From: Rhodococcus spelaei
Lineage (GTDB): Bacteria; Actinomycetota; Actinomycetes; Mycobacteriales; Mycobacteriaceae
Assembly (NCBI RefSeq): GCF_006704125.1
Contig: NZ_VIGH01000001.1
Coordinates: 434,001 to 498,000, forward strand
Length of the DNA stretch: 64,000 nucleotides
Direction of reading: 5' to 3'
Of this stretch, positions 1 through 64,000 are shown piece after piece. How positions within the stretch are numbered: position 1 is the first letter of the stretch; each line of letters starts with the position of its first letter. The notes under the pieces are model-generated. The model saw nothing but the letters and a program-made list of their open reading frames with translations. It was not told the origin of the DNA and did no database searches. Position numbers and translations under genes: made by a program.

Positions 1-33
1 GTTAGTGAACACCACGGAGGGAGGCACCACCCC

Positions 34-303
34 ATGACTACCAAGACTGAGAGAGTTGAGCTGCGGGTAGCGCCGCAGAGTCACGAACAGATACAAGCAG
101 CAGCGGAACGAGTCAACGAATCGACATCTGAATTCGTTCGGAACGCGGCTTTGGATAGGGCTGACAGGGTACTGGCTCTGTCGAGTCGTACCTTGATGCC
201 AGCAGAGCAGTTCGATGCGCTCATCCACGCACTAGACGTCGCTGATGACGCCCCGAACCTCGAGAAGCTTGCAGCGGAACCGAGGCGGTTCGCCAGGCAA
301 TGA
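34..303 (+). CDS. DUF1778-type antitoxin of a GNAT toxin-antitoxin pair
   Basis: This 89-residue protein has the ribbon-helix-helix start typical of DUF1778 (TacA-like) antitoxins: a beta-strand region around VELRVAP followed by helices containing NESTSEFVRNAALDRA. The C-terminal half (EQFDALIHALD...NLEKLAAEPRRF) matches the toxin-wrapping tail of the family. A GGAGG-like ribosome site lies at about 17-22. Its stop codon overlaps the start of the next gene (ATGA), as usual for such operons. Antitoxins of this family neutralise the acetyltransferase and autorepress the operon through the N-terminal DNA-binding fold. Family assignment is from sequence pattern; activity is inferred. Confidence 0.85.
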   Translation: MTTKTERVELRVAPQSHEQIQAAAERVNESTSEFVRNAALDRADRVLALSSRTLMPAEQFDALIHALDVADDAPNLEKLAAEPRRFARQ

Positions 304-821
304 CATGGGTTTCCAGTGGCCTCACAGCAGAGCATGACGTCGACGAGTTTGACTGCGGCGTCGATCCTCTGAATCGATGGCTGATCCAGAGTGCTTGGCA
401 GGCACATAAACGCGATACCGCACGGACCTACGTCTGGACTCAGCGTGGCGATAGTCGGGTGATGGCGTACTTCGCCATCACTCCGACGCAGGTAAATCGC
501 GAGGAAGATGGGATCAGCAAAACGGTTGCTGCCCGTCTGGATCGGGTACCGGCGTTCCTCATTGCGAAGTTGGCCGTGGAAAAATCCATCCAAGGTGACG
601 GCAACGGTAAGCAGCTATTGCTCGATGCCATCGGAAGGATCGTCGGCGTAGCTCAGCTGGGCGGCGGCCGGCTCATTGTCGTAGATGCGATCGATGACGC
701 CGCTGCGTCCTTCTATGAGAAGTACGACTTCATTCCCGTCCAGAACACCCCTCGGCGTCTCATCATGAAGATTGAGACAGCGAGGAAGGTGTTCCGAATC
801 GACATGCCCTCTTCTGAGTAG
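300..821 (+). CDS. GNAT-family toxin, TacT-like acetyltransferase
   Basis: The 173-residue product looks like the toxin partner of the DUF1778 antitoxin. Known members acetylate the amino acid on charged tRNAs and stop translation. Visible marks are an acetyl-CoA loop near QGDGNGKQLL (about residues 100-109), an aromatic segment FYEKYDFIPV near residue 140 that usually carries the catalytic tyrosine, and the length expected for the family. The ATG overlaps the antitoxin stop by four bases, so the two are translationally coupled. Codon use and GC are lower than in the genes to the right, fitting an acquired module beside the tRNA-like junction at 933-959. Confidence 0.85.
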   Translation: MTWVSSGLTAEHDVDEFDCGVDPLNRWLIQSAWQAHKRDTARTYVWTQRGDSRVMAYFAITPTQVNREEDGISKTVAARLDRVPAFLIAKLAVEKSIQGDGNGKQLLLDAIGRIVGVAQLGGGRLIVVDAIDDAAASFYEKYDFIPVQNTPRRLIMKIETARKVFRIDMPSSE

Positions 822-849
822 TGCCCACACATTGCCCACACTTGCCCAC
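822..849 (+). repeat. Three phased TGCCCAC direct repeats
   Basis: TGCCCAC occurs at 822-828, 833-839 and 843-849, spaced 11 and 10 bases, close to one helical turn. The array sits between the toxin gene and the tRNA-like remnant. Phased short repeats beside an attachment site are often arm-type binding sites for an integrase or excisionase; that role is inferred. Confidence 0.55.
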
Positions 850-932
850 GAAACCCGGTGAGCTGTGGTGACTCGCACTGATGTGATTATGCAGGTCAGC
901 GCGATATCAACCCTCTGGCCAGGAGGTCTGGA

Positions 933-959
933 AGGGTTCAAATCCCTCCGCCACCGCCA
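933..959 (+). other. tRNA 3'-end remnant, probable attachment site
   Basis: The segment reads as a T-arm plus acceptor 3' strand: T-loop TTCAAAT at 937-943 flanked by GGG/CCC, then CGCCACC, discriminator G and an encoded CCA ending at 959. No 5' half (D-arm, anticodon arm) lies upstream, so it is not a complete tRNA. The outer T-stem pair is mismatched (A932/C948). The acceptor strand implies a parent starting GGTGGCG, which I recall as typical of an actinobacterial tRNA-Ser; that identity is uncertain. It differs from the tRNA-Ser at 24491-24578. This is what an integrated element leaves at its far end. Confidence 0.65.
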
Positions 960-965
960 CGAAAA

Positions 966-990
966 CCTCCGACCGATTACCGGTCGGGGG
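966..990 (+). terminator. Hairpin terminator behind the tRNA remnant
   Basis: CCTCCGACCG (966-975) pairs with CGGTCGGGGG (981-990) through one T.G wobble, loop ATTAC, followed by TCTTCT. It directly follows the tRNA-like remnant and is likely the original terminator of the tRNA gene, kept on the chromosomal side of the junction. Nothing coding is seen from 822 to 1094. Confidence 0.6.
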
Positions 991-1094
991 TCTTCTGCGT
1001 TCGGGGTCGTCCCGCACACCCCCGCTGTCACAACGACGCTGCACGTCCAACGCCCGCGCGACGGCGGCAGAAGGGGTGAGCGGGCGGTCGCGAA

Positions 1095-1676
1095 CTACGC
1101 GACCTCGGCGAGCGCGGCGTCGATCCAGCGGACCACCTCCGTGCCGGCCCGGTCGAGGGCCCGCACGTCACGTTGCGCCTTGGCGACCATGATGGCGCCC
1201 TCGACGGTCGCGATCGCGGTGGTGGCGACGGACTCGGCGCGGTCCGGGGCCAGCCCGCGACGTTCGAGCTCCGCTGCGATGTCGCTTTCCCAGGCGGTGA
1301 ACGCCGCGCCCGCGACGGTTCGGGCCGCGTCGAAGTCCCCGCCGGCGAGTGCGGCCGCCGCGACCGGGCAGCTCGCGTCGAAGTCGGAGTCCAGCAGCTG
1401 GCGGCGGAAGAGGTCGACGATCGCCTTCAGGGTCTCGCCGGGTCCGCGTTCCTCGAGGTTCGCGGCGATCATCGAGCCCATCAGCCGGCCCGCGAGCAGC
1501 GTGGCCTCCTCGGCGAGCTGGGTCTTGCCGCCCGGGAAGTGGTGGTAGATCGAGCCACGCGGCGCCTGCGAGCGCGTGATGACGTCGGCGAACGAGGTGG
1601 CGTCGACGCCCCGTTCCCGAAACAGCGTCACCGCGCTGGCCAGCATCCGGTCGCGGGTGGTGCCGCTGTGTTTCAC
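1095..1676 (-). CDS. TetR-family regulator, LmrA/YxaF-like
   Basis: A 193-residue regulator from a GTG start (VKHSGTTRDRML). The N-terminal helix-turn-helix spans about residues 8-52, with SFADVITRSQAPRGSIYHHF as the recognition region. The C-terminal half contains CPVAAAALAGG, a hallmark of the LmrA/YxaF subgroup, which binds small hydrophobic ligands and controls efflux or detoxification genes. It is divergent from the YceI-like gene at 1773 with a 96-base shared region, so that gene is a likely target. Longer upstream extension in the same frame is arginine/proline-rich shadow sequence and was not used. Confidence 0.85.
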   Translation of the reverse strand: MKHSGTTRDRMLASAVTLFRERGVDATSFADVITRSQAPRGSIYHHFPGGKTQLAEEATLLAGRLMGSMIAANLEERGPGETLKAIVDLFRRQLLDSDFDASCPVAAAALAGGDFDAARTVAGAAFTAWESDIAAELERRGLAPDRAESVATTAIATVEGAIMVAKAQRDVRALDRAGTEVVRWIDAALAEVA

Positions 1677-1760
1677 GTGGTTGCCTCGCTCTCGATGCTC
1701 GCAGCCGAGGATAGTCCGGCCGTGCATGTCGACGGACCCCAGTTCGCGTACGCCGTCGCC

Positions 1761-1766
1761 TACCCT
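1761..1766 (+). promoter_or_regulatory. -10 element for a leaderless transcript
   Basis: TACCCT lies 6 bases before the ATG of the YceI-like gene and no ribosome site is visible. This spacing matches mycobacterial-type leaderless promoters. Confidence 0.45.
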
Positions 1767-1772
1767 CCGACT

Positions 1773-2459
1773 ATGCGAAGGCGCTGGTGGGTACTCGGTT
1801 CGGTGGTGGTTGTCGCGGTGCTCGCGCTGGTCGCGGGCCCGTGGGTGTACGGGACGTGGATTGCGACGGACGACGCCCCGGCGGCCTCCGTCTCGACCTC
1901 CGGGGCGCAGGCCGCGACCGGTGACGTGAACGGGACCTGGCGGGTCGACCCCGGGACCGCCCCGAACGCGACCGCGGCCGGCTACACCGTGCACGAGGTC
2001 CTCAACGGCGCCTCCGTCACCGTCGTCGGGTCCACCGGCGAGGTCGACGGGCAGGTCACGATCGACGCGGACAAGCTGACCGCCGCCACCGTCACGGTGC
2101 GGGTCGAGAGCATCAAGATCGACAACGCGCGCCGCGACGGCCAGTTCGCCGGCAACGTCATGGCGGTCGGCACCTACCCGACCGCCCGCTTCACCCTCGA
2201 CCGGCCGGTCGACCTGTCCGCGTTGCCGACGGACGGGACCACCGCGACCCTTCCCGCGACCGGCACACTCGAACTGCGCGGCGTCACCCGCCCGGTCACC
2301 GTCGACGTCAAGGTGCTGCACTCGGGTCAGGCGCTCATCGCGTCCGGTTCGATCCCGGTGACGTGGAAGGACTTCGGGGTGCAGCCACCGTCGCTGGGGT
2401 TCGTCACTGTGGACGACGCCGGCACCGTCGACTTCCTGGTGCACCTCGCCACAAGCTAG
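1773..2459 (+). CDS. YceI-family secreted or membrane-anchored protein
   Basis: The 228-residue product begins with a positively charged start and one hydrophobic segment (about residues 7-28), either an uncleaved anchor or a signal peptide. The rest fits the YceI lipocalin-like domain: GTWRVDPGTAPNATAAGYTVHE, then VTVRVESIKIDNARRDGQF and TGTLELRGVTRPVTVDV. YceI proteins bind isoprenoid or other long amphiphilic molecules in the periplasm. The start was chosen because it opens the hydrophobic segment and lies just behind a -10 element. It is divergent from a TetR regulator and its stop codon overlaps that of the convergent hydroxylase gene. Confidence 0.85.
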   Translation: MRRRWWVLGSVVVVAVLALVAGPWVYGTWIATDDAPAASVSTSGAQAATGDVNGTWRVDPGTAPNATAAGYTVHEVLNGASVTVVGSTGEVDGQVTIDADKLTAATVTVRVESIKIDNARRDGQFAGNVMAVGTYPTARFTLDRPVDLSALPTDGTTATLPATGTLELRGVTRPVTVDVKVLHSGQALIASGSIPVTWKDFGVQPPSLGFVTVDDAGTVDFLVHLATS

Positions 2460-3355
2460 GGCGTCCACCCGGGCGGACCGACGAGGTACCCGATCCGCTC
2501 TCGCCACGACCCCGCCGCCCGCACGTCGCGGGCGATGGCCGCGTACTCGTGGGTCTGCAGGGTGAGGATGTTGTAGGTGCCGACGGGCTTCGTCAGACCG
2601 TATGTCGGCCGGTGGGTTTCGGGTTCGAAGGTGCCGAACATGCGGTCCCACAGGATGAGGACGCCGCCGTAGTTCTTGTCGAGGTACTGGGGGTCGCAGC
2701 CGTGGTGCACGCGGTGGTGCGAGGGCGTGTTTAACACGAACTCGATCGGTCGGGGCAGTTTGTCGATCCGCTCGGTGTGGACGAAGAACTGGTAGACCAT
2801 GTTCAGACTGAATCCGACGAACACCATCCACGGCGGAATGCCGATGAGCGGCAACGGGATCCACATGACGATCTCGCCGCTGTTGTTCCACTTCTGGCGC
2901 AGCGCGGTCGCGAAGTTGTAGTACTCACTCGAATGGTGCGCCTGGTGTGCCGCCCAGATGATCCGGACTCGGTGCGCGATCCGGTGGTACCAGTAGTACA
3001 GCAGGTCCACGCCGACGATCAGGATCACCCAGGTGTACCAGGCGTCGACCGGCAGGTGCCACGGCGCGAGGTACGCGTAGATCGCGGCGTACCCGACGAG
3101 CGCGAGCGCCTTCCAGGCGGCGGTGGTGAGGATGGATGCCAGCCCCATCGAGATGCTGGTGCGTGCGTCCAGGCCGGCGTAGCCCGCGCGCGGCGGGTGT
3201 GCCCGACCGTCGGCGTCGTACTCGGGTTCGGCCAGGAACCGGGCCGCGCCCCATTCGAGCGCGAGGAACAGCACGAAGAACGGAATGGCGAGCGAGACCG
3301 GGTCGCGCAGCGGCTGCGGTAGCGAGTTCCAGAACTCCGGGACGAAATCGAACAT
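2456..3355 (-). CDS. Sterol desaturase / fatty acid hydroxylase family membrane protein
   Basis: This 299-residue integral membrane protein has the histidine clusters of the diiron family: HRIAHR, HQAHHSSEYYN and SHHRVHHG, which bind two irons. Several hydrophobic spans separate them, with the active site expected on the cytoplasmic face. Members hydroxylate or desaturate sterols, carotenoids or fatty acyl chains; the substrate here cannot be told. The start MFDFVPEFW was chosen because further upstream residues are low-complexity arginine-rich shadow sequence. Its stop (2456-2458) overlaps the YceI gene stop in a tail-to-tail arrangement. The 195 bases to the next gene hold nothing I can name. 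Confidence 0.88.
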   Translation of the reverse strand: MFDFVPEFWNSLPQPLRDPVSLAIPFFVLFLALEWGAARFLAEPEYDADGRAHPPRAGYAGLDARTSISMGLASILTTAAWKALALVGYAAIYAYLAPWHLPVDAWYTWVILIVGVDLLYYWYHRIAHRVRIIWAAHQAHHSSEYYNFATALRQKWNNSGEIVMWIPLPLIGIPPWMVFVGFSLNMVYQFFVHTERIDKLPRPIEFVLNTPSHHRVHHGCDPQYLDKNYGGVLILWDRMFGTFEPETHRPTYGLTKPVGTYNILTLQTHEYAAIARDVRAAGSWRERIGYLVGPPGWTP

Positions 3356-3549
3356 CACTGCAGTGTGGCCTCCGGCCGCGTCTCGATCCAGAGCTTTGGG
3401 CCGCCGACCTTGCGGGAAGTCGCGTGGACGCACGGCGGCGGTCGCTGGTTCCGCTGTGCACAACCGCCTGTGCACTCCCTCTGACGTGCTCTTCTCGCTG
3501 TTAGCGTCGGCCCATCGACAGGGGGAGTCGGACCATCCGGGGGGATCGA

Positions 3550-3849
3550 ATGTCTGAGGGAATGAGTGTCGACGTCGACGCCGTGACGGCGCTGGGGACG
3601 GCCCTCGCGTCGGCCGCGTCAGCCATTGCCGTGGTGGACCCGAGGTCGGCGTCGGCCGACGTGGCGGTGCCGGGGTCGGAGGCCGAGGCCGCGCTGACCG
3701 GCCTGCCCGATGCGCTCGCCGGCGCCTACGGTCGCACCGCCACCGGGATCCGGTCGATGTCCCGGGCCGCGTCCGCTTCCGCGGCGGGTTACGCGGGCAC
3801 CGACGCCGGTACCGCCGCCGGGTTCGCCGCGACCGCCGGCGGACACTGA
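3550..3849 (+). CDS. Small Ala-rich protein, possible EspC/DUF2580-like type VII secretion partner
   Basis: This 99-residue alanine/serine-rich helical protein starts SVDVDAVTALGTALASAASA, a pattern like the EspC/DUF2580 small proteins associated with ESX systems. There is no WXG motif and no signal peptide. The stop overlaps the next start (TGATG), and the four genes 3550-6612 form one operon. A second ATG at 3562 is also possible. Family membership is tentative; presence of the gene is well supported by the tight coupling. Confidence 0.6.
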   Translation: MSEGMSVDVDAVTALGTALASAASAIAVVDPRSASADVAVPGSEAEAALTGLPDALAGAYGRTATGIRSMSRAASASAAGYAGTDAGTAAGFAATAGGH

Positions 3850-5654
3850 TGCGCCCCACCCTGGGCCGACTGCGCGGCTGGAACCCCGATTCGCTCGCCG
3901 CCGCCGCGACCCGACTGGCCGCGGGCAGCCGCGCGTACGCCATTGCCGTCGCCGCCGCGGATCGTCTGGTCCGCGATGCGGCGCGGTACTGGACCGGTGC
4001 GGCGGCGGACGCGGCCGTGGCCCGATCCGGGCGTGAGTTCGCCTCGGCGACAGTTGTTTCCGGAGTCTCCGAGCGAATCGCCACCGCCCTGGAATCGGGC
4101 GCGGCGTCGATCGGCGCCGCTCGTGCGGCCGCGCTGGAGGTGGCCGACCATGCGAGCGCGGACCTCGGGCTGCACGTGACGGACGACGGTCGGGTGAACG
4201 CGCCGCGGGTGCCGTGGACGAGCGGATTGGTGGCAGGCGCCCTGGTTCAGGCACGCCTCAACGAGTCGGCGCGGGTCTGCCAGGCCCGGTTGTCGGCAGC
4301 CCTCGACTCGGTGGACGAGGCGGATCGGGCGCTTGCCCGGGAACTGCGGCGTGGTGCGGCCGATCTGACGGACCACCCGGCCGCCCCGACCGCAGCCGCC
4401 ACACCACCACCGAAAACTGCTACACCCGAGCAGAATTCGCGCTACTGGTCGGGCCTGTCGCAGGAGCAGCGACGGTGGGTGCTCGCCGAGCATCCGGACT
4501 GGGTCGGCACCAGCGACGGCATCCCGGCGCGGGTGCGCGACGCGGCGAACCGGTCGGTGCTCGCGGCCGATCGGCGGCGAATCGAACAGCGAATCGCGGA
4601 GTTGCGGTCCGGTGCGGTGGAATTCGGCCGGTCCGGTATCGCGGGACAGCTGGCGTGGGCGGAGTTTGCCGACGCCAGGTCCCGGCTGGCAGAGATTGCG
4701 GCGGTGGAGCGGACCGTCGACCGACCGGACCGGCAACTGCTGGTGTACCGGGACGCGGGCCGACACCTGCAGGCCGCGGTCGCGGTCGGAGATGTGGACA
4801 TCGCCGACCATGTGGCGGTGTACACGCCGGGGGTGAACGCGAACGTCGCGGACGGTCTCGACGGCTACACCTCGGCGGTGGAGCGGCTCCGGGCCGAAAC
4901 GGCACGCCAACTCGACGCCGCCGGCCGCGGCGACGAGGACGTCGCGACCATCGCGTGGCTGGACTACCGTGCCCCGCAACTGGACCCGGACCATCCGCTC
5001 GCCGCTGCGGTCGATGCGGTTCGCGATCTCGGCGGCCTGCACGGCGCCGAGGCAGGTGGCGAGCGACTGGCAGCTTTCCTGGCCGGCATCACCGCCTCCC
5101 GCGCGGATGCGCCGCACCTGACTGCGCTCGGGCACTCGTACGGGTCGACCACCACCGGACTGGCCCTACGCCACGGCGGTACGGGCGTGGACGACGTGGT
5201 CTTCCTCGGTTCACCGGGCATCGGCACCGACGACGTCGGCGACCTCGGGCTCGCGCCCGGCCGCGTGTACGTCGCTGAGGCCCACGGGGATCCGATCGCC
5301 GACCTCGCCGCGTTCGGCGCCGACCCGAACCGGATGGCCGGAGTCACCTCGCTGTCCACCGCGGCGGGAACGACCTCCGACGGGCAGGAGCGGGCAGGTG
5401 CGCGGGGGCACAGCCAGTACCTCGACGACAACACCCTGAGCCAGTACAACCTCGGTGCCGTCGTCGGCGCTCTGCCCGGGCACGTCGTCGAGGGAACCGA
5501 TGCGGGGATCGCGGACTGGGTGCCCGGATCGATCCTGAACGACCTGCGGGACAAGGTATTCGGCGCCGGACTCGACCTGGGCGACCTCCTCGGGTTGCCC
5601 GGCGGGGTTCGACTTCCCTGCCCACAGGCTGACGAGAGAGGAGAGCAGCCATGA
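3849..5654 (+). CDS. DUF1023-type alpha/beta hydrolase with helical N-terminus
   Basis: A 601-residue protein. About residues 1-180 are alanine-rich helices resembling WXG100/PPE-like helical bundles. The C-terminal part is an alpha/beta hydrolase with the nucleophile elbow GHSYGSTTTGLAL (about residue 425), the DYRAPQLD strand near 375 and a histidine near RGHSQYL as the probable triad. This layout is the actinobacterial DUF1023 family, found next to ESX-like small proteins. No signal peptide is visible, so export, if any, would depend on the type VII route. It overlaps both neighbours by a few bases. The substrate is unknown. Confidence 0.85.
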   Translation: MRPTLGRLRGWNPDSLAAAATRLAAGSRAYAIAVAAADRLVRDAARYWTGAAADAAVARSGREFASATVVSGVSERIATALESGAASIGAARAAALEVADHASADLGLHVTDDGRVNAPRVPWTSGLVAGALVQARLNESARVCQARLSAALDSVDEADRALARELRRGAADLTDHPAAPTAAATPPPKTATPEQNSRYWSGLSQEQRRWVLAEHPDWVGTSDGIPARVRDAANRSVLAADRRRIEQRIAELRSGAVEFGRSGIAGQLAWAEFADARSRLAEIAAVERTVDRPDRQLLVYRDAGRHLQAAVAVGDVDIADHVAVYTPGVNANVADGLDGYTSAVERLRAETARQLDAAGRGDEDVATIAWLDYRAPQLDPDHPLAAAVDAVRDLGGLHGAEAGGERLAAFLAGITASRADAPHLTALGHSYGSTTTGLALRHGGTGVDDVVFLGSPGIGTDDVGDLGLAPGRVYVAEAHGDPIADLAAFGADPNRMAGVTSLSTAAGTTSDGQERAGARGHSQYLDDNTLSQYNLGAVVGALPGHVVEGTDAGIADWVPGSILNDLRDKVFGAGLDLGDLLGLPGGVRLPCPQADERGEQP

Positions 5655-6226
5655 CATCTGGCGGTCGAGCCGCAGTGGTCGCGGTGCTCGCGGTCGCCGC
5701 GATGACTGCGGGAGCGGCGTGCGCGTCGACAGGTACCGGCGAGCGAGTCGGCAACTCGGAGGCCGCGCGTCGCACCGAGATCCTGGCGGCCAGGGTCTCG
5801 CTCGAGGAGGCGGTCGCGCGTGCCGCGTCAATGGGGCAGGAGATTCGCATCGCCGTCGCGGCAGCGGTTCCCGCGGGATCCTGGCGGCCGAACCGGCCCC
5901 CTTCGGGTGCCGGGAACTGCGAGGGTTTCACCCACACCGCGGGGCAGTCGCGGACCACCGGGACCTGGGTCCTCGAGGGCGGCATCCCGGACGAACGGTG
6001 GCCGGCCGCCCTCGCCGCGCTGCGCTCGGTCATCGACCGGCGCGGGTACGGTGCCCCGATCGTCGCGGTCGACCGCCGGAACGACCACGCCTTGCGGATC
6101 TACGGACCCGACGACGCGTACCTCTGGTTCGGTTCCGGGGCGAACGCGGTGCTGGACGTGGCCACCGGATGCCACCTGCCCGACTCGAAGCGCCCTCGGT
6201 CTGCTGCCGCGGGGAGTTCGAAATGA
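5651..6226 (+). CDS. LppA-like lipoprotein
   Basis: This 191-residue lipoprotein has a signal sequence ending in a lipobox at about AGAAC (Cys24). The mature part (NCEGFTHTAGQSRTTGTW, then DDAYLWFGSGANAVLDVATGCHLP) resembles the mycobacterial LppA family, with two cysteines likely to form a disulfide. It overlaps the hydrolase gene (ATGA) and the YbaB-like gene that follows (ATGA). A surface partner for the type VII-like gene set is a reasonable inference. No enzymatic motif is visible. Confidence 0.7.
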   Translation: MTSGGRAAVVAVLAVAAMTAGAACASTGTGERVGNSEAARRTEILAARVSLEEAVARAASMGQEIRIAVAAAVPAGSWRPNRPPSGAGNCEGFTHTAGQSRTTGTWVLEGGIPDERWPAALAALRSVIDRRGYGAPIVAVDRRNDHALRIYGPDDAYLWFGSGANAVLDVATGCHLPDSKRPRSAAAGSSK

Positions 6227-6612
6227 CGTCGAATGAGCTGGGCCACAAGGTCGCTCGAGCCCAGAGTCGCCTCGACGGCCTACATGCGATGGGCGAGGCC
6301 GGAGGTGGCGTCGTCCGGCTGAGGCTCACCGCAGACTGCCGACTGGTCGCGCTCGACATCGACCCTCGCGCGCTCGACCTCGGAGCACAGCGGGTGGCTG
6401 CCCTGGTGACGCAGGCACACGAGAGTGCGCGCGATTCCGTCCGCCGCGCGGCCGACGAGGTGCTCGGCGAGCTGACCGGCGACCCGTCGATCGCCCGCGC
6501 GCTCGACCTGGCGCAGCCCGCCGCGAACGGGTCCGCCGCGGGGGAGGGGGAGGTCTGTGAGGGGAGTCGCACGAGCTTCCTGGTGGACCCGCTCGGACGC
6601 CGGCAGGACTGA
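6223..6612 (+). CDS. YbaB/EbfC-like protein of the ESX-flavoured operon
   Basis: The 129-residue product shows the YbaB/EbfC fold pattern: an N-terminal helix (LGHKVARAQSRLDGLHAM), a beta segment (GGGVVRLRLTADCRLVALDIDPRAL) and a helix (VAALVTQAHESARDSVRRAADEVLGEL). YbaB proteins are dimeric nucleoid proteins, but paralogues of this type repeatedly sit beside type VII secretion genes, where their job is not settled. It starts inside the lipoprotein stop (ATGA) and ends the operon. The true ybaB, next to recR, is at 45444. Confidence 0.7.
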   Translation: MTSNELGHKVARAQSRLDGLHAMGEAGGGVVRLRLTADCRLVALDIDPRALDLGAQRVAALVTQAHESARDSVRRAADEVLGELTGDPSIARALDLAQPAANGSAAGEGEVCEGSRTSFLVDPLGRRQD

Positions 6613-6683
6613 ATTCGGCCTTGCGACACCGGATATTCACCCCCTGGCGTGCGGAGAATGGGGTCAGACCCCACAATTACCGG

Positions 6684-7097
6684 GTGAAACGCACCGTGAC
6701 CGCCCTCGCCCTGGGGGCCACCCTCCTGCTCGCCGGCTGCAGCTCGGACGACAGCTCCTCATCCGCCGCCGCCGAGACCTCCGCGGCGCCCGCCGCCACC
6801 TGTCCCGCGGACGCCACCAACGACGATCCGACGGCGACCGTCATCGCCAAGACCGCGACACTGCCCGCCGGGGTCACCGTCGACGGCGCCTCCACGAAGA
6901 TCGACGGCGAGAAGATCCAGGTCACCGTGCGCCTGTGCGGTAGCGATTTGACGGGTGACGCCCTCAAGAACGCCGCCAACGCGGTTGCGGCCCCGGTCAA
7001 GGGATCGCTTCTCGCCAACTCGCTCGGCGTGCTGAACGTCGCGGTGGTCGGCGGAGAGTCCCTCCACAGCAGCGACTTCCAGACCTGGACCAGCTAA
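6684..7097 (+). CDS. Small secreted lipoprotein of unknown function
   Basis: A 137-residue lipoprotein from GTG (VKRTVTALALGATLLLAGC), lipobox LLAGC at about residue 18, then a Ser/Ala linker (SSDDSSSSAAAETSAAP). The mature domain has two cysteines and no recognised motif. An in-frame start 63 bases upstream exists but would bury the signal sequence, so GTG was preferred. It is a single-gene unit closed by the hairpin at 7102-7137. I do not recognise the family. Confidence 0.75.
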   Translation: MKRTVTALALGATLLLAGCSSDDSSSSAAAETSAAPAATCPADATNDDPTATVIAKTATLPAGVTVDGASTKIDGEKIQVTVRLCGSDLTGDALKNAANAVAAPVKGSLLANSLGVLNVAVVGGESLHSSDFQTWTS

Positions 7098-7101
7098 CGG
7101 A

Positions 7102-7137
7102 CGCGTCTCTCGCACCCCGAGGGATGTGAGAGACGCG
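7102..7137. terminator. Bidirectional terminator hairpin
   Basis: CGCGTCTCTC (7102-7111) pairs perfectly with GAGAGACGCG (7128-7137) between the convergent lipoprotein and MMPL genes. Confidence 0.6.
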
Positions 7138-7159
7138 CCCCAGCTTTCCGCAGTCCGCG

Positions 7160-9322
7160 TCACACGCGCGCGGGCTCTGCCTCCTCGTCCGGACGCGGCT
7201 GCGCCGCAGTGGCGTCGCCGTGTCCGGGCCACCAGGCCTTGTGCCCGAGCAGCGCGGTGATGGCGGGCACCAGGAACATCGACATCACGAACGACGACAG
7301 CAGGATGCCGAGCGCCACCGCGAAACCCATCTCGGTCATGAAGGCGATCCCGGACAGCAGCATCGACCCGAAGGTGCCGGCCAGGATGATTCCGGCCGCA
7401 CCGACAGACGGCCCGCCGTGCTCGATGCCGAGTCGCACGGCCTCCCGCGGATCGCGGCCCTCGCGGGCCTCCTCCCTCAGTCGGGCGATCATCAGGATGT
7501 TGTAGTCCGTGCCGATCGCCACCACGAACAGGTACAGCATGATCGGCAGTGAGAACGAGATGCCCGGCCGATCACCGACCACTGTGAACAGGAACGCGGT
7601 CGCGCCCATGGTGGAGAAGAACACCAGCACCACTGCCGCCATCAGGTAGATCGGCGCCACCAGCGACCGCAGCAGCAGTGCCAGGATCAGCGCAATCAGC
7701 ACGCCCGCCACCGGGAAGATCACCGACAGGTCGCGATTGTTGGCGTCGCGGATGTCGGTGAACGCGGCGGTCGGGCCGCCGACGAGGACCTCGGTCCCCG
7801 CGGGGGCGGCGGCGTGCGCGGCGTCGCGCAGCGGGTCGATCGCGTCGAGCGCCTCGTTGGACTGCGGGCTGTAGTTCAGCAGCAGGTTGATCTGGGCGGT
7901 GCTGCCGTCCTTGGAGATCAGCGCGAGGCCCCCACCCGGTCCTGCGGGCATGGCGCCGCCGACGCCGGCGGAGGACGCCAGTTCGTGTGCCACCCGCTCT
8001 GCCTCGGCCGGGTCGAGCGGGTGCCCGTCGGTGGCGTGCAGGTACACCAGGGTCGGGTTGAGCGCGCCGGCCGGGAAGCCGGACTGCAGGTCCTTGATGC
8101 CGCGCGCCGACTCGGTCGTCGAGGGCAGCTGGCCGAGCTGGTCGTAGTCCGTCTTGAAACCGAACATGCCGAGCGCCAGCACGACGAGCAGCCCGCCGGA
8201 GATCAGAGCGACCACCCCGGGACGCCGCCCGGTGAAGGCGCCGAGCTTGGCGAAGACGGTGCCGTTCGGCTCCTTCTGCCACGACTTCGACGGCCAGAAC
8301 ACCTTGGTGCCGATGAGCGACACGATCGCGGGGATCAGGGTCAGCGAGGCCAGCGCCATGATTCCGACGCCGATCGCCAGGGCCGGCCCGAGGCTGCGGA
8401 ACGCGCCGAACACCGCGAGCAACAACGCGCAGAACGCGACGATGATTGCGCCGGCCGCGGACGCGATGACCTCACCGACCCGCTCGACCGCGTGGACGAG
8501 TGCGGAGGTCTTGTCCTCACCGGCGCGCAGGCGCTCCCGGAAGCGGAACAGCAGGAAGAGGATGTAGTCGGTGCCGACGCCGAACAGCACCACGGTGAGG
8601 ATGATCTGCAGGGACTGGTCGACCTGCAGTCCGGTCGCCTTGGCGACGAGCGCGATGATGCCCGGCGCGATGGACGAGACGATCGCGACCGAGACGATGG
8701 GCAGCAGCGCGGCGATGGGGCTGCGGTAGATGATCAGCAGCAGGCCGATGATCAGCAGGACCGTGACGATGCCGATGATGGACTCGGCGTTCGCGAAGGC
8801 CTCCTCGTTGTCGACCATGAGTGCCGCGTCGCCGGTGACCGACATCCGCAGGTCGCTGCCGCCCAGCGAGGTCGAGCCGATCTCGCGGATCTGCTTCACC
8901 GCCTCACCGACGGGCTTCTCGTCGGCCATGCCCTGGAGTCCGACGTTGACCAGTTGGACCTGTCGATTCTCGGAGACCGCCTGTGGCCCGGTCGTGACCG
9001 TGACCACCCGCTCGATGCCGGCGGAGTTCACAGTCCCGGCCAGACCCTCGATCTTGGCCTGGTCGTCGGCGGAGAGCGCCTGTCCGTCGGCGCGTTTGAT
9101 CACGATGGTCGCGGTGGCGTCGTCCGTCTTCGCGAACTTGTCCTGCGCGAGGTGTTGAGCCTGGATGGACTCGTAGGTGTCCGGGAGGAATCCCGACTGC
9201 TCCTTGTTGAGTACGTCGCTGAGCGTGGGCGCGAAGGCCACCACCGCGACGGCGGCGACGATCCACGCCGCGATGATCTTCCATGGATTGTGTACGACGA
9301 ACCGAGCAAGCCTTCCGAACAT
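7160..9322 (-). CDS. MMPL-family RND transporter
   Basis: This 720-residue membrane protein has the MMPL architecture: one N-terminal span, a large extracytoplasmic loop, five spans, then the repeat. Repeated GTDY motifs (GTDYILFLLFRFRERL and GTDYNILMIARLREE) mark the proton-relay helices of both halves. Between them lies DYDQLGQLPSTTESARGIKDL, typical of YdfJ-like MMPLs. Such proteins export lipids or drugs using the proton gradient. GGAGGGG four bases before ATG 9322 supports this start over a GTG 12 bases upstream. It lacks the long C-terminal tail of MmpL3, so a general lipid or drug exporter is more likely. Confidence 0.9.
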   Translation of the reverse strand: MFGRLARFVVHNPWKIIAAWIVAAVAVVAFAPTLSDVLNKEQSGFLPDTYESIQAQHLAQDKFAKTDDATATIVIKRADGQALSADDQAKIEGLAGTVNSAGIERVVTVTTGPQAVSENRQVQLVNVGLQGMADEKPVGEAVKQIREIGSTSLGGSDLRMSVTGDAALMVDNEEAFANAESIIGIVTVLLIIGLLLIIYRSPIAALLPIVSVAIVSSIAPGIIALVAKATGLQVDQSLQIILTVVLFGVGTDYILFLLFRFRERLRAGEDKTSALVHAVERVGEVIASAAGAIIVAFCALLLAVFGAFRSLGPALAIGVGIMALASLTLIPAIVSLIGTKVFWPSKSWQKEPNGTVFAKLGAFTGRRPGVVALISGGLLVVLALGMFGFKTDYDQLGQLPSTTESARGIKDLQSGFPAGALNPTLVYLHATDGHPLDPAEAERVAHELASSAGVGGAMPAGPGGGLALISKDGSTAQINLLLNYSPQSNEALDAIDPLRDAAHAAAPAGTEVLVGGPTAAFTDIRDANNRDLSVIFPVAGVLIALILALLLRSLVAPIYLMAAVVLVFFSTMGATAFLFTVVGDRPGISFSLPIMLYLFVVAIGTDYNILMIARLREEAREGRDPREAVRLGIEHGGPSVGAAGIILAGTFGSMLLSGIAFMTEMGFAVALGILLSSFVMSMFLVPAITALLGHKAWWPGHGDATAAQPRPDEEAEPARV

Positions 9323-9518
9323 GTGCCCCTCCACACCCGTTCATGAATCTACGTACCGTGCGGTTTGTAGACTGCCAGGTGCCGAGGTGCCGGGCAACAG
9401 CAATTGACAGGGTGCGGATGGTGTGCGAGAGCTGTTGCGCCACGACTTCTTCGGCCTGCTGATCCATCAGGGGCGGGATCGGTGCTCGTCGAGGAGCCCG
9501 CTTCGTCGCGGCCCGGCA

Positions 9519-9549
9519 CGTTCGGCACCCGTGGAGTGGGTGCCGAACG
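9519..9549 (-). terminator. Terminator of the sulfonate monooxygenase gene
   Basis: CGTTCGGCACCC (9519-9530) pairs perfectly with GGGTGCCGAACG (9538-9549), loop of seven, just past the stop of the gene at 9559-10677. The rest of the 9323-9558 gap has no coding signal and should contain the MMPL promoter. Confidence 0.65.
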
Positions 9550-9558
9550 CCTCCGGTG

Positions 9559-10677
9559 TTACATGCTGACCAGTTCGCGCTCTCCCGCGAGCAGTCCGCG
9601 ACGCGCCAGGATCGGGCGCACGCCCTCGCCGAACCAGTAGGCCTCCTCGACGTGCGGGTACCCGGACAGCACGAACTCGTCGATGCCCAACGCGTGGTAC
9701 TCCTCGATCCGGTCCGCCACCTCCACGTGGCTGCCGACCAGAGCCGTACCTGCGCCCCCTCGGACCAGGCCGACGCCGGCCCACAGGTTCGGTGCGATCT
9801 CGAGATTCGCGGTGCTCCCGCCGTGCAGCGCGGTCATCCGGCGCTGCCCCTCCGACTCGGCGTTCGCGAAGCGCGCGGCGGCGTCCGCGATCGCGTCGGG
9901 ATCGAGGCCGGCGAGCATCTTCTCGGTCACCGCCCACGCCTCGGCGGAGGTGTCGCGGGTGATGACGTGCAGTCGGATGCCGAATCGGACGGTGCGCCCG
10001 GCGCGTTCGGCGTGCTCACGGACCGCGGTGATCTTGGCGGCCACCGCGGCGGGTGGCTCACCCCAGGTCAGGTAGACGTCGGCGTTCTCGCCCGCGACGG
10101 GCAGTGCGGCCGCGGAGGACCCGCCGAAGTACAAGGGCGGCACCGGGTTCGGCGGCGCCGACGTCGTCGCGCCGACGAGGTTGTAGTGCTCGCCGGCGAA
10201 GTCGAACGGCGCCTCGCCCCACGCGCCGCGCAGCGCCTGCATGAACTCGCCGGTGCGTGCGTAGCGCTGGTCCTTGGTCAGCCAGTCCCCGAACTGCTGC
10301 TGCTCGATCGAGTCCCCGCCCGTCACCACGTTGAGCAGCAGGCGCCCCCCGGACAGTCGCTGGAAGGTCGACGCCATCTGCGCGGCCAGGGTCGGGGAGA
10401 TGACGCCCGGTCGGAACGCCACAAGGAACTTCAGCTGTGTCGTCAGCGGAATCAGCGCGGCCGTCGTCAGCCAGGCGTCCTCGCAGTGCGTCCCCGTCGG
10501 GGTCAGCACCCCGGTGAAGCCGGCGGCCTCGGCGGCCCGCGCCACCTGGGTCAGGTAGTCGAGGGTCGGTGCCCGGTTGCCCGCGGTGCGGGGATCGGCG
10601 TTGGACGAGTTCGAGTTGTCCACGATGCCGCGGCCGTCGCCGGCGGTGGGCAGGAACCAGTGCAGATCGACGCTCAT
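9559..10677 (-). CDS. ssuD: FMNH2-dependent alkanesulfonate monooxygenase
   Basis: This 372-residue protein follows SsuD along its whole length: FWFLPTxGDG-like start (HWFLPTAGDGRG), TGVLTPTGTHCEDAW, FLVAFRPGVISPT, PPLYFGGSS, DVYLTWGEPP, RFGIRLHVI, NLWAGVGLVRGGAGTALVG and FVLSGYPHVEEAY. SsuD cleaves alkanesulfonates to sulfite and aldehyde using FMNH2 from a separate reductase and lets cells use sulfonates as sulfur source. No reductase or ABC transporter gene is adjacent, so these must lie elsewhere. GGAG lies 8 bases before the ATG. It is preceded by a 24-residue leader peptide and divergent from an Rrf2 regulator, both pointing to control by sulfur or cysteine supply. Confidence 0.93.
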   Translation of the reverse strand: MSVDLHWFLPTAGDGRGIVDNSNSSNADPRTAGNRAPTLDYLTQVARAAEAAGFTGVLTPTGTHCEDAWLTTAALIPLTTQLKFLVAFRPGVISPTLAAQMASTFQRLSGGRLLLNVVTGGDSIEQQQFGDWLTKDQRYARTGEFMQALRGAWGEAPFDFAGEHYNLVGATTSAPPNPVPPLYFGGSSAAALPVAGENADVYLTWGEPPAAVAAKITAVREHAERAGRTVRFGIRLHVITRDTSAEAWAVTEKMLAGLDPDAIADAAARFANAESEGQRRMTALHGGSTANLEIAPNLWAGVGLVRGGAGTALVGSHVEVADRIEEYHALGIDEFVLSGYPHVEEAYWFGEGVRPILARRGLLAGERELVSM

Positions 10678-10779
10678 GGGGAGTCTCCGGGTGTGTCGGC
10701 GCGGTACGAACGACCGCAAGTGGCACCGCGCCCGAAGGGAATTCGGCGCGGTGGGTGAGGAGGGGAGGCGGCGGGGCCG

Positions 10780-10854
10780 CTACCGACACAGCGCACCGGC
10801 AACGCGCAGCAGGTCGACGTGACGTCGCACCGTGAGCGCGGGACTGCCGGACAT
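10780..10854 (-). CDS. 24-residue leader peptide ending in Cys, upstream of ssuD
   Basis: A short ORF reads MSGSPALTVRRHVDLLRVAG and then ALCR before its stop. The RRHVDLLRVA..LC pattern matches a class of tiny actinobacterial leader peptides that I recall upstream of sulfur-assimilation genes. The single cysteine is the penultimate residue. The ATG lies 7 bases downstream of a -10 candidate behind a perfect TTGACA, so translation is probably leaderless. About 100 bases separate its stop from ssuD. Ribosome stalling at Cys when cysteine is scarce would be a simple way to control ssuD; this mechanism is inferred. Confidence 0.75.
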   Translation of the reverse strand: MSGSPALTVRRHVDLLRVAGALCR

Positions 10855-10861
10855 GGGATCC

Positions 10862-10891
10862 AGGTTCGCAGCCGGGCGAGGGCGTTGTCAA
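10862..10891 (-). promoter_or_regulatory. Promoter of leader peptide and ssuD
   Basis: On the minus strand TTGACA (10886-10891) and GAACCT (10862-10867) are separated by 18 bases, and the leader-peptide ATG follows 7 bases later. The -35 is consensus; the -10 is weak. Confidence 0.55.
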
Positions 10892-10894
10892 CGT

Positions 10895-10929
10895 ATTCCT
10901 TGTCGATTTCATACCCTGGTGATAGGAAT
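10895..10929. promoter_or_regulatory. Inverted repeat in the ssuD/Rrf2 divergent region
   Basis: ATTCCT (10895-10900) and AGGAAT (10924-10929) flank ATACCCTGGTGAT (10911-10923), itself a partial dyad. The site lies just upstream of the ssuD -35 and overlaps the probable Rrf2 gene promoter (TTGTCG at 10900-10905, TAGGAA at 10923-10928). It is the best candidate operator for the adjacent regulator. Confidence 0.4.
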
Positions 10930-10966
10930 TAGCGCCGGACGGTTTCGGTGGCGGGGGAGGCGTGGC

Positions 10967-11425
10967 GTGCACATCAGCGCGAAGGTCGACTACGCCGTGC
11001 GCACGCTCGTCGAGCTGGCCGCCGCAGAGGAGCGGGCGCCGGTCAAGGCCGAGCACCTCGCCGCGGCGCAGACCATTCCGCACAAGTTTCTCGAGGCCGT
11101 GCTGGGCGACCTGCGTCGCGCGGGCATGGTCCGCAGCCGGCGCGGTCCGGACGGCGGCTACTGGCTGGCATGCCCGGCGGAGGAGATCGCGGTGGCCGAC
11201 GTGATCCGCGCCGTCGAGGGCCCGCTCGCATCCGTGCGCGGCCAACGGCCGGAGGAGGTCCGTTACTCCGGGGCCGCCGAGCCGTTACTGGACGTGTGGA
11301 TCGCGGTGCGGGTGAATCTGCGTGCCGTACTCGAGTCGGTCACCGTGGCCGACATCGCCACGGGGAAGCTGCCCGCGTTCGTCGCGGACCTGACCGCCGA
11401 CCCCGACGCCTGGCGCCGCCGCTGA
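10967..11425 (+). CDS. Rrf2-family transcriptional regulator
   Basis: The 152-residue protein starts at GTG (VHISAKVDYAVRTLVELA) behind GGGGGAGG. It has the Rrf2 winged helix: IPHKFLEAVLGDLRRAGMVRSRRGPDGGYWL, with the wing signature GPDGGYWL. The iron-sulfur cysteines of IscR/NsrR are absent, placing it nearer CymR/RisR-like members that sense small molecules or partner proteins. CymR regulates cysteine metabolism in Firmicutes. Divergent placement from ssuD and its leader peptide suggests a sulfur regulator that also controls itself. Confidence 0.88.
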   Translation: MHISAKVDYAVRTLVELAAAEERAPVKAEHLAAAQTIPHKFLEAVLGDLRRAGMVRSRRGPDGGYWLACPAEEIAVADVIRAVEGPLASVRGQRPEEVRYSGAAEPLLDVWIAVRVNLRAVLESVTVADIATGKLPAFVADLTADPDAWRRR

Positions 11426-11448
11426 CAGTGCCCCTGCGCGCCCGACGT

Positions 11449-11474
11449 CAGGTAAATCACCTGGTTGGTAGCCT
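11449..11474 (+). promoter_or_regulatory. Palindromic operator and -10 of the ABC exporter operon
   Basis: CAGGT (11449-11453) and ACCTG (11459-11463) form a perfect palindrome around AAATC. The -10 candidate TAGCCT (11469-11474) follows at once, and the ATG is 8 bases further on. The palindrome therefore covers the -35 region, a good place for a repressor that senses an exporter substrate. The binder is not identified. Confidence 0.5.
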
Positions 11475-11482
11475 CGGTCACT

Positions 11483-13216
11483 ATGTTGTACTCACTGTTG
11501 CGCACATACCTGCGGCCGTACCGGGCCGACCTGGTGGGTGTGATCGCGCTCCAGTTCATCTCCACCATCGCCTCGCTGTACCTGCCCAGCCTCAACGCCG
11601 ACATCATCGACAAGGGCGTCACCAAGGGCGACACCGGCGTCGTCCTCTCCACCGGCGGCGTCATGTTGCTGGTCACCGTCCTGCAAATCGCGTGCAGCAT
11701 CGGCGCGGTCTTCTTCGGTGCGAGGGCGGCGATGGGCCTCGGTCGCGACCTGCGCGCCGCCGTGATGCACAAGGTCGGCGACTTCTCGGCCCGAGAGGTC
11801 GGCTTCTTCGGGGCGCCGTCGCTCATCACCCGCAACACCAACGACGTGCAGCAGATCCAGATGGTCGTCGTGATCAGCTGCACCATCCTGGTCTCGGCGC
11901 CGATCATGTGCATCGGCGGCATCATCATGTCGATCCGGCAGTCGCAGGGACTGGCCTGGGTGCTCGCCGTCGCGGTCCCCGTGCTGGCGCTGACGATGGG
12001 CCTGGTGATCCGGAAGATGGTCCCCCTGTTCCGGTCCATGCAGGTCCGCATCGATGCCATCAACCGGGTGCTGCGCGAGCAGATCACCGGCATCCGCGTC
12101 GTGCGGGCGTTCGTCCGGGAACGTTCGGAGGCCGAGCGTTTCGCGGGCGCCAACGACCAGCTGGTGAACACCTCGCTGCAGGTGGGCCGGTTGATGGCGT
12201 TCATGGGTCCGGCGGTGATGCTCATCGCGAACCTCACCAGCGTCTCGGTGCTGTGGTTCGGCGCCCACCTGATCGACAACGGGCAGATGCAGATCGGCTC
12301 GCTCACCGCAGTGCTGTCGTACATCATGCAGATCCTGATGTCGGTGATGATGGTGACCGTCATGACGGTGTTGCTGCCGCGCGCGTCCGTCTGCGCCGAG
12401 CGAATCAGCGAGGTCCTCGACACCGTCCCGTCGGTGCAGACTCCGACGTGGCTGCTGGAAGGCTGGCGCGAACGCGGCATCGTCGAGATGCGCGACGCGA
12501 CGTTCGCCTTCCCCGGCGCCGACGAGCCCGTGCTCCGCGACATCAACTTCCTCGCCGAACCCGGCATGACGACGGCGATCATCGGCGGCACCGGTTCGGG
12601 CAAGTCGACCCTGCTGAACCTGATCCCCCGACTGATCGACGTCACCGACGGCCAGGTCCGGGTCGGCGCCGCGGACGTCCGCTCCGTCGACCCCGAGCGG
12701 CTGCGCGCCTCGATCGGGCTGGTCCCGCAGAAACCGTTCCTGTTCTCCGGGACCATCGCGACCAACCTGCGGTACGGCAAACCCGACGCCACCGACGCGC
12801 AGCTGTGGCGATGTCTGGAGATCGCGCAGGCCGCGGACTTCGTGCGCGCGATGCCCGAGGGCCTCGACACCCCGGTCGCGCAGGGCGGCACCACTGTCTC
12901 GGGCGGTCAGCGACAGCGGCTGGCGATCGCACGGGCCCTGGTCCGGGAGCCGGAGATCTACCTGTTCGACGATTCCTTCTCCGCGCTCGACCTCGGTACC
13001 GACGCCCGGCTGCGGGCCGCGCTCCGGCCGGTCACCCGCGACGCCTGCGTCATCATCGTCGCGCAGCGCGTCTCCACCATCATCGACGCCGACCAGATCC
13101 TCGTCCTCGACGACGGCCGGATCGTCGGCGCCGGCACCCACGACCAACTGCTCGAACGCTGCGAGACCTACGCGGAGATCGTCGCTTCCCAGTTTGCCGC
13201 ACAGGAGGCGTCATGA
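11483..13216 (+). CDS. ABC exporter half-transporter, degenerate-site subunit
   Basis: This 577-residue protein has an N-terminal six-helix exporter domain (about residues 1-310) and a C-terminal ATPase. Walker A is GGTGSGKST and the signature is canonical (VSGGQRQRLAIARAL). Walker B ends LFDDSFSALD, with Asp where the catalytic Glu normally stands. It resembles the mycobacterial Rv1272c/Rv1273c pair and TmrAB-type heterodimers. The ATG was chosen over an upstream TTG because it follows a -10 element at leaderless spacing. The stop overlaps the partner gene (ATGA). Confidence 0.9.
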   Translation: MLYSLLRTYLRPYRADLVGVIALQFISTIASLYLPSLNADIIDKGVTKGDTGVVLSTGGVMLLVTVLQIACSIGAVFFGARAAMGLGRDLRAAVMHKVGDFSAREVGFFGAPSLITRNTNDVQQIQMVVVISCTILVSAPIMCIGGIIMSIRQSQGLAWVLAVAVPVLALTMGLVIRKMVPLFRSMQVRIDAINRVLREQITGIRVVRAFVRERSEAERFAGANDQLVNTSLQVGRLMAFMGPAVMLIANLTSVSVLWFGAHLIDNGQMQIGSLTAVLSYIMQILMSVMMVTVMTVLLPRASVCAERISEVLDTVPSVQTPTWLLEGWRERGIVEMRDATFAFPGADEPVLRDINFLAEPGMTTAIIGGTGSGKSTLLNLIPRLIDVTDGQVRVGAADVRSVDPERLRASIGLVPQKPFLFSGTIATNLRYGKPDATDAQLWRCLEIAQAADFVRAMPEGLDTPVAQGGTTVSGGQRQRLAIARALVREPEIYLFDDSFSALDLGTDARLRAALRPVTRDACVIIVAQRVSTIIDADQILVLDDGRIVGAGTHDQLLERCETYAEIVASQFAAQEAS

Positions 13217-15138
13217 GTGCAATGCGAGGCCCGATGGCGCAGGCCGCCGGTCCGTCGACGAAGGCGATGAACTTCGGTCCGTCCGCGAAGCGACTGCTCG
13301 CGCGGCTGGCGCCGCACAAGCTCGAACTCGTCCTGGTCGTCGTGCTCGCCGCGGCCTCCGTGGTACTCAGCGTCATCGGTCCGAAGATCCTCGGCCACGC
13401 CACCAACATCATCTTCGACGGCATCGTCGGCAAGCAGCTGCCCGCGGGCATCACCAAGGACCAGGCCGTCGCCAGCCTGCGCGAACAGGGTCAGAGCACG
13501 CTCGCCGACATGGTGTCCGGCATGGACGTGGTGCCGGGCACCGGCATCGACTTCGGGGCGATGACCAAGGTCCTCGCCCTGGTGCTCGGGCTCTACGTGC
13601 TGTCGTCGCTGTTCGCCTGGTTGCAGGCCTACTTGCTCAACAACATCGTGCAGGGCACCATCCGCAGGCTGCGCACGGACGTGGAGGAGAAGATCCACCG
13701 GCTTCCGCTGCACTACTTCGACACCAACCAGCGCGGCGACCTGCTCAGCCGCGTCACCAACGACATCGACAATGTCGCGCAGACCGTGAACCAGACCATC
13801 AGCCAGCTGCTGACCTCGCTGCTCACGGTGGTCGGCATCCTCGCGATGATGTTCTGGATCTCGCCGCTGCTCGCGCTGATCGCGATCCTGACCGTGCCCG
13901 CGACGATCGCAGTCACCGCGGTGATCGCGAAGCGGTCGCAGAAACACTTCGTCGCGCAGTGGCAGACGACCGGCGCACTCAACGCCCAGATCGAGGAGGC
14001 GTTCACCGGGCACGAACTGGTCACCGCCTTCGGGCGTCAGCGCGAGGTCGAGGCCGCCTTCGACCAGCGGAACGAGGACCTCTACCAGTCGGGCTTCAAG
14101 GCGCAGTTCATCTCCGGACTGGTGATGCCGGCAGTGATGTTCCTCGGCAACCTGAACTACGTCGCGATCGCGGTGATCGGCGGCATGCGGGTGGCCTCCG
14201 GCACGATGTCCCTCGGCGACGTGCAGGCCTTCATCCAGTACTCGCGCCAGTTCAGCCAGCCGCTCACCCAGGTCAGCTCGATGGCCAACCTGATGCAGTC
14301 CGGCGTCGCGTCGGCCGAGCGCGTCTTCGAGTTGCTCGACGAGGAGGAGCAGAGTCCGGACCGGTCCCCGGCGGTCAGCCCCGCGACCAGTCGAGGCCGC
14401 GTCGACTTCGACCGGGTGTCGTTCCGCTACAAGGAGGATCAGCCGCTGATCGAGGAGCTGTCGCTGACCGCCCACCCCGGTCAGATGGTTGCCATCGTCG
14501 GCCCGACCGGTGCGGGCAAGACGACGCTGGTGAACCTGATCATGCGGTTCTACGAAGTCGACTCCGGCCGGATCCTGTTGGACGGCACCGATATCGCGCA
14601 GATGACCCGCGACGACCTGCGGTCCCGGATCGGCATGGTGCTGCAGGACACCTGGCTGTTCGGCGGGACCATCCGCGAGAACATCGCCTACGGGATGGCG
14701 GACGCCACCGAGGAGCAGATCGTCGCGGCGGCCCGGATGAGCTACGTGGACCGGTTCGTGCACTCGCTGCCGGACGGCTACGACACGGTGATCGACGAGG
14801 AGGGCAACAACGTCAGCGCGGGCGAGAAGCAGCTGATCACCATCGCCCGCGCCTTCCTGGCGCAGCCGTCGATCCTGATCCTCGACGAGGCGACCAGTTC
14901 CGTGGACACCCGCACCGAACTGTTGGTCCAGCACGCCACCGCGGCGCTGCGCAGCGACCGCACCGCCTTCGTGATCGCGCACCGGCTCTCGACCATCCGC
15001 GACGCCCACCTGATCGTGGTGATGGAGGACGGGCACATCGTCGAGCAGGGCACGCACGAGGAACTGCTCGAGCGTCACGGGTCCTACTACGAGCTCTACA
15101 ACAGCCAGTTCGTCGGGCCGGTCGCGGCTCCGGCGTGA
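13213..15138 (+). CDS. ABC exporter half-transporter, catalytic-Glu subunit
   Basis: The 641-residue partner has an N-terminal extension (about 30 residues), an exporter domain with an extra loop between the first two helices (about residues 70-120) and a C-terminal ATPase. Walker A is GPTGAGKTT, Walker B ILILDEATSSVD keeps the catalytic Glu, but the signature is degenerate (VSAGEKQLITIARAF instead of SGGQ). With the first subunit this gives one complete ATP site (this Walker A/B plus the other SGGQ) and one degenerate site. GGAGG precedes the ATG. Substrate unknown; lipids or drugs are typical. Confidence 0.9.
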   Translation: MSAMRGPMAQAAGPSTKAMNFGPSAKRLLARLAPHKLELVLVVVLAAASVVLSVIGPKILGHATNIIFDGIVGKQLPAGITKDQAVASLREQGQSTLADMVSGMDVVPGTGIDFGAMTKVLALVLGLYVLSSLFAWLQAYLLNNIVQGTIRRLRTDVEEKIHRLPLHYFDTNQRGDLLSRVTNDIDNVAQTVNQTISQLLTSLLTVVGILAMMFWISPLLALIAILTVPATIAVTAVIAKRSQKHFVAQWQTTGALNAQIEEAFTGHELVTAFGRQREVEAAFDQRNEDLYQSGFKAQFISGLVMPAVMFLGNLNYVAIAVIGGMRVASGTMSLGDVQAFIQYSRQFSQPLTQVSSMANLMQSGVASAERVFELLDEEEQSPDRSPAVSPATSRGRVDFDRVSFRYKEDQPLIEELSLTAHPGQMVAIVGPTGAGKTTLVNLIMRFYEVDSGRILLDGTDIAQMTRDDLRSRIGMVLQDTWLFGGTIRENIAYGMADATEEQIVAAARMSYVDRFVHSLPDGYDTVIDEEGNNVSAGEKQLITIARAFLAQPSILILDEATSSVDTRTELLVQHATAALRSDRTAFVIAHRLSTIRDAHLIVVMEDGHIVEQGTHEELLERHGSYYELYNSQFVGPVAAPA

Positions 15139-15159
15139 GCGGCCTGATTGGATGAGCAG

Positions 15160-16440
15160 GTGAGCAGTGTGGCAGGAACGACCGACGGCAAGGGCCCGGT
15201 GCCGGCCCCGTCCGACCCGTTCTTCACGGTCGGTACCCGGTTACCCGGTCAGCTGGGTCGCACCGGCACCATCCACACCCCGCACGGCGACATCGCCACC
15301 CCCGCGTTCATCGCGGTCGGCACCAACGCCACCGTCAAGGCGGTGCTGCCCGAGACGATGAAAGACCTTGGTACGCAGGCGGTCCTGGCGAACGCCTACC
15401 ACCTGTACCTGCAGCCGGGTCCGGACATCGTGGACGAGGCCGGCGGGCTGGGACGGTTCATGAACTGGTCCGGCCCGACCTTCACCGACAGCGGCGGGTT
15501 CCAGGTGATGTCGCTCGGCGTCGGCTTCAAGAAGGTGCTGTCGATGGACTCCGTCGGCGTGCAGTCGGACGACGTGATCGCCGCGGGCAAGGAACGGCTC
15601 GCGCACGTCGACGACGACGGGGTGACCTTCAAGTCGCACCGGGACGGCTCGCGGCACCGGTTCACGCCGGAGGTCTCGATGGGCATCCAGCATCAGCTCG
15701 GGGCGGACATCATCTTCGCCTTCGACGAGCTGACCACGCTCTTCAACACCCGCGGCTACCAGGAAGAATCCGTCGAGCGCACCCAGGCCTGGGCGGTGCG
15801 GTGCATTGCCGAACACGAGCGGCTCACCGCCGAGCGGACGCACCGGCCGTACCAGGCGCTGTTCGGGGTGGTGCAGGGCGCGCAGTACGAGGACCTGCGC
15901 CGGCAGGCCTGCCGCGGGCTCGAGTCCATCGTGGGGGAGTCCGGCCGCGGGTTCGACGGATACGGCATCGGCGGTGCGCTCGAGAAGCAGAACCTCGGCA
16001 CCATCGTCCGGTGGTGCAACGAGGAGTTGCCCGAGCACAAGCCCCGGCACCTGCTGGGGATCAGCGAACCGGACGACCTGTTCGTGGCGGTCGAGAACGG
16101 CGCCGACACCTTCGACTGCGTCAATCCGTCGCGGGTGGCGAGAAATGCCGCGATGTATACGGAGAACGGTCGGTTCAACGTGAACACCGCCCGTTTCCGG
16201 CGCGATTTCAACCCGATCGACGAGAACTGCGACTGCTACACCTGCCGCAATTATTCGCGGGCGTATCTGCATCACCTGTTCAAGGCGAAGGAAATGCTCG
16301 CGTCCACATTGGCGACGATTCACAACGAGCGTTTCACGATCCGCCTGGTGGACCGGATTCGGGACAGCATCGACGGCGGCTACTTCGACGACCTGAAGTC
16401 GCAGACCCTGGGCCGGTTCTACGCCACTGCCCGCGCCTGA
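15160..16440 (+). CDS. tgt: tRNA-guanine transglycosylase
   Basis: A TGT of about 426 residues. Visible marks are DSGGFQVMSLG (substrate-pocket Asp), GVVQGAQYEDLR, GADTFDCVNPSR (nucleophilic Asp) and the zinc site CDCYTCRNYSRAYLHHLF. TGT exchanges guanine 34 of GUN-anticodon tRNAs (Asp, Asn, His, Tyr) for a queuosine base. The start is uncertain: GTG 15160 is given, TTG 15148 and GTG 15169 are in frame. It begins 21 bases after the ABC exporter and may be cotranscribed. A YhhQ-type transporter gene faces it and gluQ follows, with no de novo queuosine genes seen here, so a salvaged base is the likely substrate. Confidence 0.94.
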   Translation: MSSVAGTTDGKGPVPAPSDPFFTVGTRLPGQLGRTGTIHTPHGDIATPAFIAVGTNATVKAVLPETMKDLGTQAVLANAYHLYLQPGPDIVDEAGGLGRFMNWSGPTFTDSGGFQVMSLGVGFKKVLSMDSVGVQSDDVIAAGKERLAHVDDDGVTFKSHRDGSRHRFTPEVSMGIQHQLGADIIFAFDELTTLFNTRGYQEESVERTQAWAVRCIAEHERLTAERTHRPYQALFGVVQGAQYEDLRRQACRGLESIVGESGRGFDGYGIGGALEKQNLGTIVRWCNEELPEHKPRHLLGISEPDDLFVAVENGADTFDCVNPSRVARNAAMYTENGRFNVNTARFRRDFNPIDENCDCYTCRNYSRAYLHHLFKAKEMLASTLATIHNERFTIRLVDRIRDSIDGGYFDDLKSQTLGRFYATARA

Positions 16441-16454
16441 CCACCCCTTTCTCA

Positions 16455-16507
16455 TTCCCGAATGGCCCATTCGGTCAGATCAACTGAACGAATGGGCCAT
16501 TCGGGAA
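16455..16507. terminator. Perfect 19-bp hairpin between tgt and the transporter gene
   Basis: TTCCCGAATGGCCCATTCG (16455-16473) is exactly complementary to CGAATGGGCCATTCGGGAA (16489-16507), loop of 15. Each arm is itself nearly palindromic (GAATGGCCCATTC). It lies between convergent genes and can serve both as terminator. Confidence 0.7.
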
Positions 16508-16532
16508 AGGTGGGCCGGAGCTGCCGGTGAGG

Positions 16533-17276
16533 TCAGGTCGCGAGCACGTAGGTCGGTTCGCGCTTCTTGACGTAGGCGATGACCCGGTAGGTGATCGGCA
16601 TGACCATCACCTCGACCAGCGTCTTCCACACGAAGCCGACGATCACGTAGTTGACGAAGTCGTTCCAGGTACTGATCCCGATCGCGCCGGCCGCGATGGA
16701 GCAGAAGATCAGGGTGTCCGCGAATTCGCCGACGATCGTGGACCCGATCAGCCGGGCCCACAGGTGCTTCTCCTTGGTGCGTTCCTTGATCGACACCATC
16801 ACCAGTGAGTTCAGCATCTGCCCGACGAGGTAGCCGGCGAGGCCGGCGAGCAGCAGTCGCGGGTACACCCCGACCACCGAGGCCAGTGCGTCCTGGTGCT
16901 CGTAGAAGTCCGCCGAGGGCAGCGCGATGAGCACCCAGAAGCAGGCCGACGCAAGGATCATGGCCCCGAAGCCCAGGTAGATCGCGCGCCGGGTCGACTT
17001 GAACCCGTACACCTCGCTGAGTACGTCGCCGAGGACGTAGGCCAGTGGGAACAGGAAGAATCCGCCGTCGGTGATGATCGGCAGGACCTGGAACGGACCG
17101 ACGCTCAGGTCGGAGTCCGCGAAGAATGCCACCCCCTTGGTGGCGCAGATATTGGAGATCAAGAGTGTGGCGGTGAAGAGCGCCACGAAGGTCGGGTAGT
17201 AGCCGCGTCCCGCGTGGGCGAAGACGGTGGCCTCGGAATCCTTCTCGACCGGTTCTGACACTGTCACGTCGGCCAT
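16533..17276 (-). CDS. Queuosine precursor transporter, YhhQ/COG1738 family
   Basis: This 247-residue membrane protein has six or so hydrophobic spans and the family signatures ISNICATKGVAFF, GGFFLFPLAYVLGDVLSEVYGFK and GSTIVGEFADTLIF. YhhQ proteins import preQ0/preQ1 or queuine-type bases. The gene faces tgt across a strong hairpin, and gluQ is 1.1 kb further on. The start ATG at 17276 gives a short charged cytoplasmic N-terminus (SEPVEKDSEATVF). Cells lacking de novo synthesis would depend on this protein for the modification. Confidence 0.9.
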   Translation of the reverse strand: MADVTVSEPVEKDSEATVFAHAGRGYYPTFVALFTATLLISNICATKGVAFFADSDLSVGPFQVLPIITDGGFFLFPLAYVLGDVLSEVYGFKSTRRAIYLGFGAMILASACFWVLIALPSADFYEHQDALASVVGVYPRLLLAGLAGYLVGQMLNSLVMVSIKERTKEKHLWARLIGSTIVGEFADTLIFCSIAAGAIGISTWNDFVNYVIVGFVWKTLVEVMVMPITYRVIAYVKKREPTYVLAT

Positions 17277-17294
17277 CCAAGCACCGATACGAGG

Positions 17295-17336
17295 TCGGGC
17301 GCGAACTCGACCTTGATGGGAGGAGTTCGCGCCCGA
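17295..17336 (-). terminator. Terminator of the proline-rich membrane protein gene
   Basis: TCGGGCGCGAACTC (17295-17308) pairs perfectly with GAGTTCGCGCCCGA (17323-17336), 23 bases beyond the stop of the gene at 17359-18285. It would separate that gene from the transporter gene on the same strand. Confidence 0.65.
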
Positions 17337-17358
17337 TGCTTTCGCGTGGATTGTCCGA

Positions 17359-18285
17359 TCAGGCCGTCACTCGGCCCCCGACCACGACGCGGTAGGCGTA
17401 CGTGGAGGCGATGACCGTGAGCGGGATGGTCACGAGCAGTCCGACGCCGCACAGCAGCGCACCGACGATGTTGATACCGACCAGCGCCAGCGCGAGCAGG
17501 ACCAGGGTGCCGACGTTCGACGAGATGGCGTGGTAGCTGGACTTGATCGCGGTGATCGCGTCCTGTTCCTGGTCGATGACGAACTGGAGAGTCCACCAGG
17601 TCAGGAACGCGACGATGATGCCCGGGATGATCAGCAGGAAGAAGCCGATCGACGTGAGCACGCCCACGACGATGCTGGCGATGATGATCGCGCCGACATT
17701 CGTGAACTGGAAGAAGGAACCGAAGCCCGGGCGGTTGCCGTCCACCTCGTGCAGTGCTCCGCGGACCAGTGCGGCGTTGATGAGGTAACCGACGATGGCG
17801 GCGACGATCGACCCGATGATCCGGACGACCGAGTAGACGTCGGAGAGTTCGTCGGTCGAGGTGCCGCCGAATATGAGGCTGATCACGACCTGGATGATCG
17901 CGGCGATCAGGACGATGCCCACCCACACGCCCGCGTTGGCGCTGAACTTGCTCCACGCGTAGCTGATGGCGTTGCCGACACTCAGCTGCGCCGGGCCGGC
18001 GGGACCGCCGTAGCCGGGGGCCGGGTAGTTCGGGGCGTCGTAGCCGCCGGGCGGCGGCGGGGGCGGCGGGTAGCCGCCCTGCTGCGGGGGCGGGCCGTAG
18101 CCGGGCGGGGGCGGCGGGTAGCCGGGCTGGCCGCCGGCGGGCGGGGGGCCCGGTGGAGGTGGCGGGTAGCCGCCGGCCGGATTCGGAGGCTGCTGGGGCC
18201 GGGGTGGCTGCTGCGGATTCTGCGGGTAACTGGGATCCGGGGTTTGCCCGGGTCCGGAACCTCCGGGAGGCGGGTTCTCGCTCAC
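17359..18285 (-). CDS. Proline-rich integral membrane protein
   Basis: A 308-residue protein. Residues 1-100 are an intracellular-looking Pro/Gly/Tyr-rich tail with PPPPPGYGPPP-type repeats. From about residue 105 (SVGNAISYAWSKFSANAGVWVG) there are several hydrophobic segments with a GFGSFFQF-like central motif, as in the proline/glycine-rich transmembrane proteins of mycobacteria (Rv2560-like). Function unknown. It sits inside the queuosine gene group but is separated by a terminator from the transporter gene, so a link to queuosine is not supported beyond position. Confidence 0.75.
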   Translation of the reverse strand: MSENPPPGGSGPGQTPDPSYPQNPQQPPRPQQPPNPAGGYPPPPPGPPPAGGQPGYPPPPPGYGPPPQQGGYPPPPPPPGGYDAPNYPAPGYGGPAGPAQLSVGNAISYAWSKFSANAGVWVGIVLIAAIIQVVISLIFGGTSTDELSDVYSVVRIIGSIVAAIVGYLINAALVRGALHEVDGNRPGFGSFFQFTNVGAIIIASIVVGVLTSIGFFLLIIPGIIVAFLTWWTLQFVIDQEQDAITAIKSSYHAISSNVGTLVLLALALVGINIVGALLCGVGLLVTIPLTVIASTYAYRVVVGGRVTA

Positions 18286-18418
18286 TTGGTTTCCCTCGTA
18301 CTTCCGTCATGGTCGAAATGGTCGCCATTTTGGCAGTGCTGGCGACGACACTACGTGCGTTCGGGTTTGCCGGCAGACCTTGACGATCAGGCGAGTCGTA
18401 CCAATTCGGCCACAACTA

Positions 18419-19327
18419 TTAACCCCGCGTGAATATCCAGGGCGTGCGGGGCAGATTGCTCGGGTCGAATCGGGGGAGCAGTTCCGACAATGTCGGCGCC
18501 TCACCGTCGGCGGCCATTCCGAGTGACCGGGCCAGCGCTGCGAGTACCCAGTCGGGGGAGCGCCCGGCGGCCCGCTGGTCGGCCAGGGTGACCGCGCCGT
18601 CGCGTTTGGCCAGCCGCTTGCCCTCGTCGTTGAGTGCGAGTGGCACGTGCGCGTACCGCGGCACCGGCAGCCCGAGCAGAGTCGCGAGATAGGCCTGCCG
18701 GGGAGCGGAGCTGAGCAGGTCGTCGCCGCGGACCACCTGGTCGACGCCCTGGTCGGCATCGTCGACCACCACCGCGAGGTTGTAGGCGGGGACGCCGTCG
18801 CCGCGGCGGAGCACCACGTCGTCGACCGCGCCGGTGTAGCTGCCGTGCAGTTCGTCGTGGACGGTGAACTCCGACGCCGCGGCCCGCAGCCGTACCGCGG
18901 GTGGTCGTCCGGCGTCCCGTTTGGCCTGCCGCTGCGCCTCGGTGAGGTCGCGGCAGGTGCCCGGGTAGTGCCCGTCGGGGCCGTGCGGCGCCGTCGCAGC
19001 CTGCTGGATTTCCCTTCTGGTGCAGAAACATTCGTATGTCAGGCCCGCGTCGGTGAGCGTCTCGAGGGCCGCGGAGTACAGCGGGAGCCGCTCGGACTGG
19101 CGGACGATCTCACCGTCCCAGTCCAGCCCCAGTGCGGCAAGGTCGTCGAGTTGTCGGGCCTCGGCGCCCGGCCGGACACGGTCGAGGTCCTCGACACGCA
19201 TCAGGAAGCGCCGGCCGGTGGAGCGGGCGAACAGCCAGGCGAGCAGCGCGGTGCGGAGGTTGCCCAGGTGCAGGTCGCCGGACGGGCTGGGGGCGAATCG
19301 TCCCGCGCCCGGCGCCCGTTCACTCAT
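18419..19327 (-). CDS. gluQ: Glutamyl-Q tRNA(Asp) synthetase
   Basis: This 302-residue protein is a truncated glutamyl-tRNA synthetase lacking the anticodon-binding domain. It has the HIGH-like [17 protein letters not shown], the KMSKS-like KRLAKRDG and the GluQ zinc ligands CFC...YPGTC (residues about 98-126). GluQ attaches glutamate to the cyclopentene of queuosine 34 in tRNA-Asp. Placement with tgt and the precursor transporter makes a functional set. The ATG at 19327 begins [16 protein letters not shown]. The C-terminal helical part is short, as in the family. Confidence 0.93.
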
Positions 19328-19405
19328 GGCGTCACCCTATCGAGGGTCAGGAATTCGGTCGTGAAAGAGTGCACGAATCGGGCGCCCGTCCATTATTTTG
19401 GACGA

Positions 19406-20062
19406 ATGTCCAACTTCACGTTCGAGCAGGCTCGGACGTCCGTCGCCACCGTCGCTCGCGAGCTGGCGAACGAGGGTCTGGTGCTCGGTTCCGCGGGCAA
19501 CGTCAGCGTCCGCCTCGACGACCGGATCGCGGTGACCGCGACCGGGGCCCGATTCGAGACCCTCACCCCCGAGCAGGTCACGCTCGTCGACCTGGACGGT
19601 CGCGTGGTCGACGGCGAGCTCGCACCCACGTCGGAACTCGACCTGCATCTCGAGATCTACCGCAGGTACGGGGCCGGGGCGGTGGTGCACACGCACGCCC
19701 CGACCTGCGTGGCGGTCACGTGCGTCACCGACGAGTTGCCGGTCGTGCACTACCAGATGCTGACCGTCGGCGGCGCGGTCAAGGTCGCTCCTTTCGCCCC
19801 GTTCGGCAGTGCGGAACTGGCCGACTACGTGGCCGAGGCGTTGGAGGGGAAGACCGCCGCGCTGCTGGCCAACCACGGCACGGTCACGTACGGCGCCGAC
19901 CTGACCGCCGCGATGGACGCGACGCGCCTGCTCGAGTGGGCGGCGACGGTGTACTGGCGCGCCCGGTCCATGGGTGAGGTGCGCACCCTCGACGAACAGG
20001 CGCAGGCCGCCGTGATCCGGGCGGCCGTGGAATCGAAGTACGGCAGTACCCGACCATCCTGA
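19406..20062 (+). CDS. Class II aldolase/adducin-family protein
   Basis: The 218-residue protein fits fuculose-phosphate-aldolase-like enzymes: GLVLGSAGNVSVRLDD (phosphate-binding), VVHTHAPTCVAV (two metal-binding His), LLANHGTVTYG (third His) and an acidic residue in TSELDLHLEIYR. Such enzymes split phosphorylated sugars to DHAP and an aldehyde using zinc. It opens an operon with a PfkB kinase 28 bases downstream, an amine oxidase and an SRPBCC protein. A kinase/aldolase pair suggests use of a sugar or sugar-like side product, but no isomerase is present here. Confidence 0.85.
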   Translation: MSNFTFEQARTSVATVARELANEGLVLGSAGNVSVRLDDRIAVTATGARFETLTPEQVTLVDLDGRVVDGELAPTSELDLHLEIYRRYGAGAVVHTHAPTCVAVTCVTDELPVVHYQMLTVGGAVKVAPFAPFGSAELADYVAEALEGKTAALLANHGTVTYGADLTAAMDATRLLEWAATVYWRARSMGEVRTLDEQAQAAVIRAAVESKYGSTRPS

Positions 20063-20090
20063 AACCCTACGACCACACTGGAGCAAGACC

Positions 20091-21023
20091 GTGAAAGTTG
20101 TTGCGCTGGGAGTGCACATCCTCGATGTCCTGGCCCGGCCCGTTGCCGAGATCCCGGACGGACAGGGATCTCAGCTCGTCGAGCAGATCAAGATCACCGC
20201 CGCGGGTGCTGCGGGTGGCACGGCCGTCACGCTCGCGAAGCTGGGCGCACAGGTCCATTCCGTCGGCGCGATCGGCGCCGACAACGCGGGCCGGATGCTG
20301 ACGATGATGCTCGAGGACTACGGCATCTCCTGCGAACACCTGGTCCGCAAGCCCGAACTGCAGACCTCCGCGACGGTGCTGCCCATCCGGCCGAACGGCG
20401 ACCGCCCTGCGTTCCATGTCATCGGTGCCACCGCCGGGTTCACCGTCGACGACGTCCCGCTCGATCTCATTGCCGGCGCGACGCACCTGCACTTCGGTGC
20501 GCCCGAGTTTCTCGGTGGCGAGGTCGCGGCGAAGATCCTCGCGCACGCCCGGGCCAACGGCGTGACCACCTCCGCCGACATCCTCGCCGAGGGCAACCCC
20601 GGACTGCTCGAGTGGATCGCGCCGGCCCTGCCGCACCTGGACTACCTCTTGCCCAACGACGAACAGGTACTGGGCTTCACCGGCGCCGACACCCTCCTCG
20701 ACGGCTGCCGGGCGCTGCTCGAGCGCGGCGTCGGCTGCGTGGCGGCGACCGCGGGCGCGGACGGCGCCGTCGTGGTGGAGGCGGGCACGCACATCACCGT
20801 GCCCGCGTACCCCGTCGACGTCGTCGACACGACCGGGTGCGGCGACGCGTTCTCGGCGGGATTCGTGCGCGGTGTCGGGCTCGGGATGACTGCGGCCGAG
20901 GCGGCCGAATTCGGTTGCGCCGCAGCGGCACAGGTTGCGACCGGGCTCGGCAGCGACCACGGCGACTTCGACCTGGAGAGCCTCCGGAAGTTCGTCGCGA
21001 CCGAAGCCGCGGGTGCGCGGTGA
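20091..21023 (+). CDS. PfkB-family carbohydrate kinase
   Basis: The 310-residue kinase has the ribokinase fold signatures: GAAGGTAVTLAKLGAQVHSVGAIGAD near residue 40 and the catalytic DTTGCGDAFSAGFVRG near residue 247, where Asp is the base. GTG start with weak upstream ribosome site. The stop overlaps the following GTG (GTGA), so it is coupled to the amine oxidase. Substrate unknown; the aldolase immediately upstream suggests a sugar or sugar derivative. Confidence 0.88.
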   Translation: MKVVALGVHILDVLARPVAEIPDGQGSQLVEQIKITAAGAAGGTAVTLAKLGAQVHSVGAIGADNAGRMLTMMLEDYGISCEHLVRKPELQTSATVLPIRPNGDRPAFHVIGATAGFTVDDVPLDLIAGATHLHFGAPEFLGGEVAAKILAHARANGVTTSADILAEGNPGLLEWIAPALPHLDYLLPNDEQVLGFTGADTLLDGCRALLERGVGCVAATAGADGAVVVEAGTHITVPAYPVDVVDTTGCGDAFSAGFVRGVGLGMTAAEAAEFGCAAAAQVATGLGSDHGDFDLESLRKFVATEAAGAR

Positions 21024-22534
21024 CCGACAGGGCCACGGCGACCGAGCGGCCCGCGGCGACCAAGCGGCCCGCGGCGACCAGGCGGGCCCCATCGGCCAAC
21101 GGCGCGCCGTCGACGAACGGGGCCACGACGTCCGCGCAGGCGGCGCGGACCGCGGTGTCGGGAACCGGCGCGGTGGACGTGGTGGTGGTCGGGGCGGGCC
21201 TGTCCGGGCTCGCCGCGGCTCGGAACCTGACGGCACGCGGACGCTCGGTCCGGGTCCTCGAGGCCGCCGGTCAGGTCGGCGGGCGCATCCGCAACCACCG
21301 ACTCGACGGCGTCAATGTCGACCTGGGCGGCACCTTCGTCGGGCCGGGCCAGGACCGAATCCTCGCCCTCGCGCACGAGACCGGATGCGACTACCACCGC
21401 ACCCACACCGCCGGGCAGAGCGCGATCTCCTGGCGCGGCACACTGCGCAAGTACGACGGCACCATTCCCGCGCTCGGTCCGATCGAACTGGCCGACATCG
21501 GCCGGCTGCAACTGATCGTCGGGCGCATCGTCGCGGGTATGCCGGCGGGCGCGCCGTGGGAGGCGAAGAACGCGGCCGACCTCGATTCGCACACCCTGAC
21601 CAGTTGGCTACGGTCGCGGCGCGCGCTGGAGTCGAGCCACGCGCTGTTCTCGATCGTCGCGAAGACCACCTGGGGATGCGAACCGGACGAGATCTCGATG
21701 CTGTACGCGCTGGACTACATTCGCGGCTGCGGCGGGCTGGACCGGATGCTCGACACCGAGGGTGGAGCGCAGCAGGACCACTTCCCGGACGGCTCACACA
21801 CCATCGCCGTGCGGATGGCCGAGGAGCTGGGCGACCGGGTGACGGTGGGGTCGCCGGTCCGCCGGATCGAGTGGCGCGAGGGCGGCGCCGTGGTCCACAC
21901 GGACACCGAATCGCTCGCGTGCCGGGCCGTGATCGTCGCGGTCCCGCCCGCGCTGCGCTCGTCCATCGCCTTCGATCCGCCTCTGCCGGAGGAACATCGG
22001 AGCCTGATCCAGCGCTGGCCGCAGGGCGTGCTGACGAAGATCTACGCCAAGTACGACCGGCCGTTCTGGCGCGAGCGCGGACTCAACGGCCAGGTCCTGT
22101 CCGACGCCGGTCCGATCTTCGCGACCTTCGACACCAGCCCCTCCGCAGACGGTCCCGGCATCCTGCTCGGGTTCATCGGCGGCGACTACGCACGGGAGTT
22201 CGACCGGCTGCCCGACCACGAGCGACGGCTGCGCGCGCTGTCCTCGCTCGCGTCGATGTTCGGCGACGAGGCCCTGCAGTCAACGGGATTCGTCGATCAG
22301 CGGTGGGCCGCGGAGCCGTGGGTCGGGGGCGGCCCGACCGCGGTGGTCCCACCGGGTGTGCTCACCCGCTACGGGCGCACGCTGGCCGCGCCGGTCGGAC
22401 CGATTCGCTGGGCGGGCACCGAGACGGCAACGGAATGGGCCGGGTACATGGACGGCGCGGTCCGCGCGGGGGAGCGGGCCTCGCACGAGTGCCTCGCCGC
22501 GCTGCGCGCCGCGGCCTCGGTCGCTGTCGAGTGA
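21020..22534 (+). CDS. FAD-dependent amine oxidase family protein
   Basis: This 504-residue protein has a low-complexity Thr/Ala-rich N-terminus (about 45 residues) followed by the FAD-binding motif VVVVGAGLSGLAAARNL and RVLEAAGQVGGRI, and the C-terminal FAD motif RWAGTETATEWAGYMDGAVRAGERA. It resembles flavin monoamine oxidases and bacterial putrescine oxidases, which convert amines to aldehydes with release of ammonia and peroxide. The usual Cys-linked FAD site is not evident. It overlaps the kinase gene. The N-terminal extension is odd for a cytosolic oxidase. Confidence 0.88.
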   Translation: MTDRATATERPAATKRPAATRRAPSANGAPSTNGATTSAQAARTAVSGTGAVDVVVVGAGLSGLAAARNLTARGRSVRVLEAAGQVGGRIRNHRLDGVNVDLGGTFVGPGQDRILALAHETGCDYHRTHTAGQSAISWRGTLRKYDGTIPALGPIELADIGRLQLIVGRIVAGMPAGAPWEAKNAADLDSHTLTSWLRSRRALESSHALFSIVAKTTWGCEPDEISMLYALDYIRGCGGLDRMLDTEGGAQQDHFPDGSHTIAVRMAEELGDRVTVGSPVRRIEWREGGAVVHTDTESLACRAVIVAVPPALRSSIAFDPPLPEEHRSLIQRWPQGVLTKIYAKYDRPFWRERGLNGQVLSDAGPIFATFDTSPSADGPGILLGFIGGDYAREFDRLPDHERRLRALSSLASMFGDEALQSTGFVDQRWAAEPWVGGGPTAVVPPGVLTRYGRTLAAPVGPIRWAGTETATEWAGYMDGAVRAGERASHECLAALRAAASVAVE

Positions 22535-22551
22535 GGGAGAGGGACAGTCGG

Positions 22552-22989
22552 ATGGAGTGGTACCGCAGCTACAGCGTCGTCACCGCGGCGGCGCCGGAGG
22601 AGATCTACCGTCGGTGGACGGACATCGGTACCTGGGCCGAGGACGACGCCGACCTCGAGTGGGTGCGGGTGGACGGCCCGGTACGGGTGGGCGCGACCGG
22701 CAAGGTGAAGACGGGTGGGCCCGCGCAGCGCATCACCTTCACCGAGTTGGTGCCCGGGCGGGTGATGAACTTCGAGATCCGGCTGCCGGGCGCGACACTG
22801 TCGTTCCCGCACGCGATAGAGGAGCTCCCGGAGGGCATTCGGGTCACCCACGGGGTCCGCTTCCTCGGGCCGCTGGCAACCGTGTTCGGGTTCGTCGCGG
22901 GCCGCAAGATCGCACTCGGGCTGCCGTTGGTGGTGCGGACGGTGGCGGACCGGGCGTTCGCGGCCGGGCAAGCCGCCGTGGACTCCTGA
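22552..22989 (+). CDS. SRPBCC-family protein ending the aldolase operon
   Basis: This 145-residue protein has the START-like ligand-binding pattern: SYSVVTAAAPEEIYRRWTDIGTWAEDD, ITFTELVPGRVMNFEIRLPG and a long C-terminal helix. GGGAGAGGGA ends about 5 bases before ATG 22552, favouring it over a GTG overlapping the upstream stop. These proteins bind small hydrophobic ligands or act as cyclases. Its partner role with the amine oxidase is not known. Confidence 0.8.
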   Translation: MEWYRSYSVVTAAAPEEIYRRWTDIGTWAEDDADLEWVRVDGPVRVGATGKVKTGGPAQRITFTELVPGRVMNFEIRLPGATLSFPHAIEELPEGIRVTHGVRFLGPLATVFGFVAGRKIALGLPLVVRTVADRAFAAGQAAVDS

Positions 22990-23105
22990 CGTCGGGTCGG
23001 TCGCTCCGCTCCCTCCGCCGAGTGTGCAGTTTCCGGAGCATCCCCAGAGTGCGGGCGTCGGCAGGTGCACTTTCGCCGGACGCGGGCGGCGGCATCCACG
23101 GCAAC

Positions 23106-23132
23106 GGCCCCCGACTGTCAGGGTCGGGGGCC
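23106..23132 (-). terminator. Terminator behind the first small-peptide gene
   Basis: GGCCCCCGAC (23106-23115) pairs perfectly with GTCGGGGGCC (23123-23132), loop TGTCAGG, 18 bases beyond the stop of the 40-residue ORF. It may also stop the operon arriving from the left. Confidence 0.65.
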
Positions 23133-23150
23133 GCCGGAGGGAGCGCGTGA

Positions 23151-23273
23151 TCAGCTGCTGAAGCCGCCGACCAGCTTGCCGAAGATCTGGGCGACGCTCG
23201 TCAGGAGCGTGCCGGTGACATCCGCTCCGGTGCTGCCGGTCGTCGGAAAGGGCTTCGGGGTGGTGTCTGCCAT
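23151..23273 (-). CDS. 40-residue amphipathic peptide, possible envelope peptide
   Basis: A small ORF with a GGAGG site 4 bases before its ATG encodes MADTTPKPFPTTGSTGADVT, then a helix-forming part GTLLTSVAQIFGKLVGGFSS. Hydrophobic residues recur every three to four positions, giving one greasy face. There is no signal peptide. A terminator follows. A similar gene lies 0.9 kb away at 24128. Short, signal-less, amphipathic peptides ending in FSS recall the corynebacterial porin peptide PorH; this likeness is my inference. It is a new small-gene candidate rather than a recognised family. Confidence 0.6.
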   Translation of the reverse strand: MADTTPKPFPTTGSTGADVTGTLLTSVAQIFGKLVGGFSS

Positions 23274-23461
23274 GGGGTCCTCCGTGGAGTGTCAGGTTCG
23301 TTGTGCACAGGAAACGTAGCCGAATGGATCGGCCTGCACACGGGTTGGAATCCGTGCGCGCCAAACCGTAGGAGGCGAGGATGACAGTCGGGTGTCAGCC
23401 ACGTGAACAGGTGTCTCACTGAACGGGAAAACGGCTGTTCGGCAACGGTTTCGGGTCGAAC

Positions 23462-24016
23462 TCAGGCGCGCCTTCCGAGCCAGCCGAGCAGCCGGGTCTG
23501 CTCGTTGGCGCCGGCGGCCACCTCGACGGCCGGTCCGCAGACCCCGGGCGTACGGATCTGCTCGCCGGCCTGGTCGGCGAAGCCGCGGGCGAGTGCGAGG
23601 TCGTCCGCAGGAATCTCCTCGTCCGAACCCGTCGCACGCGCCAGATCCCAGCGGTGCACCACCAAGTCGAAGCAGAAGAAGGTGCCGAAGGTGGCCGCGA
23701 CCGAGGTGCGGCCGAGCTGGCCTTCGTACTCGCGGCTCGCCAGCTCCGGGTCGTCGAGGATGGCAAGCACCGCGTCACGGGTCTGCGTCCAAGCGCCGAC
23801 CGGATCGACGTCGACCTCCGGAACCGCGGGCAGCTTCAGTCCGGCAGGAGTGAGCGGATACGACTGCGTCTCGACGACGTGGCGGACCACATCCCGTGCG
23901 GTCCACCCCTCACATGGGGAGGGGTTCTCCCAGCCATCCGCAGGCACCTTCTCGACGGTGCGGGAGAACGTCTCGGCAAGGCGGCGGTAGCGCGCGGCAG
24001 TATCTGTGGTGTTCAT
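23462..24016 (-). CDS. TIGR03086-type DinB/MDMPI metal-binding protein
   Basis: This 184-residue protein has the four-helix DinB/maleylpyruvate-isomerase N-terminal pattern: RYRRLAETFSRTVEKVPADGWENPSPCEGWTARDVVRHVVET, with a metal-binding His in DVVRHVVE and a second in FDLVVHRWDLARATG. Members are mycothiol-dependent transferases or isomerases in Actinobacteria. ATG 24016 is preferred; a GTG directly before it is in frame. The substrate is unknown. It lies between the two small-peptide genes on the same strand. The gap 23274-23461 holds nothing I can name. Confidence 0.82.
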   Translation of the reverse strand: MNTTDTAARYRRLAETFSRTVEKVPADGWENPSPCEGWTARDVVRHVVETQSYPLTPAGLKLPAVPEVDVDPVGAWTQTRDAVLAILDDPELASREYEGQLGRTSVAATFGTFFCFDLVVHRWDLARATGSDEEIPADDLALARGFADQAGEQIRTPGVCGPAVEVAAGANEQTRLLGWLGRRA

Positions 24017-24081
24017 CACTTCATGGTGCGGTGCGCGCTGGGCTTCGTCTTGAACATTCGCGTCATGGGGCCGGAACGCGA

Positions 24082-24115
24082 AACGGCCCCACCCGACGAC
24101 TCGGGTGCGGCCGTT
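24082..24115 (-). terminator. Terminator behind the second small-peptide gene
   Basis: Arms at 24082-24096 and 24101-24115 (AACGGCC...ACCCGA against TCGGGTG...GGCCGTT) pair with one C-C mismatch around a CGAC loop, 12 bases beyond the stop of the 41-residue ORF. Confidence 0.65.
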
Positions 24116-24127
24116 CGGGGCGACGAG

Positions 24128-24253
24128 TCAGCTGAGACTGATGTTGTTCACGATGCTGGACAGCGCCTTGGCGGTGACGTTGATGATGTCGGCAATGCCC
24201 GCCGTGGTGCCGTTGACGGTGCCGGGGATGTTGCTGGAGCCGAGGTTTGCCAT
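24128..24253 (-). CDS. 41-residue amphipathic peptide, likely relative of the one at 23151
   Basis: The ORF encodes MANLGSSNIPGTVNGTTAGI followed by ADIINVTAKALSSIVNNISLS. GAGAGG stands 6 bases before the ATG. As in the peptide at 23151, a short Ser/Thr/Pro N-terminus leads to an amphipathic helix with hydrophobic residues at a 3-4 period, no signal sequence, a serine-rich end and its own terminator. Sequence identity between the two is low, so relatedness rests on size, layout and helix pattern. A mycomembrane or secreted peptide is a possible role. Confidence 0.55.
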   Translation of the reverse strand: MANLGSSNIPGTVNGTTAGIADIINVTAKALSSIVNNISLS

Positions 24254-24453
24254 GGTGGCCTCTCACGTAGACAGTGGTGCGGCCGGGGATCGGCGCACGG
24301 GGACTGTAACCGACGTTGGCGGTGCGCGCACGGACGGATACGTCGCAGGTCAGGCTAGGTTTCTGTTCGGTTAACAGCATCCCAACCGCCGGGATACGGG
24401 TTGTGGTCATGACGTGCCGGCGGTACCCGCGATCGGCGACGGTGACGAAGACG

Positions 24454-24489
24454 ACGATGGCCCCCGATCCGGAGATCGGGGGCCATCGT
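24454..24489 (-). terminator. Terminator of tRNA-Ser
   Basis: A perfect 16-bp stem, ACGATGGCCCCCGATC (24454-24469) with GATCGGGGGCCATCGT (24474-24489), loop CGGA, lies one base past the tRNA CCA end. The 24254-24453 stretch holds no other feature I can support. Confidence 0.75.
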
Positions 24490-24490
24490 G

Positions 24491-26119
<1,629 letters not shown>

Positions 26120-26156
26120 GTCGCCGTCAGGTCGGGGTGGGTGGCAGGATCGGGGC

Positions 26157-26738
26157 ATGGCCCTGACGCTGCACCTCGCCGGAGACGCTGACGCTGACGC
26201 GCTGCTCGCCGCGGATCCGCTGGCACTGCTCATCGGAATGCTGCTGGACCAGCAGATTCCGATGGAGGTCGCGTTTGCGGGACCGCGCAAACTCGACCAG
26301 CGCCTCGACGGCCTGGACGTGCACAAGATCGCGGAGATGGACCCGGAGAAGTTCCTCGCGCTGTGTGCCACCCCGCCTGCCGTGCACCGGTTCCCGGGGT
26401 CGATGGGCAAGCGGATCCAGGACCTGTGCGTGTACCTGGTCGAGCACTACGACGGCCGCACCGAGGCGATCTGGACCGAGGGCGACCCGGACGGCAAAGA
26501 GGTCCTCAAGCGACTGAAGGCGCTGCCCGGGTACGGCGACCAGAAGGCCCGCATCTTCCTGGCCCTGCTCGGCAAGCAGATCGGCGTCGAGCTGCCGGGA
26601 TGGCGCGCGGCGGCCGGCGCGTACGGGGACGAGGGGTCCCGCCGCTCGATCGCGGACGTGGTCGACGACAAGACGCTGACCGAGGTGCGCGAGTTCAAGA
26701 AGGCCGCGAAGGCGGCGGCGAAGGCCGCGAAGGGGTAG
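26157..26738 (+). CDS. HhH-GPD-type base-excision repair protein
   Basis: The 193-residue protein resembles the helix-hairpin-helix glycosylase superfamily: LIGMLLDQQIPMEVAFAGPRKLDQRL near residue 24 and an HhH-like LKRLKALPGYGDQKARIFLALLGKQ near 118. The usual catalytic Asp/Lys positions and the iron-sulfur cluster of Nth are not evident, so it is a small divergent member. It ends in a basic, Lys/Ala-rich helix (KKAAKAAAKAAKG) that could bind DNA. It lies 37 bases behind the aminotransferase gene and may be cotranscribed. Confidence 0.82.
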   Translation: MALTLHLAGDADADALLAADPLALLIGMLLDQQIPMEVAFAGPRKLDQRLDGLDVHKIAEMDPEKFLALCATPPAVHRFPGSMGKRIQDLCVYLVEHYDGRTEAIWTEGDPDGKEVLKRLKALPGYGDQKARIFLALLGKQIGVELPGWRAAAGAYGDEGSRRSIADVVDDKTLTEVREFKKAAKAAAKAAKG

Positions 26739-26851
26739 CCGGCCGTCTCACACCGCTTGCCGCCGGCTCGCACCCGTTCGGCGTGCAGTGTGGGTGCGGC
26801 CGCGCGAAAAGCTGTGTGACGCAGCCAAGCCGGACAGCCGAGCGCCGCAGG

Positions 26852-28564
26852 CTACTCGGCCAGCACCGCCCGCACGTGCTCGGTGTCGGCGTCCGTCCAG
26901 CCCTCGGGGTGCAGGATCGCGGCCCACATGTTCGCCGCATCGGGTCCGAAGGTGTGGCCGTGGCCCGCCGGAACGTCCGCGGAGAAGACCATGTCCATGG
27001 TGACCTGCCAGAAGGTCACGAACGGGATCCACCGCATGCCGGGGTCCACGTCGGCTCCGAGTGGCTCACGCAACCAGTCGGGCTGGTGCAGCAGCAGGTC
27101 GAACGACCACCAGGTGATCGGGTCACTTGCGTGCTGCCAGTACACGATTCGCGGTGTGCCCCACGGCGCGCCGTCGAGGTCGAGGTCCGATGCGGACGCG
27201 GCGAACCGGACATTCGTGCCGCCGTCCACCACCGGAAGTCGCTCCGGGGAACCGGCATCGCGGTCGGCGGTGATCTGCGCCCACTGCGGTGCGAAGTTCG
27301 GCGTGCCCACCCAGAGCGCGCCGTCGGTGCGGGCCAGCATGTCCTGGGCGCCGCTGAATGCGCCTTGGCCGCCGAAGGACCCGAGGCTCTCGCCGAAGGT
27401 CACGAGCTTCGGTCGCGACCCTTCGGGGCGCGCTTCCCATGCGGTGTGCACCGCTTCGAACAGTGCCCGACCTGCCTGCTGCGGGGTGTCGCGGTCAGCG
27501 ATGAATGACAGTGCACTCGGCAGGAATGAGTACTGCATGGCCGCGATCGCGGAGTCGCCTTCGGCGGTGTACTCGAGTGACGACGCCACGCGGGAGTTGA
27601 CCCAGCCGCGTCCGGTGGTGGTGGCGACGGCGAGGACCTTGCGGTCGAATGCGCCGGTCCGCTCGAGTTCGGCCACCACCAGATCTGCCGTGGCGGCAAC
27701 GGAATCCGCGGATTCGCGGCCCGCGTAGACCCGGATCGGGGTGCGCGCGGGTCGACCGGTCACGGCGGTGATCTGCTCGGCGGTCGGGCCGCCGGCGACG
27801 AAGGTACGGCCCTCGCGACCGAGGCTGTCCCAGGCCTCGGCGGAGGCGGGGGAGCCGGATCGTTCGGGGATCTGCGGCTGCTCGACATTCGGCGCGGTGC
27901 TGTGGTCCGACGCCTGGGCGGAACGGTTCGCCATCCCGATCAGGCCTTGGTAGACAACACCGTTCACGACGAGTGCGCCCAGGATCACCACGACCACCAG
28001 GCTCGCGAGCCGGGCTGCCGGCGCGGGTACGTAGCGCAGACCGAACCGGGTGAGGCCGTTGGTGCCGGCCCGGATCCCACGCGCGATCGCGAGAATCAGC
28101 GCTGCGATCGCGAGCGCGATCAGCAGGATCAGCAGATAGTTGGCGCGGTTGATCCGTTCGACTCCGACGAGGTCGCGCACGATCTGCTGCCACCAGGACC
28201 CGAGGATCAGGAACGTGGGCACCGCAACCGCAGCGACGATCGCCAGCGACCACCAGCCGATCCGGCGGGTGCGCGCGGCGTAGTCGGGGGCGATGCCGCA
28301 CTTGCGGACCAGCCATGCTGCCAGGCAGCCGATCCCGTACCCGATGGCGACGCTGATGCCGGTCGCCACCGCCTGCAGGTACCAGGCCCGGGGCAGCAGG
28401 GACGGCGTCATGGACCAGACGAAGAACAGCAGCGCGACCGCCAGGCCGACGGGATGCAGCGATCGCCCGTATCGCCGGACGCCGTCGAGGCGACCTGTCG
28501 TGCGGTCCGAAACCGGTGCGGGCGAGCCCGGCAGGCTTTCGGCCGCCGAAACTGTGGTGGTCAT
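26852..28564 (-). CDS. Membrane-anchored alpha/beta hydrolase, Rv1069c-like
   Basis: This 570-residue protein has four or five hydrophobic spans in the first 220 residues and a C-terminal alpha/beta-hydrolase domain. The nucleophile elbow is GESLGSFGG (about residue 395). The TLTFGESLG-like context and the late GHGHTFG histidine fit the family typified by Rv1069c. AAGGA stands 5 bases before ATG 28564; an ATG two codons earlier is in frame. Lipid or ester hydrolysis at the membrane is likely but unproven. The 113 bases to its right-hand neighbour in the + direction hold no gene. Confidence 0.83.
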   Translation of the reverse strand: MTTTVSAAESLPGSPAPVSDRTTGRLDGVRRYGRSLHPVGLAVALLFFVWSMTPSLLPRAWYLQAVATGISVAIGYGIGCLAAWLVRKCGIAPDYAARTRRIGWWSLAIVAAVAVPTFLILGSWWQQIVRDLVGVERINRANYLLILLIALAIAALILAIARGIRAGTNGLTRFGLRYVPAPAARLASLVVVVILGALVVNGVVYQGLIGMANRSAQASDHSTAPNVEQPQIPERSGSPASAEAWDSLGREGRTFVAGGPTAEQITAVTGRPARTPIRVYAGRESADSVAATADLVVAELERTGAFDRKVLAVATTTGRGWVNSRVASSLEYTAEGDSAIAAMQYSFLPSALSFIADRDTPQQAGRALFEAVHTAWEARPEGSRPKLVTFGESLGSFGGQGAFSGAQDMLARTDGALWVGTPNFAPQWAQITADRDAGSPERLPVVDGGTNVRFAASASDLDLDGAPWGTPRIVYWQHASDPITWWSFDLLLHQPDWLREPLGADVDPGMRWIPFVTFWQVTMDMVFSADVPAGHGHTFGPDAANMWAAILHPEGWTDADTEHVRAVLAE

Positions 28565-28638
28565 CGGCATCCTTGTGCGGTGAGGCGGCGCGGTCCGGGG
28601 GCAGGACCCCCGGGGATGGTAGCCGACCGGTTGCCGGG

Positions 28639-29988
28639 TTACTCCCGTATGTCCGCGGTCTGGTCGTCTTCCTCGTCGCCATGGCGACGCTCCTCGTGGC
28701 GCGGCGGGAACAGGCCCGGGTGATGGCCGAGCAGTCCCGGCGTCGGACCGCCGTGCGCGAGCACCGCGTGCTCGTAGGCGGACTCGGCGTGCAGGGCCAG
28801 GTCGACGCCTCCGATCTCCTCTTCGGTCGTCACCCGGAATCCCAGGTAGCGGTCGAGCAGCTTGCCGAGGCCGTACGTGACGCCGAATGCGTAGAGCCCG
28901 ACGACCGCGATCGCGAGGGCCTGCTTACCGAGCTGACCCAGCCCGCCGCCGAAGAGGAGTCCCGCAGCTCCGTGTGTCATCACCTTCGCGGCGAGCAGGC
29001 CGATGAGGATGGTGCCGACGATGCCGCCGACCAGGTGCACCCCCACCACGTCGAGGGAATCGTCGTAACCGAAACGGAACTTCCAGCCGACCGCGAAGGA
29101 GCAGACGACGCCGGCGAGCGTGCCGACGACCGCGGCGCCGAGGACCGTCACCCAGCCACAGGACGGAGTGATGGCGACCAGCCCGGCGACCACACCGGAG
29201 GCCGCACCGAAGGTTGTCGGGTGCCCGTCGCGTCGTGACTCGACGAGTACCCAGCCGAGCATGCCCGTGCAGCCGGCCACGAGCGTGTTGAGGAACACTG
29301 CCGCCGCGGTGCCGTTCGCGGACAGGGCGGACCCGGCGTTGAAGCCGAACCAGCCGAACCACAGCAGGCCCACGCCGAGCAGCACGAACGGCAGGTTGTG
29401 CGGGCGCATCGGCTCGGACCGGAAGCCGATGCGCGGGCCGAGGACGAGGGCCAGCGCGAGGCCGGAGGCGCCGGAGACGATCTCCACGACCAGCCCGCCC
29501 GCGTAGTCGAGGGTGCCGAGCTTGGCGATCCAGCCGTCCGGTCCCCACACCCAGTGCGCGACCGGAACGTAGACGACCAGCGCCCAGACCGGGACGAACA
29601 CCATCCAGGCCGAGAACTTGGCGCGGTCGGCGATCGCACCGCTGATCAGTGCGGCTGTGAGGATCGCGAACGTGAGCTGGAAGGTCGCGAACAGGAACTC
29701 CGGCACGGTGCCGTGCACGGTGTCCGGGTTGATGCCGGCCATGCCGACGTGCTCGAACCCGCCGAGCAGGCCGCCGCCGATGTCGTCACCGAAGGCGAGG
29801 CTGTACCCGAGGACCAGCCACACCACCGTGACCAGGGCGATCGCGACGAAACTCATCATGATCATGTTCAGGACGCCCTTCGAGCGCACCATGCCGCCGT
29901 AGAACAGGGCAAGGCCGGGCGTCATCAACAGGACCAGTGCGGTACTCACCAGCAGCCAGGCGGTGTCCCCGGTGTCGATCGAATGCAC
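28639..29988 (-). CDS. amt: Ammonium transporter
   Basis: This 449-residue Amt protein has eleven spans and the family signatures FYGGMVRSKGVLNMIMMSF, FQLTFAILTAALISGAIADR, WFGWFGFNAGSALSANGTA and DVVGVHLVGGIVGTI (pore His pair in HLVGG and the earlier VAHW region). It conducts ammonium/ammonia inward. The GTG start follows GAGGAGA by 8 bases. The C-terminus after TTEEEIGGVDLALHAESAY is long and His/Glu-rich; the preceding part is where GlnK normally docks. No glnK or glnD lies downstream, unlike many actinobacterial amtB operons. A GlnR-like box lies about 80 bases upstream. Confidence 0.93.
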   Translation of the reverse strand: MHSIDTGDTAWLLVSTALVLLMTPGLALFYGGMVRSKGVLNMIMMSFVAIALVTVVWLVLGYSLAFGDDIGGGLLGGFEHVGMAGINPDTVHGTVPEFLFATFQLTFAILTAALISGAIADRAKFSAWMVFVPVWALVVYVPVAHWVWGPDGWIAKLGTLDYAGGLVVEIVSGASGLALALVLGPRIGFRSEPMRPHNLPFVLLGVGLLWFGWFGFNAGSALSANGTAAAVFLNTLVAGCTGMLGWVLVESRRDGHPTTFGAASGVVAGLVAITPSCGWVTVLGAAVVGTLAGVVCSFAVGWKFRFGYDDSLDVVGVHLVGGIVGTILIGLLAAKVMTHGAAGLLFGGGLGQLGKQALAIAVVGLYAFGVTYGLGKLLDRYLGFRVTTEEEIGGVDLALHAESAYEHAVLAHGGPTPGLLGHHPGLFPPRHEERRHGDEEDDQTADIRE

Positions 29989-30069
29989 GTCAACTCTCCT
30001 CACGCGCGGCCCGAGCCGCGCCCGGGGATTGACGATGGCGGGTTGGGGTTTCCTCCGCACTGCAGGCAT

Positions 30070-30085
30070 GTTGCGGCTGTGTTTC
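30070..30085 (-). promoter_or_regulatory. Candidate GlnR box upstream of amt
   Basis: On the minus strand GAAAC and GCAAC are separated by six bases (ACAGCC), close to the two half-sites of actinobacterial GlnR boxes. The site is about 80 bases before the amt start, as expected for nitrogen-starvation activation. Apart from this, 29989-30207 shows no gene. Confidence 0.4.
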
Positions 30086-30207
30086 ACGATCCTCACCACG
30101 CCCGATTCATCCCGAGTGCCGGGTCGTTCACCGCCGCGGCGCCCCGAACCGGGGCGGCATTCCGGCCTGCCGGCCCGACGAGGCCCCCGCCTCACCGACC
30201 GCTCGGC

Positions 30208-30804
30208 CTACCCCGTGGCGACCGGCCGGTAGGTGCAGACGTGCACGCCCGCGTCGCTGATGGTCGTGGAGACCAGTTCGAGGGTGTGCAGCCCACCGTC
30301 CTCGGGAAAGATCGACTTGCCGCCGCCGAGGAGTACCGGCATGACCATGAGCCGGAGTTCGTCGACCAGGCCCTCGCTCAGGAGGGTGCGGACCAGCGTC
30401 GGGCTCCCCATCACGAGAAGGTCGCCGCCGTCGGTCGCGCGCAGCGTCCGGATGCCGGCGACGGCCTCGCCGCCGGGGATGCGGGTGGTGTTCTCCCAGG
30501 TCATCCCGTCGTCGGTGAGGGTGTCGGACACGACGTACTTCGGGATGGCGTTCATCCGGTCGGCGAACGGGTCGCCTGCACGTTCGGGCCAGGCCGCCGC
30601 CATCGTCTGCCACGTGCGTCGCCCGAACAGCAACGACTCGGCCGTGGACAGCGCGTCGTCGAAGGCGCCGCCGACCACCTCCGGATCGAAGAACGGGTGT
30701 GACCAGCCGCCGTGTGCGAAGCCGCCCGTGGTGTCCTCGTCGGGTCCACCGGGCGCCTGCACCACGCCGTCCACGCTGATGAACTCACTGATCACGATGC
30801 GCAT
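30208..30804 (-). CDS. RibD C-terminal / dihydrofolate-reductase-like protein
   Basis: The 198-residue protein has the DHFR-like RibD_C pattern: MRIVISEFISVDGVVQAPGG, LLFGRRTWQTMAAAWP, PKYVVSDTL and GGDLLVMGSPTLVRTLLSEGLVDELRLMVMPVLLGGGKSIF. Such stand-alone proteins bind NADPH and reduce unknown substrates; some affect antifolate or nitro-drug response. GAGGAG lies 10 bases before the ATG. It is a single gene, divergent from dnaX. Not a true folA by sequence. Confidence 0.87.
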   Translation of the reverse strand: MRIVISEFISVDGVVQAPGGPDEDTTGGFAHGGWSHPFFDPEVVGGAFDDALSTAESLLFGRRTWQTMAAAWPERAGDPFADRMNAIPKYVVSDTLTDDGMTWENTTRIPGGEAVAGIRTLRATDGGDLLVMGSPTLVRTLLSEGLVDELRLMVMPVLLGGGKSIFPEDGGLHTLELVSTTISDAGVHVCTYRPVATG

Positions 30805-30951
30805 GGGTCTCGCTCCTCTTGTTCGGTTGGGGGTGTGCGGTAGTGGAGACCGTCGCACGACTCCGAAGTCATCGTCGCCCACTCGCTCCTCGGGTGTGAT
30901 GTGAGACACACTGCAGTTCGGGTCCGTCACCGCGGTGTCGGGGTCCGCCGG

Positions 30952-30957
30952 TACCCT
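30952..30957 (+). promoter_or_regulatory. -10 element of leaderless dnaX
   Basis: TACCCT ends 6 bases before the dnaX GTG and no ribosome site is present, the layout of a leaderless mRNA. Confidence 0.45.
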
Positions 30958-30963
30958 CACGGC

Positions 30964-33258
30964 GTGGCCCTCTACCGGAAGTATCGACCGGCGACCTTCG
31001 CTGAGGTGGTGGGGCAGGAGCACGTCACCGAGCCCCTGAGCACAGCACTCGACGCCGGACGCATCAACCACGCGTACCTGTTCTCGGGCCCGCGCGGATG
31101 TGGCAAGACGTCCTCCGCCCGCATCCTCGCCCGCTCGCTCAACTGTGTCGAGGGCCCGACGTCCACGCCGTGCGGGGTCTGCAACTCCTGCATCGCGCTC
31201 GGCCCCGGCGGTCCGGGCAACCTCGACGTGATCGAACTGGACGCGGCCAGCCACGGCGGCGTCGACGACACCCGCGAGCTGCGGGACAAGGCCTTCTACG
31301 CGCCGGCGGAGTCCCGATACCGCATCTTCATCGTGGACGAGGCCCACATGGTCACCACACAGGGCTTCAACGCCCTGCTCAAGATCGTGGAGGAGCCGCC
31401 GGAGCACCTCATCTTCGTGTTCGCGACCACCGAACCGGAAAAGGTGCTGCCGACCATTCGCTCGCGCACCCACCACTACCCGTTCCGGCTGCTCGCGCCC
31501 AACACGATGCGCGGTCTGCTCGAGAAGATCTGTGCGCAGGAGCACGTGACGGTCGAGCCCGCGGTGTACCCGCTGGTGATCCGCGCCGGCGGCGGCTCGC
31601 CCCGTGACTCGCTCAGTGTGCTCGACCAGCTGCTCGCCGGGGCCGGGCCGGAGGGCGTGACCTACGCCCGCGCGCTCGCGTTGCTGGGCGTCACCGATGT
31701 CGCGTTGATCGACGACGCGGTGGACGCCCTGGCGGCAGGTGACGGCGCCGCGCTGTTCGGGACCGTGGACAAGGTGATGGATGCCGGCCACGATCCGCGC
31801 CGGTTCGCGGTGGACCTGCTCGAGCGCATCCGCGACCTGATCCTGATGCGGGCGGTGCCGGACGCGGGTGAACGCGGGCTCGTCGACGCGCCGGGAGACG
31901 TGCTCGAACGGATGCGTGAGGAGTCCGAGCGGATCGGGCCTGCCACGCTGGCTCGGTACGCGGAGCTGCTGCACTCGGGGCTCGGCGAGATGCGTGGTGC
32001 GACCGCGCCGCGGCTGCTCCTCGAGGTGATGTGCGCGCGGATGCTGTTGCCCTCGGCCACGGATGCGGAATCGGCTGTGTTGCAACGACTCGAACGTCTC
32101 GAGCGTCGTGCGGACGTCAGCCTCCCCGCGGGAGAACAGGCGACGGCGGCGCGCTTGGCCGAACCCGTGGAGCCGCCCCAGCGACTGAGCGCGCCGACCG
32201 ATCCGGGGCCCGCGCCGATGTACCAGCGACCCTCGCAGCGGGCTGCCGTGGCACCCTCGCGGCATCCGGAGCCGGCCCCGCCTGCGAACCCGGAGCCCGT
32301 GAGCCCGGAGCCCGTGACCTCGCCGCCGCAACCCGTCGTTGCGGTGGAACCCGTTGCGGCGGTGCCGGTTATGTCGGAGCCTCCGCAGGTGCCGCCCGCG
32401 GCGGAGTCCATCGCGGCCCAGCCCGTGAGCGTGCCCGAACCGACGGCTCCAGACCCGGTGATCGTGCCCGAGCCGGCTGCCGTCGATTCCGTTGCGGTGG
32501 AGCCCGAATTCGTCGCTCCGGCAGTCGAACCCGCACTCCCGGAGCCGGAGTCCAGTGCGCCGCCGGAACCCGAGCCCGAGCCCGAGCCCGAGCTCGAGGC
32601 TGCACCCACGACGACCGCCGGGCAGCCCGACGCCGCGGCCGTCCGGACGGTCTGGTCCGAGGTGCGCGCGAAGGTGCGCGACCGCAGTCGCACCGTCGAG
32701 GTCATGCTCTCCGGCGCGACTGTGCGCGCGGTGGAGAACAATCGCCTGATCCTCAGCCATGCCTCCGCCCCGCTGGCCAAGCGGCTGGTGGAACCGCGCA
32801 ACGCCGAGGTGATCCGCGATGCGCTGCGCGACGTGTTCGGGGTGGACTGGGCGATCGACTGCGAGGTCGGCACGGCTGAACCGGTCGAGCAGCCCAGAGC
32901 GCAGACTCCTCGTCAACAGCCGAAAGCGACTGGTGGACCTCGGTTCTCGCGACCGAGTCAGGGCCAGGCCCAGCCGGCTCCCGCCGCGTCGCCGGCTCCG
33001 GAGGCGTCGTCGCGGCCCGAGCCGACAGCGGGACCGCCAGTCGACGACATCCCACCGCCGGACTACCCGGACTACCCGGACGACCCGGGCCCGCCGCCGG
33101 TCGAGCCGTCCACCCCGGACTCGGTGACGCCCGAGGACGAGGAAGAGATGATGGCGCAGGCCGCGCAGCCGGCCGACCCGTCCGTGCGCCGTGACCCGGA
33201 GGAGATGGCACTCGAGCTGCTCGAGTCCGAGTTGGGCGCCAAGCGAATCGACGGATAG
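30964..33258 (+). CDS. dnaX: DNA polymerase III subunits gamma and tau
   Basis: This 764-residue clamp-loader protein starts VALYRKYRPATFAEVVGQEHV. It has Walker A GPRGCGKTSSAR, the zinc motif C-x8-C-x2-C-x2-C (CVEGPTSTPCGVCNSC), DEAHMV and the sensor region FATTEPEKVLPTIRSR. Residues about 375-560 are a Pro/Glu/Val-rich linker with PEPEPEPEPELEAA repeats; the tau-type domain V (VRTVWSEVRAKVRDRSRTVEVML) follows, then another Pro-rich part and a short acidic/helical end. It couples polymerase and helicase at the fork. The dnaX-recR-ybaB association is broken here by inserted genes, with ybaB and recR at 45.4-46.4 kb. Confidence 0.95.
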   Translation: MALYRKYRPATFAEVVGQEHVTEPLSTALDAGRINHAYLFSGPRGCGKTSSARILARSLNCVEGPTSTPCGVCNSCIALGPGGPGNLDVIELDAASHGGVDDTRELRDKAFYAPAESRYRIFIVDEAHMVTTQGFNALLKIVEEPPEHLIFVFATTEPEKVLPTIRSRTHHYPFRLLAPNTMRGLLEKICAQEHVTVEPAVYPLVIRAGGGSPRDSLSVLDQLLAGAGPEGVTYARALALLGVTDVALIDDAVDALAAGDGAALFGTVDKVMDAGHDPRRFAVDLLERIRDLILMRAVPDAGERGLVDAPGDVLERMREESERIGPATLARYAELLHSGLGEMRGATAPRLLLEVMCARMLLPSATDAESAVLQRLERLERRADVSLPAGEQATAARLAEPVEPPQRLSAPTDPGPAPMYQRPSQRAAVAPSRHPEPAPPANPEPVSPEPVTSPPQPVVAVEPVAAVPVMSEPPQVPPAAESIAAQPVSVPEPTAPDPVIVPEPAAVDSVAVEPEFVAPAVEPALPEPESSAPPEPEPEPEPELEAAPTTTAGQPDAAAVRTVWSEVRAKVRDRSRTVEVMLSGATVRAVENNRLILSHASAPLAKRLVEPRNAEVIRDALRDVFGVDWAIDCEVGTAEPVEQPRAQTPRQQPKATGGPRFSRPSQGQAQPAPAASPAPEASSRPEPTAGPPVDDIPPPDYPDYPDDPGPPPVEPSTPDSVTPEDEEEMMAQAAQPADPSVRRDPEEMALELLESELGAKRIDG

Positions 33259-33309
33259 TCGGGCCGACCTGGTTCGGCTTCGGCGACGGCCGGATCCGCC
33301 TCTGCGAAG

Positions 33310-33654
33310 TCAGCGACGGGCCGACCGCACCGCCTCCGACGCCGCAGGGGTGACCGGATCGACGCTGGCAGCGAACTCGTCGTGCCTGCCGAGGTACTTC
33401 GCCACGTAGGGGCAGATCGGGACGATCCGCTTGCCTGCGGCGACGGTCGCGGTGAGCGCGTCGTGCACCAGGATTCCGGCCAGGCCTCGCCCGGCGAACC
33501 GGTCGTCGATCTCGGTGTGGAAGAAGATTCGCTGACCGTCCCGGTCGAGGTATTCCGTGAAGCCCGCGAGTTCGTCGCCGAGCCGTACCTCGTACCGATG
33601 CCCGGCGTCGCGCACGGTGGGGGACTGGGCGGTCGAGTCTCGTTCGTCCGTCAT
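33310..33654 (-). CDS. Small GNAT-like acetyltransferase, COG2388/YjdJ type
   Basis: This 114-residue protein is the short GNAT form: RYEVRLGDELAGFTEYLDRDGQRIFFHTEI, then DRFAGRGLAGILVHDALTATVAAGKRIVPICPYVAKYLGRH, containing the acetyl-CoA loop GRGLAG and the conserved Cys-Pro-Tyr-Val stretch. Members of this class (including human NATD1) are poorly understood. It ends 51 bases past dnaX in convergent orientation. Confidence 0.87.
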   Translation of the reverse strand: MTDERDSTAQSPTVRDAGHRYEVRLGDELAGFTEYLDRDGQRIFFHTEIDDRFAGRGLAGILVHDALTATVAAGKRIVPICPYVAKYLGRHDEFAASVDPVTPAASEAVRSARR

Positions 33655-33715
33655 GAATCCACTATGCCCCGGCGGCGCCAGTGCCGCCGACCGTCCGGCT
33701 CGCGGGTCCGATTCG

Positions 33716-34687
33716 TCAGGCGGACTTCTTGCGCCTGGCGCCGATGTTGCGGCGAACGAAGTCCACGCTGAGCCCGACGATCTCCTGGCCCTCCGGCAGG
33801 ATCGATCCGAGCACCGGGAACGCATGGATCTGCCCGCTCCACAGGTGTGTCTCGATGGGACGGCCGGCCCGTTCGAAGCGCTCGGTGAGGAGTTCGACGT
33901 CGGGCCGCATCAGCTCGTACTCCGCGGCGGCGAGGAACACCGGCGGGAACAGCGCCGGGTCCGCGTCGACGGGGGAGTCCGCCCCGATGATCGCGTCCGG
34001 GCCGGAGAGCCAGCGGTCCTTGAGCTTGTGCACCTGGCTCATCGGCAGGTACGCGTCCTTGCGCATGAACTGCGGGTCGTGCTTCTCGAGGTGCAGATTC
34101 AGCAGCGGCGAGTACCCGATCACGGCGGCCGGAGTGGGCAGGCCCTGCAGTGCGGCGATCTCGGCGACCTTCATCGCGAGGTAGCCGCCGGCGGAGTCAC
34201 CCGCGACGATGATCTTCGACGGGTCCTCGCAGGAGTCGAGCAGTGCCCGGTACGCGGACATCGCGTCGGCGATCGAGGTCCCGACGCCGCCGTGCGGGAG
34301 CTGGCGGTACTCGACCGAGACGACGGGAACACCGGCGCGCGCCGCGAGCAGAGCGCACGCCGCACGGTGCGTGCCGAGACCGCAGAACACGAAACCGCCG
34401 CCGTGCAGGTACAGGATGGTCGCGCCGTCGAGTGAGTCGGTCGCGTGGCGCGGGTGGGTGACCCGCTCGCAGCGCACCCCGCCCAGCAGCAGCGGTTCGA
34501 CGGTGACGTTCGGCGGTGCGGGCAGCCGGTCGAGGTACGTCTCGAGTCCGGCGAGCGCCAGGATCCCGCGGTCGGTGGTCGGCCAGATCGTGAACAACGG
34601 CTTGACGACAGTCCGCGCGAAAGCAGAGATCACGTGAGCCCGCAGGCTGGTGTTCCAGTGCCACACCGTGGATTCGCCCGTTCGCAT
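33716..34687 (-). CDS. Hormone-sensitive-lipase-type esterase
   Basis: The 323-residue enzyme has the HSL oxyanion motif LYLHGGGFVFCGLGTHR, the nucleophile elbow VAGDSAGGYLAMK, the acid near DVELLTERFERAG and the catalytic His in WSGQIHAFPVL. It resembles the mycobacterial Lip families that hydrolyse short or medium acyl esters. The start MRTGESTVW follows AAAGGGG. It lies convergent to nothing and on the same strand as the desaturase gene 109 bases away. Confidence 0.9.
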   Translation of the reverse strand: MRTGESTVWHWNTSLRAHVISAFARTVVKPLFTIWPTTDRGILALAGLETYLDRLPAPPNVTVEPLLLGGVRCERVTHPRHATDSLDGATILYLHGGGFVFCGLGTHRAACALLAARAGVPVVSVEYRQLPHGGVGTSIADAMSAYRALLDSCEDPSKIIVAGDSAGGYLAMKVAEIAALQGLPTPAAVIGYSPLLNLHLEKHDPQFMRKDAYLPMSQVHKLKDRWLSGPDAIIGADSPVDADPALFPPVFLAAAEYELMRPDVELLTERFERAGRPIETHLWSGQIHAFPVLGSILPEGQEIVGLSVDFVRRNIGARRKKSA

Positions 34688-34796
34688 CCCGACCCCTTTG
34701 CCCTGACCGTAACCGCGTGTCACGGATACGATAGGACGGTGGCGGCAAGCGCGCTGGCCATCCGCAAGAATCAGCTTCGACGGGTCGACCGACCTG

Positions 34797-35738
34797 TCAG
34801 GCGCGCGCAGCCTCCCTGGCGAGCGTGCGTTCGCGCGACTCCTCGAACCGGGTCGCCGACTGTTGCAGCGTCTCGAGGTAGTCGCCGAGCTGGTCGCGGG
34901 CGCGTTCACCCGCGCCGGTGAAGTCGTTGCGTTCGAACACCTTCCACATGCGCAGCACGGGGAGCAGCACCTCGTCCAGGTGCTGGCGGAGGTCGTAGAT
35001 CCCGTGCTTGGCCAGCAGCACCGCGTTGCGCCGGAATCCGGGCATCGTCAAGCCGGGCATCTGGAAATTGGTCACCACCTCGGTGAGTGCCTCCATCGCC
35101 GGGTCGGGGGCCACGTCGAGCGCGGCGCCCGCGAGGTTCCGGTAGAAGACCATGTGCAGGTTCTCATCGGCCGCGACGCGGTCGAGCATCCGCTCGGCGA
35201 CGTCGTCCTCACACGCCTTGCCGGTGTTTCGGTGCGAGAGTCGCGTCGCCAGTTCCTGGAATGTCACGTACGCGACGGAATGCAGGAACGACCCTTCCAT
35301 CGGCGAGACGAGCCCGTTGGTCATGTGCTCGAGGCGGAACTGTTCGAGCTGGACCGGGTCGACCGCGCGGGTCACCGTCAGGTAGTCGCGCATGACGATG
35401 CCGTGCCGGTTCTCCTCGGCGGTCCACCGGTTCACCCAGGTGCCCCACGCCCCGTCGCGGGAGAAGCTGGCCGCGATTTCCCGGTGGTACGAGGGCAGGT
35501 TGTCCTCGGTGAGCAGGTTCGTGATCATGGCGGCCTTCGCGACCTCGGAAAGCCTCGACTGATCGGGATCCCAGTCCTCGCCGCCCATCGCGGCGAAGTT
35601 CCGGCCCTCGTCCCACGGGACGTAGTCGTGCGGATTCCAGTTCTTGGCGATCGACAGATGTCGGTTGAGATTCGCCTCGACCGTGGGTTCGAGCTCCCGG
35701 AGCAGGTCGAGTTGTGCCGGAGTCGAGAACATCGCCAT
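34797..35738 (-). CDS. Diiron acyl-ACP desaturase, DesA type
   Basis: A 313-residue soluble desaturase. The iron ligands are visible in TEDNLPSYHREI, TAEENRHGIVMRDYL and DENLHMVFYRNL, with a further Glu in VTFQELATRLSH. The family (DesA1/DesA2 in mycobacteria) introduces double bases into acyl-ACP chains, including mycolic acid precursors; mycolata keep several copies. GGGAG stands before the ATG. Placement next to an esterase and upstream of fadAB suggests a lipid theme. The 35739-35994 gap shows no gene but must hold divergent promoters. Confidence 0.92.
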   Translation of the reverse strand: MAMFSTPAQLDLLRELEPTVEANLNRHLSIAKNWNPHDYVPWDEGRNFAAMGGEDWDPDQSRLSEVAKAAMITNLLTEDNLPSYHREIAASFSRDGAWGTWVNRWTAEENRHGIVMRDYLTVTRAVDPVQLEQFRLEHMTNGLVSPMEGSFLHSVAYVTFQELATRLSHRNTGKACEDDVAERMLDRVAADENLHMVFYRNLAGAALDVAPDPAMEALTEVVTNFQMPGLTMPGFRRNAVLLAKHGIYDLRQHLDEVLLPVLRMWKVFERNDFTGAGERARDQLGDYLETLQQSATRFEESRERTLAREAARA

Positions 35739-35994
35739 GTGAACTCCCAGGGCGTTGGGGACCGAGTGGATCCGCCGCCCGCGTCGTGGTGCCCGGAGTC
35801 GTGCCCCGTCAATTCAACACCGCGACCCGCGGCCGTTCCAGCTTGTCGAGGATTTCGGTCCGCTTTATCCAGATCTGTCTCGCCCGTGAATTCCCGGCCG
35901 GTCGGGTCACGCGACCCTGGTGGTCGGGACACCGGGCGGCGAATCCTGATCTGCAGTCGATCCGCCGGAAGGCGGGCAGTGAAGGAGTCCGCAG

Positions 35995-36384
35995 ATGAGC
36001 ATCAGCAGTTCCGTGGCGGCGGCCGCCGATCCGGTGCAGTCGTCGAACCGGCGTCCCGCGTGGGCGGCCGCAGGTGTCGTGGCAGGGCTCGCCGGAATCG
36101 TCGGAATCCAGGCGAGCACCCGCGTCACCGCCGTCTACGACGAGTCGACCGCCGGCGACCCGGTCGCGATCGTGAACCGGCTCACGGAGCAGCGAATGCT
36201 GATCCTCGTCGAGCACATGGGGTTCGCGGTGGCGGCGCTGGCGCTGCTGGTGTTCGCGGCCGGACTGGCGCGGCTGTCATCGTGCTGGCCCGCGAGGCCG
36301 GGCTGGGCTGATCGGGCGAACCGGCCGCGCGACGCCGGCCGCGGTGATCGCAATGGTCACACAGGTCGATCGGTTCGGTCCTAG
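35995..36384 (+). CDS. Small membrane protein, C-terminus probably frameshifted
   Basis: GAAGGAG lies 7 bases before the ATG, and residues 20-95 look genuine: two hydrophobic spans (WAAAGVVAGLAGIVGI and MGFAVAALALLVFAAGLA) around an STAGDPVAIVNRLTEQRMLILVEH loop. After about residue 95 the product turns Arg/Gly-rich (CWPARPGWADRANRPRDAGR), while another frame continues as LIGRTGRATPAAVIAMVTQVD, more protein-like. A frameshift near 36270-36310 or decay is likely. The family is not recognised. Confidence 0.45.
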   Translation: MSISSSVAAAADPVQSSNRRPAWAAAGVVAGLAGIVGIQASTRVTAVYDESTAGDPVAIVNRLTEQRMLILVEHMGFAVAALALLVFAAGLARLSSCWPARPGWADRANRPRDAGRGDRNGHTGRSVRS

Positions 36385-36393
36385 ACCCCATTT

Positions 36394-36411
36394 TGGAACA
36401 CGTTCTAGTAT
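36394..36411 (+). promoter_or_regulatory. KstR-like operator over the fadA -10 region
   Basis: TGGAACACGTTCTA (36394-36407) fits TNNAACNNGTTNNA, the KstR motif of mycobacteria and rhodococci. It overlaps a -10 candidate TAGTAT (36406-36411), so binding would block transcription of fadA-fadB about 120 bases downstream. Confidence 0.6.
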
Positions 36412-36530
36412 GGCTCACGTCGAGGCGTATGCCTCGGGCCAGGCGCCGGTCAACGGGGGCGTCGGGCGCAGACGTCTGATCGAGAGCGAACCGCTCGCAC
36501 GCGGCGCAGCCGTGCACAGGAAGGAACACC

Positions 36531-37745
36531 GTGACCACAGAGGCATTCATTTATGAAGCCATCCGAACCCCACGTGGACGGGGAAAGGCCAGCGGCTCGC
36601 TGCACTCCGTGAAGCCGATCGACCTGGTCACCGGGCTGATCGCCGAGCTGCGCACCCGATTCCCGAACCTCGACGAGAATCGCATCTCCGACATGGTTCT
36701 CGGCGTCGTCTCGCCGCTCGGTGATCAGGGTGCCGACATCGCCCGCACCGCGGTGACCGTCGCCGGCCTGCCCGAGACCGTCGGCGGCGTGCAGATCAAC
36801 CGCTTCTGCGCCTCCGGTCTCGAGGCCGTGAACATGGCCGCGCAGAAGGTGCGTTCCGGTTGGGACGAGCTGGTCATCGCGGGCGGCGTCGAGTCGATGT
36901 CACGCGTGAAGATGGGCTCCGACGGCGGTGCCTGGATGCAGGACCCGGCCACCAACTTCGACACCTACCTGGTGCCGCAGGGCATCGGCGCCGACCTGAT
37001 CGCCACCATGGAGGGCTTCACCCGCGAGGACGTCGACGCGTACGCGGTCCGCTCGCAGGATCTCGCCGCGAAGGCGTGGGCGGGCGGCTTCTTCGCCAAG
37101 TCCGTCGTCCCGGTCAAGGACATCAACGGCGTCACCGTCCTCGACCAGGACGAGCACATGCGTCCGGGCACCACCCTCGAGTCGCTGGCCGGCCTGGCCC
37201 CCGCGTTCGCCGGGATCGGCGACATGGGCGGCTTCGATGCCGTCGCGCTGCAGAAGTACCACTGGGTCGAGAAGATCAACCACGTCCACCACGGCGGCAA
37301 CAGCTCCGGCATCGTCGACGGCGCCGCGCTGGTGCTCGTCGGCTCCGAGCGGGCCGGCAAGGACATGGGTCTGACCCCCCGCGCCCGCATCGTCGCGACC
37401 GCCACCTCCGGCGCCGACTCGACCATCATGCTCACCGGCCCCACGCCGGCCGCTCACAAGGTGCTCGCGCAGGCCGGCCTGACCGTCGACGACATCGACC
37501 TGTTCGAGATCAACGAGGCGTTCGCGTCGGTCGCGATGAAGTTCCAGAAGGACCTGAAGATCCCGGACGAGAAGCTCAACGTCAACGGTGGCGCAATCGC
37601 GATGGGCCACCCGCTCGGTGCGACCGGCGCGATGATCACCGGCACCATGGTCGACGAGCTCGAGCGCCGCAACGCCCGGTACGCCCTGGTCACGCTGTGC
37701 ATCGGCGGCGGCATGGGCGTGGCCACCATCATCGAGCGCGTCTGA
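36531..37745 (+). CDS. fadA: Acetyl-CoA acetyltransferase (thiolase)
   Basis: This 404-residue thiolase has the nucleophile Cys in [19 protein letters not shown], the NEAFASVAM segment, [17 protein letters not shown] (active His) and the C-terminal [16 protein letters not shown] (second Cys). It cleaves 3-ketoacyl-CoA in beta-oxidation. It is 31 bases upstream of fadB, as in the mycobacterial fadA-fadB trifunctional complex (Rv0859/Rv0860). A KstR-like operator stands upstream. GTG start follows GGAAGGAAC. Confidence 0.94.
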
Positions 37746-37776
37746 CGCTCACGAACCGATCAGGAGAGACGAAACA

Positions 37777-39918
37777 GTGAGCGAACAGAACATCATCGCC
37801 TGGGAGCAGGACGCCGACGGCATCGTCGTGCTCACCATCGACGACCCCAACCAGGGCGCGAACACCATGAACGACCGGTACATCTCCTCGATGAAGGAGA
37901 CCGTCGACCGGCTGCACGCGGAGAAGGACGCCATCACCGGCGTCGTGCTGACCTCCGGCAAGAAGACCTTCTTCGCCGGCGGCGATCTGAAGAACCTCCT
38001 CGCCGTCCAGCCGGACCAGGCCGAGCAGATCTACAACCACAGCCTGACCCTCAAGGCCGACCTGCGCCGCCTCGAGACCCTCGGCAAGCCCGTCGTCACC
38101 TGCATCAACGGTGCCGCGCTCGGCGGCGGCCTCGAGATCGCGTTGGCCACCCATCACCGCATCGCCGCGGACGTCAAGGGTGTCAAGATCGGCCTGCCCG
38201 AGGTCACGCTCGGCTTGCTGCCCGGTGGCGGTGGCATCGTCCGGACCGTCCGCAAGTTCGGCATCATGACCGCGCTGACGCAGCACCTCCTGCAGGGCCA
38301 GCAGCGTGCGCCGCAGCAGGCCAAGGAAGCCGGTCTGGTCGACGAGGTCGTGTCCTCGGTCGAGGAGCTGGTCCCGGCCGCGAAGGCGTGGATCAAGGCC
38401 AACCCGGAGTCCGGCGTTCAGCCGTGGGATGTCAAGGGCTACAAGATCCCCGGCGGCACTCCGGCCACCCCCGCGCTCGCGGCGAACCTGCCCGCGATCC
38501 CGGCGAACCTGCGCAAGCAGCTCAAGGGCGCGAACATGCCGGCACCGCGCGCGATCCTCGCGGCCGCCGTCGAGGGCAGCCAGGTCGACATCGACAACGC
38601 CTTGAAGATCGAGTCGCGTTATTTCACCTCGCTGGTCACCGGGCCGGTCGCGAAGAACATGATCCAGGCGTTCTTCTTCGACATCCAGGCCATCGGCTCG
38701 GGCGCCTCGCGTCCGAAGGACATCCCCAAGGGCGAGATCAAGAAGATCGGCGTGCTCGGCGCCGGCATGATGGGCGCCGGCATCGCGTACGTCTCCGCGA
38801 AGGCGGGCTTCGAGGTCGTCCTCAAGGACGTCAGCATCGAGGCGGCGACCAAGGGCAAGGCGTACTCCGAGAAGATCGAGGCCAAGGCGCTCTCGCGTGG
38901 CAAGACCACCGAGGAGAAGTCGGCCGCACTGCTCGCGCGCATCACCCCGACCGCGGACGCCGCGGACTTCGCGGGAGTCGACTTCGTGGTCGAGGCCGTC
39001 TTCGAGAGCCCCGAGCTCAAGGCCAAGGTCTTCCAGGAGATCGAGGACGTCGTCGAGCCGAACGCGCTGCTGGGCTCGAACACCTCGACCCTGCCGATCA
39101 CCGGTCTCGCGACCGGCGTCAAGCGCCAGGAAGACTTCATCGGCATCCACTTCTTCTCGCCGGTCGACAAGATGCCGCTGGTGGAGATCATCCGCGGTGA
39201 GAAGACGTCCGACGAGGCGCTGGCCCGGGTGTTCGACTACGTCCAGGCGATCCGCAAGACTCCGATCGTGGTCAACGACTCGCGCGGCTTCTTCACCTCG
39301 CGCGTCATCGGCACCTTCATCAACGAGGCAATCGGCATGGTCGCCGAGGGCATCGAGCCGGCCACCATCGAGCAGGCCGGTATGCAGGCCGGCTACCCGG
39401 CGGCGCCGCTGCAGCTCTCGGACGAGCTGAACCTGACGCTGATGCAGAAGATCCGTGCGGAGTCCAAGGCCGCGGCGCTGGCCGAGGGCAAGGAACTGCC
39501 CGCGGACCCGGCGGGAGACGTCATCAATTTCCTCGTCGAGGGCAACGACCGCAAGGGCCGTCTCGGCGGCGCCGGCTTCTACGACTACGTCGACGGCAAG
39601 CGCACCGGCCTGTGGGCGGGCCTGCGTGAGCAGTTCAACTCCGGCTCGAGCCAGGCCCCGATCCACGACCTCATCGAGCGGATGCTGTTCGTCGAGGCCA
39701 TCGAGACGCAGAAGTGCTTCGACGAGGGTGTGCTGATGACGAGCGCCGACGCCAACATCGGCTCGATCATGGGCATCGGCTTCCCGGCCTGGACCGGTGG
39801 TGTGCACCAGTACATCGTCGGCTACGAGGGCGGCAAGGCCGGCTTCGTCAAGCGCGCCGAAGAGCTCGCGGCCAAGTACGGCGAGCGATTCACCCCGCCC
39901 GCTTCGCTCAGGGCCTGA
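37777..39918 (+). CDS. fadB: Multifunctional fatty acid oxidation protein, alpha subunit
   Basis: The 713-residue protein joins an N-terminal enoyl-CoA hydratase (about residues 1-200; FAGGDLKNLLA and NGAALGGGLEIALATHHRIA with the catalytic Glu region LPEVTLGLLPGGGG) to a 3-hydroxyacyl-CoA dehydrogenase (NAD motif GVLGAGMMGAGIAYV near 325; catalytic HFFSPVDKMPLVEII near 455). With FadA it forms the trifunctional beta-oxidation complex. AGGAGA precedes the GTG. A strong terminator follows. Confidence 0.95.
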   Translation: MSEQNIIAWEQDADGIVVLTIDDPNQGANTMNDRYISSMKETVDRLHAEKDAITGVVLTSGKKTFFAGGDLKNLLAVQPDQAEQIYNHSLTLKADLRRLETLGKPVVTCINGAALGGGLEIALATHHRIAADVKGVKIGLPEVTLGLLPGGGGIVRTVRKFGIMTALTQHLLQGQQRAPQQAKEAGLVDEVVSSVEELVPAAKAWIKANPESGVQPWDVKGYKIPGGTPATPALAANLPAIPANLRKQLKGANMPAPRAILAAAVEGSQVDIDNALKIESRYFTSLVTGPVAKNMIQAFFFDIQAIGSGASRPKDIPKGEIKKIGVLGAGMMGAGIAYVSAKAGFEVVLKDVSIEAATKGKAYSEKIEAKALSRGKTTEEKSAALLARITPTADAADFAGVDFVVEAVFESPELKAKVFQEIEDVVEPNALLGSNTSTLPITGLATGVKRQEDFIGIHFFSPVDKMPLVEIIRGEKTSDEALARVFDYVQAIRKTPIVVNDSRGFFTSRVIGTFINEAIGMVAEGIEPATIEQAGMQAGYPAAPLQLSDELNLTLMQKIRAESKAAALAEGKELPADPAGDVINFLVEGNDRKGRLGGAGFYDYVDGKRTGLWAGLREQFNSGSSQAPIHDLIERMLFVEAIETQKCFDEGVLMTSADANIGSIMGIGFPAWTGGVHQYIVGYEGGKAGFVKRAEELAAKYGERFTPPASLRA

Positions 39919-39926
39919 TCCGACGC

Positions 39927-39967
39927 AAAACCGCCCCCGACACCGTGCTGGTGTCGGGGGCGGTTTT
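39927..39967 (+). terminator. Terminator of fadAB
   Basis: AAAACCGCCCCCGACACC (39927-39944) and its exact complement (39950-39967) form an 18-bp stem with loop GTGCT, ending in TTTTGTGTTTT. Confidence 0.85.
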
Positions 39968-39973
39968 GTGTTT

Positions 39974-40014
39974 TGTGAAGGATTCGTCTCGGTATCCGAG
40001 AGGAATCCTTCACA
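39974..40014 (-). terminator. Terminator of the cfa-like gene
   Basis: TGTGAAGGATTC (39974-39985) pairs with GAATCCTTCACA (40003-40014), with an inner stem CTCGG/CCGAG. It sits 32 bases past the stop of the minus-strand gene at 40046. Confidence 0.65.
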
Positions 40015-40045
40015 GATCGGATCCGATGTACCTCGTCGCTGCCGG

Positions 40046-41362
40046 CTACGCCTTCCACCACGGACGCAGCGGAACACCCGCGTCGCCCTTCGGGCTCGTC
40101 TTGACCGCGAGCACCTGGTGCAACTGGATCCCGTTGCGCTCGAAGCCGAGCCGCGAACCTGCCATGTACAGGCCCCACACCCGCGCGGTGCCCTCGCCGA
40201 CCTCGGCGACGCAGGCGTCCCAGTTGTCGACCAGGTTGCGGCACCAGCCGGCCAGTGTGAGCGCGTAGTGCTCGCGCAGGTTCTCCTCGTGCCGCACCTC
40301 GAGCCCGACGTCCTGGATCTCGGTGATGATCCGTCCTGACCCGGTGAGCTCGCCGTCCGGGAAGACGTAGCGGTCGATGAACCCGCCGGCCCGCGCGTTG
40401 TGCTTGTTGTCCGGTCGGGTGATGCAGTGGTTGAGCAGCAGACCGCCCTCGCGCAGCTTCCCCTTGATGAACTCGAAGTAGGCCGGATAGTTGTGCACGC
40501 CGATGTGCTCGGTCAGGCCGATCGAGGACACCGCGTCGAAGCCCGTCTCGGTGATGTCGCGGTAGTCGGAGTGCCGGACCTCTGCCAGCTCGGACAGTCC
40601 CTCGTCCGCGATCGCCTTCTGTGCCCACGCCGCCTGCTCGGCGGACAGCGTCGCACCGATCGCCTTGACGCCGTGCCGTGCCGCGTAACGCACCATTCCG
40701 CCCCAGCCGCAGCCGATGTCGAGCAGCCGGTCGCCGGGCTTCAGGTTCAGCTTCTCGAACACCAGCCGGTACTTGTTGTCCTGGGCGTCCTCGAGGCTCT
40801 GGTCCGGGGACTCGTAGGCCGCGCAGGTGTACGTCATTGACGGGCCGAGGACCTTCTCGTAGAAGGCGTTGGAGACGTCGTAGTGGTGGTGGATGGCCTC
40901 GGCATCGCGGGTCTTGGAGTGCCGCAAGCCTTCCGCGAACCGGCGCCACCGCGGCAGGTGCTCCTGCGGCGGCGGTGCGACCGGCTTGAGCAGTTCCCAG
41001 CCGAGGGACCGGGTGATGGCCGCCAGCTCCTTCGCGGACGGACGGCTGAAGTGCAGCTGGTCGCCGAGGACGCGCAGGATCTCGTACGGGTCGCCCGGAT
41101 GTACGCCCGTGGCCTCGAGGTCCCCGGAGACGTACGCGCGGGCCATGCCCAGGTCGCCGGGGGCAGTCACCAGGTAGGTGGTGCCTCGCGGCGACTTCAG
41201 GTCCAGTCCGTACTTGGCGTCCTGCGCGCCGGTGCTGCTGCCGTCGTAGGCGGAGAAGCGCACCGGAATATCTTCGCCGACAACGGCTTCCAGGATCTCC
41301 GCGATGGAGAGCTTGCCTACGCCGTTCCCGGTCGAGGTCTTGTCTTCTTTGAATGTCGTCAC
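40046..41362 (-). CDS. Cyclopropane-fatty-acid synthase family methyltransferase, Rv3720-like
   Basis: This 438-residue enzyme has the SAM motif RLLDIGCGWGGMVRYAA, the family block AIHHHYDVSNAFYEKVLGPSMTYTCAAY and the active-site region SIGLTEHIGVHNYPAYFEF. CFA-type enzymes add a methylene or methyl group from SAM to double bonds of membrane lipid chains. It overlaps an FAD oxidoreductase gene (GTGA). Such pairs are known to make 10-methyl branched acids (tuberculostearic acid): the methyltransferase makes a 10-methylene intermediate which the flavoprotein reduces. Whether this pair does so is inference. Confidence 0.9.
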   Translation of the reverse strand: MTTFKEDKTSTGNGVGKLSIAEILEAVVGEDIPVRFSAYDGSSTGAQDAKYGLDLKSPRGTTYLVTAPGDLGMARAYVSGDLEATGVHPGDPYEILRVLGDQLHFSRPSAKELAAITRSLGWELLKPVAPPPQEHLPRWRRFAEGLRHSKTRDAEAIHHHYDVSNAFYEKVLGPSMTYTCAAYESPDQSLEDAQDNKYRLVFEKLNLKPGDRLLDIGCGWGGMVRYAARHGVKAIGATLSAEQAAWAQKAIADEGLSELAEVRHSDYRDITETGFDAVSSIGLTEHIGVHNYPAYFEFIKGKLREGGLLLNHCITRPDNKHNARAGGFIDRYVFPDGELTGSGRIITEIQDVGLEVRHEENLREHYALTLAGWCRNLVDNWDACVAEVGEGTARVWGLYMAGSRLGFERNGIQLHQVLAVKTSPKGDAGVPLRPWWKA

Positions 41363-42822
41363 TTGCGTTGCACCGCCTTGGAGAACAGGTCGAGGAGACG
41401 TGAGTCGGGGTCGTATCGCTTCTTCAGTTCGTCGTATCGTTCGCCGCCGTAGAGCGCGGTGAACTCGTCCTTCGAGTAGTAGGAGTCGGAGTAGAGCGAC
41501 TTGTGTCCGTCGAACTCGGTGACCGTGCGCTCGATCAGCCGGTTCGCGGCGCCTTCGGGTTCGCCCGCCACGATCGGGACCGACGACCAGAAGCCGATGT
41601 TGACGTAGGTGCGCTTGGGTTCGAGCGGGTACAGCGGCCACGGACGGACGGCGGAGGCCCCGGCGGGACCGGGTTCGCGCAGCCGCAGCGGACACAGCCA
41701 CAGCGGTTCGATGGGGACCTCCCGCAGGAACCAGCGTACGAAGTCTGCGGTCCGCTCGATCGGCACCTCGACGTCCTGCACGACCCGTTCGCGCGGGGGG
41801 TTGCCCTTGCGCCGCTCGAGACGGTCGCCGATGTCGTACTTCTGGTCCAGGGCGATGAGCTTCCAGTAGAAGCTGCTGCGGCGGTAGCGCTTCGGCCACA
41901 GTCGCCGGATCCGCGGGTTCTGCGCACCGAACGCGCGCGAGCACCAGAACCAGTCGGTGTCCCAGCGCCACAGGTAGTCGGCGATGGTGAGACGGTCGGT
42001 CTTCGGGTGGGTGACCGACTCGTGCTGGATCGACCGGTAGTAGATGTCCTGGCCGGTGTAGTCGCTGACCGGCCCGGGCTCGTCGGTCTGCACACCGAGG
42101 GTGAGGTAGCTCTCGGACGCGGAGAACACCGCACCGTCGAGGTAGTCGACCGCGATCCCGTCGTGGCTGCGCGACTCCACGACGGCGTCCATCGTGGTCT
42201 GCAGTTCGGTGAGATCGTCGAAGCGCAGATGGCGTAGTGCGACAAAGGGTTTGACTGGCTCGAGTTCGATCCGCAGCCGGGTGGAGTAGCCGAGCGTGCC
42301 GTACGAGTTCGGGAAACCCCAGAACAGGTCCGCGTGTTCGCCGTCCGGGGTGGCGGTGACGATCTCGCCGCTGCCGGTGAGCACGTCGATCTCGAGCACC
42401 GACTCGTGCGGTAGCCCGTTGCGGAACGAGGTGGACTCGATGCCGAGCCCGGTTACGGCGCCGCCGAGGGTGATGGTCTTGAGCTGCGGCACCACCAGTG
42501 GCGCAAGGCCGTAGGGGAGCGTGGCCGCGACCAGGTCCTCGTACGTGCACATGCCGGCGACGTCGGCGGTGCGTGCCACCGGGTCGACCGAGATCACGCC
42601 GGACAGGCCGGAAACGTCCAGGCCGGGCGCGTTTGTCCGGGCCCGGGCCCGGAAGAGGTTGGACGTCTTCTTTGCCAGTCGCACGGTCGCGGAGGGTGGG
42701 ATGGCGTGATAGCTCGCCAGCAGACGTTCGACCCCCGCGCGGTGGGCGGGCGCCCCGACCTCGCGCGGTGTGGACGATCGTCGACCAACTCGTTTGCGCA
42801 ATGCACTCGAAGTGACAGCCAC
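41359..42822 (-). CDS. FAD-binding oxidoreductase, Rv3719-like partner of the cfa gene
   Basis: This 487-residue flavoprotein has the PCMH-type FAD domain: GVISVDPVARTADVAGMCTYEDLVAATL, VVPQLKTITLGGAVTGLGIEST, DLFWGFPNSYGTLGYSTRLRIEL. The C-terminal half is basic and aromatic (DYLWRWDTDWFWCSRAFGAQN). It is the first gene of a two-gene operon with the methyltransferase and matches the DHCR24-like flavoproteins paired with CFA enzymes. GTG start. The gap 42823-43064 to the divergent SRPBCC gene holds no gene I can support. Confidence 0.9.
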   Translation of the reverse strand: MAVTSSALRKRVGRRSSTPREVGAPAHRAGVERLLASYHAIPPSATVRLAKKTSNLFRARARTNAPGLDVSGLSGVISVDPVARTADVAGMCTYEDLVAATLPYGLAPLVVPQLKTITLGGAVTGLGIESTSFRNGLPHESVLEIDVLTGSGEIVTATPDGEHADLFWGFPNSYGTLGYSTRLRIELEPVKPFVALRHLRFDDLTELQTTMDAVVESRSHDGIAVDYLDGAVFSASESYLTLGVQTDEPGPVSDYTGQDIYYRSIQHESVTHPKTDRLTIADYLWRWDTDWFWCSRAFGAQNPRIRRLWPKRYRRSSFYWKLIALDQKYDIGDRLERRKGNPPRERVVQDVEVPIERTADFVRWFLREVPIEPLWLCPLRLREPGPAGASAVRPWPLYPLEPKRTYVNIGFWSSVPIVAGEPEGAANRLIERTVTEFDGHKSLYSDSYYSKDEFTALYGGERYDELKKRYDPDSRLLDLFSKAVQRK

Positions 42823-43064
42823 CCTCCGACGCTATCCCTTGCCGACGATCGCTGCGACAGCAGGTTGCGGCCGAGTCCGAAAACGTCACGAAAACGTTGC
42901 GAGCGCACCTCTGTTTGGACTCGTCGTCGGGCTTCGTGATCCAGGGCACAGGTCTCACTGCGGGACTTCCCCGTCGCCGACGGAGCGGGCACGATGGTGC
43001 CGACGGCAACGTCATCACGAGTCGGGACGGCGCAGCGCCGCCCGCATGGCGAAGGAGATTCACG

Positions 43065-43499
43065 GTGGGACAGGTCAGCGCGAGCAGCTCGGTCGAGGTC
43101 ACGGCGGCTCCGGAGAAGGTGCTCGCGGCTCTCTCCGACTACGAGACGGTGCGGCCCCGCATCCTCAGCGAGCAGTACCTCGACTACAAGGTGGTCGAGG
43201 GCGGCCAGGGGGCGGGCACCGTCGCCCAGTGGACTCTCAAGGCCACCGAAAAGCGTTCGCGCAACATCAAAGCGACCGTCACCGTCGGGGGCAACACGAT
43301 CACCGAGACCGACGCGAACTCGAGCCTCGTCACCACCTGGACCGTGACCCCGAACGGGGCCGGCTCCACCGTCAGCACGACCACCGCGTGGAACGGCGCG
43401 GGCGGCATCGGCGGATTCTTCGAGCGGACCTTTGCGCCGTTGGGCCTCAAGAAGATCCAGGCGGCCGTACTGGCGAACCTGGCCCGCGAACTGGCCTAG
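43065..43499 (+). CDS. SRPBCC-family protein, Rv3718c-like
   Basis: The 144-residue protein starts GTG behind GAAGGAG (VGQVSASSSVEVTAAPEKVLAAL). The START-like pattern continues with YETVRPRILSEQYLDYKVVEGG and WTLKATEKRSRNIKATVTVGG, ending in a C-terminal helix (KKIQAAVLANLARELA). In mycobacteria the homologue also lies between the flavoprotein and amidase genes. Its stop codon lies inside the target-site duplication of the adjacent insertion sequence, so the coding end is unchanged. Confidence 0.85.
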   Translation: MGQVSASSSVEVTAAPEKVLAALSDYETVRPRILSEQYLDYKVVEGGQGAGTVAQWTLKATEKRSRNIKATVTVGGNTITETDANSSLVTTWTVTPNGAGSTVSTTTAWNGAGGIGGFFERTFAPLGLKKIQAAVLANLARELA

Positions 43500-43500
43500 G

Positions 43501-44568
43501 TGTAGTTCCCAGGCAGGTTGCGAACGGCGTGCCATGACGAAGTAGGCGAGGACCTCCGGTATCGGTGTGGTTACCACACACACCCCGACCACCGAGAGGT
43601 CCTCGTGTCACACGCTAACGCCTTCCTGTCTCCCCGTGGCCGTTTGGCCCTCGCACAGCTCGTCGTCGACGACGGCTGGTCCTTCCGCCGCGCCGCCGAA
43701 CGATTCCAGTGCTCACCGTCGACGGCGAAAGTCTGGGCCGACAGATACCGCGTCGAGCAGGAAGCCGGCATGGTCGACCGTTCGTCACGCCCGCACTCGT
43801 GCCCGCACCAGACCCCCACCCGCACCGAGCGACGAATCATCGGGCTGCGCTTCACCCGCCGGTGGGGACCGCACCGGATCGCCTACCACCTGCACCTGGC
43901 GAAATCGACGGTCGAGGCCGTGCTGCGGCGCTACAAGATGCCCAAACTCGCCCACCTCGACCAGGCCACCGGACTGCCCATCCGACGCGATCCCGCCCGA
44001 CGCTACGAACACAAGGCGCCGGGCGACCTGGTCCACGTCGACATCAAGAAACTCGGCCGTATCCCCGACGGCGGCGGGCACCGCAAACTCGGCCGCCAGG
44101 CAGGCCGCCGGAACCGCTCGGGGATGGGCTACGCCTACCTGCACCACGCCGTCGACGATCATTCCCGCCTGGCGTACTCCGAGATTCTCTGCGACGAACG
44201 CAAGGAGACCGCCGCCGGGTTCTGGAACCGTGCCAGCACCTTCTTCGCCGCCCACCAGATCACCGTCACACGGGTTCTCACCGACAACGGATCCTGCTAC
44301 CGATCAAAGGATTTCGCGATCGCACTCAGGGCGGTGGTCCACAAACGGACCCGCCCGTACCGGCCGCAGACGAACGGCAAGGTTGAACGATTCAACCGCA
44401 CCCTGGCCGCCGAATGGGCCTACGCGCAGACGTACCCGTCCGAAACGGCCCGTGCAGCGACCTATCAACAGTGGATCCATCACTACAATCACCACCGACC
44501 CCACACCGGGATCGGCGGGAAGTCACCCATCGAGCGCGTTGGCGTTCACAACGTCCCTGGGAACTACA
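43501..44568 (+). mobile_element. IS481-family insertion sequence with 6-bp duplication
   Basis: A 1,068-bp element with TGTAGTTCCCAGG at the left and its complement CCTGGGAACTACA at the right; imperfect complementarity continues inward (AGGTTGCGAAC against ACGTTGTGAAC). The ends are TGT...ACA. CCTAGG at 43495-43500 and again at 44569-44574 is the target duplication. One transposase gene fills it. It landed between the convergent SRPBCC and amidase genes and damaged neither. It looks intact. Confidence 0.92.
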
Positions 44569-44573
44569 CCTAG
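43605..44573 (+). CDS. IS481-family transposase
   Basis: A 322-residue transposase. The N-terminal helix-turn-helix is in LAQLVVDDGWSFRRAAERFQ and a second winged helix follows (RRWGPHRIAYHL). The DDE triad is visible in LVHVDIKKLG, RVLTDNGSCY and GKVERFNRTLAAEW, and the tail NHHRPHTGIGGKSPIER is typical. The GTG start follows GAGAGG. The stop codon TAG (44571-44573) lies in the flanking target duplication, not inside the element, so other insertions of it would read into their own flank. Confidence 0.92.
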   Translation: MSHANAFLSPRGRLALAQLVVDDGWSFRRAAERFQCSPSTAKVWADRYRVEQEAGMVDRSSRPHSCPHQTPTRTERRIIGLRFTRRWGPHRIAYHLHLAKSTVEAVLRRYKMPKLAHLDQATGLPIRRDPARRYEHKAPGDLVHVDIKKLGRIPDGGGHRKLGRQAGRRNRSGMGYAYLHHAVDDHSRLAYSEILCDERKETAAGFWNRASTFFAAHQITVTRVLTDNGSCYRSKDFAIALRAVVHKRTRPYRPQTNGKVERFNRTLAAEWAYAQTYPSETARAATYQQWIHHYNHHRPHTGIGGKSPIERVGVHNVPGNYT

Positions 44574-44580
44574 GGCGGTA

Positions 44581-45369
44581 TCAGCCGCCGAGAAAACCGA
44601 CGATGCCGGCGACCACTGCTCGGGCGTACCGCGCCCGGCCGTCGTCGCCGGTCATCGCGCGGGCCTCGTCGGGATTGCGCATGTTGCCCAGTTCCACCAG
44701 CACCGACGGCCGGGTCGCGAGGTTCAGGCCGGCCAGGTCGTCGCGGCCCTTCAGGCCCCGGTTGCCGACATAGGTCGACGGCGTGAATCCGGAGGCCGTC
44801 ATGGCGTCGCGCATGGCGGTGGCGAACGCGACCGACGGCCCGGTCTGGACGGGATTGAGCGGCGGCGCCGAGTAGCAGACGTGGAAGCCGTGCTCGTCCG
44901 GTGCGGCACCGTCGGCGTGCACTGCGACCACCGCGTCCGCGCCCGAGGCGTTGGCCGCGGCGGCCCGCTCGTCCACGCAGCTGCCGACGGAGGTGTCGTC
45001 AGTGCGGCTGAGAACGACACGGGCACCGAGGCTTTCGAGCTGGGTGCGCATCAGTCCGACCACCTGCCAGGCGAGGGTGTGTTCGGGATAGCCGTCGTCG
45101 GTGTTGGTGCCGGTGGTCTGGCAGTCCTTGGTGCCGCCGCGCCCGGTGGGCACCTGCGCGGTGATCGCCGCGTCGTGCGACCCGCTGTGGCCCGGGTCGA
45201 GGAAGATCGTCCGGCCGTGCAGTCCGCCCTCCGCGACCGGTGCGGCCGAGAGCAGGGGTGCGGGCGCGGACGTGTCCGGGCGGTCCGCCGCGGCGGCGCC
45301 TTCGGTGGGGATGGTGCACCCGGTCAAGACCAACGCGGCCGCCACGACAGGCAGCAGGCGCAGCCGCAT
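44581..45369 (-). CDS. N-acetylmuramoyl-L-alanine amidase, lipoprotein-type, Rv3717-like
   Basis: The 262-residue protein has a lipobox LVLTGC at about residue 18 and an Amidase_3 domain: IFLDPGHSGSH (zinc His), GYPEHTLAWQVVG (zinc Glu), VVAVHADGA (zinc His) and VLVELGNMRN (catalytic Glu). It removes stem peptides from peptidoglycan in the envelope. The M. tuberculosis homologue Ami1 functions in cell separation. ATG 45369 opens the signal sequence; a GTG at 45390 is in frame. Placed between the IS and ybaB-recR, divergent from the latter. Confidence 0.9.
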   Translation of the reverse strand: MRLRLLPVVAAALVLTGCTIPTEGAAAADRPDTSAPAPLLSAAPVAEGGLHGRTIFLDPGHSGSHDAAITAQVPTGRGGTKDCQTTGTNTDDGYPEHTLAWQVVGLMRTQLESLGARVVLSRTDDTSVGSCVDERAAAANASGADAVVAVHADGAAPDEHGFHVCYSAPPLNPVQTGPSVAFATAMRDAMTASGFTPSTYVGNRGLKGRDDLAGLNLATRPSVLVELGNMRNPDEARAMTGDDGRARYARAVVAGIVGFLGG

Positions 45370-45443
45370 CGTCGCTCGCACGACGCCCACCGTAGCCCGA
45401 TGCGTCTACGCTGACGGGGCAACACGCAGAAAGGACTATCGAC

Positions 45444-45776
45444 GTGCAGCCTGGTGGACAACCCGATATGCAGCAACTTCTCGCGCAGGCCCAGCAGATG
45501 CAGCAGCAACTGATGGCGGCGCAGGCGGAGATCGCCCAGGCCGAGGTGACCGGCCAGGCCGGAGGCGGCTTGGTGACGGCCACCGTCAAGGGCACCGGTG
45601 AGGTGGTCGCCCTGGCGATCGACCCGAAGGTCGTCGATCCCGACGACGTCGAGACCCTGCAGGACCTGGTGATCGGCGCCATCGCGGACGCGTCGGCCAA
45701 GGCGCAGGAGGTCGCGGCGGGCAAGCTCGGACCGCTCGCGGGTGGCCTCGGCGGCCTGCCCGGACTCCCGTTCTAG
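45444..45776 (+). CDS. YbaB/EbfC nucleoid-associated protein
   Basis: This 110-residue protein has the classic YbaB form: a Gln-rich first helix ([27 protein letters not shown]), the sheet [26 protein letters not shown] and a final helix, ending in a Gly/Leu/Pro tail. It binds DNA as a dimer and is coupled to recR in most bacteria, 9 bases upstream here. GTG start behind AGAAAGGAC. A TACGCT -10 candidate lies at about 45404. Confidence 0.93.
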
Positions 45777-45785
45777 AGGCGAGAC

Positions 45786-46394
45786 GTGTACGAAGGTCCA
45801 GTTCAGGATCTGATCGACGAGCTCGGCAAGCTCCCCGGCATCGGGCCGAAGAGCGCCCAGCGGATCGCTTTCCACCTGCTCAGCGTGGAGCCGCCGGACA
45901 TCGACCGGCTGCAGAACGCGCTGCAGCGGGTCCGCGACGGCGTGCAGTTCTGCGTCGTCTGCGGGACGGTGTCCGACAAGGAGATGTGCCGGATCTGTTC
46001 GGACTCGCGCCGCGACCGCACGATGATCTGTGTGGTCGAGGAACCCAAGGACGTGCAGGCCGTCGAGCGCACTCGCGAGTTCAAGGGTCGCTACCACGTG
46101 CTCGGTGGTGCGCTGGACCCGCTCAGCGGCATCGGGCCCGACCAGCTGCGGATCCGGGAGTTGTTGGCGCGCATCGGCAATCAGGACGACGGGGTGGACG
46201 TCTCCGAGGTGATCATCGCGACGGACCCCAACACCGAGGGCGAGGCCACCGCGACCTACCTGGTGCGGATGCTGCGTGACTTCCCCGGCCTGACGGTGAC
46301 CCGGCTGGCCTCGGGGCTGCCGATGGGCGGCGACCTCGAGTTCGCGGACGAGTTGACCCTCGGACGCGCGCTCTCGGGCCGCCGAACGATGTAG
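45786..46394 (+). CDS. recR: Recombination mediator protein RecR
   Basis: The 202-residue protein has the helix-hairpin-helix [20 protein letters not shown], the zinc finger [16 protein letters not shown] and a Toprim domain ([17 protein letters not shown] ... [18 protein letters not shown]). With RecF/RecO it loads RecA on gapped DNA. GTG start 9 bases after ybaB. A degenerate copy of its 3' part lies about 1 kb downstream at 47085-47310. Confidence 0.96.
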
Positions 46395-46397
46395 CGG

Positions 46398-46433
46398 GCC
46401 CGGCCCGGCCGACGATCGGCGGCCGGGCCGGGC
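46398..46433. terminator. Bidirectional terminator between recR and lipoprotein gene
   Basis: GCCCGGCCCGGCCG (46398-46411) and CGGCCGGGCCGGGC (46420-46433) form a perfect 14-bp GC stem with an 8-base loop. Confidence 0.7.
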
Positions 46434-46444
46434 GGACCGCTGCG

Positions 46445-46855
46445 TCACTTCTCCTGGGTGCAGAACTTCCAGTCGCCGTTCTCGCGGACGTAGCCGACCT
46501 TCTCGGTGGCGTTCTGACCGCCCTTGTCGACGGTCACCATGGCGGTCGCCTTGTCGGCGTCGACCGTGATCGAGTCGATCGAGACCAGCTTCATGCCGGG
46601 CTGGTTCTCCTCGAGCTTCGTCGCCCGGACTTTTTCCGCGGTCTGAGCGCACAACCCGGCAGCCCACCGGTCCACGTCCTTGGCCGTGTAGGCCTCGGTC
46701 ACCTGCTTCGTGACGTCGCGGATCTGGTCCTGGTCGGTGGGCTGGTCGCTGCTCGACGAGCAGCCGGTCAGTGACACGAGCACCGCCCCGACGGAGGCCG
46801 TCAGGGTCAGCAGGGCAAAGGTCTTCGGCTGACGTCCAGCCGCCATTTTCATCAT
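46445..46855 (-). CDS. Small lipoprotein, DUF4878-like
   Basis: A 136-residue lipoprotein: basic start, hydrophobic FALLTLTASVGAVLVS, lipobox LTGC near residue 32, then DQDQIRDVTKQVTEAYTAKDVDRWAAGLC and a sheet-rich end with WKFCTQEK. The pattern (helix with a Cys, then ATAMVTVDKGGQ... strands and a second Cys) recalls the DUF4878/NTF2-like lipoproteins. Convergent with recR. Function unknown; an extracytoplasmic binding domain is likely. Confidence 0.72.
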   Translation of the reverse strand: MMKMAAGRQPKTFALLTLTASVGAVLVSLTGCSSSSDQPTDQDQIRDVTKQVTEAYTAKDVDRWAAGLCAQTAEKVRATKLEENQPGMKLVSIDSITVDADKATAMVTVDKGGQNATEKVGYVRENGDWKFCTQEK

Positions 46856-47084
46856 GCTTCACGCCATTTCAGTCGATTGGTCATCGGGAGGGTAGGGCAT
46901 CCGGCGACGTCCTGTCTGTCGGTTGGGGGACTGCCGGCCCGCGCCGCACCCGTGTCAGTAGGCGAAGTTTGGCCTCACGGCGCGCGCGGACCTCCCTGCG
47001 TGAGCCGGTACAGATTCCCATACTTGATGGTGCCGCCGATTTCGTAGTTCAGTAGTTCATTCGCACTGCCACCGACTCGGCGCC

Positions 47085-47310
47085 GCGCTGGACCCCCTGA
47101 GCGGCATCGGCTCGGACCAGTTGCGGAGCGGGAGGTGCTGCCGCATCTGCCATCAGGACGCAGGGTAGACGTCTCAGAGGTGATCACACTGACGCGCCAG
47201 GCATCGCGGGCGAAGCCATTGCTGTCGACCTACAGGGGCCGGGTTCTGCGCGACGTCCCCGGACTGACCGGTGCCTCGCTGGCTTGGGGCCGTCCGGACG
47301 ATGGGGAAGC
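47085..47310 (+). pseudogene. Degenerate fragment of recR
   Basis: DNA here aligns in order with recR at about 46111-46345: GCGCTGGACCCCCTGAGCGG, then CGGACCAGTTGCGGAGCGGGAG, GGTAGACGTCTCAGAGGTGA, GCGACGTCCCCGGACTGACC and CTGGCTTGGGGC each have a near match. Frame is lost by small indels and stops, so it codes for nothing. It is in the same orientation as recR, about 1 kb downstream, after the lipoprotein gene. The rest of 46856-47343 holds no other gene I can support. Confidence 0.75.
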
Positions 47311-47343
47311 GCCTCGGTGCCCGTCACGAACCGGGATGCGGCA

Positions 47344-47760
47344 TCACTGTTCGATGACGAGACTCGGGACGATCGTGCAGGTGGTGTGAATACCTCCATT
47401 GGTGATGTCGTATGTGCCGCCGATACTGGCGACGCCGACGCTGAAGTTGGGCGTGCCTGTGTTCACGGTGATCACGCCGCCGGTTGCCATGGGGAGGCTA
47501 GGAGCCGACCCTGGTGGAAAGGGAGGCGTCACGGTGATGCCGTTGAGGGTAGCGGGGTCGACTGGCCCGGGATTCGTGATCGTGATCTTTCCGCCAGGCG
47601 TCGTGTCGAACTTCGTGGCGCAACCGTTGCCTCCCGAGATCTCGCCTGGGATCATCACGTTCGCGTTGGCGATGGGGGCGGCGATCAGTGCCGCAGATGT
47701 CGTCGCCACGCCTGCTGCCAGCAGTCCGGCCGAAAAGCCAATCTTCTTGGTTGTAAACAT
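47344..47760 (-). CDS. Secreted protein A of a tandem pair
   Basis: The 138-residue product has a clear signal peptide (MFTTKKIGFSAGLLAAGVAT through IANA, cleavage after about residue 36). The mature part of about 100 residues is beta-prone, with two cysteines (GNGCATKFD and HTTCTIVP) likely forming a disulfide, and it ends VPSLVIEQ. A similar gene lies 0.4 kb to the right. AGAAAGG stands 9 bases before the ATG. The family is not recognised; a surface or secreted small protein is all that can be said. Local GC is lower than in the flanks. Confidence 0.75.
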   Translation of the reverse strand: MFTTKKIGFSAGLLAAGVATTSAALIAAPIANANVMIPGEISGGNGCATKFDTTPGGKITITNPGPVDPATLNGITVTPPFPPGSAPSLPMATGGVITVNTGTPNFSVGVASIGGTYDITNGGIHTTCTIVPSLVIEQ

Positions 47761-47807
47761 GGTTCGTACCTTTCTCGGTTCTGATGCACAATGAGCTGCG
47801 TTCGGTG

Positions 47808-47833
47808 GCTGTGATTGCCCAACCAGAGTCGCG
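47808..47833 (-). promoter_or_regulatory. Conserved upstream element, copy A
   Basis: On the plus strand GGCTGTGATTGCCCAACCAG plus AGTCGCG ends about 70 bases upstream of the start of secreted protein A. The same block, with one change, precedes the paralogue (48641-48667). The remainder of 47834-48114 has no gene I can support. Confidence 0.5.
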
Positions 47834-48114
47834 TTTATCGGCCTCCTGATAAATCGCCTCAGTTGGAATTGATTCATCCCACAAGCCCGTCGGCCGAGTG
47901 GCGCATGACATCATTCGATGAATTGGTTGCGGCGCCCTCAGGGTGCCGGTCACTGGGTGTGCGATATGGAGTAGTGCGCTACTTGCGACCGCTCAGGACC
48001 CAGACCGTATGCACGGAAAAAGCCACCGAGGTTGGCAACTGATGACCTGGGTGCGCGCCCGGCCATCGCGAAGGCCAGTACACGCGCGGGTGTGTGCCGA
48101 TCCGACACCCGGCA

Positions 48115-48144
48115 CGGCCTCAGGGTCGGAAGAACCTGAGGCCG
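48115..48144 (-). terminator. Terminator of secreted protein B gene
   Basis: CGGCCTCAGG (48115-48124) pairs perfectly with CCTGAGGCCG (48135-48144), 23 bases past the stop of the gene at 48168. Confidence 0.6.
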
Positions 48145-48167
48145 CGTTGTGGGGCGTCGACCGTTGA

Positions 48168-48590
48168 TCAGGGTTCGATGACCAGGGGAGCGTTGACGGT
48201 GCAGGTGCCACCACCAACGACGGTGTAGCTGCCGGTGATGCTGCCGATCCCGAATCCGACAGGTGGGTTCGGACCGGTAGTCACTTTCACGACCTTGCCG
48301 GCCTTGGTGACCGCAGCTGGCCCCCCTGCGGGAAGCTGGAACGTATTCGCCGCGCTGAGGCCGGCGGTACTGACAACGTTTGTTTGATTCGTGATGGTTA
48401 TGTATCCGGACAAGGGGTCGAAGTCAAGTTGTGTGGCGCAGTTGGCTTTTCCGACTCCAGCCCCTTTGACCGTTCCACTGACGGCGACATCCGCGCTGGC
48501 AATCGGCGCTGCGATCAGTGCGACCGCCGCCGTGGCCGTTCCCGCCGCGATCAGTGCTGCCGAAATGCCAATCTTCTTGGTAGTAAACAT
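48168..48590 (-). CDS. Secreted protein B of a tandem pair
   Basis: This 140-residue paralogue of the protein at 47344 begins with nearly the same signal peptide (MFTTKKIGISAALIAAGTAT through IASA). It keeps the two cysteines (KANCATQLDFDPLSGYITI and GGTCTVNAPLVIEP), the central ITITN motif and the LVIE end. GAGAAAGG precedes the ATG as in copy A. The mature parts have diverged strongly while the leader and upstream DNA stayed alike, as in exposed proteins under diversifying change. Function unknown. Confidence 0.75.
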   Translation of the reverse strand: MFTTKKIGISAALIAAGTATAAVALIAAPIASADVAVSGTVKGAGVGKANCATQLDFDPLSGYITITNQTNVVSTAGLSAANTFQLPAGGPAAVTKAGKVVKVTTGPNPPVGFGIGSITGSYTVVGGGTCTVNAPLVIEP

Positions 48591-48640
48591 TGTTCTTGCC
48601 TTTCTCGGGTCATACTTCGTGCAACGCCCCCGGGTTCGGC

Positions 48641-48667
48641 GGCTGTGATTGCTCAACCAGAGTCGCG
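48641..48667 (-). promoter_or_regulatory. Conserved upstream element, copy B
   Basis: GGCTGTGATTGCTCAACCAG plus AGTCGCG (plus strand) repeats the block at 47808-47833 at a similar distance from the start codon. Beyond it, 48668-48876 shows no gene. Confidence 0.5.
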
Positions 48668-48876
48668 CGAATCGGTTGCCCCGAATACACCCCCTCGGTG
48701 GGTATTGCTTCATCCCGCCAGGTGGTCGCGGAGCGACCGTATCCGAGGAGCTTTGACGCGGTGGGCGGTCTCCTCAATGAGGAACCGACACCAGCAGATT
48801 GACCGTGGGCGTGCGACCCGTCACCGGGATCACGACCGTGGGTCTGCCGGCTCGCGGCGGGCGGTAGCGGCTGGAT

Positions 48877-49299
48877 CTACTCGCCGGCCCGCTCCTCGAG
48901 CCAGGTTCGGCACCTGCGCTCCGAGGCGCGGGAAAGCCACGCATCCTGGACGACTTCCGCCAGTTCTTCTCGGGTCAGCTCATCGAGTCGGCTCGCGCGC
49001 ACCAACACCGAAAGGTGGCCGTCGAAATGCGCTGTGGTGAAGAACGGCGACGCCGCGTCCTGAATCAGCGCCAGCTTGTCGGACTCGGAGCCGACCCACA
49101 GCACGATGACGTCGTCGTAGCGGTCACCCGTCTCGGGATCGAACGCGTCGGGCCGCGGATTGCGGAAGAACACGAACGACTTTCCCCCGACCTGGTAGAC
49201 CGGGTTGCCGAGCGGTCCGGGCACGACGGTCACGTGTGGCATACCCAGGGCGAGTTCGTGAACGTCCTCGACCCGCGCGCGCTGTCGTCTGCCCGGCAT
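48877..49299 (-). CDS. MmcQ/YjbR-family protein
   Basis: The 140-residue protein has the MmcQ/YjbR pattern: RARVEDVHELALGMPHVTVVPGPLGNPVYQVGGKSFVFF, then LIQDAASPFFTTAHFDGHLSVLVR and the C-terminal ELAEVVQDAWLSRASERRCRTWLEE. The fold binds double-stranded DNA in some members, but the function is unknown. Small, cytosolic, single gene next to a LysR regulator 26 bases away on the same strand. Confidence 0.85.
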   Translation of the reverse strand: MPGRRQRARVEDVHELALGMPHVTVVPGPLGNPVYQVGGKSFVFFRNPRPDAFDPETGDRYDDVIVLWVGSESDKLALIQDAASPFFTTAHFDGHLSVLVRASRLDELTREELAEVVQDAWLSRASERRCRTWLEERAGE

Positions 49300-49325
49300 G
49301 CCGGGAACAGTAGCGCCGTGGCCGA

Positions 49326-50246
49326 CTATCCGGACTGCTCCGGCGCGGGTCCGATCGCGGCCTCGAGATTCATCGTCTGGCGCAGTGAGTCCACCAGTTG
49401 CGCCATCGTGGGTGAGTCGGCGCCGCCGCTGCGCACCACGCCGCATACCGGGACGCGCAGTCTGCCGCGCGCCTCGCGCATGATCCGCAGGCCGGCGCGG
49501 GGGACGCCGGTGACGGTGCTGGCGTAGAGGACGGTCCACGCCCGCGGATGGTTGATCACGTCGAGGGTGGCGGTGTGGTCCCTGGCGATCGGCGGTCCGA
49601 GTTGTACCCGCCGTCCGACCTCGACGAACGCGTCCTCGACCACGGAGTGGATCAGGACCTGACTGTGCCGCGGCGGCAGCAGCAGCGGGTAGGGGGCGAG
49701 TTCGCCGAGTTCGACGGTCGAGAACGCCGACAGCGGGTGCTGGCTCGAGGTCACGATCAGCAGGTCCTCGACGCCGAGGTCGACCGTCTCGAGTCCCGGC
49801 CGGTCCACCGCCCCTCGGATCAATGCGATGTCGGCGTCGCCGGAGGTCACCGCGTCGATGCGCTCGGTGAAGCTCTTGATCACGAACTCGATGTCGAGGT
49901 CGGGATGCAACTCGCGGACCCGGGCCACCGCGTCCAGGGCATGCGGGGCGAAGCTCATGTTCGCGCTGATCCGGATCCGGTTGCGCGGCTCCTTGGCCAC
50001 CGCGTACGCCTGTGTCTCGAGGCTGAGTACCTCCTGTGCGATCGGCACCAGCCGGGCACCCGCATTGGTCAGGCGGACCACTCGCGTCGACCGCTCGAAC
50101 AGCGAGGCTCCGAGTTCCTGTTCGAGCCGGGTCACCTGATGGCTGATCGCCGACTGCGAGATGAAGCACTTCTGCGCGGCGCGGCTGAAGCTCAGTTCCT
50201 CGCTCACGGCCAGGAAGTACCGCAGCTGACGGAAGTCCATATCCAC
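49326..50246 (-). CDS. LysR-type transcriptional regulator
   Basis: The 306-residue regulator has the LysR helix-turn-helix (MDFRQLRYFLAVSEELSFSRAAQKCFISQSAISHQVTRLEQELG) and a periplasmic-binding-like effector domain. A second ATG two codons in is possible. It is divergent from ndh across 121 bases, so ndh is a likely target. The strand also leads on to the MmcQ-like gene, which may be cotranscribed. Confidence 0.88.
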   Translation of the reverse strand: MDMDFRQLRYFLAVSEELSFSRAAQKCFISQSAISHQVTRLEQELGASLFERSTRVVRLTNAGARLVPIAQEVLSLETQAYAVAKEPRNRIRISANMSFAPHALDAVARVRELHPDLDIEFVIKSFTERIDAVTSGDADIALIRGAVDRPGLETVDLGVEDLLIVTSSQHPLSAFSTVELGELAPYPLLLPPRHSQVLIHSVVEDAFVEVGRRVQLGPPIARDHTATLDVINHPRAWTVLYASTVTGVPRAGLRIMREARGRLRVPVCGVVRSGGADSPTMAQLVDSLRQTMNLEAAIGPAPEQSG

Positions 50247-50367
50247 ATACTACTTATGAGCAATCCAGATAACTGTTTTCCGAATATCCCAGCTGACTGG
50301 CGCAAACACGCCCCGGATCCTTAGCGTTGCTCTCATACATCTGATTGAGATCGAGCAGGAGGTCGTT

Positions 50368-51762
50368 GTGGGCGAGGCAGTACTGGACCGCACCGAGGTG
50401 GTTATCGTCGGCTCGGGCTTCGGTGCCCTGGCGGCAGCGAAGAAGCTGGCCAAGGCGGGCACGCCCTTCGTGCTCATCTCCGAGACCACCGAACACCTCT
50501 TCCAGCCGCTCCTCTACCAGGTGGCGACCGGCGTCCTGGCGGCGGGCGAGATCGCCCCGTCGGTGCGCGCGATCCTCGCCAAGTACCCCAACGCCGACGT
50601 CCGGCTCGGCCGCGTGGTGGACGTGCGACCCGACGAGCAGGTGCTGGTCTACGAGGCGGCCGGTCAGCGTCACGACCTCGGCTACAAGTCGCTGATCGCC
50701 GCCACCGGCGCGCGGCAGTCGTACTTCGGCCGTGACGAGTTCGCCAAGGTGACCTACGCGCTCAAGACAGTCGACGACGCGGAGCGGCTGCGGGCGCAGA
50801 TCGTGCGCTGCTTCGAGGAGGCGCACACCACCACCGACCTCGAGCGGCGCAAGAATCTGCTCAGCTTCATCGTGATCGGTGCCGGCGCGACCGGCGTCGA
50901 GCTGGCCGGGCAGATCAAGGAGCTCGCGGGCCGCTACTTCGAACAGGCGATCCGCGGCGTCACCGCGGATGATGTCACCGTCACCCTGGTCGAGGGTGCC
51001 GGCGTCGCGATGCCGGCCTACGGCGGCAAGCTCAGCGAGTACACGAAGGCCTCGCTCGAGAAGTCGGGGGTCGAGGTGGTGCTGAACACGCTCGTCACCG
51101 ACATCGACGACCACGGCGCGACCTTCAAGGCGCACGGCAGTGATTCCGGCGAGCGGCGCACGGCCGAGACCGTCGTCTGGTCGGCGGGCGTGCAGGCCAA
51201 CGACTTCGCCGGGGTGCTCGCCGAGCGCACCGGCTGCGAGACCGACCGGGCCGGACGCCTGCTGGTCAACCCGGACCTCACCGTGGGCGGTCGGGCCGAC
51301 ATCTTCGCGGTCGGAGACATGACCTCGCTGAACAAGCTGCCCGGGCAGTCGCCGGTGGCGATGCAGGGTGGACGGCACGTCGCCAAGACCATCATCGGCA
51401 AGACAAAGCGCGGCACTCCGTTCCAGTTCAAGGACAAGGGCAGCATGGCGATCATCAATCGCTTCCGCGCGGTGACGAAGGTCAAGAGCATCGAGCTCAC
51501 CGGCTTCGTCGCGTGGGTGCTGTGGCTGGCCGTGCACATGGTCTACCTGGTCGGTTTCCGCAACCGCTACGTCGCGGTGATGTCGTGGTTCGGATCGTTC
51601 CTCGGTCACCGTCGCCCGCACTTCTACTACGCGCAGGAGCCGCAGAAGGTCCTCGAAACCCTTGCCGTCGAGGAGGTCCCGGACTCCGCTCCGGAGGCCA
51701 TCGAGACCGAGGTGATCGCGAGCGTGCCCGCCGGGCCGAAGGAGAAGGTCGCCGTCGCCTGA
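50368..51762 (+). CDS. ndh: Type II NADH dehydrogenase
   Basis: This 464-residue flavoprotein has two dinucleotide motifs, VVIVGSGFGALAAAKKLAKAG and FIVIGAGATGVELAGQIKEL, plus AVGDMTSLN and QGGRHVAKTI from the FAD site. A hydrophobic C-terminal stretch (FVAWVLWLAVHMVYLVGFRNR) anchors it to the membrane, as in NDH-2. It oxidises NADH and reduces quinone without proton pumping. The last 50 residues are an acidic/basic tail. GTG start behind GGAGG. Divergent from a LysR regulator. Confidence 0.93.
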   Translation: MGEAVLDRTEVVIVGSGFGALAAAKKLAKAGTPFVLISETTEHLFQPLLYQVATGVLAAGEIAPSVRAILAKYPNADVRLGRVVDVRPDEQVLVYEAAGQRHDLGYKSLIAATGARQSYFGRDEFAKVTYALKTVDDAERLRAQIVRCFEEAHTTTDLERRKNLLSFIVIGAGATGVELAGQIKELAGRYFEQAIRGVTADDVTVTLVEGAGVAMPAYGGKLSEYTKASLEKSGVEVVLNTLVTDIDDHGATFKAHGSDSGERRTAETVVWSAGVQANDFAGVLAERTGCETDRAGRLLVNPDLTVGGRADIFAVGDMTSLNKLPGQSPVAMQGGRHVAKTIIGKTKRGTPFQFKDKGSMAIINRFRAVTKVKSIELTGFVAWVLWLAVHMVYLVGFRNRYVAVMSWFGSFLGHRRPHFYYAQEPQKVLETLAVEEVPDSAPEAIETEVIASVPAGPKEKVAVA

Positions 51763-51794
51763 CCCGCAAGGCATCCGGAACGCAAACACAGAAG

Positions 51795-51828
51795 AGACCG
51801 TGGTCGCCCTCCCGGGCGGCCACGGTCT
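51795..51828 (+). terminator. Terminator of ndh
   Basis: AGACCGTGGTCGCCC (51795-51809) pairs with GGGCGGCCACGGTCT (51814-51828), loop TCCC, one G.T pair, followed by TCGCTGTT. Confidence 0.75.
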
Positions 51829-51835
51829 TCGCTGT

Positions 51836-51841
51836 TAGCGT
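51836..51841 (+). promoter_or_regulatory. -10 element of leaderless lipase gene 1
   Basis: TAGCGT is followed after 7 bases by the ATG of lipase 1. The identical element and spacing precede lipase 2. Confidence 0.5.
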
Positions 51842-51848
51842 CGGAGCC

Positions 51849-53216
51849 ATGGCGATCCAGTACCGGAGGTCGTGTGTTCGGTTGTGCCTCGCACTCGGCC
51901 TCGTGGTCGGTCCAGGCGTGGTCGGAATGGGCGTGGTCGGGGCGGTGGGCACTGCCGCTGCGCAGTCGGACGGTACCGCCTCGGCCGCCGAGTCCGGCTC
52001 TGCCGACAACCTTCCCGCCGTCGTGGACTCGGTGGTGCCGCCACCGGTCGGGTCTCCGTCCGACCTGCAAGCCGCGATCATGCCGTCCGACGTGGGCGAC
52101 CCGTTCTTCGACCGGTGGCCGAACGCGTTGGGGGACAGCGCCAACGGGGACGTCCTGGAGTCCCGGGATGTCACAGGCGTCGCTGCACCGTTCGTAGGGG
52201 CGCCGGTCCGGGAGGTGCGACAGCTGAAGGTGCGGACCACGGACGCGACCGGAAACCCCTCGTTCGCGACAGCCACGCTGATCGTGCCGGCGGCGGCATG
52301 GGCGGGACCCGGCCCGCGCCCGGTGCTGGTCAACAATGTGCCGATCGACGGGCTCGGTCGCGCCTGCACGCCGAGTTTCCTTCTCTCGCACGGTTTGACA
52401 CCGTCAGCCAACGTCACCGACTTCGTGCCGCCGACCACGGCGCTGGCCGCGCAGCATGGTTATGCGGTGCTGATCCCCGACCACGAGGGGCCGAGGATGG
52501 CGTACGCCGAGCCGTTCGTCGCCGGGCACGCGGTACTGGACTCGATCCGCGGAATGCGTCGCTCGCTTCCCGACGAATTCGGGGACAGCCGCATCGCGAT
52601 GGTCGGCTACTCCGGCGGTGCGATCGCCACCCATGGTGCCGTGAAGCTGATCGACTCGTACGCACCGGAACTCGCCGACCACATCGCCGGAGCGGCACTC
52701 GGCGGCGTCCCGGCCGATTTCGAGATGCTCACGCGGAGCATGAACGGGAACTTGGCGACCGGACTGTTCCACGGTGCGGTTTTCGGGATTGCGCGGGAGC
52801 GGCCGCAGATCCTCGACCTCGCCAACAATCTGGCTCTGCGGGTGGCGATGTCCCCGCTGCGTGACCACTGTGACTACACCCTCGCCGCGGCCGGCGCCAC
52901 CTTCATGCCGATCGAGGCGATGTCGGCCGTTCCGCATCCATTGGATTCTGCTGTTGCACAAGATATTTACCGGACCACGGCGATGGCCGGCGTCAAGTCG
53001 GGAACTCCGCTCTACATCTACAACGGCGCCCAGGAGTTCTGGATCCCGGCGCAGGGCGCCCGTAACCTGTTCGCCGAGCAGTGCGGTCTCGGCGTCCGGG
53101 CGGTGTACCGCGAGGTGCTCGGCGAGCACGGTGTCGCAGCAGTGACCGGATTCCCGGGGTCGGTGGAGTGGCTCGACCAACGGCTCCGCGGACTCCCTGC
53201 GCCCGACGAGTGCTGA
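51849..53216 (+). CDS. Secretory lipase (LIP family), copy 1
   Basis: This 455-residue secreted enzyme has a signal peptide (to about AVGTAAAQ, residue 39). The LIP family pattern follows: PVLVNNVPIDGLGRACTPSFL, VLIPDHEGPRMAYAEPFVAGHAVLDSIRG, nucleophile elbow MVGYSGGAIATHGAVKL and the C-terminal ALYIYNGAQEFWIP-like block with the late GEHGVAAV His. LIP enzymes hydrolyse long-chain triacylglycerols and esters outside the cell. A second copy follows 113 bases later. The ATG is used as a leaderless start; there is no good ribosome site. Confidence 0.92.
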   Translation: MAIQYRRSCVRLCLALGLVVGPGVVGMGVVGAVGTAAAQSDGTASAAESGSADNLPAVVDSVVPPPVGSPSDLQAAIMPSDVGDPFFDRWPNALGDSANGDVLESRDVTGVAAPFVGAPVREVRQLKVRTTDATGNPSFATATLIVPAAAWAGPGPRPVLVNNVPIDGLGRACTPSFLLSHGLTPSANVTDFVPPTTALAAQHGYAVLIPDHEGPRMAYAEPFVAGHAVLDSIRGMRRSLPDEFGDSRIAMVGYSGGAIATHGAVKLIDSYAPELADHIAGAALGGVPADFEMLTRSMNGNLATGLFHGAVFGIARERPQILDLANNLALRVAMSPLRDHCDYTLAAAGATFMPIEAMSAVPHPLDSAVAQDIYRTTAMAGVKSGTPLYIYNGAQEFWIPAQGARNLFAEQCGLGVRAVYREVLGEHGVAAVTGFPGSVEWLDQRLRGLPAPDEC

Positions 53217-53316
53217 CCGGATCGGGAAGACTGCCGACGCTCGTAAGTTCGAATTCCTAAGTGTCGACACGTAATACGTGCCCGTTGTGCACCGGGCGGT
53301 ATCGGTCCGCCGGTGC

Positions 53317-53322
53317 TAGCGT
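53317..53322 (+). promoter_or_regulatory. -10 element of leaderless lipase gene 2
   Basis: TAGCGT, 7 bases before the ATG of lipase 2, is the same hexamer and spacing as for lipase 1. Confidence 0.5.
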
Positions 53323-53329
53323 CCCGCCC

Positions 53330-54790
53330 ATGCCAATCCAGCACGGGGGTTTCTGGGTTCGAATGTGTGTCGCCGCACTCACGGTGACGGTCGCGATCGG
53401 CGGTGGTGTCTCGACGGCCGCGGCGCAGTCCACCGGTAGCGCCGGTGGGGAGGGGTCGGTCGGCACGGGGTCGTTGACCGACGGCACCGCCTCGGACGGC
53501 ACGCCGCTCAACGGGACCACGCTGATCACCGGTTCGCTGGGGACCGGCTCCTTCGCCGGATCCCCGTTGGGGTCCTGGATTCCGGCAGTGGTCGACGGGG
53601 TGGTGCCGCCACCGTCGGGCAACCCGGACATGGATGCGCTGCGGGCCGCGATGTTGCCGGCCCCGTTGGGGGAGCCGTTCTTCGACGAGTACCCGCCGGA
53701 GCTGCCCGGTATGGCGAACGGCCAGGTCATCGAGGCTCGAGACGTGACGGCGACCGCCCGCCAGCTCCTTCGTGCGCCGATGCGTGAGGTCCGCCAGTTC
53801 AAGGTGAGGACTACCGACGCGGTCGGCGCACCGGCGTTCGCGACGGCGAGCCTGGTCGTGCCGGCGACGCCGTGGCCGGGCCCGGGGCCGCGACCGGTCC
53901 TGGTCAACAACGTCCCGATCAACGGACTCGGGCGGGCCTGCACCCCGTCCTACACCCTCGCGTACGGCCTGACGCCGTCGACGAACCCGATCGAACTCCT
54001 CCGCCCCGTCACCTCGATGGCCGAGGAGCGCGGCTACGCGGTGCTGGTACCCGATCACGAGGGTCCCCGGATGGCATACGGGGAACCGTTCGTTGCCGGG
54101 CACGCGATCCTGGACACGATCCGTGGCATGCGGAACCTGTATCCCGCGGAATTCGGGACCAGCAAGCTCGCGATGATGGGCTATTCGGGCGGGTCGATCG
54201 CCACCCACGGCGCGTTCAAGCTGATGAACAGCTACGCCCCCGAACTCGCCGGCGACATCGTCGGTGCCGCGCTGGGCGGCGTACCCGCCGACTTCGAGAT
54301 GCTCACCCGCACCATGGACGGCAACCTGGCCGGTGGGTTGTTCCTGGCCGCGCTGTTCGGGATCTCCCGCGAGCGTGCCGAGATTCTCCCCCTCGCGAAC
54401 CACCTCGCGCAGAGACTGGGTGTCTCCAAGCTCAAGGATCAATGCTCCAGCGTCCTCAGTCTCGCCGGTATCCCGGGCATTCCGGCCGAGGCGTTGGCCA
54501 ACGTCAAACAGGCGCTGGATTCCCCTGTCGCACACGAGCTCTACCAGAAGTTGAAGATGGCCGACCTGACATCCGGGACCCCGCTGTACATCTACGCCGG
54601 GGGCCAGGAGTTCTGGATCCCCGCGCTCGGTGGGCGCAACCTGTACGAGGAGCAGTGCGGGCACGGGGTGCGCGCGGTGTACCGCCAGGTTCCCGGAGAG
54701 CACTTCGTCGCCGAGATCACCGGCAAGTCGGGCGCCTTCGACTGGGTCGACGCGCGTCTGCGCGGGGAACCGGCGCCGAACGAGTGCTGA
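53330..54790 (+). CDS. Secretory lipase (LIP family), copy 2
   Basis: A 486-residue paralogue of lipase 1, with a signal peptide ending about VSTAAAQ (residue 33), a longer Gly/Ser/Thr-rich linker (about residues 34-80), and the same blocks: PVLVNNVPINGLGRACTPSYT, VLVPDHEGPRMAYGEPFVAGHAIL, MMGYSGGSIATHGAFKL, IYAGGQEFWIPALGGRN. Both end in a conserved PAPxEC tail whose last residue is Cys. Each gene has its own promoter-like element, so they can be controlled separately. Confidence 0.92.
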   Translation: MPIQHGGFWVRMCVAALTVTVAIGGGVSTAAAQSTGSAGGEGSVGTGSLTDGTASDGTPLNGTTLITGSLGTGSFAGSPLGSWIPAVVDGVVPPPSGNPDMDALRAAMLPAPLGEPFFDEYPPELPGMANGQVIEARDVTATARQLLRAPMREVRQFKVRTTDAVGAPAFATASLVVPATPWPGPGPRPVLVNNVPINGLGRACTPSYTLAYGLTPSTNPIELLRPVTSMAEERGYAVLVPDHEGPRMAYGEPFVAGHAILDTIRGMRNLYPAEFGTSKLAMMGYSGGSIATHGAFKLMNSYAPELAGDIVGAALGGVPADFEMLTRTMDGNLAGGLFLAALFGISRERAEILPLANHLAQRLGVSKLKDQCSSVLSLAGIPGIPAEALANVKQALDSPVAHELYQKLKMADLTSGTPLYIYAGGQEFWIPALGGRNLYEEQCGHGVRAVYRQVPGEHFVAEITGKSGAFDWVDARLRGEPAPNEC

Positions 54791-54836
54791 GCTACCGTCG
54801 TCCGCCCGGCCGAGGACTCCCCCTTCAGGCGGCTTG

Positions 54837-54878
54837 CTCCGGTACCCGCCCCGGCTCCGCGCGGGGTGGGTACCGGAG
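54837..54878 (+). terminator. Terminator of lipase 2
   Basis: CTCCGGTACCCGCCCCG (54837-54853) pairs with CGGGGTGGGTACCGGAG (54862-54878), one G.T pair. The remaining 54879-55109 shows no gene or RNA I can support. Confidence 0.75.
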
Positions 54879-55109
54879 GCGCCCGATGTGCCCCGAAATT
54901 CTGCTGACTTTGCTGGTCAGGACTATTGCGAACCGTGGCAACCCGGGCGTACCGTGAGTGGTGCGGATCAAGGAAAGCGGATCGGTAACGGTCTGAACAA
55001 CTTGAGAAGCAGAGATCCGGCCGAGGATGCGATTAATCGCTACATCCCCGGCCGAACCCCTGTCTGGGGAGTCTTTGCCCGTGTCGAGCCGCCGGTGTCG
55101 AATTCCCGG

Positions 55110-55736
55110 TCAGCCCCGCTCGCGCAGGGTCGCGAGGCCCTCGCCCGACAACTCGTCCAGCGCTGCGGATCGACCCGTCATCGCCAGCAGCAGCGCGAGG
55201 ATCGGCCCGCTGACCTCGGGGCCGGATCCGATCGTCCAGGCGGTGTCGGTGGCGCGCAGCGTCAGCCCCTCGATCCGGGACTTGGCGCCGATCAGCAGAT
55301 TCGATCCCTTGTAGAAGTCCGCCACCCGCACCACGGCGTCCTGCGGGTACGTGTGCGCGATGCCGAGCGGCCTGCGGATGTCCTCCGCGTGCACGATGGT
55401 CTCCCCGAGCCAGGAGTCGACCGGTCCGGGCGGCGCGGAGGTGGACGTGGCCACCCGGCGGAACTCCGCGAGGGTGTCGGCGGGGGTGCGGCTGGTCTCG
55501 GCGGCGATGTTCTTCGCGGCGAACGACTCGAAGCGGAATCCGGTCCCGAGCATCTTCAGGAAGAACTTCGGTGGCGTCATCTTCGCCGTCGCCGTCATGT
55601 GACCGAGCGTCTCCCACACCGACCATCCCGGGCACAGCGACGGGCTGGACCACTGGTCGTCGGTGAGCGAGGCGAGATCGTCGGCGAGGGCCGCCCGTTC
55701 GGCGTGGATGACCGGCCACGGACTCGGTGCTGACAT
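55110..55736 (-). CDS. Maleylpyruvate-isomerase-family mycothiol-dependent protein
   Basis: The 208-residue protein has the MDMPI N-terminal pattern: HAERAALADDLASLTDDQWSSPSLCPGWSVWETLGHMTATAKM, with the metal His in LGHM, and a later His in GETIVHAEDIRRPLGI. This is the actinobacterial DinB-like group that uses mycothiol or binds a metal. The end is Ser/Leu-rich. It is the second such protein here (see 23462). The substrate is unknown. It precedes gatD-murT on the same strand but is 72 bases from it. Confidence 0.87.
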   Translation of the reverse strand: MSAPSPWPVIHAERAALADDLASLTDDQWSSPSLCPGWSVWETLGHMTATAKMTPPKFFLKMLGTGFRFESFAAKNIAAETSRTPADTLAEFRRVATSTSAPPGPVDSWLGETIVHAEDIRRPLGIAHTYPQDAVVRVADFYKGSNLLIGAKSRIEGLTLRATDTAWTIGSGPEVSGPILALLLAMTGRSAALDELSGEGLATLRERG

Positions 55737-55807
55737 ATGTCCTCCCGGAGTCGGGTGTACTTCGGAAGCTACACCGATCCGGGCTCGGGGGAACGGGTAT
55801 CCGAGCG

Positions 55808-56524
55808 TCAGCGCCCGACCGCGAGCCGTTCGCGCCGCAACCGGTCCACCTCGTCGAGGTGCAGCGGCTCGAGCGCCGTCACTCCCAGTGCGCGGGCCAG
55901 CAGCAGGTCCGCGAGTTCCGGGTTCCGCGCCAGCGCCGGGCCGTGCATGTAGGTGCTGATCACCGAGCCCTGCACCACGCCCTCACGTCCGTCGCCCACC
56001 CCGTTGCCGACGCCGTGGGTGACGGCGCCGAGCGCGGTCGCGTCGGGCCCGAGCGCGGTGCCGCCGCGGTGGTTCTCGAACCCGGTCAGCGGCTGGGTGA
56101 GGCCGTCGATCAGTGGTCGGGTGATCACCTCGCCGATCGAGCGCGTCGCCTGCGGGGAGGTGGTCACGTCGAGGAGTGAGACCCCCTCGACCCGTTCGCC
56201 GGCCGACGTCTCGTACCAGTGCCCGAGCACCTGGATGGCCGCGCAGATCGCGAGCACGGGCGCGCCCCGCTCGGCGGCCTTCTGCAGTCCTGGGTAGCGG
56301 ATCAGGTGACGGGTCGCGAGGCGCTGGGCGGAATCCTCTGCTCCACCAAGGGTGTACACGTCCAGCGAGTCGGGAACCGGGTCGGCCAGGGTGATCTCGA
56401 CGATCTCCGCGTCGATGCCCCGCATCCGCAGCCGCTGGCGCAGGATCAGGGCGTTGCCACTGTCGCCGTAGGTGCCCATCACGTCGGGCAGCACCAGGCC
56501 GATCCGCACGGTGGACTCAGGCAT
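55808..56524 (-). CDS. gatD: Lipid II isoglutaminyl synthase, glutaminase subunit
   Basis: This 238-residue class I-like glutamine amidotransferase has VRIGLVLPDVMGTYGDSGNALILRQRL at the start, the nucleophile Cys in PVLAICAAIQVLGHWYE (about residue 94) and the His in VISTYMHGPALARNPELAD. It supplies ammonia to MurT, which amidates the alpha-carboxyl of D-Glu in lipid II. The start overlaps the murT end by 8 bases. The CobQ-type C-terminus fits the Rv3713 homologue. Confidence 0.93.
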   Translation of the reverse strand: MPESTVRIGLVLPDVMGTYGDSGNALILRQRLRMRGIDAEIVEITLADPVPDSLDVYTLGGAEDSAQRLATRHLIRYPGLQKAAERGAPVLAICAAIQVLGHWYETSAGERVEGVSLLDVTTSPQATRSIGEVITRPLIDGLTQPLTGFENHRGGTALGPDATALGAVTHGVGNGVGDGREGVVQGSVISTYMHGPALARNPELADLLLARALGVTALEPLHLDEVDRLRRERLAVGR

Positions 56525-57848
56525 CCCGGTTCTCCTTCGCGATGGCGGTGTTCAGGTCACGGAACGCGGTGTAGTTGGCCAGCACCTCGACCCGCCCGGG
56601 CGGGCAGGACGCGATGGCCCGCAACGGATCCGGCTCGAGCGTGTGCTCGACACCCGCATAGGTCAGCCGGACCGCGAGGTCGGTGGCACGCTCGCCCGAG
56701 GCCACCACCTTGACGCCCTCGAAGTGCTCGAACCGCACGTCCCACAGCCAGGACAGGTCCTCGCCGTCGGGCACCTGACCGTTGACGGCGATCACCAGTC
56801 CGTCGACGGTCGGGTCGATCATCGAGAGGGCCTCCTGCCAGCCGGCCGGATTCTTGGCCAGCAGCATGCGCAGCGAGTGCGAACCCACCTGGACGGCGGC
56901 GTAGCGGCCGGCGATCTCGCGGACCGCGGCAGCCGCTGCGACGGCGTCCGCCGGCATCGCACCCTGCGTGACCGCCGCGGCCACGGCCTGCGCGGCGTTG
57001 CCCCGGTTCGCCTTGCCCGGCAGCGTCAGCGTCATCGGGATCTTCAATCCGTCAGGGCCGTACAGATTTTCGTCATCGAGCCACCAGTCGGGGGTGGGCC
57101 TCTCGAAGTCGGTGCCGGTGCTGCGCCAGTGGTTGTAGGCGATGCCCGTCGCGTCGCCCGTCCGCTCCTCCCAGACGATCGGCTCGCCGCTGCGCGGGCA
57201 GCTCACCGAGTCGCCCGCCCAGCCGCCGCCCGCCGCGACCCACACCACGTTCGGGGCGTCGTACGCGGCGGAGGCGACCAGCACGTCGTCGCAGTTGGCG
57301 ATCACCACCGCGTCGGGATGCCGGGCGAGGCCCGCCCGCAGCTTGCGTTCGATCATGTTGATCTCGCCGACCCGGTCGAGCTGGTCGCGGCTGAGGTTCA
57401 GCAGCACGACCGCCTGGGGGTCGAGGGCGTCGGAGACGTGTGGCACGTGCAGCTCGTCGACCTCGATGGCGGCGAGCGGGGCGTCGACATGGGAGCTCAG
57501 CGCCGCGACGATGCCTGCGTCCATGTTCGCGCCGTCGGCCTGGGTGGCCACGTCGCCGACGGTGGCCAGTGCGGCGGCGGTCATCCGGGTGGTCGTGGAC
57601 TTGCCGTTGGTTCCGGTGATGACCACTGTTCGCTTGCCGCGCCCCAGTTGGGCCATGAGAGTCGGGTCGATCTTGAGCGCGATCAGGCCGCCGATCATCG
57701 AGCCCTTGCCGCGGCCGGCCTTCTGCGAGGCCCAGGCGGCCAGCGCGGCGACGCGCAGCGCGAGGCGTCCGCGCGCGGAGAATCGGGTTCCGGGGCCGGT
57801 CGTCCCAGGACTGCTCGGGCTGCTCGCCCCATGATCGCTAAGTGCCAC
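56517..57848 (-). CDS. murT: Lipid II isoglutaminyl synthase, Mur-ligase subunit
   Basis: The 443-residue protein has the Mur ligase ATP motif VVITGTNGKSTTTRMTAAAL, DGANMDAGIVAAL, LLNLSRDQLDRVGEIN and the C-terminal MurT region PAGWQEALSMIDP...DGEDLSWLWDVRFE. The MurT zinc ribbon region reads SCPRSGEPI and then YNHWRSTGTDFERP, with only one of the usual four cysteines, so this form probably binds no zinc. Start uncertain: GTG 57848 is used, GTG 57866 is possible. It works with GatD in the cytoplasm on lipid II. Confidence 0.92.
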   Translation of the reverse strand: MALSDHGASSPSSPGTTGPGTRFSARGRLALRVAALAAWASQKAGRGKGSMIGGLIALKIDPTLMAQLGRGKRTVVITGTNGKSTTTRMTAAALATVGDVATQADGANMDAGIVAALSSHVDAPLAAIEVDELHVPHVSDALDPQAVVLLNLSRDQLDRVGEINMIERKLRAGLARHPDAVVIANCDDVLVASAAYDAPNVVWVAAGGGWAGDSVSCPRSGEPIVWEERTGDATGIAYNHWRSTGTDFERPTPDWWLDDENLYGPDGLKIPMTLTLPGKANRGNAAQAVAAAVTQGAMPADAVAAAAAVREIAGRYAAVQVGSHSLRMLLAKNPAGWQEALSMIDPTVDGLVIAVNGQVPDGEDLSWLWDVRFEHFEGVKVVASGERATDLAVRLTYAGVEHTLEPDPLRAIASCPPGRVEVLANYTAFRDLNTAIAKENRDA

Positions 57849-57879
57849 GGGCAGAGTTTTCCACACCGGCCGTCGGCGC

Positions 57880-58842
57880 TCAGGGGCGCGCCGCCACCGG
57901 GGTGGGCAGCGTCACGGCGGCGATCGGGGGAGTGGGCCTCGGTGCGGTCGACACGGTCGCGCGGGCCATCCCGCCGAGGCAGCCCACCACCACGACCGCC
58001 GCCCCTACCAGGGACAACGCGCTGGGTCGCTCGCCGAGCACCAGCCAGGCCGCCGCGATCCCGACGATCGGCACCAGCAGTGAGAAGGGCGCGACCACCC
58101 CGGCGGGATGGCGGCTCATCAGATAGGTCCACAATCCGGACCCGACGACGGTCGCGAGCACGGCGATGTACGCGAGCGCGGCCAGTGCGGGCCAACCGTT
58201 GACACTGAGGGAGTCGCGCAGCGCGTGTACGCCGGCGGTCGGACCCTCCACGACGGCGGACACCACGAGCATCGGCAGCGGCGGGATCACCGCCATCCAC
58301 AGCGTCAGGCGCATCGGGTTGTCCGGCCTGGCCTGGCGGCTGCCGATGTTCCCCAGCGCCCAGCCGAGGCCGCCGAGCAGCGTGAGCAGCACCGGAAGCA
58401 GGGCGGTCGACGCGTTCCCGGCGGTGTGCAGTCGGTCCCAGCCGATGGTCGCCATGCCCGCCATCGCGACCAGGATCCCCAGCGCCTGCCTGCGGCTGAC
58501 CCGCTCGCCGAGCAGCGCCGCACCGAGCAGCACGGTGAACGGCGCCGACGACTGCAGAACCAGCGAGGCCAGTCCGGTGGGCATGCCGGTGTTCATCGCC
58601 CAGAACAGGAACGCGAACTGCAGCACGCCGAAGCCGACCCCGTACAGCAGGAGCCAGCGGATCGGCACGTTCGGGCGCGGCACGAACAGCACCACCGGGA
58701 TCGCGATGACCAGGAACCGCAGGGCCGCGAAGAAGAACGGCGGGAAGTGGTCGAGGCCGATGCGGATGGCCAGGAAGTTCAGCCCCCACAGCAGCGCGAC
58801 GGTGAGTCCGAGCAGGCGGTCGCGGTTGGTCATGCGATCCAT
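57880..58842 (-). CDS. EamA-family (DMT) transporter
   Basis: The 320-residue protein has ten hydrophobic spans in two EamA halves (LTVALLWGLNFLAIRIGLDHFPPFFFAALRF ... ALLGERVSRRQALGILVAMAG; GSGLWTYLMSRHPAGVVAPFSLLVPIVGIAAAWLVLGERPSALSLVGA). Members export amino acids or small metabolites. It is divergent from a LysR regulator, a common efflux/regulator pair. ATG 58842 is used; ATG 58833 is also possible. Confidence 0.9.
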   Translation of the reverse strand: MDRMTNRDRLLGLTVALLWGLNFLAIRIGLDHFPPFFFAALRFLVIAIPVVLFVPRPNVPIRWLLLYGVGFGVLQFAFLFWAMNTGMPTGLASLVLQSSAPFTVLLGAALLGERVSRRQALGILVAMAGMATIGWDRLHTAGNASTALLPVLLTLLGGLGWALGNIGSRQARPDNPMRLTLWMAVIPPLPMLVVSAVVEGPTAGVHALRDSLSVNGWPALAALAYIAVLATVVGSGLWTYLMSRHPAGVVAPFSLLVPIVGIAAAWLVLGERPSALSLVGAAVVVVGCLGGMARATVSTAPRPTPPIAAVTLPTPVAARP

Positions 58843-58893
58843 CGTGGGTGGTCGTAAGCGTCAGAACAATCGAATATTCACACATCATTGTTG

Positions 58894-58899
58894 TAGCGT
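58894..58899 (+). promoter_or_regulatory. -10 element of the LysR gene, with nearby palindrome
   Basis: TAGCGT lies 6 bases before the LysR ATG. In the same divergent region GAATATTC (58872-58879) is a perfect palindrome and ACAAT/ATTGT (58866-58870, 58887-58891) flank it, a likely operator for the LysR protein over both genes. Confidence 0.45.
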
Positions 58900-58905
58900 T
58901 CCTAC

Positions 58906-59805
58906 ATGGATGTCGAACGCTTGCGAGTGTTGCGCGAGCTTGCCGATCGCGGCACCGTCTCCGCCACCGCGGCGGCCCTGTCGCTCACGCCGTCGGCGGT
59001 CTCCCAGCAGCTCAAGATCCTCGCGCGGGAGGCCGGGGTGCCGATTCTCGAGCCGGACGGCCGGCGCCTGCGACTGACCGACGCCGGCCAGGCCCTGGTC
59101 CTGCGCGCGGAGGACGTGCTCGCGGCGCTGGCCCGGGCGGACGCGGAGATGGCGTCGTACCGCCGCTCGCCGCGGGGTCGGGTTCGGGTGGCGATGTTCC
59201 CGTCCGGTGCGGCGCTGCTGCTGCCGCGGGTGCTGTCCCGGATCGCGGAGTCGGGAGTCGAGATCGACGCGCAGGACGTGGACGAGCCCGCCTCGTCGGT
59301 GCCTCAGTTGCTGGCGGACTTCGACGTGATCCTCACGCACCGCGACGAGCGCGCGCCGTCGCTGATCTCACCGCGGGTGCGGCTCGAGCCGATCCTGCGC
59401 GAACCGATCGACCTGGTGCTGCCGCCGGACCACGCGTTGGCGGGCAGGCCCGCGGTGGGCCTCGACGAGCTGGCCGAGGAGAGCTGGATCAGCGTGCGCG
59501 GCGGATTCCCCGTCGACGACGTGCTGCAGTCGGTGGCCGCCGCGACCGGCGTGCAACCGCGGGTCGTGCAGCGGATCAACGACTTTCGGGTGATCGAGGA
59601 ACTCGTCCTCGGCGGTCACGGCGTCGCGCTGATGCCCCGGTACGTGCCGTCCCATCGCGGCCTGGTGAGCAAGCGTCTGGCAGGTGTGCGCGCGGCCCGG
59701 ATCTACGAGCTCGCGACCCGCCCGGCGGCGGTCGAGCGGCCGGCCGTGCTCGCGGTGCTGGACGCATTCCGGTCCGCGGCCGCCGGGGTCTCCACCGCGA
59801 GTTAG
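58906..59805 (+). CDS. LysR-type transcriptional regulator
   Basis: A 299-residue LysR protein with an N-terminal helix-turn-helix (LRVLRELADRGTVSATAAALSLTPSAVSQQLKILARE) and an effector domain. The layout ARADAEMASYRRSPRGRVRVAMFPSGAALLLPRVL is common in actinobacterial members. Divergent from the EamA transporter gene, its probable target. No effector can be named. Confidence 0.9.
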   Translation: MDVERLRVLRELADRGTVSATAAALSLTPSAVSQQLKILAREAGVPILEPDGRRLRLTDAGQALVLRAEDVLAALARADAEMASYRRSPRGRVRVAMFPSGAALLLPRVLSRIAESGVEIDAQDVDEPASSVPQLLADFDVILTHRDERAPSLISPRVRLEPILREPIDLVLPPDHALAGRPAVGLDELAEESWISVRGGFPVDDVLQSVAAATGVQPRVVQRINDFRVIEELVLGGHGVALMPRYVPSHRGLVSKRLAGVRAARIYELATRPAAVERPAVLAVLDAFRSAAAGVSTAS

Positions 59806-59818
59806 CGACCGAGAACGA

Positions 59819-59852
59819 GAGAACTCCGGGCGCCGAAGCACCCGGAGTTCTC
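59819..59852. terminator. Bidirectional terminator
   Basis: GAGAACTCCGGG (59819-59830) pairs perfectly with CCCGGAGTTCTC (59841-59852) between the convergent LysR and SHOCT-protein genes. Confidence 0.7.
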
Positions 59853-59872
59853 GTCGCGACGGTCGGCGGTCG

Positions 59873-60247
59873 CTACGCGAGTGCCTTCGCCTTGAGTGCC
59901 TGGAACTCCGCCTCGGTGATGGTGCCGTTGTCGAGCAGTGCCTTCGCGTCCGCGATGTGCTCGGCGGGCGACTTCCCAGCGACCTGCCGGATGTACGCGT
60001 CCTGCTGGTCCTTGGCGTGCTGCGCCGCTCGCACCGAACGCTTCGTCATCTTGTCGCCGTTGACGATCAGGTAGACGAGTGCGGTGAGGAACGGCACGAA
60101 GATGAGGAAGACGACCCAGATCGCCTTGACCCAGCCCGAGGCCTTCTCGTCGCGGAACAGGTCGCCGATGATCGAGAAGAGCAGCATCAGGTACGCGATG
60201 AACGCGAAACTGACGATGATGTACCAGATGATGTCCCAGAAAGACAT
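59873..60247 (-). CDS. PLDc_N/SHOCT-domain small membrane protein
   Basis: The 124-residue protein has two hydrophobic spans (FWDIIWYIIVSFAFIAYLMLLFSIIG and GWVKAIWVVFLIFVPFLTALVYLI), the PLDc_N pattern, a linker and a C-terminal SHOCT motif (ADAKALLDNGTITEAEFQALKAKAL). SHOCT motifs occur in many small proteins and are thought to bring partners together. Divergent from a DUF6325 gene and close to another SHOCT protein, a conserved actinobacterial grouping. Confidence 0.87.
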   Translation of the reverse strand: MSFWDIIWYIIVSFAFIAYLMLLFSIIGDLFRDEKASGWVKAIWVVFLIFVPFLTALVYLIVNGDKMTKRSVRAAQHAKDQQDAYIRQVAGKSPAEHIADAKALLDNGTITEAEFQALKAKALA

Positions 60248-60395
60248 GTGCGTCCTCGCTTCACGTTTCGATTCGATTGTTCGCCTGAGGATTGCAGATC
60301 GAAGGGGAGTTCGCCTCACTCTTCGGAGGTGAAAAACCCGATGTTCGTGGGATTTAGCCGCACCCTGCGCCGCGGAATCACGCAGAATGGACCAC

Positions 60396-60821
60396 ATGAC
60401 TCAGGCAGTGAACATCGGTCCGGTGGAGTTGGTCGTACTGACCTTTCCCGGCTCCCGGGTGGACGAGGCGACAATTCAGGCCATCCAGGAGGTGGTGGCA
60501 CAGGGGTACGTCACCCTCCTCGACCTCGTCTACATCGCCAAGGACGAGGCTGGGAACGTCACCCAGGTTGACGTCGACGAGGACCTCGACGACATCGGAC
60601 TCGCGATCCTGTCGATCGAGGCGAAGGCGCTGATCAGCGACGAGGACCTCGACGTGGTTCGCGACTCGCTCGAACCGGGTACCTCGGCGGCAGTGGTGGT
60701 CTACGAGGAGTCCTGGGCCCGCAACGTCGCCACCGCCGTCGGCGCGGCGGGTGGGGAGGTGGCGCTGCACGTGCAGATCCCGAGGGACGACGTCCTCGCC
60801 GCGCTCGACGCGGCGCTCTGA
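60396..60821 (+). CDS. DUF6325/DUF1269-like protein
   Basis: The 141-residue cytosolic protein reads NIGPVELVVLTFPGSRVDEATIQAIQEVVAQGYVTLLDLVYIAKDE, with ferredoxin-like alternation and ESWARNVATAVGAAGGEVALHVQIPRDDVLAALDAAL at its end. This matches the DUF6325 group, seen with SHOCT proteins. An ATG 9 bases earlier is also in frame. The function is unknown. It is 40 bases upstream of the next SHOCT gene and likely cotranscribed. Confidence 0.8.
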   Translation: MTQAVNIGPVELVVLTFPGSRVDEATIQAIQEVVAQGYVTLLDLVYIAKDEAGNVTQVDVDEDLDDIGLAILSIEAKALISDEDLDVVRDSLEPGTSAAVVVYEESWARNVATAVGAAGGEVALHVQIPRDDVLAALDAAL

Positions 60822-60861
60822 CCACGACACCGACTCACTCATTTCTCGACAGGAGATTCCC

Positions 60862-61185
60862 ATGGTTTTCAGGGCAGGACGCGTCGGACGTCCCGGATTG
60901 CTCGGCACGGTCGCGCGTACCGCGGTGGTCGCGGGGACGGCGCGTGCGACAGCGAATGCAGTCGACCGTCGGGCGCAGCAGAAGGCGGCGGAGCAGCAGG
61001 CCTATGCGCAGCAGCAGGCGCAGGCACAGCAGCAGAACTACCCGCCCTTGCCGCCCGAGCCCGAGACGGCGGCGCCCGCTGGCGACGATCTCATCGCCAA
61101 GCTGCAGCAACTAGGGCAGCTGCATCAGTCGGGTGTGCTGACCGACGACGAGTTCGCCGCAGCCAAGGCGAAGTTGCTCGGATAG
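60862..61185 (+). CDS. SHOCT-domain protein
   Basis: The 107-residue protein has a basic, moderately hydrophobic N-terminus (GRVGRPGLLGTVARTAVVAGTARATANAVDRR), a Gln/Ala-rich middle (AYAQQQAQAQQQN) and a C-terminal SHOCT motif (LIAKLQQLGQLHQSGVLTDDEFAAAKAKLLG). AGGAGA precedes the ATG. It pairs with the DUF6325 gene upstream. A membrane-associated adapter role is plausible. Confidence 0.87.
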   Translation: MVFRAGRVGRPGLLGTVARTAVVAGTARATANAVDRRAQQKAAEQQAYAQQQAQAQQQNYPPLPPEPETAAPAGDDLIAKLQQLGQLHQSGVLTDDEFAAAKAKLLG

Positions 61186-61285
61186 TCGCGGCTCCGCCGC
61201 CCGTGCGCGCGTTGTACCCCGCCTGGGGTGCAGGGCGCGCACAGTTCCTCGAAGCGCAGGCACCCTGAGCGGGAGGTATTCACCG

Positions 61286-63196
61286 ATGACGACTCCTCAC
61301 GATGCGACCACGGCGATCGAAACAGGCAATTCGGCAGTGGCGGGCAGTCTTCCGTTCTCCGACGAGTCCGACCTGGCGGACGCCGAACGCGGGTTCATCG
61401 CTGCGCTGGTCCCCGGAGTGGTCACGGCCGACGACGGAACGGTGGTGTGGGACAACGACTCCTACGCATTCCTGGATGAACCGTGCCCGCCGACCGCGAA
61501 TCCGAGCCTCTGGCGTCAGTCCGGACTGGTCGCGAAGCAGGGACTGTACGAGGTCACCGAGCGGATCTACCAGGTCCGCGGACTGGACCTGTCGAACATG
61601 ACTCTGGTCGAAGGCGAGGCCGGGGTCATCGTCATAGACCCGCTGATCTCCGCAGAGACCGCCGCGGCGGCGCTCGCGCTCTACCGCGAGCATCGCGGCG
61701 ACCGGCCGGTCGTCGCCGTGATCTACACCCACTCGCACATCGACCACTTCGGCGGAGTCAAGGGCGTCACCACCGCGGAGGACGTGGCGGCGGGCCGCTG
61801 CGTGATCGTCGCCCCGGCCGGGCTCGTCGAGCATGCCGTCGCGGAGAACGTCTACGCGGGAACGGCAATGGGTCGGCGAGCGGCGTACATGTACGGCGCA
61901 GCGCTGCCCCGCGGACCTCGCGGCGCGATCGGCGCCGGCCTCGGGCAGACCACCTCCACCGGAACTCCGACACTCATCAATCCGACTGTGCACGTGTCGA
62001 AGACGGGCCAGATGGACACCATCGACGGGGTGCGCATCGAGTTCCAGATGACGCCGGGTACCGAGGCGCCCGCCGAGATGAACTTCTACTTCCCGGACCT
62101 GCGCGCGCTGTGCATGGCGGAGAACGCGACCCACACGCTGCACAACCTGCTGACCCTGCGCGGCGCGGTCGTCCGCGACCCGCACGTGTGGTCCAAATAC
62201 CTGACCGAGTCGATCAACAAATACGCCGCGAAGTCGGACGTCCTGTTCGCCTCGCACCACTGGCCGACCTGGGGCACCGAGCGCCTCACCGAGTTCCTGT
62301 CCGTGCAGCGGGACCTCTACGGCTACCTGCACGATCAGACGCTGCGCCGGATCAACAAGGGTCACACCGGAATCGAGATCGCCGAGGAGTTCGAGCTGCC
62401 GCCCGCCGTGGCACAGGCCTGGCACACGCACGGCTACTACGGTTCGATCAGTCACAACGTCAAGGCCATCTACCAGCGCTACATGGGCTGGTTCGACGGT
62501 AATCCCGCACACTTGTGGGAACATCCTCCGGTCGAGTCGGCGAAGCGGCACGTCGAGTTCATGGGCGGATCGCCCGAGGTGCTGCGCAAGGCCCGGGAGT
62601 CGTTCGCGGCCGGGGATTTCCGTTGGACCGCGCAGGTGGTGAACTACGTGATCTTCGCGGAGCCCGACAACGCGGAGGCGCGGGCGCTGCAGGCCGACAC
62701 CCTCGAACAGCTCGGCTACGGAGCCGAGAACGGCACCTGGCGGAACTTCTTCCTGACGGGAGCATACGAGCTGCGCAACGGTCCGGTGGGGACGCCGACC
62801 ACGACCTCGGCGCAGGACATCGCAGCCGCGCTCACGGTGGAGCAGGTGTTCGACGCGATGTCACTGCGGATCGACGGACCGCGGGCCTGGTCGGCGCGCA
62901 TCGTCATCGACTGGAAGATCACCGACGAGAACGTCGTGCACCGGACCGAACTGCGCAACGGGCTGCTGGTGCACTGGGACGTCGACGATGCGGGAGTCGA
63001 CGGCGAATCCACCGCTGCCGACGCCACATTCACGTTGGCTCGGCCGATGCTGCTCGGTGTCCTGGTAGGCGGCGTGGACCTGCCGACGGCGATCGGCGAC
63101 GGCAGCGTCGTCGCCGAGGGCGACCTGGCGAAGCTGGCGGAACTCGCCGGCTACCTCGACGACCCGGACCCGGATTTCGCCATCGTGACCCCGTAG
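61286..63196 (+). CDS. Linear primary-alkylsulfatase family protein, SdsA1-like
   Basis: This 636-residue metallo-beta-lactamase-fold enzyme has the zinc motif YTHSHIDHFGGVKGV, ligands in CMAENATHTLHNL and the SASHHWPTWG-like FASHHWPTWGTERL block. A helical dimerisation region (ESAKRHVEFMGGSPEVLRKARESF) and a C-terminal SCP2-like domain follow, as in SdsA1. The family hydrolyses alkyl sulfates such as SDS to alcohol and sulfate, a sulfur source. No signal peptide is seen, unlike SdsA1, so it may act in the cytoplasm. AGCGGGAGG precedes the ATG. Confidence 0.92.
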   Translation: MTTPHDATTAIETGNSAVAGSLPFSDESDLADAERGFIAALVPGVVTADDGTVVWDNDSYAFLDEPCPPTANPSLWRQSGLVAKQGLYEVTERIYQVRGLDLSNMTLVEGEAGVIVIDPLISAETAAAALALYREHRGDRPVVAVIYTHSHIDHFGGVKGVTTAEDVAAGRCVIVAPAGLVEHAVAENVYAGTAMGRRAAYMYGAALPRGPRGAIGAGLGQTTSTGTPTLINPTVHVSKTGQMDTIDGVRIEFQMTPGTEAPAEMNFYFPDLRALCMAENATHTLHNLLTLRGAVVRDPHVWSKYLTESINKYAAKSDVLFASHHWPTWGTERLTEFLSVQRDLYGYLHDQTLRRINKGHTGIEIAEEFELPPAVAQAWHTHGYYGSISHNVKAIYQRYMGWFDGNPAHLWEHPPVESAKRHVEFMGGSPEVLRKARESFAAGDFRWTAQVVNYVIFAEPDNAEARALQADTLEQLGYGAENGTWRNFFLTGAYELRNGPVGTPTTTSAQDIAAALTVEQVFDAMSLRIDGPRAWSARIVIDWKITDENVVHRTELRNGLLVHWDVDDAGVDGESTAADATFTLARPMLLGVLVGGVDLPTAIGDGSVVAEGDLAKLAELAGYLDDPDPDFAIVTP

Positions 63197-63306
63197 GGCG
63201 CTGGGTCGTGGGGGCGACGCGCGATCGTTCCTGCTGAGGAGTCGGCCGAAACGCGGTGTCCGAAAGCCGCCAGACAGGTGCGTCGAGTGCTGCGAGATTA
63301 GTTCTC

Positions 63307-64000
63307 ATGGAACTCACGTTGAAGAACAAGACAGCGGTTGTCACCGGTGGTAGCAAGGGAATTGGGCTCGCGATCACCGCGGCGCTCGCGGCCGAAGGTG
63401 CGAGCGTGGTGGTCGGATCGCGGGGCAGCACTCCGGAGCTCGATGTGCTCGTCGCGGAGCGCGGGGTCACGGTGGTACCCGTCGATCTCGCGACCGCGAA
63501 CGGACCCGCGGAACTGATCCGAGCGGCGCAGGAGGCATACGGCGGCGTCGACATCCTGGTGAACAACGTCGGCGCCAGCGAACCGGCGGAGTCGATCGTC
63601 GGCTTCACGGACGAGCAGTGGCAGCGGATCTTCGACGTCACCTTCTTCAGTGCCGTGCGGTCGGTGCGTGCCGCGATCCCGGCCATGGAGGGCCGTGGGG
63701 GCGGCGCCATCGTCAACATCGGGTCGCTCAACGCCCGGTTGCCCGCAGGCATGATCGCGCCTTACAGCGCGGCGAAGGCCGCCCTGAGCAACTTCGGCAA
63801 GGCCCTCTCGGAGGAGTTCGCGCCGAAGGGCATCCGGGTCAACACAGTCTCGCCGGGACCGGTGCGTACTCCGCTGTGGACCGCGCCGGGCGGATTCGCC
63901 CACATGTTCGCGGACCAGGCGGGCACCACGGTGGACGACGTCATGAACCGGATGCTGCCGGAAACGATGGGGATCACCACGGGCCGGATCAGCGAGCCGT
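63307..64000 (+). CDS. SDR-family oxidoreductase, cut by the window end
   Basis: The first 231 codons of a classical short-chain dehydrogenase: VVTGGSKGIGLAI (NAD(P) loop), NNVGAS, NIGSLNARLPAGMIAPYSAAKAALSNF (Ser, Tyr, Lys catalytic set) and VSPGPVRTPLW. The end lies beyond the window. The substrate is unknown. It follows the alkylsulfatase by 110 bases in the same direction, so oxidation of the released alcohol is conceivable but not shown. Confidence 0.9.
   Translation, partial: MELTLKNKTAVVTGGSKGIGLAITAALAAEGASVVVGSRGSTPELDVLVAERGVTVVPVDLATANGPAELIRAAQEAYGGVDILVNNVGASEPAESIVGFTDEQWQRIFDVTFFSAVRSVRAAIPAMEGRGGGAIVNIGSLNARLPAGMIAPYSAAKAALSNFGKALSEEFAPKGIRVNTVSPGPVRTPLWTAPGGFAHMFADQAGTTVDDVMNRMLPETMGITTGRISEP

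Follow-up and report, generated by a model that had tools for sequence, protein, structure and literature searches.

The closest described counterparts of the two peptides reported here are tiny mycomembrane proteins of Corynebacterium. PorH (57 aa) and PorA (45 aa) of C. glutamicum are helical and have no signal sequence (PMC5310785, PMC11927696). PorH ends in 54NFSS57 and is mycoloylated at Ser56, and the same end, 123NFSS126, is found in PorB of Corynebacterium (PMC5310785). ProtX (Cg2875) of C. glutamicum, a protein of 38 aa without a signal sequence, ends in SS and is mycoloylated at Ser37 (PMC5310785); adsorption of phage Cog depends on ProtX, and a later step depends on PorA (PMC9671496). 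The mapped mycoloylation sites are found among Ser, Gly and Ala and follow no strict motif (PMC11066868). PorACj of C. jeikeium (jk0268, 40 aa) has no signal sequence and its gene has its own Shine-Dalgarno sequence and stem-loop (PMC3792995). PorACj and PorACur of C. urealyticum (37 aa) both lack a Sec or Tat signal and form an amphipathic helix (PMC3792995, PMC5944148), and they have only four identical residues in common (PMC5944148).

For Rhodococcus, the MspA-family porins PorARc, PorARr and PorBRr have been described as channel formers (PMC9233653). Two points are treated as open in the literature: the path of signal-less peptides across the plasma membrane to the mycomembrane in C. glutamicum (PMC12632848) and, as of 2017, protein mycoloylation in genera other than Corynebacterium (PMC5310785). 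Our searches of the open-licence literature, which covered protein mycoloylation, the PorA/PorH porins, ProtX and channels of the cell wall, turned up no paper that describes such peptides from Rhodococcus.

Two tiny genes in the window

We analyzed a stretch of 64,000 nucleotides of Rhodococcus spelaei (the window), in which a first-pass annotation had marked two open reading frames (ORFs) of 40 and 41 codons on the minus strand. Both are present and are called pep1 and pep2 here (Table 1). The annotation had credited both with good ribosome sites, which holds for the strong site of pep1 but is slightly generous for pep2, whose site in the window rates as moderate; the pep2 Shine-Dalgarno sequence is GGAGG in all three relatives that carry the gene (R. 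tukisamuensis, R. maanshanensis and R. oryzae). The homologues are 40-42 aa long in all eight genes (pep1 and pep2 in four species), with 88-97% G+C at the third codon position versus 49-62% at the second.

Table 1. Features of the pep1/pep2 locus and of the g2 peptide. Positions refer to the window unless a contig is given.
Feature	Position	Strand	Remarks
tRNA-Ser(GGA)	24491..24578	(-)	landmark upstream, same strand
18-bp element GTTAACCGAACAGAAACC	24358..24375	(-)	upstream of pep2; putative regulator site
pep2 -10-like box TACAGT	24303..24308	(-)	at -55
pep2 Shine-Dalgarno GAGG	24259..24262	(-)	moderate, 5-nt gap
pep2 gene	24128..24253	(-)	41 aa, MANLGSSNIPGTVNGTTAGIADIINVTAKALSSIVNNISLS; ATG start; homologues in 3 other species
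pep2 terminator-like hairpin	24084..24113	(-)	MFE -36.0 kcal/mol
TIGR03086-family (mycothiol-dependent isomerase-like) gene	23462..24019	(-)	between pep1 and pep2
pep1 -10-like box TACGTT	23313..23318	(-)	at -45
pep1 Shine-Dalgarno GGAGGA	23278..23283	(-)	strong, 4-nt gap
pep1 gene	23151..23273	(-)	40 aa, MADTTPKPFPTTGSTGADVTGTLLTSVAQIFGKLVGGFSS; ATG start; homologues in 3 other species
pep1 terminator-like hairpin	23105..23133	(-)	MFE -33.3 kcal/mol
g2 peptide, G006	G006:C11:89901-90020 (L110/L111)		ends GSSG
g2 peptide, G036	G036:C226:584-703 (L112)		ends GSSG

As a background, 864 kb of the R. spelaei genome G000 (the window and 800 kb, 18% of 4.8 Mb) were scanned for tiny ORFs with a Shine-Dalgarno sequence and suitable composition. 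Among the 68 that passed this filter, four had a TANNNT box at -75 to -30 and 15 a hairpin with a stem of nine or more pairs; the two with both features were exactly pep1 and pep2. The filter was chosen after the pair had been seen, and the scan therefore measures specificity only and is no independent discovery. Chance ORFs are ruled out by this background together with the conservation described below, and we are nearly certain that pep1 and pep2 are real genes.

Occurrence and divergence of the pair

The first-pass annotation would have been refuted by a lack of reading-frame conservation in relatives, but conservation was found: both peptides are intact and in frame in four of the six analyzed genomes of the genus, those of R. 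spelaei, R. tukisamuensis, R. maanshanensis and R. oryzae. Compared with the window, the latter three show 60, 53 and 50% identity for pep1 and 59, 38 and 38% for pep2, respectively. The start MA[DN] is conserved, as are a GS[ST] segment in 8/8 peptides and, in pep1, the end IFGxLVGxFSS. The codon-substitution analysis, likewise proposed in the first-pass annotation, gave a divided answer. In the closest pair, R. maanshanensis and R. oryzae, the two genes together differ by 7 synonymous and 4 amino-acid changes, for a dN/dS of 0.19 (P 0.01), whereas the ratio is about 0.9-1.8 between distant species (0.88 for R. spelaei and R. tukisamuensis, 1.27 for R. spelaei and R. oryzae and 1.77 for R. 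tukisamuensis and R. oryzae). Although strong codon bias lowers the number of synonymous changes, the plain reading of these ratios is fast protein divergence.

The other two genomes, G001 and G005, yielded neither peptide, whether at the locus or by profile search. These two are most alike by GroELb (97.2% versus 86.6-89.4% to the others); GroELa sets them apart only slightly (97.8% versus 95.4-97.1%), and aspT identity to the window gives no separation.

Outside the genus, profile searches of 301 sampled genomes of the family, in which a capped number of candidates was scored in each genome, gave no convincing match to pep1 or pep2. The pep1 profile (A1) hit 33 of the 301 genomes at E<=0.05, only the four genus members falling below 1e-20. 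The other 29 had E-values of 0.0026-0.047, and since 22 of the 31 weak matches listed lie in open frames of at least 200 codons, they are taken as chance. With the pep2 profile (A2), eight of the 301 genomes were hit at E<=0.02, four of them below 1e-20. Searches of Pfam and NCBIfam returned no match at E<=1 for the window peptides, and the few matches of the relatives were far below the cut-offs. Comparison of pep1 with pep2 by hhalign gave no real alignment, so that paralogy of the two is unsupported.

Separate transcription units and a shared upstream element

The landmarks of the locus are tRNA-Ser(GGA), the small SRP RNA and an aspartate-aminotransferase-like gene (aspT, named by eye). 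Outward from tRNA-Ser, the order is pep2, TIGR03086-like gene, pep1 and gluQ-like gene in R. tukisamuensis, and TIGR03086-like gene, pep2, pep1 and gluQ-like gene in R. oryzae, the genes of these relatives being named by eye; in the window, pep1 is followed by a convergent gene. In G005, the two corresponding spaces are short and hold neither peptide gene. We regard the TIGR03086-family gene as a neighbour that lies outside the peptide system. The pep1 and pep2 genes behave like one-gene cassettes. Elsewhere in the window, positions 35347-35414 (+) match the ASdes sRNA family known from tuberculosis bacteria (84.7 bits).

A single TANNNT box is located 45-60 bases upstream of the start codon in all eight genes and reads TACNGT in six of them, a motif that the window contains, on either strand, about 0.0006 times per base. 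The strong hairpin that had been reported after each ORF was confirmed. That of pep1 has a z-score of -3.7 (0/200 shuffles as good) and that of pep2 one of -2.3 (2/200), and the hairpins 3' of all eight genes fold better than shuffles, with z-scores from -2.3 to -5.0. Neither window hairpin has a long T run, so that their role in termination is putative. From these signals, pep1 and pep2 appear to be separate transcription units, each with its own box and hairpin.

At up to two mismatches, the 18-bp element occurs exactly once each in R. spelaei, R. maanshanensis and R. oryzae, and is not found in the G001 or G005 genomes. It precedes pep2 in R. spelaei, but pep1 in R. maanshanensis and R. oryzae. 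Its presence at one gene or the other suggests a common control of the pair. The distance from element to box is 49 bases for R. spelaei pep2 versus 38 for R. maanshanensis pep1, about one helical turn apart, and we infer a putative activator site. In R. tukisamuensis, the sole copy has two mismatches and lies just upstream of an acetyltransferase-like ORF, with no tiny peptide seen near it; the element thus stands before neither gene in this species, which speaks against it being required.

Peptide properties and a possible role in the mycomembrane

Both peptides have a Ser/Gly-rich start and contain no Arg, no Cys and almost no Lys. Judged by composition and hydropathy, they have no obvious signal peptide, with no Arg and no hydrophobic core near the start; the best 19-residue hydropathy is 1.1-1.5 and the net charge 0 to -4. 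The proposed amphipathic helix was borne out in both window peptides, whose best 18-residue helical moment exceeds that of shuffles (pep1, P 0.006; pep2, 0/1000). Seven of the eight peptides reach P<0.05, the exception being R. maanshanensis pep2 (0.064), and in two of the four pep1 sequences the best stretch lies near the N end and not the C end. The PorA sequence itself misses this test (0.14). For pep2, AlphaFold predicts a loose start, which contains the GSS segment, followed by one helix at residues 9-40, with a mean pLDDT of 77 from an alignment of only four sequences. The likeness of the pep1 end to that of PorH also stood, as FSS is invariant in 4/4 species and equal to the last three residues of PorH and of PorB. 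By comparison, pep2 ends in SLS or TIS in all four species, so that its penultimate residue is not Ser.

By analogy with the corynebacterial systems, pep1 and pep2 may be signal-less mycomembrane peptides that work like PorA, PorH and ProtX and would probably be mycoloylated, the reading that we favour, at about even odds. That the two are envelope peptides of the PorA/PorH/ProtX kind is likewise about evenly likely, whereas a channel appears possible but less probable. The peptides would be exported by the same route as PorA, PorH and ProtX, and a Cmt1-type mycoloyltransferase would attach mycolate to Ser. In pep1, the mycolate might sit on Ser39, the last residue but one of the FSS end, and/or in the GSTG segment; in pep2, the site would be the GSS segment (residues 5-7), which belongs to the unstructured stretch ahead of the helix. 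Anchored in the mycomembrane by the mycolate, the peptides might pack their helices, alone or together, into oligomers that serve as surface structures and perhaps as channels. Exposure to phages there would account for a fast-changing middle beside fixed ends. The step of which we are least sure is pore formation, because MspA-family genes are present in all six analyzed genomes of the genus: Rhodococcus has MspA-type porins, and a channel made of pep1 and pep2 is therefore not needed.

Of the 21 PF00756 matches in the R. spelaei genome, three (L155, L152 and L146) were compared with solved structures. Cmt1 is the best match of L155 and L152 (276 and 241 bits), ahead of PS1 (171 and 176 bits) and of Ag85, while L146 scores best against PS1, not Cmt1. 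By these scores, the genome appears to encode at least two Cmt1-like mycoloyltransferases. The L152 gene is located about 0.6 kb downstream of groEL (L171/L152, G000:C13:497497-500461), and the small-porin genes of Corynebacterium occupy a comparable place near groEL.

In favour of the mycomembrane reading we count the conserved tiny genes with their own signals, the FSS end of pep1, the GS[ST] segment, the amphipathic helix, the Cmt1-like enzymes, the shared 18-bp element and the likeness to PorH, ProtX and PorACj. We count against it that the pair is confined to one clade of the sampled family, that dN/dS is close to or above 1 between distant species, that pep2 is without an SS end, that neither peptide matches PorA or PorH, that the locus is a different one, that the two genes form no operon and that L146 is nearer to PS1.

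Alternative explanations

Among bacterial small proteins of this size, many function at the cytoplasmic membrane or within the cytosol, which counts for the view that pep1 and pep2 are small amphipathic peptides located there, for example membrane-surface adaptor or stress peptides, with no mycolate and no outer-membrane role. The missing signal peptide and the single amphipathic helix agree with this explanation, which we consider unlikely but worth serious attention. It is at odds with the invariant FSS end, which recurs in mycoloylated proteins, with the Ser/Gly-rich loose start and with the fast divergence beside fixed ends. Furthermore, for peptides on acidic inner membranes the absence of Arg and near-absence of Lys would be unusual.

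Size, lack of a leader, amphipathic helix and fast divergence would also suit secreted leaderless bacteriocins or surfactant-like peptides. We regard this as improbable: leaderless bacteriocins are usually cationic, in contrast to the neutral to negative charge observed here, and reading of the neighbourhoods in the window, R. tukisamuensis and R. oryzae revealed no adjoining immunity or transporter gene.

The numbers of MspA-family matches, 10-19 in each of the four genomes with the pair and one in each without it, would fit accessory peptides of MspA-type porins instead of an independent system, although some of these counts are fragments or contig-end pieces. Many of the matches lie in adjacent pairs. 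As G001 and G005 are most alike, this correlation may reflect one shared clade event, and no MspA gene was seen beside the peptide genes in the window, R. tukisamuensis or R. oryzae; such an accessory role seems quite improbable to us.

Toxins of type I toxin-antitoxin pairs might come to mind because the peptides are tiny and look membrane-active and their genes have hairpins and promoters of their own. We consider them very improbable given the low hydropathy of the best 19 residues, the absence of an Rfam antitoxin at the locus (the Rfam matches there are the tRNA and the SRP RNA), which leaves room for an undescribed antisense RNA, and the fact that two unlike peptides are kept together in 4/4 genomes with either. 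Least probable of all are regulatory leader peptides or RNAs whose ORF would only attenuate a neighbour: a short ORF followed by a hairpin is what they predict, but the neighbours differ (the TIGR03086 gene or pep1 after pep2, a convergent or gluQ-like gene after pep1), the C-terminal residues are conserved and there is no run of regulatory codons.

A further tiny-peptide candidate beside tRNA-Ser in another genus

The region upstream of aspT was surveyed in 61 regions, that of the window and those of 60 further genomes out of 118 in which aspT had a match; R. maanshanensis, with aspT on another contig, falls outside this set, and the G036 region comprises only 2.4 kb. Altogether, 32 ORFs passed a loose filter and seven a stricter one, from which window pep2 drops out because of its weaker Shine-Dalgarno sequence. 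The survey revealed one more strong candidate, in genus g2 (G006): a 40-residue peptide with a GTG start, MSLSDFTSLLSAWGDFGGLPSGIGDLLGGIAALLTAGSSG, beside the same tRNA-Ser. Its gene has a Shine-Dalgarno sequence, and the hairpin that follows is very stable (-42.5 kcal/mol, z -5.7). Its counterpart in G036, on a 2.2-kb contig without tRNA-Ser, is 93% identical; 8 synonymous and 2 amino-acid changes yield a dN/dS of 0.08 (P 0.0009), which places it under purifying selection between G006 and G036, and the 100 bases upstream are 40% identical in an ungapped comparison. The g2 peptide has no detectable homology to pep1 and no TANNNT box.

Further tiny ORFs were noted along the way. A 35-residue ORF, MGSSDEQLGQIGTIAGIGGIGLLAVWAGAGFVSMS (L215:122-229 (+), G000:C13), with a strong Shine-Dalgarno sequence and a hairpin stem of 14, possibly encodes a tiny membrane peptide. 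A 28-residue ORF, MEDLLPVLFTSIGYIVTIATNAGGAGLS (L217:13249-13335 (-), G000:C13), with a Shine-Dalgarno sequence and a hairpin, lies just downstream of an apparent secreted serine protease gene. In G036, a 75-aa ORF upstream of aspT (L116, G036:C50:1-2400) resembles, by eye, the end of an MspA-type protein.

A more general and rather doubtful idea is that mycolate-bearing bacteria beyond Corynebacterium carry independent, fast-evolving, signal-less mycoloylated peptides beside their MspA porins. If true, the Rhodococcus pair and the unrelated g2 peptide at the same tRNA-Ser would be examples of a broader group of tiny mycomembrane proteins overlooked by gene callers, which possibly form heteromeric helical channels and phage receptors.

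Comparison with PorA/PorH and related systems

The idea of a PorA/PorH counterpart, put forward in the first-pass annotation, held for size, missing signal and amphipathic helix, and failed for locus, operon, sequence similarity and the end of pep2. The porH and porA genes share an operon that is flanked by groEL2 and ppk2, while pep1 and pep2 lie near tRNA-Ser and aspT as separate transcription units; in the window and in R. tukisamuensis a gene lies between them, so no tandem co-transcribed pair is formed. The groEL genes of R. spelaei are on contigs C13 and C18 and the peptides on C1. At the 12 groEL loci of the six genomes, six loci held 11 filter-passing tiny ORFs, none of which resembles pep1 or pep2 by eye. 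Comparison of A1 with PorH and of A2 with PorA by hhalign gave a probability below 1% and no detectable homology, a weak test. Sequence is in any case a poor test of membership because even PorACj and PorACur share so few residues.

The MspA-family porins, with about 20 kDa or more, signal peptides and a beta-barrel, are unrelated to pep1 and pep2. In contrast, PorA and PorH are also tiny, signal-less and helical, again with two peptides per genome, and the FSS end of pep1 recalls PorH, in which the penultimate Ser is mycoloylated. ProtX is likewise the product of a single tiny gene, without a signal and ending in SS. PorACj and PorACur are of the same size as pep1 and pep2, with their own Shine-Dalgarno sequence and stem-loop, no Sec or Tat signal and an amphipathic helix; they differ by their location between groEL2 and ppk2 and by channel activity demonstrated in bilayers. 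Given the differences in locus, operon and similarity, we do not count pep1 and pep2 among the PorA/PorH members, although they probably work like them. Taken together, this conserved, separately controlled Rhodococcus pair and the Cmt1-like enzymes provide named genes for both questions raised by the corynebacterial systems, the path of signal-less peptides to the mycomembrane and protein mycoloylation outside Corynebacterium.
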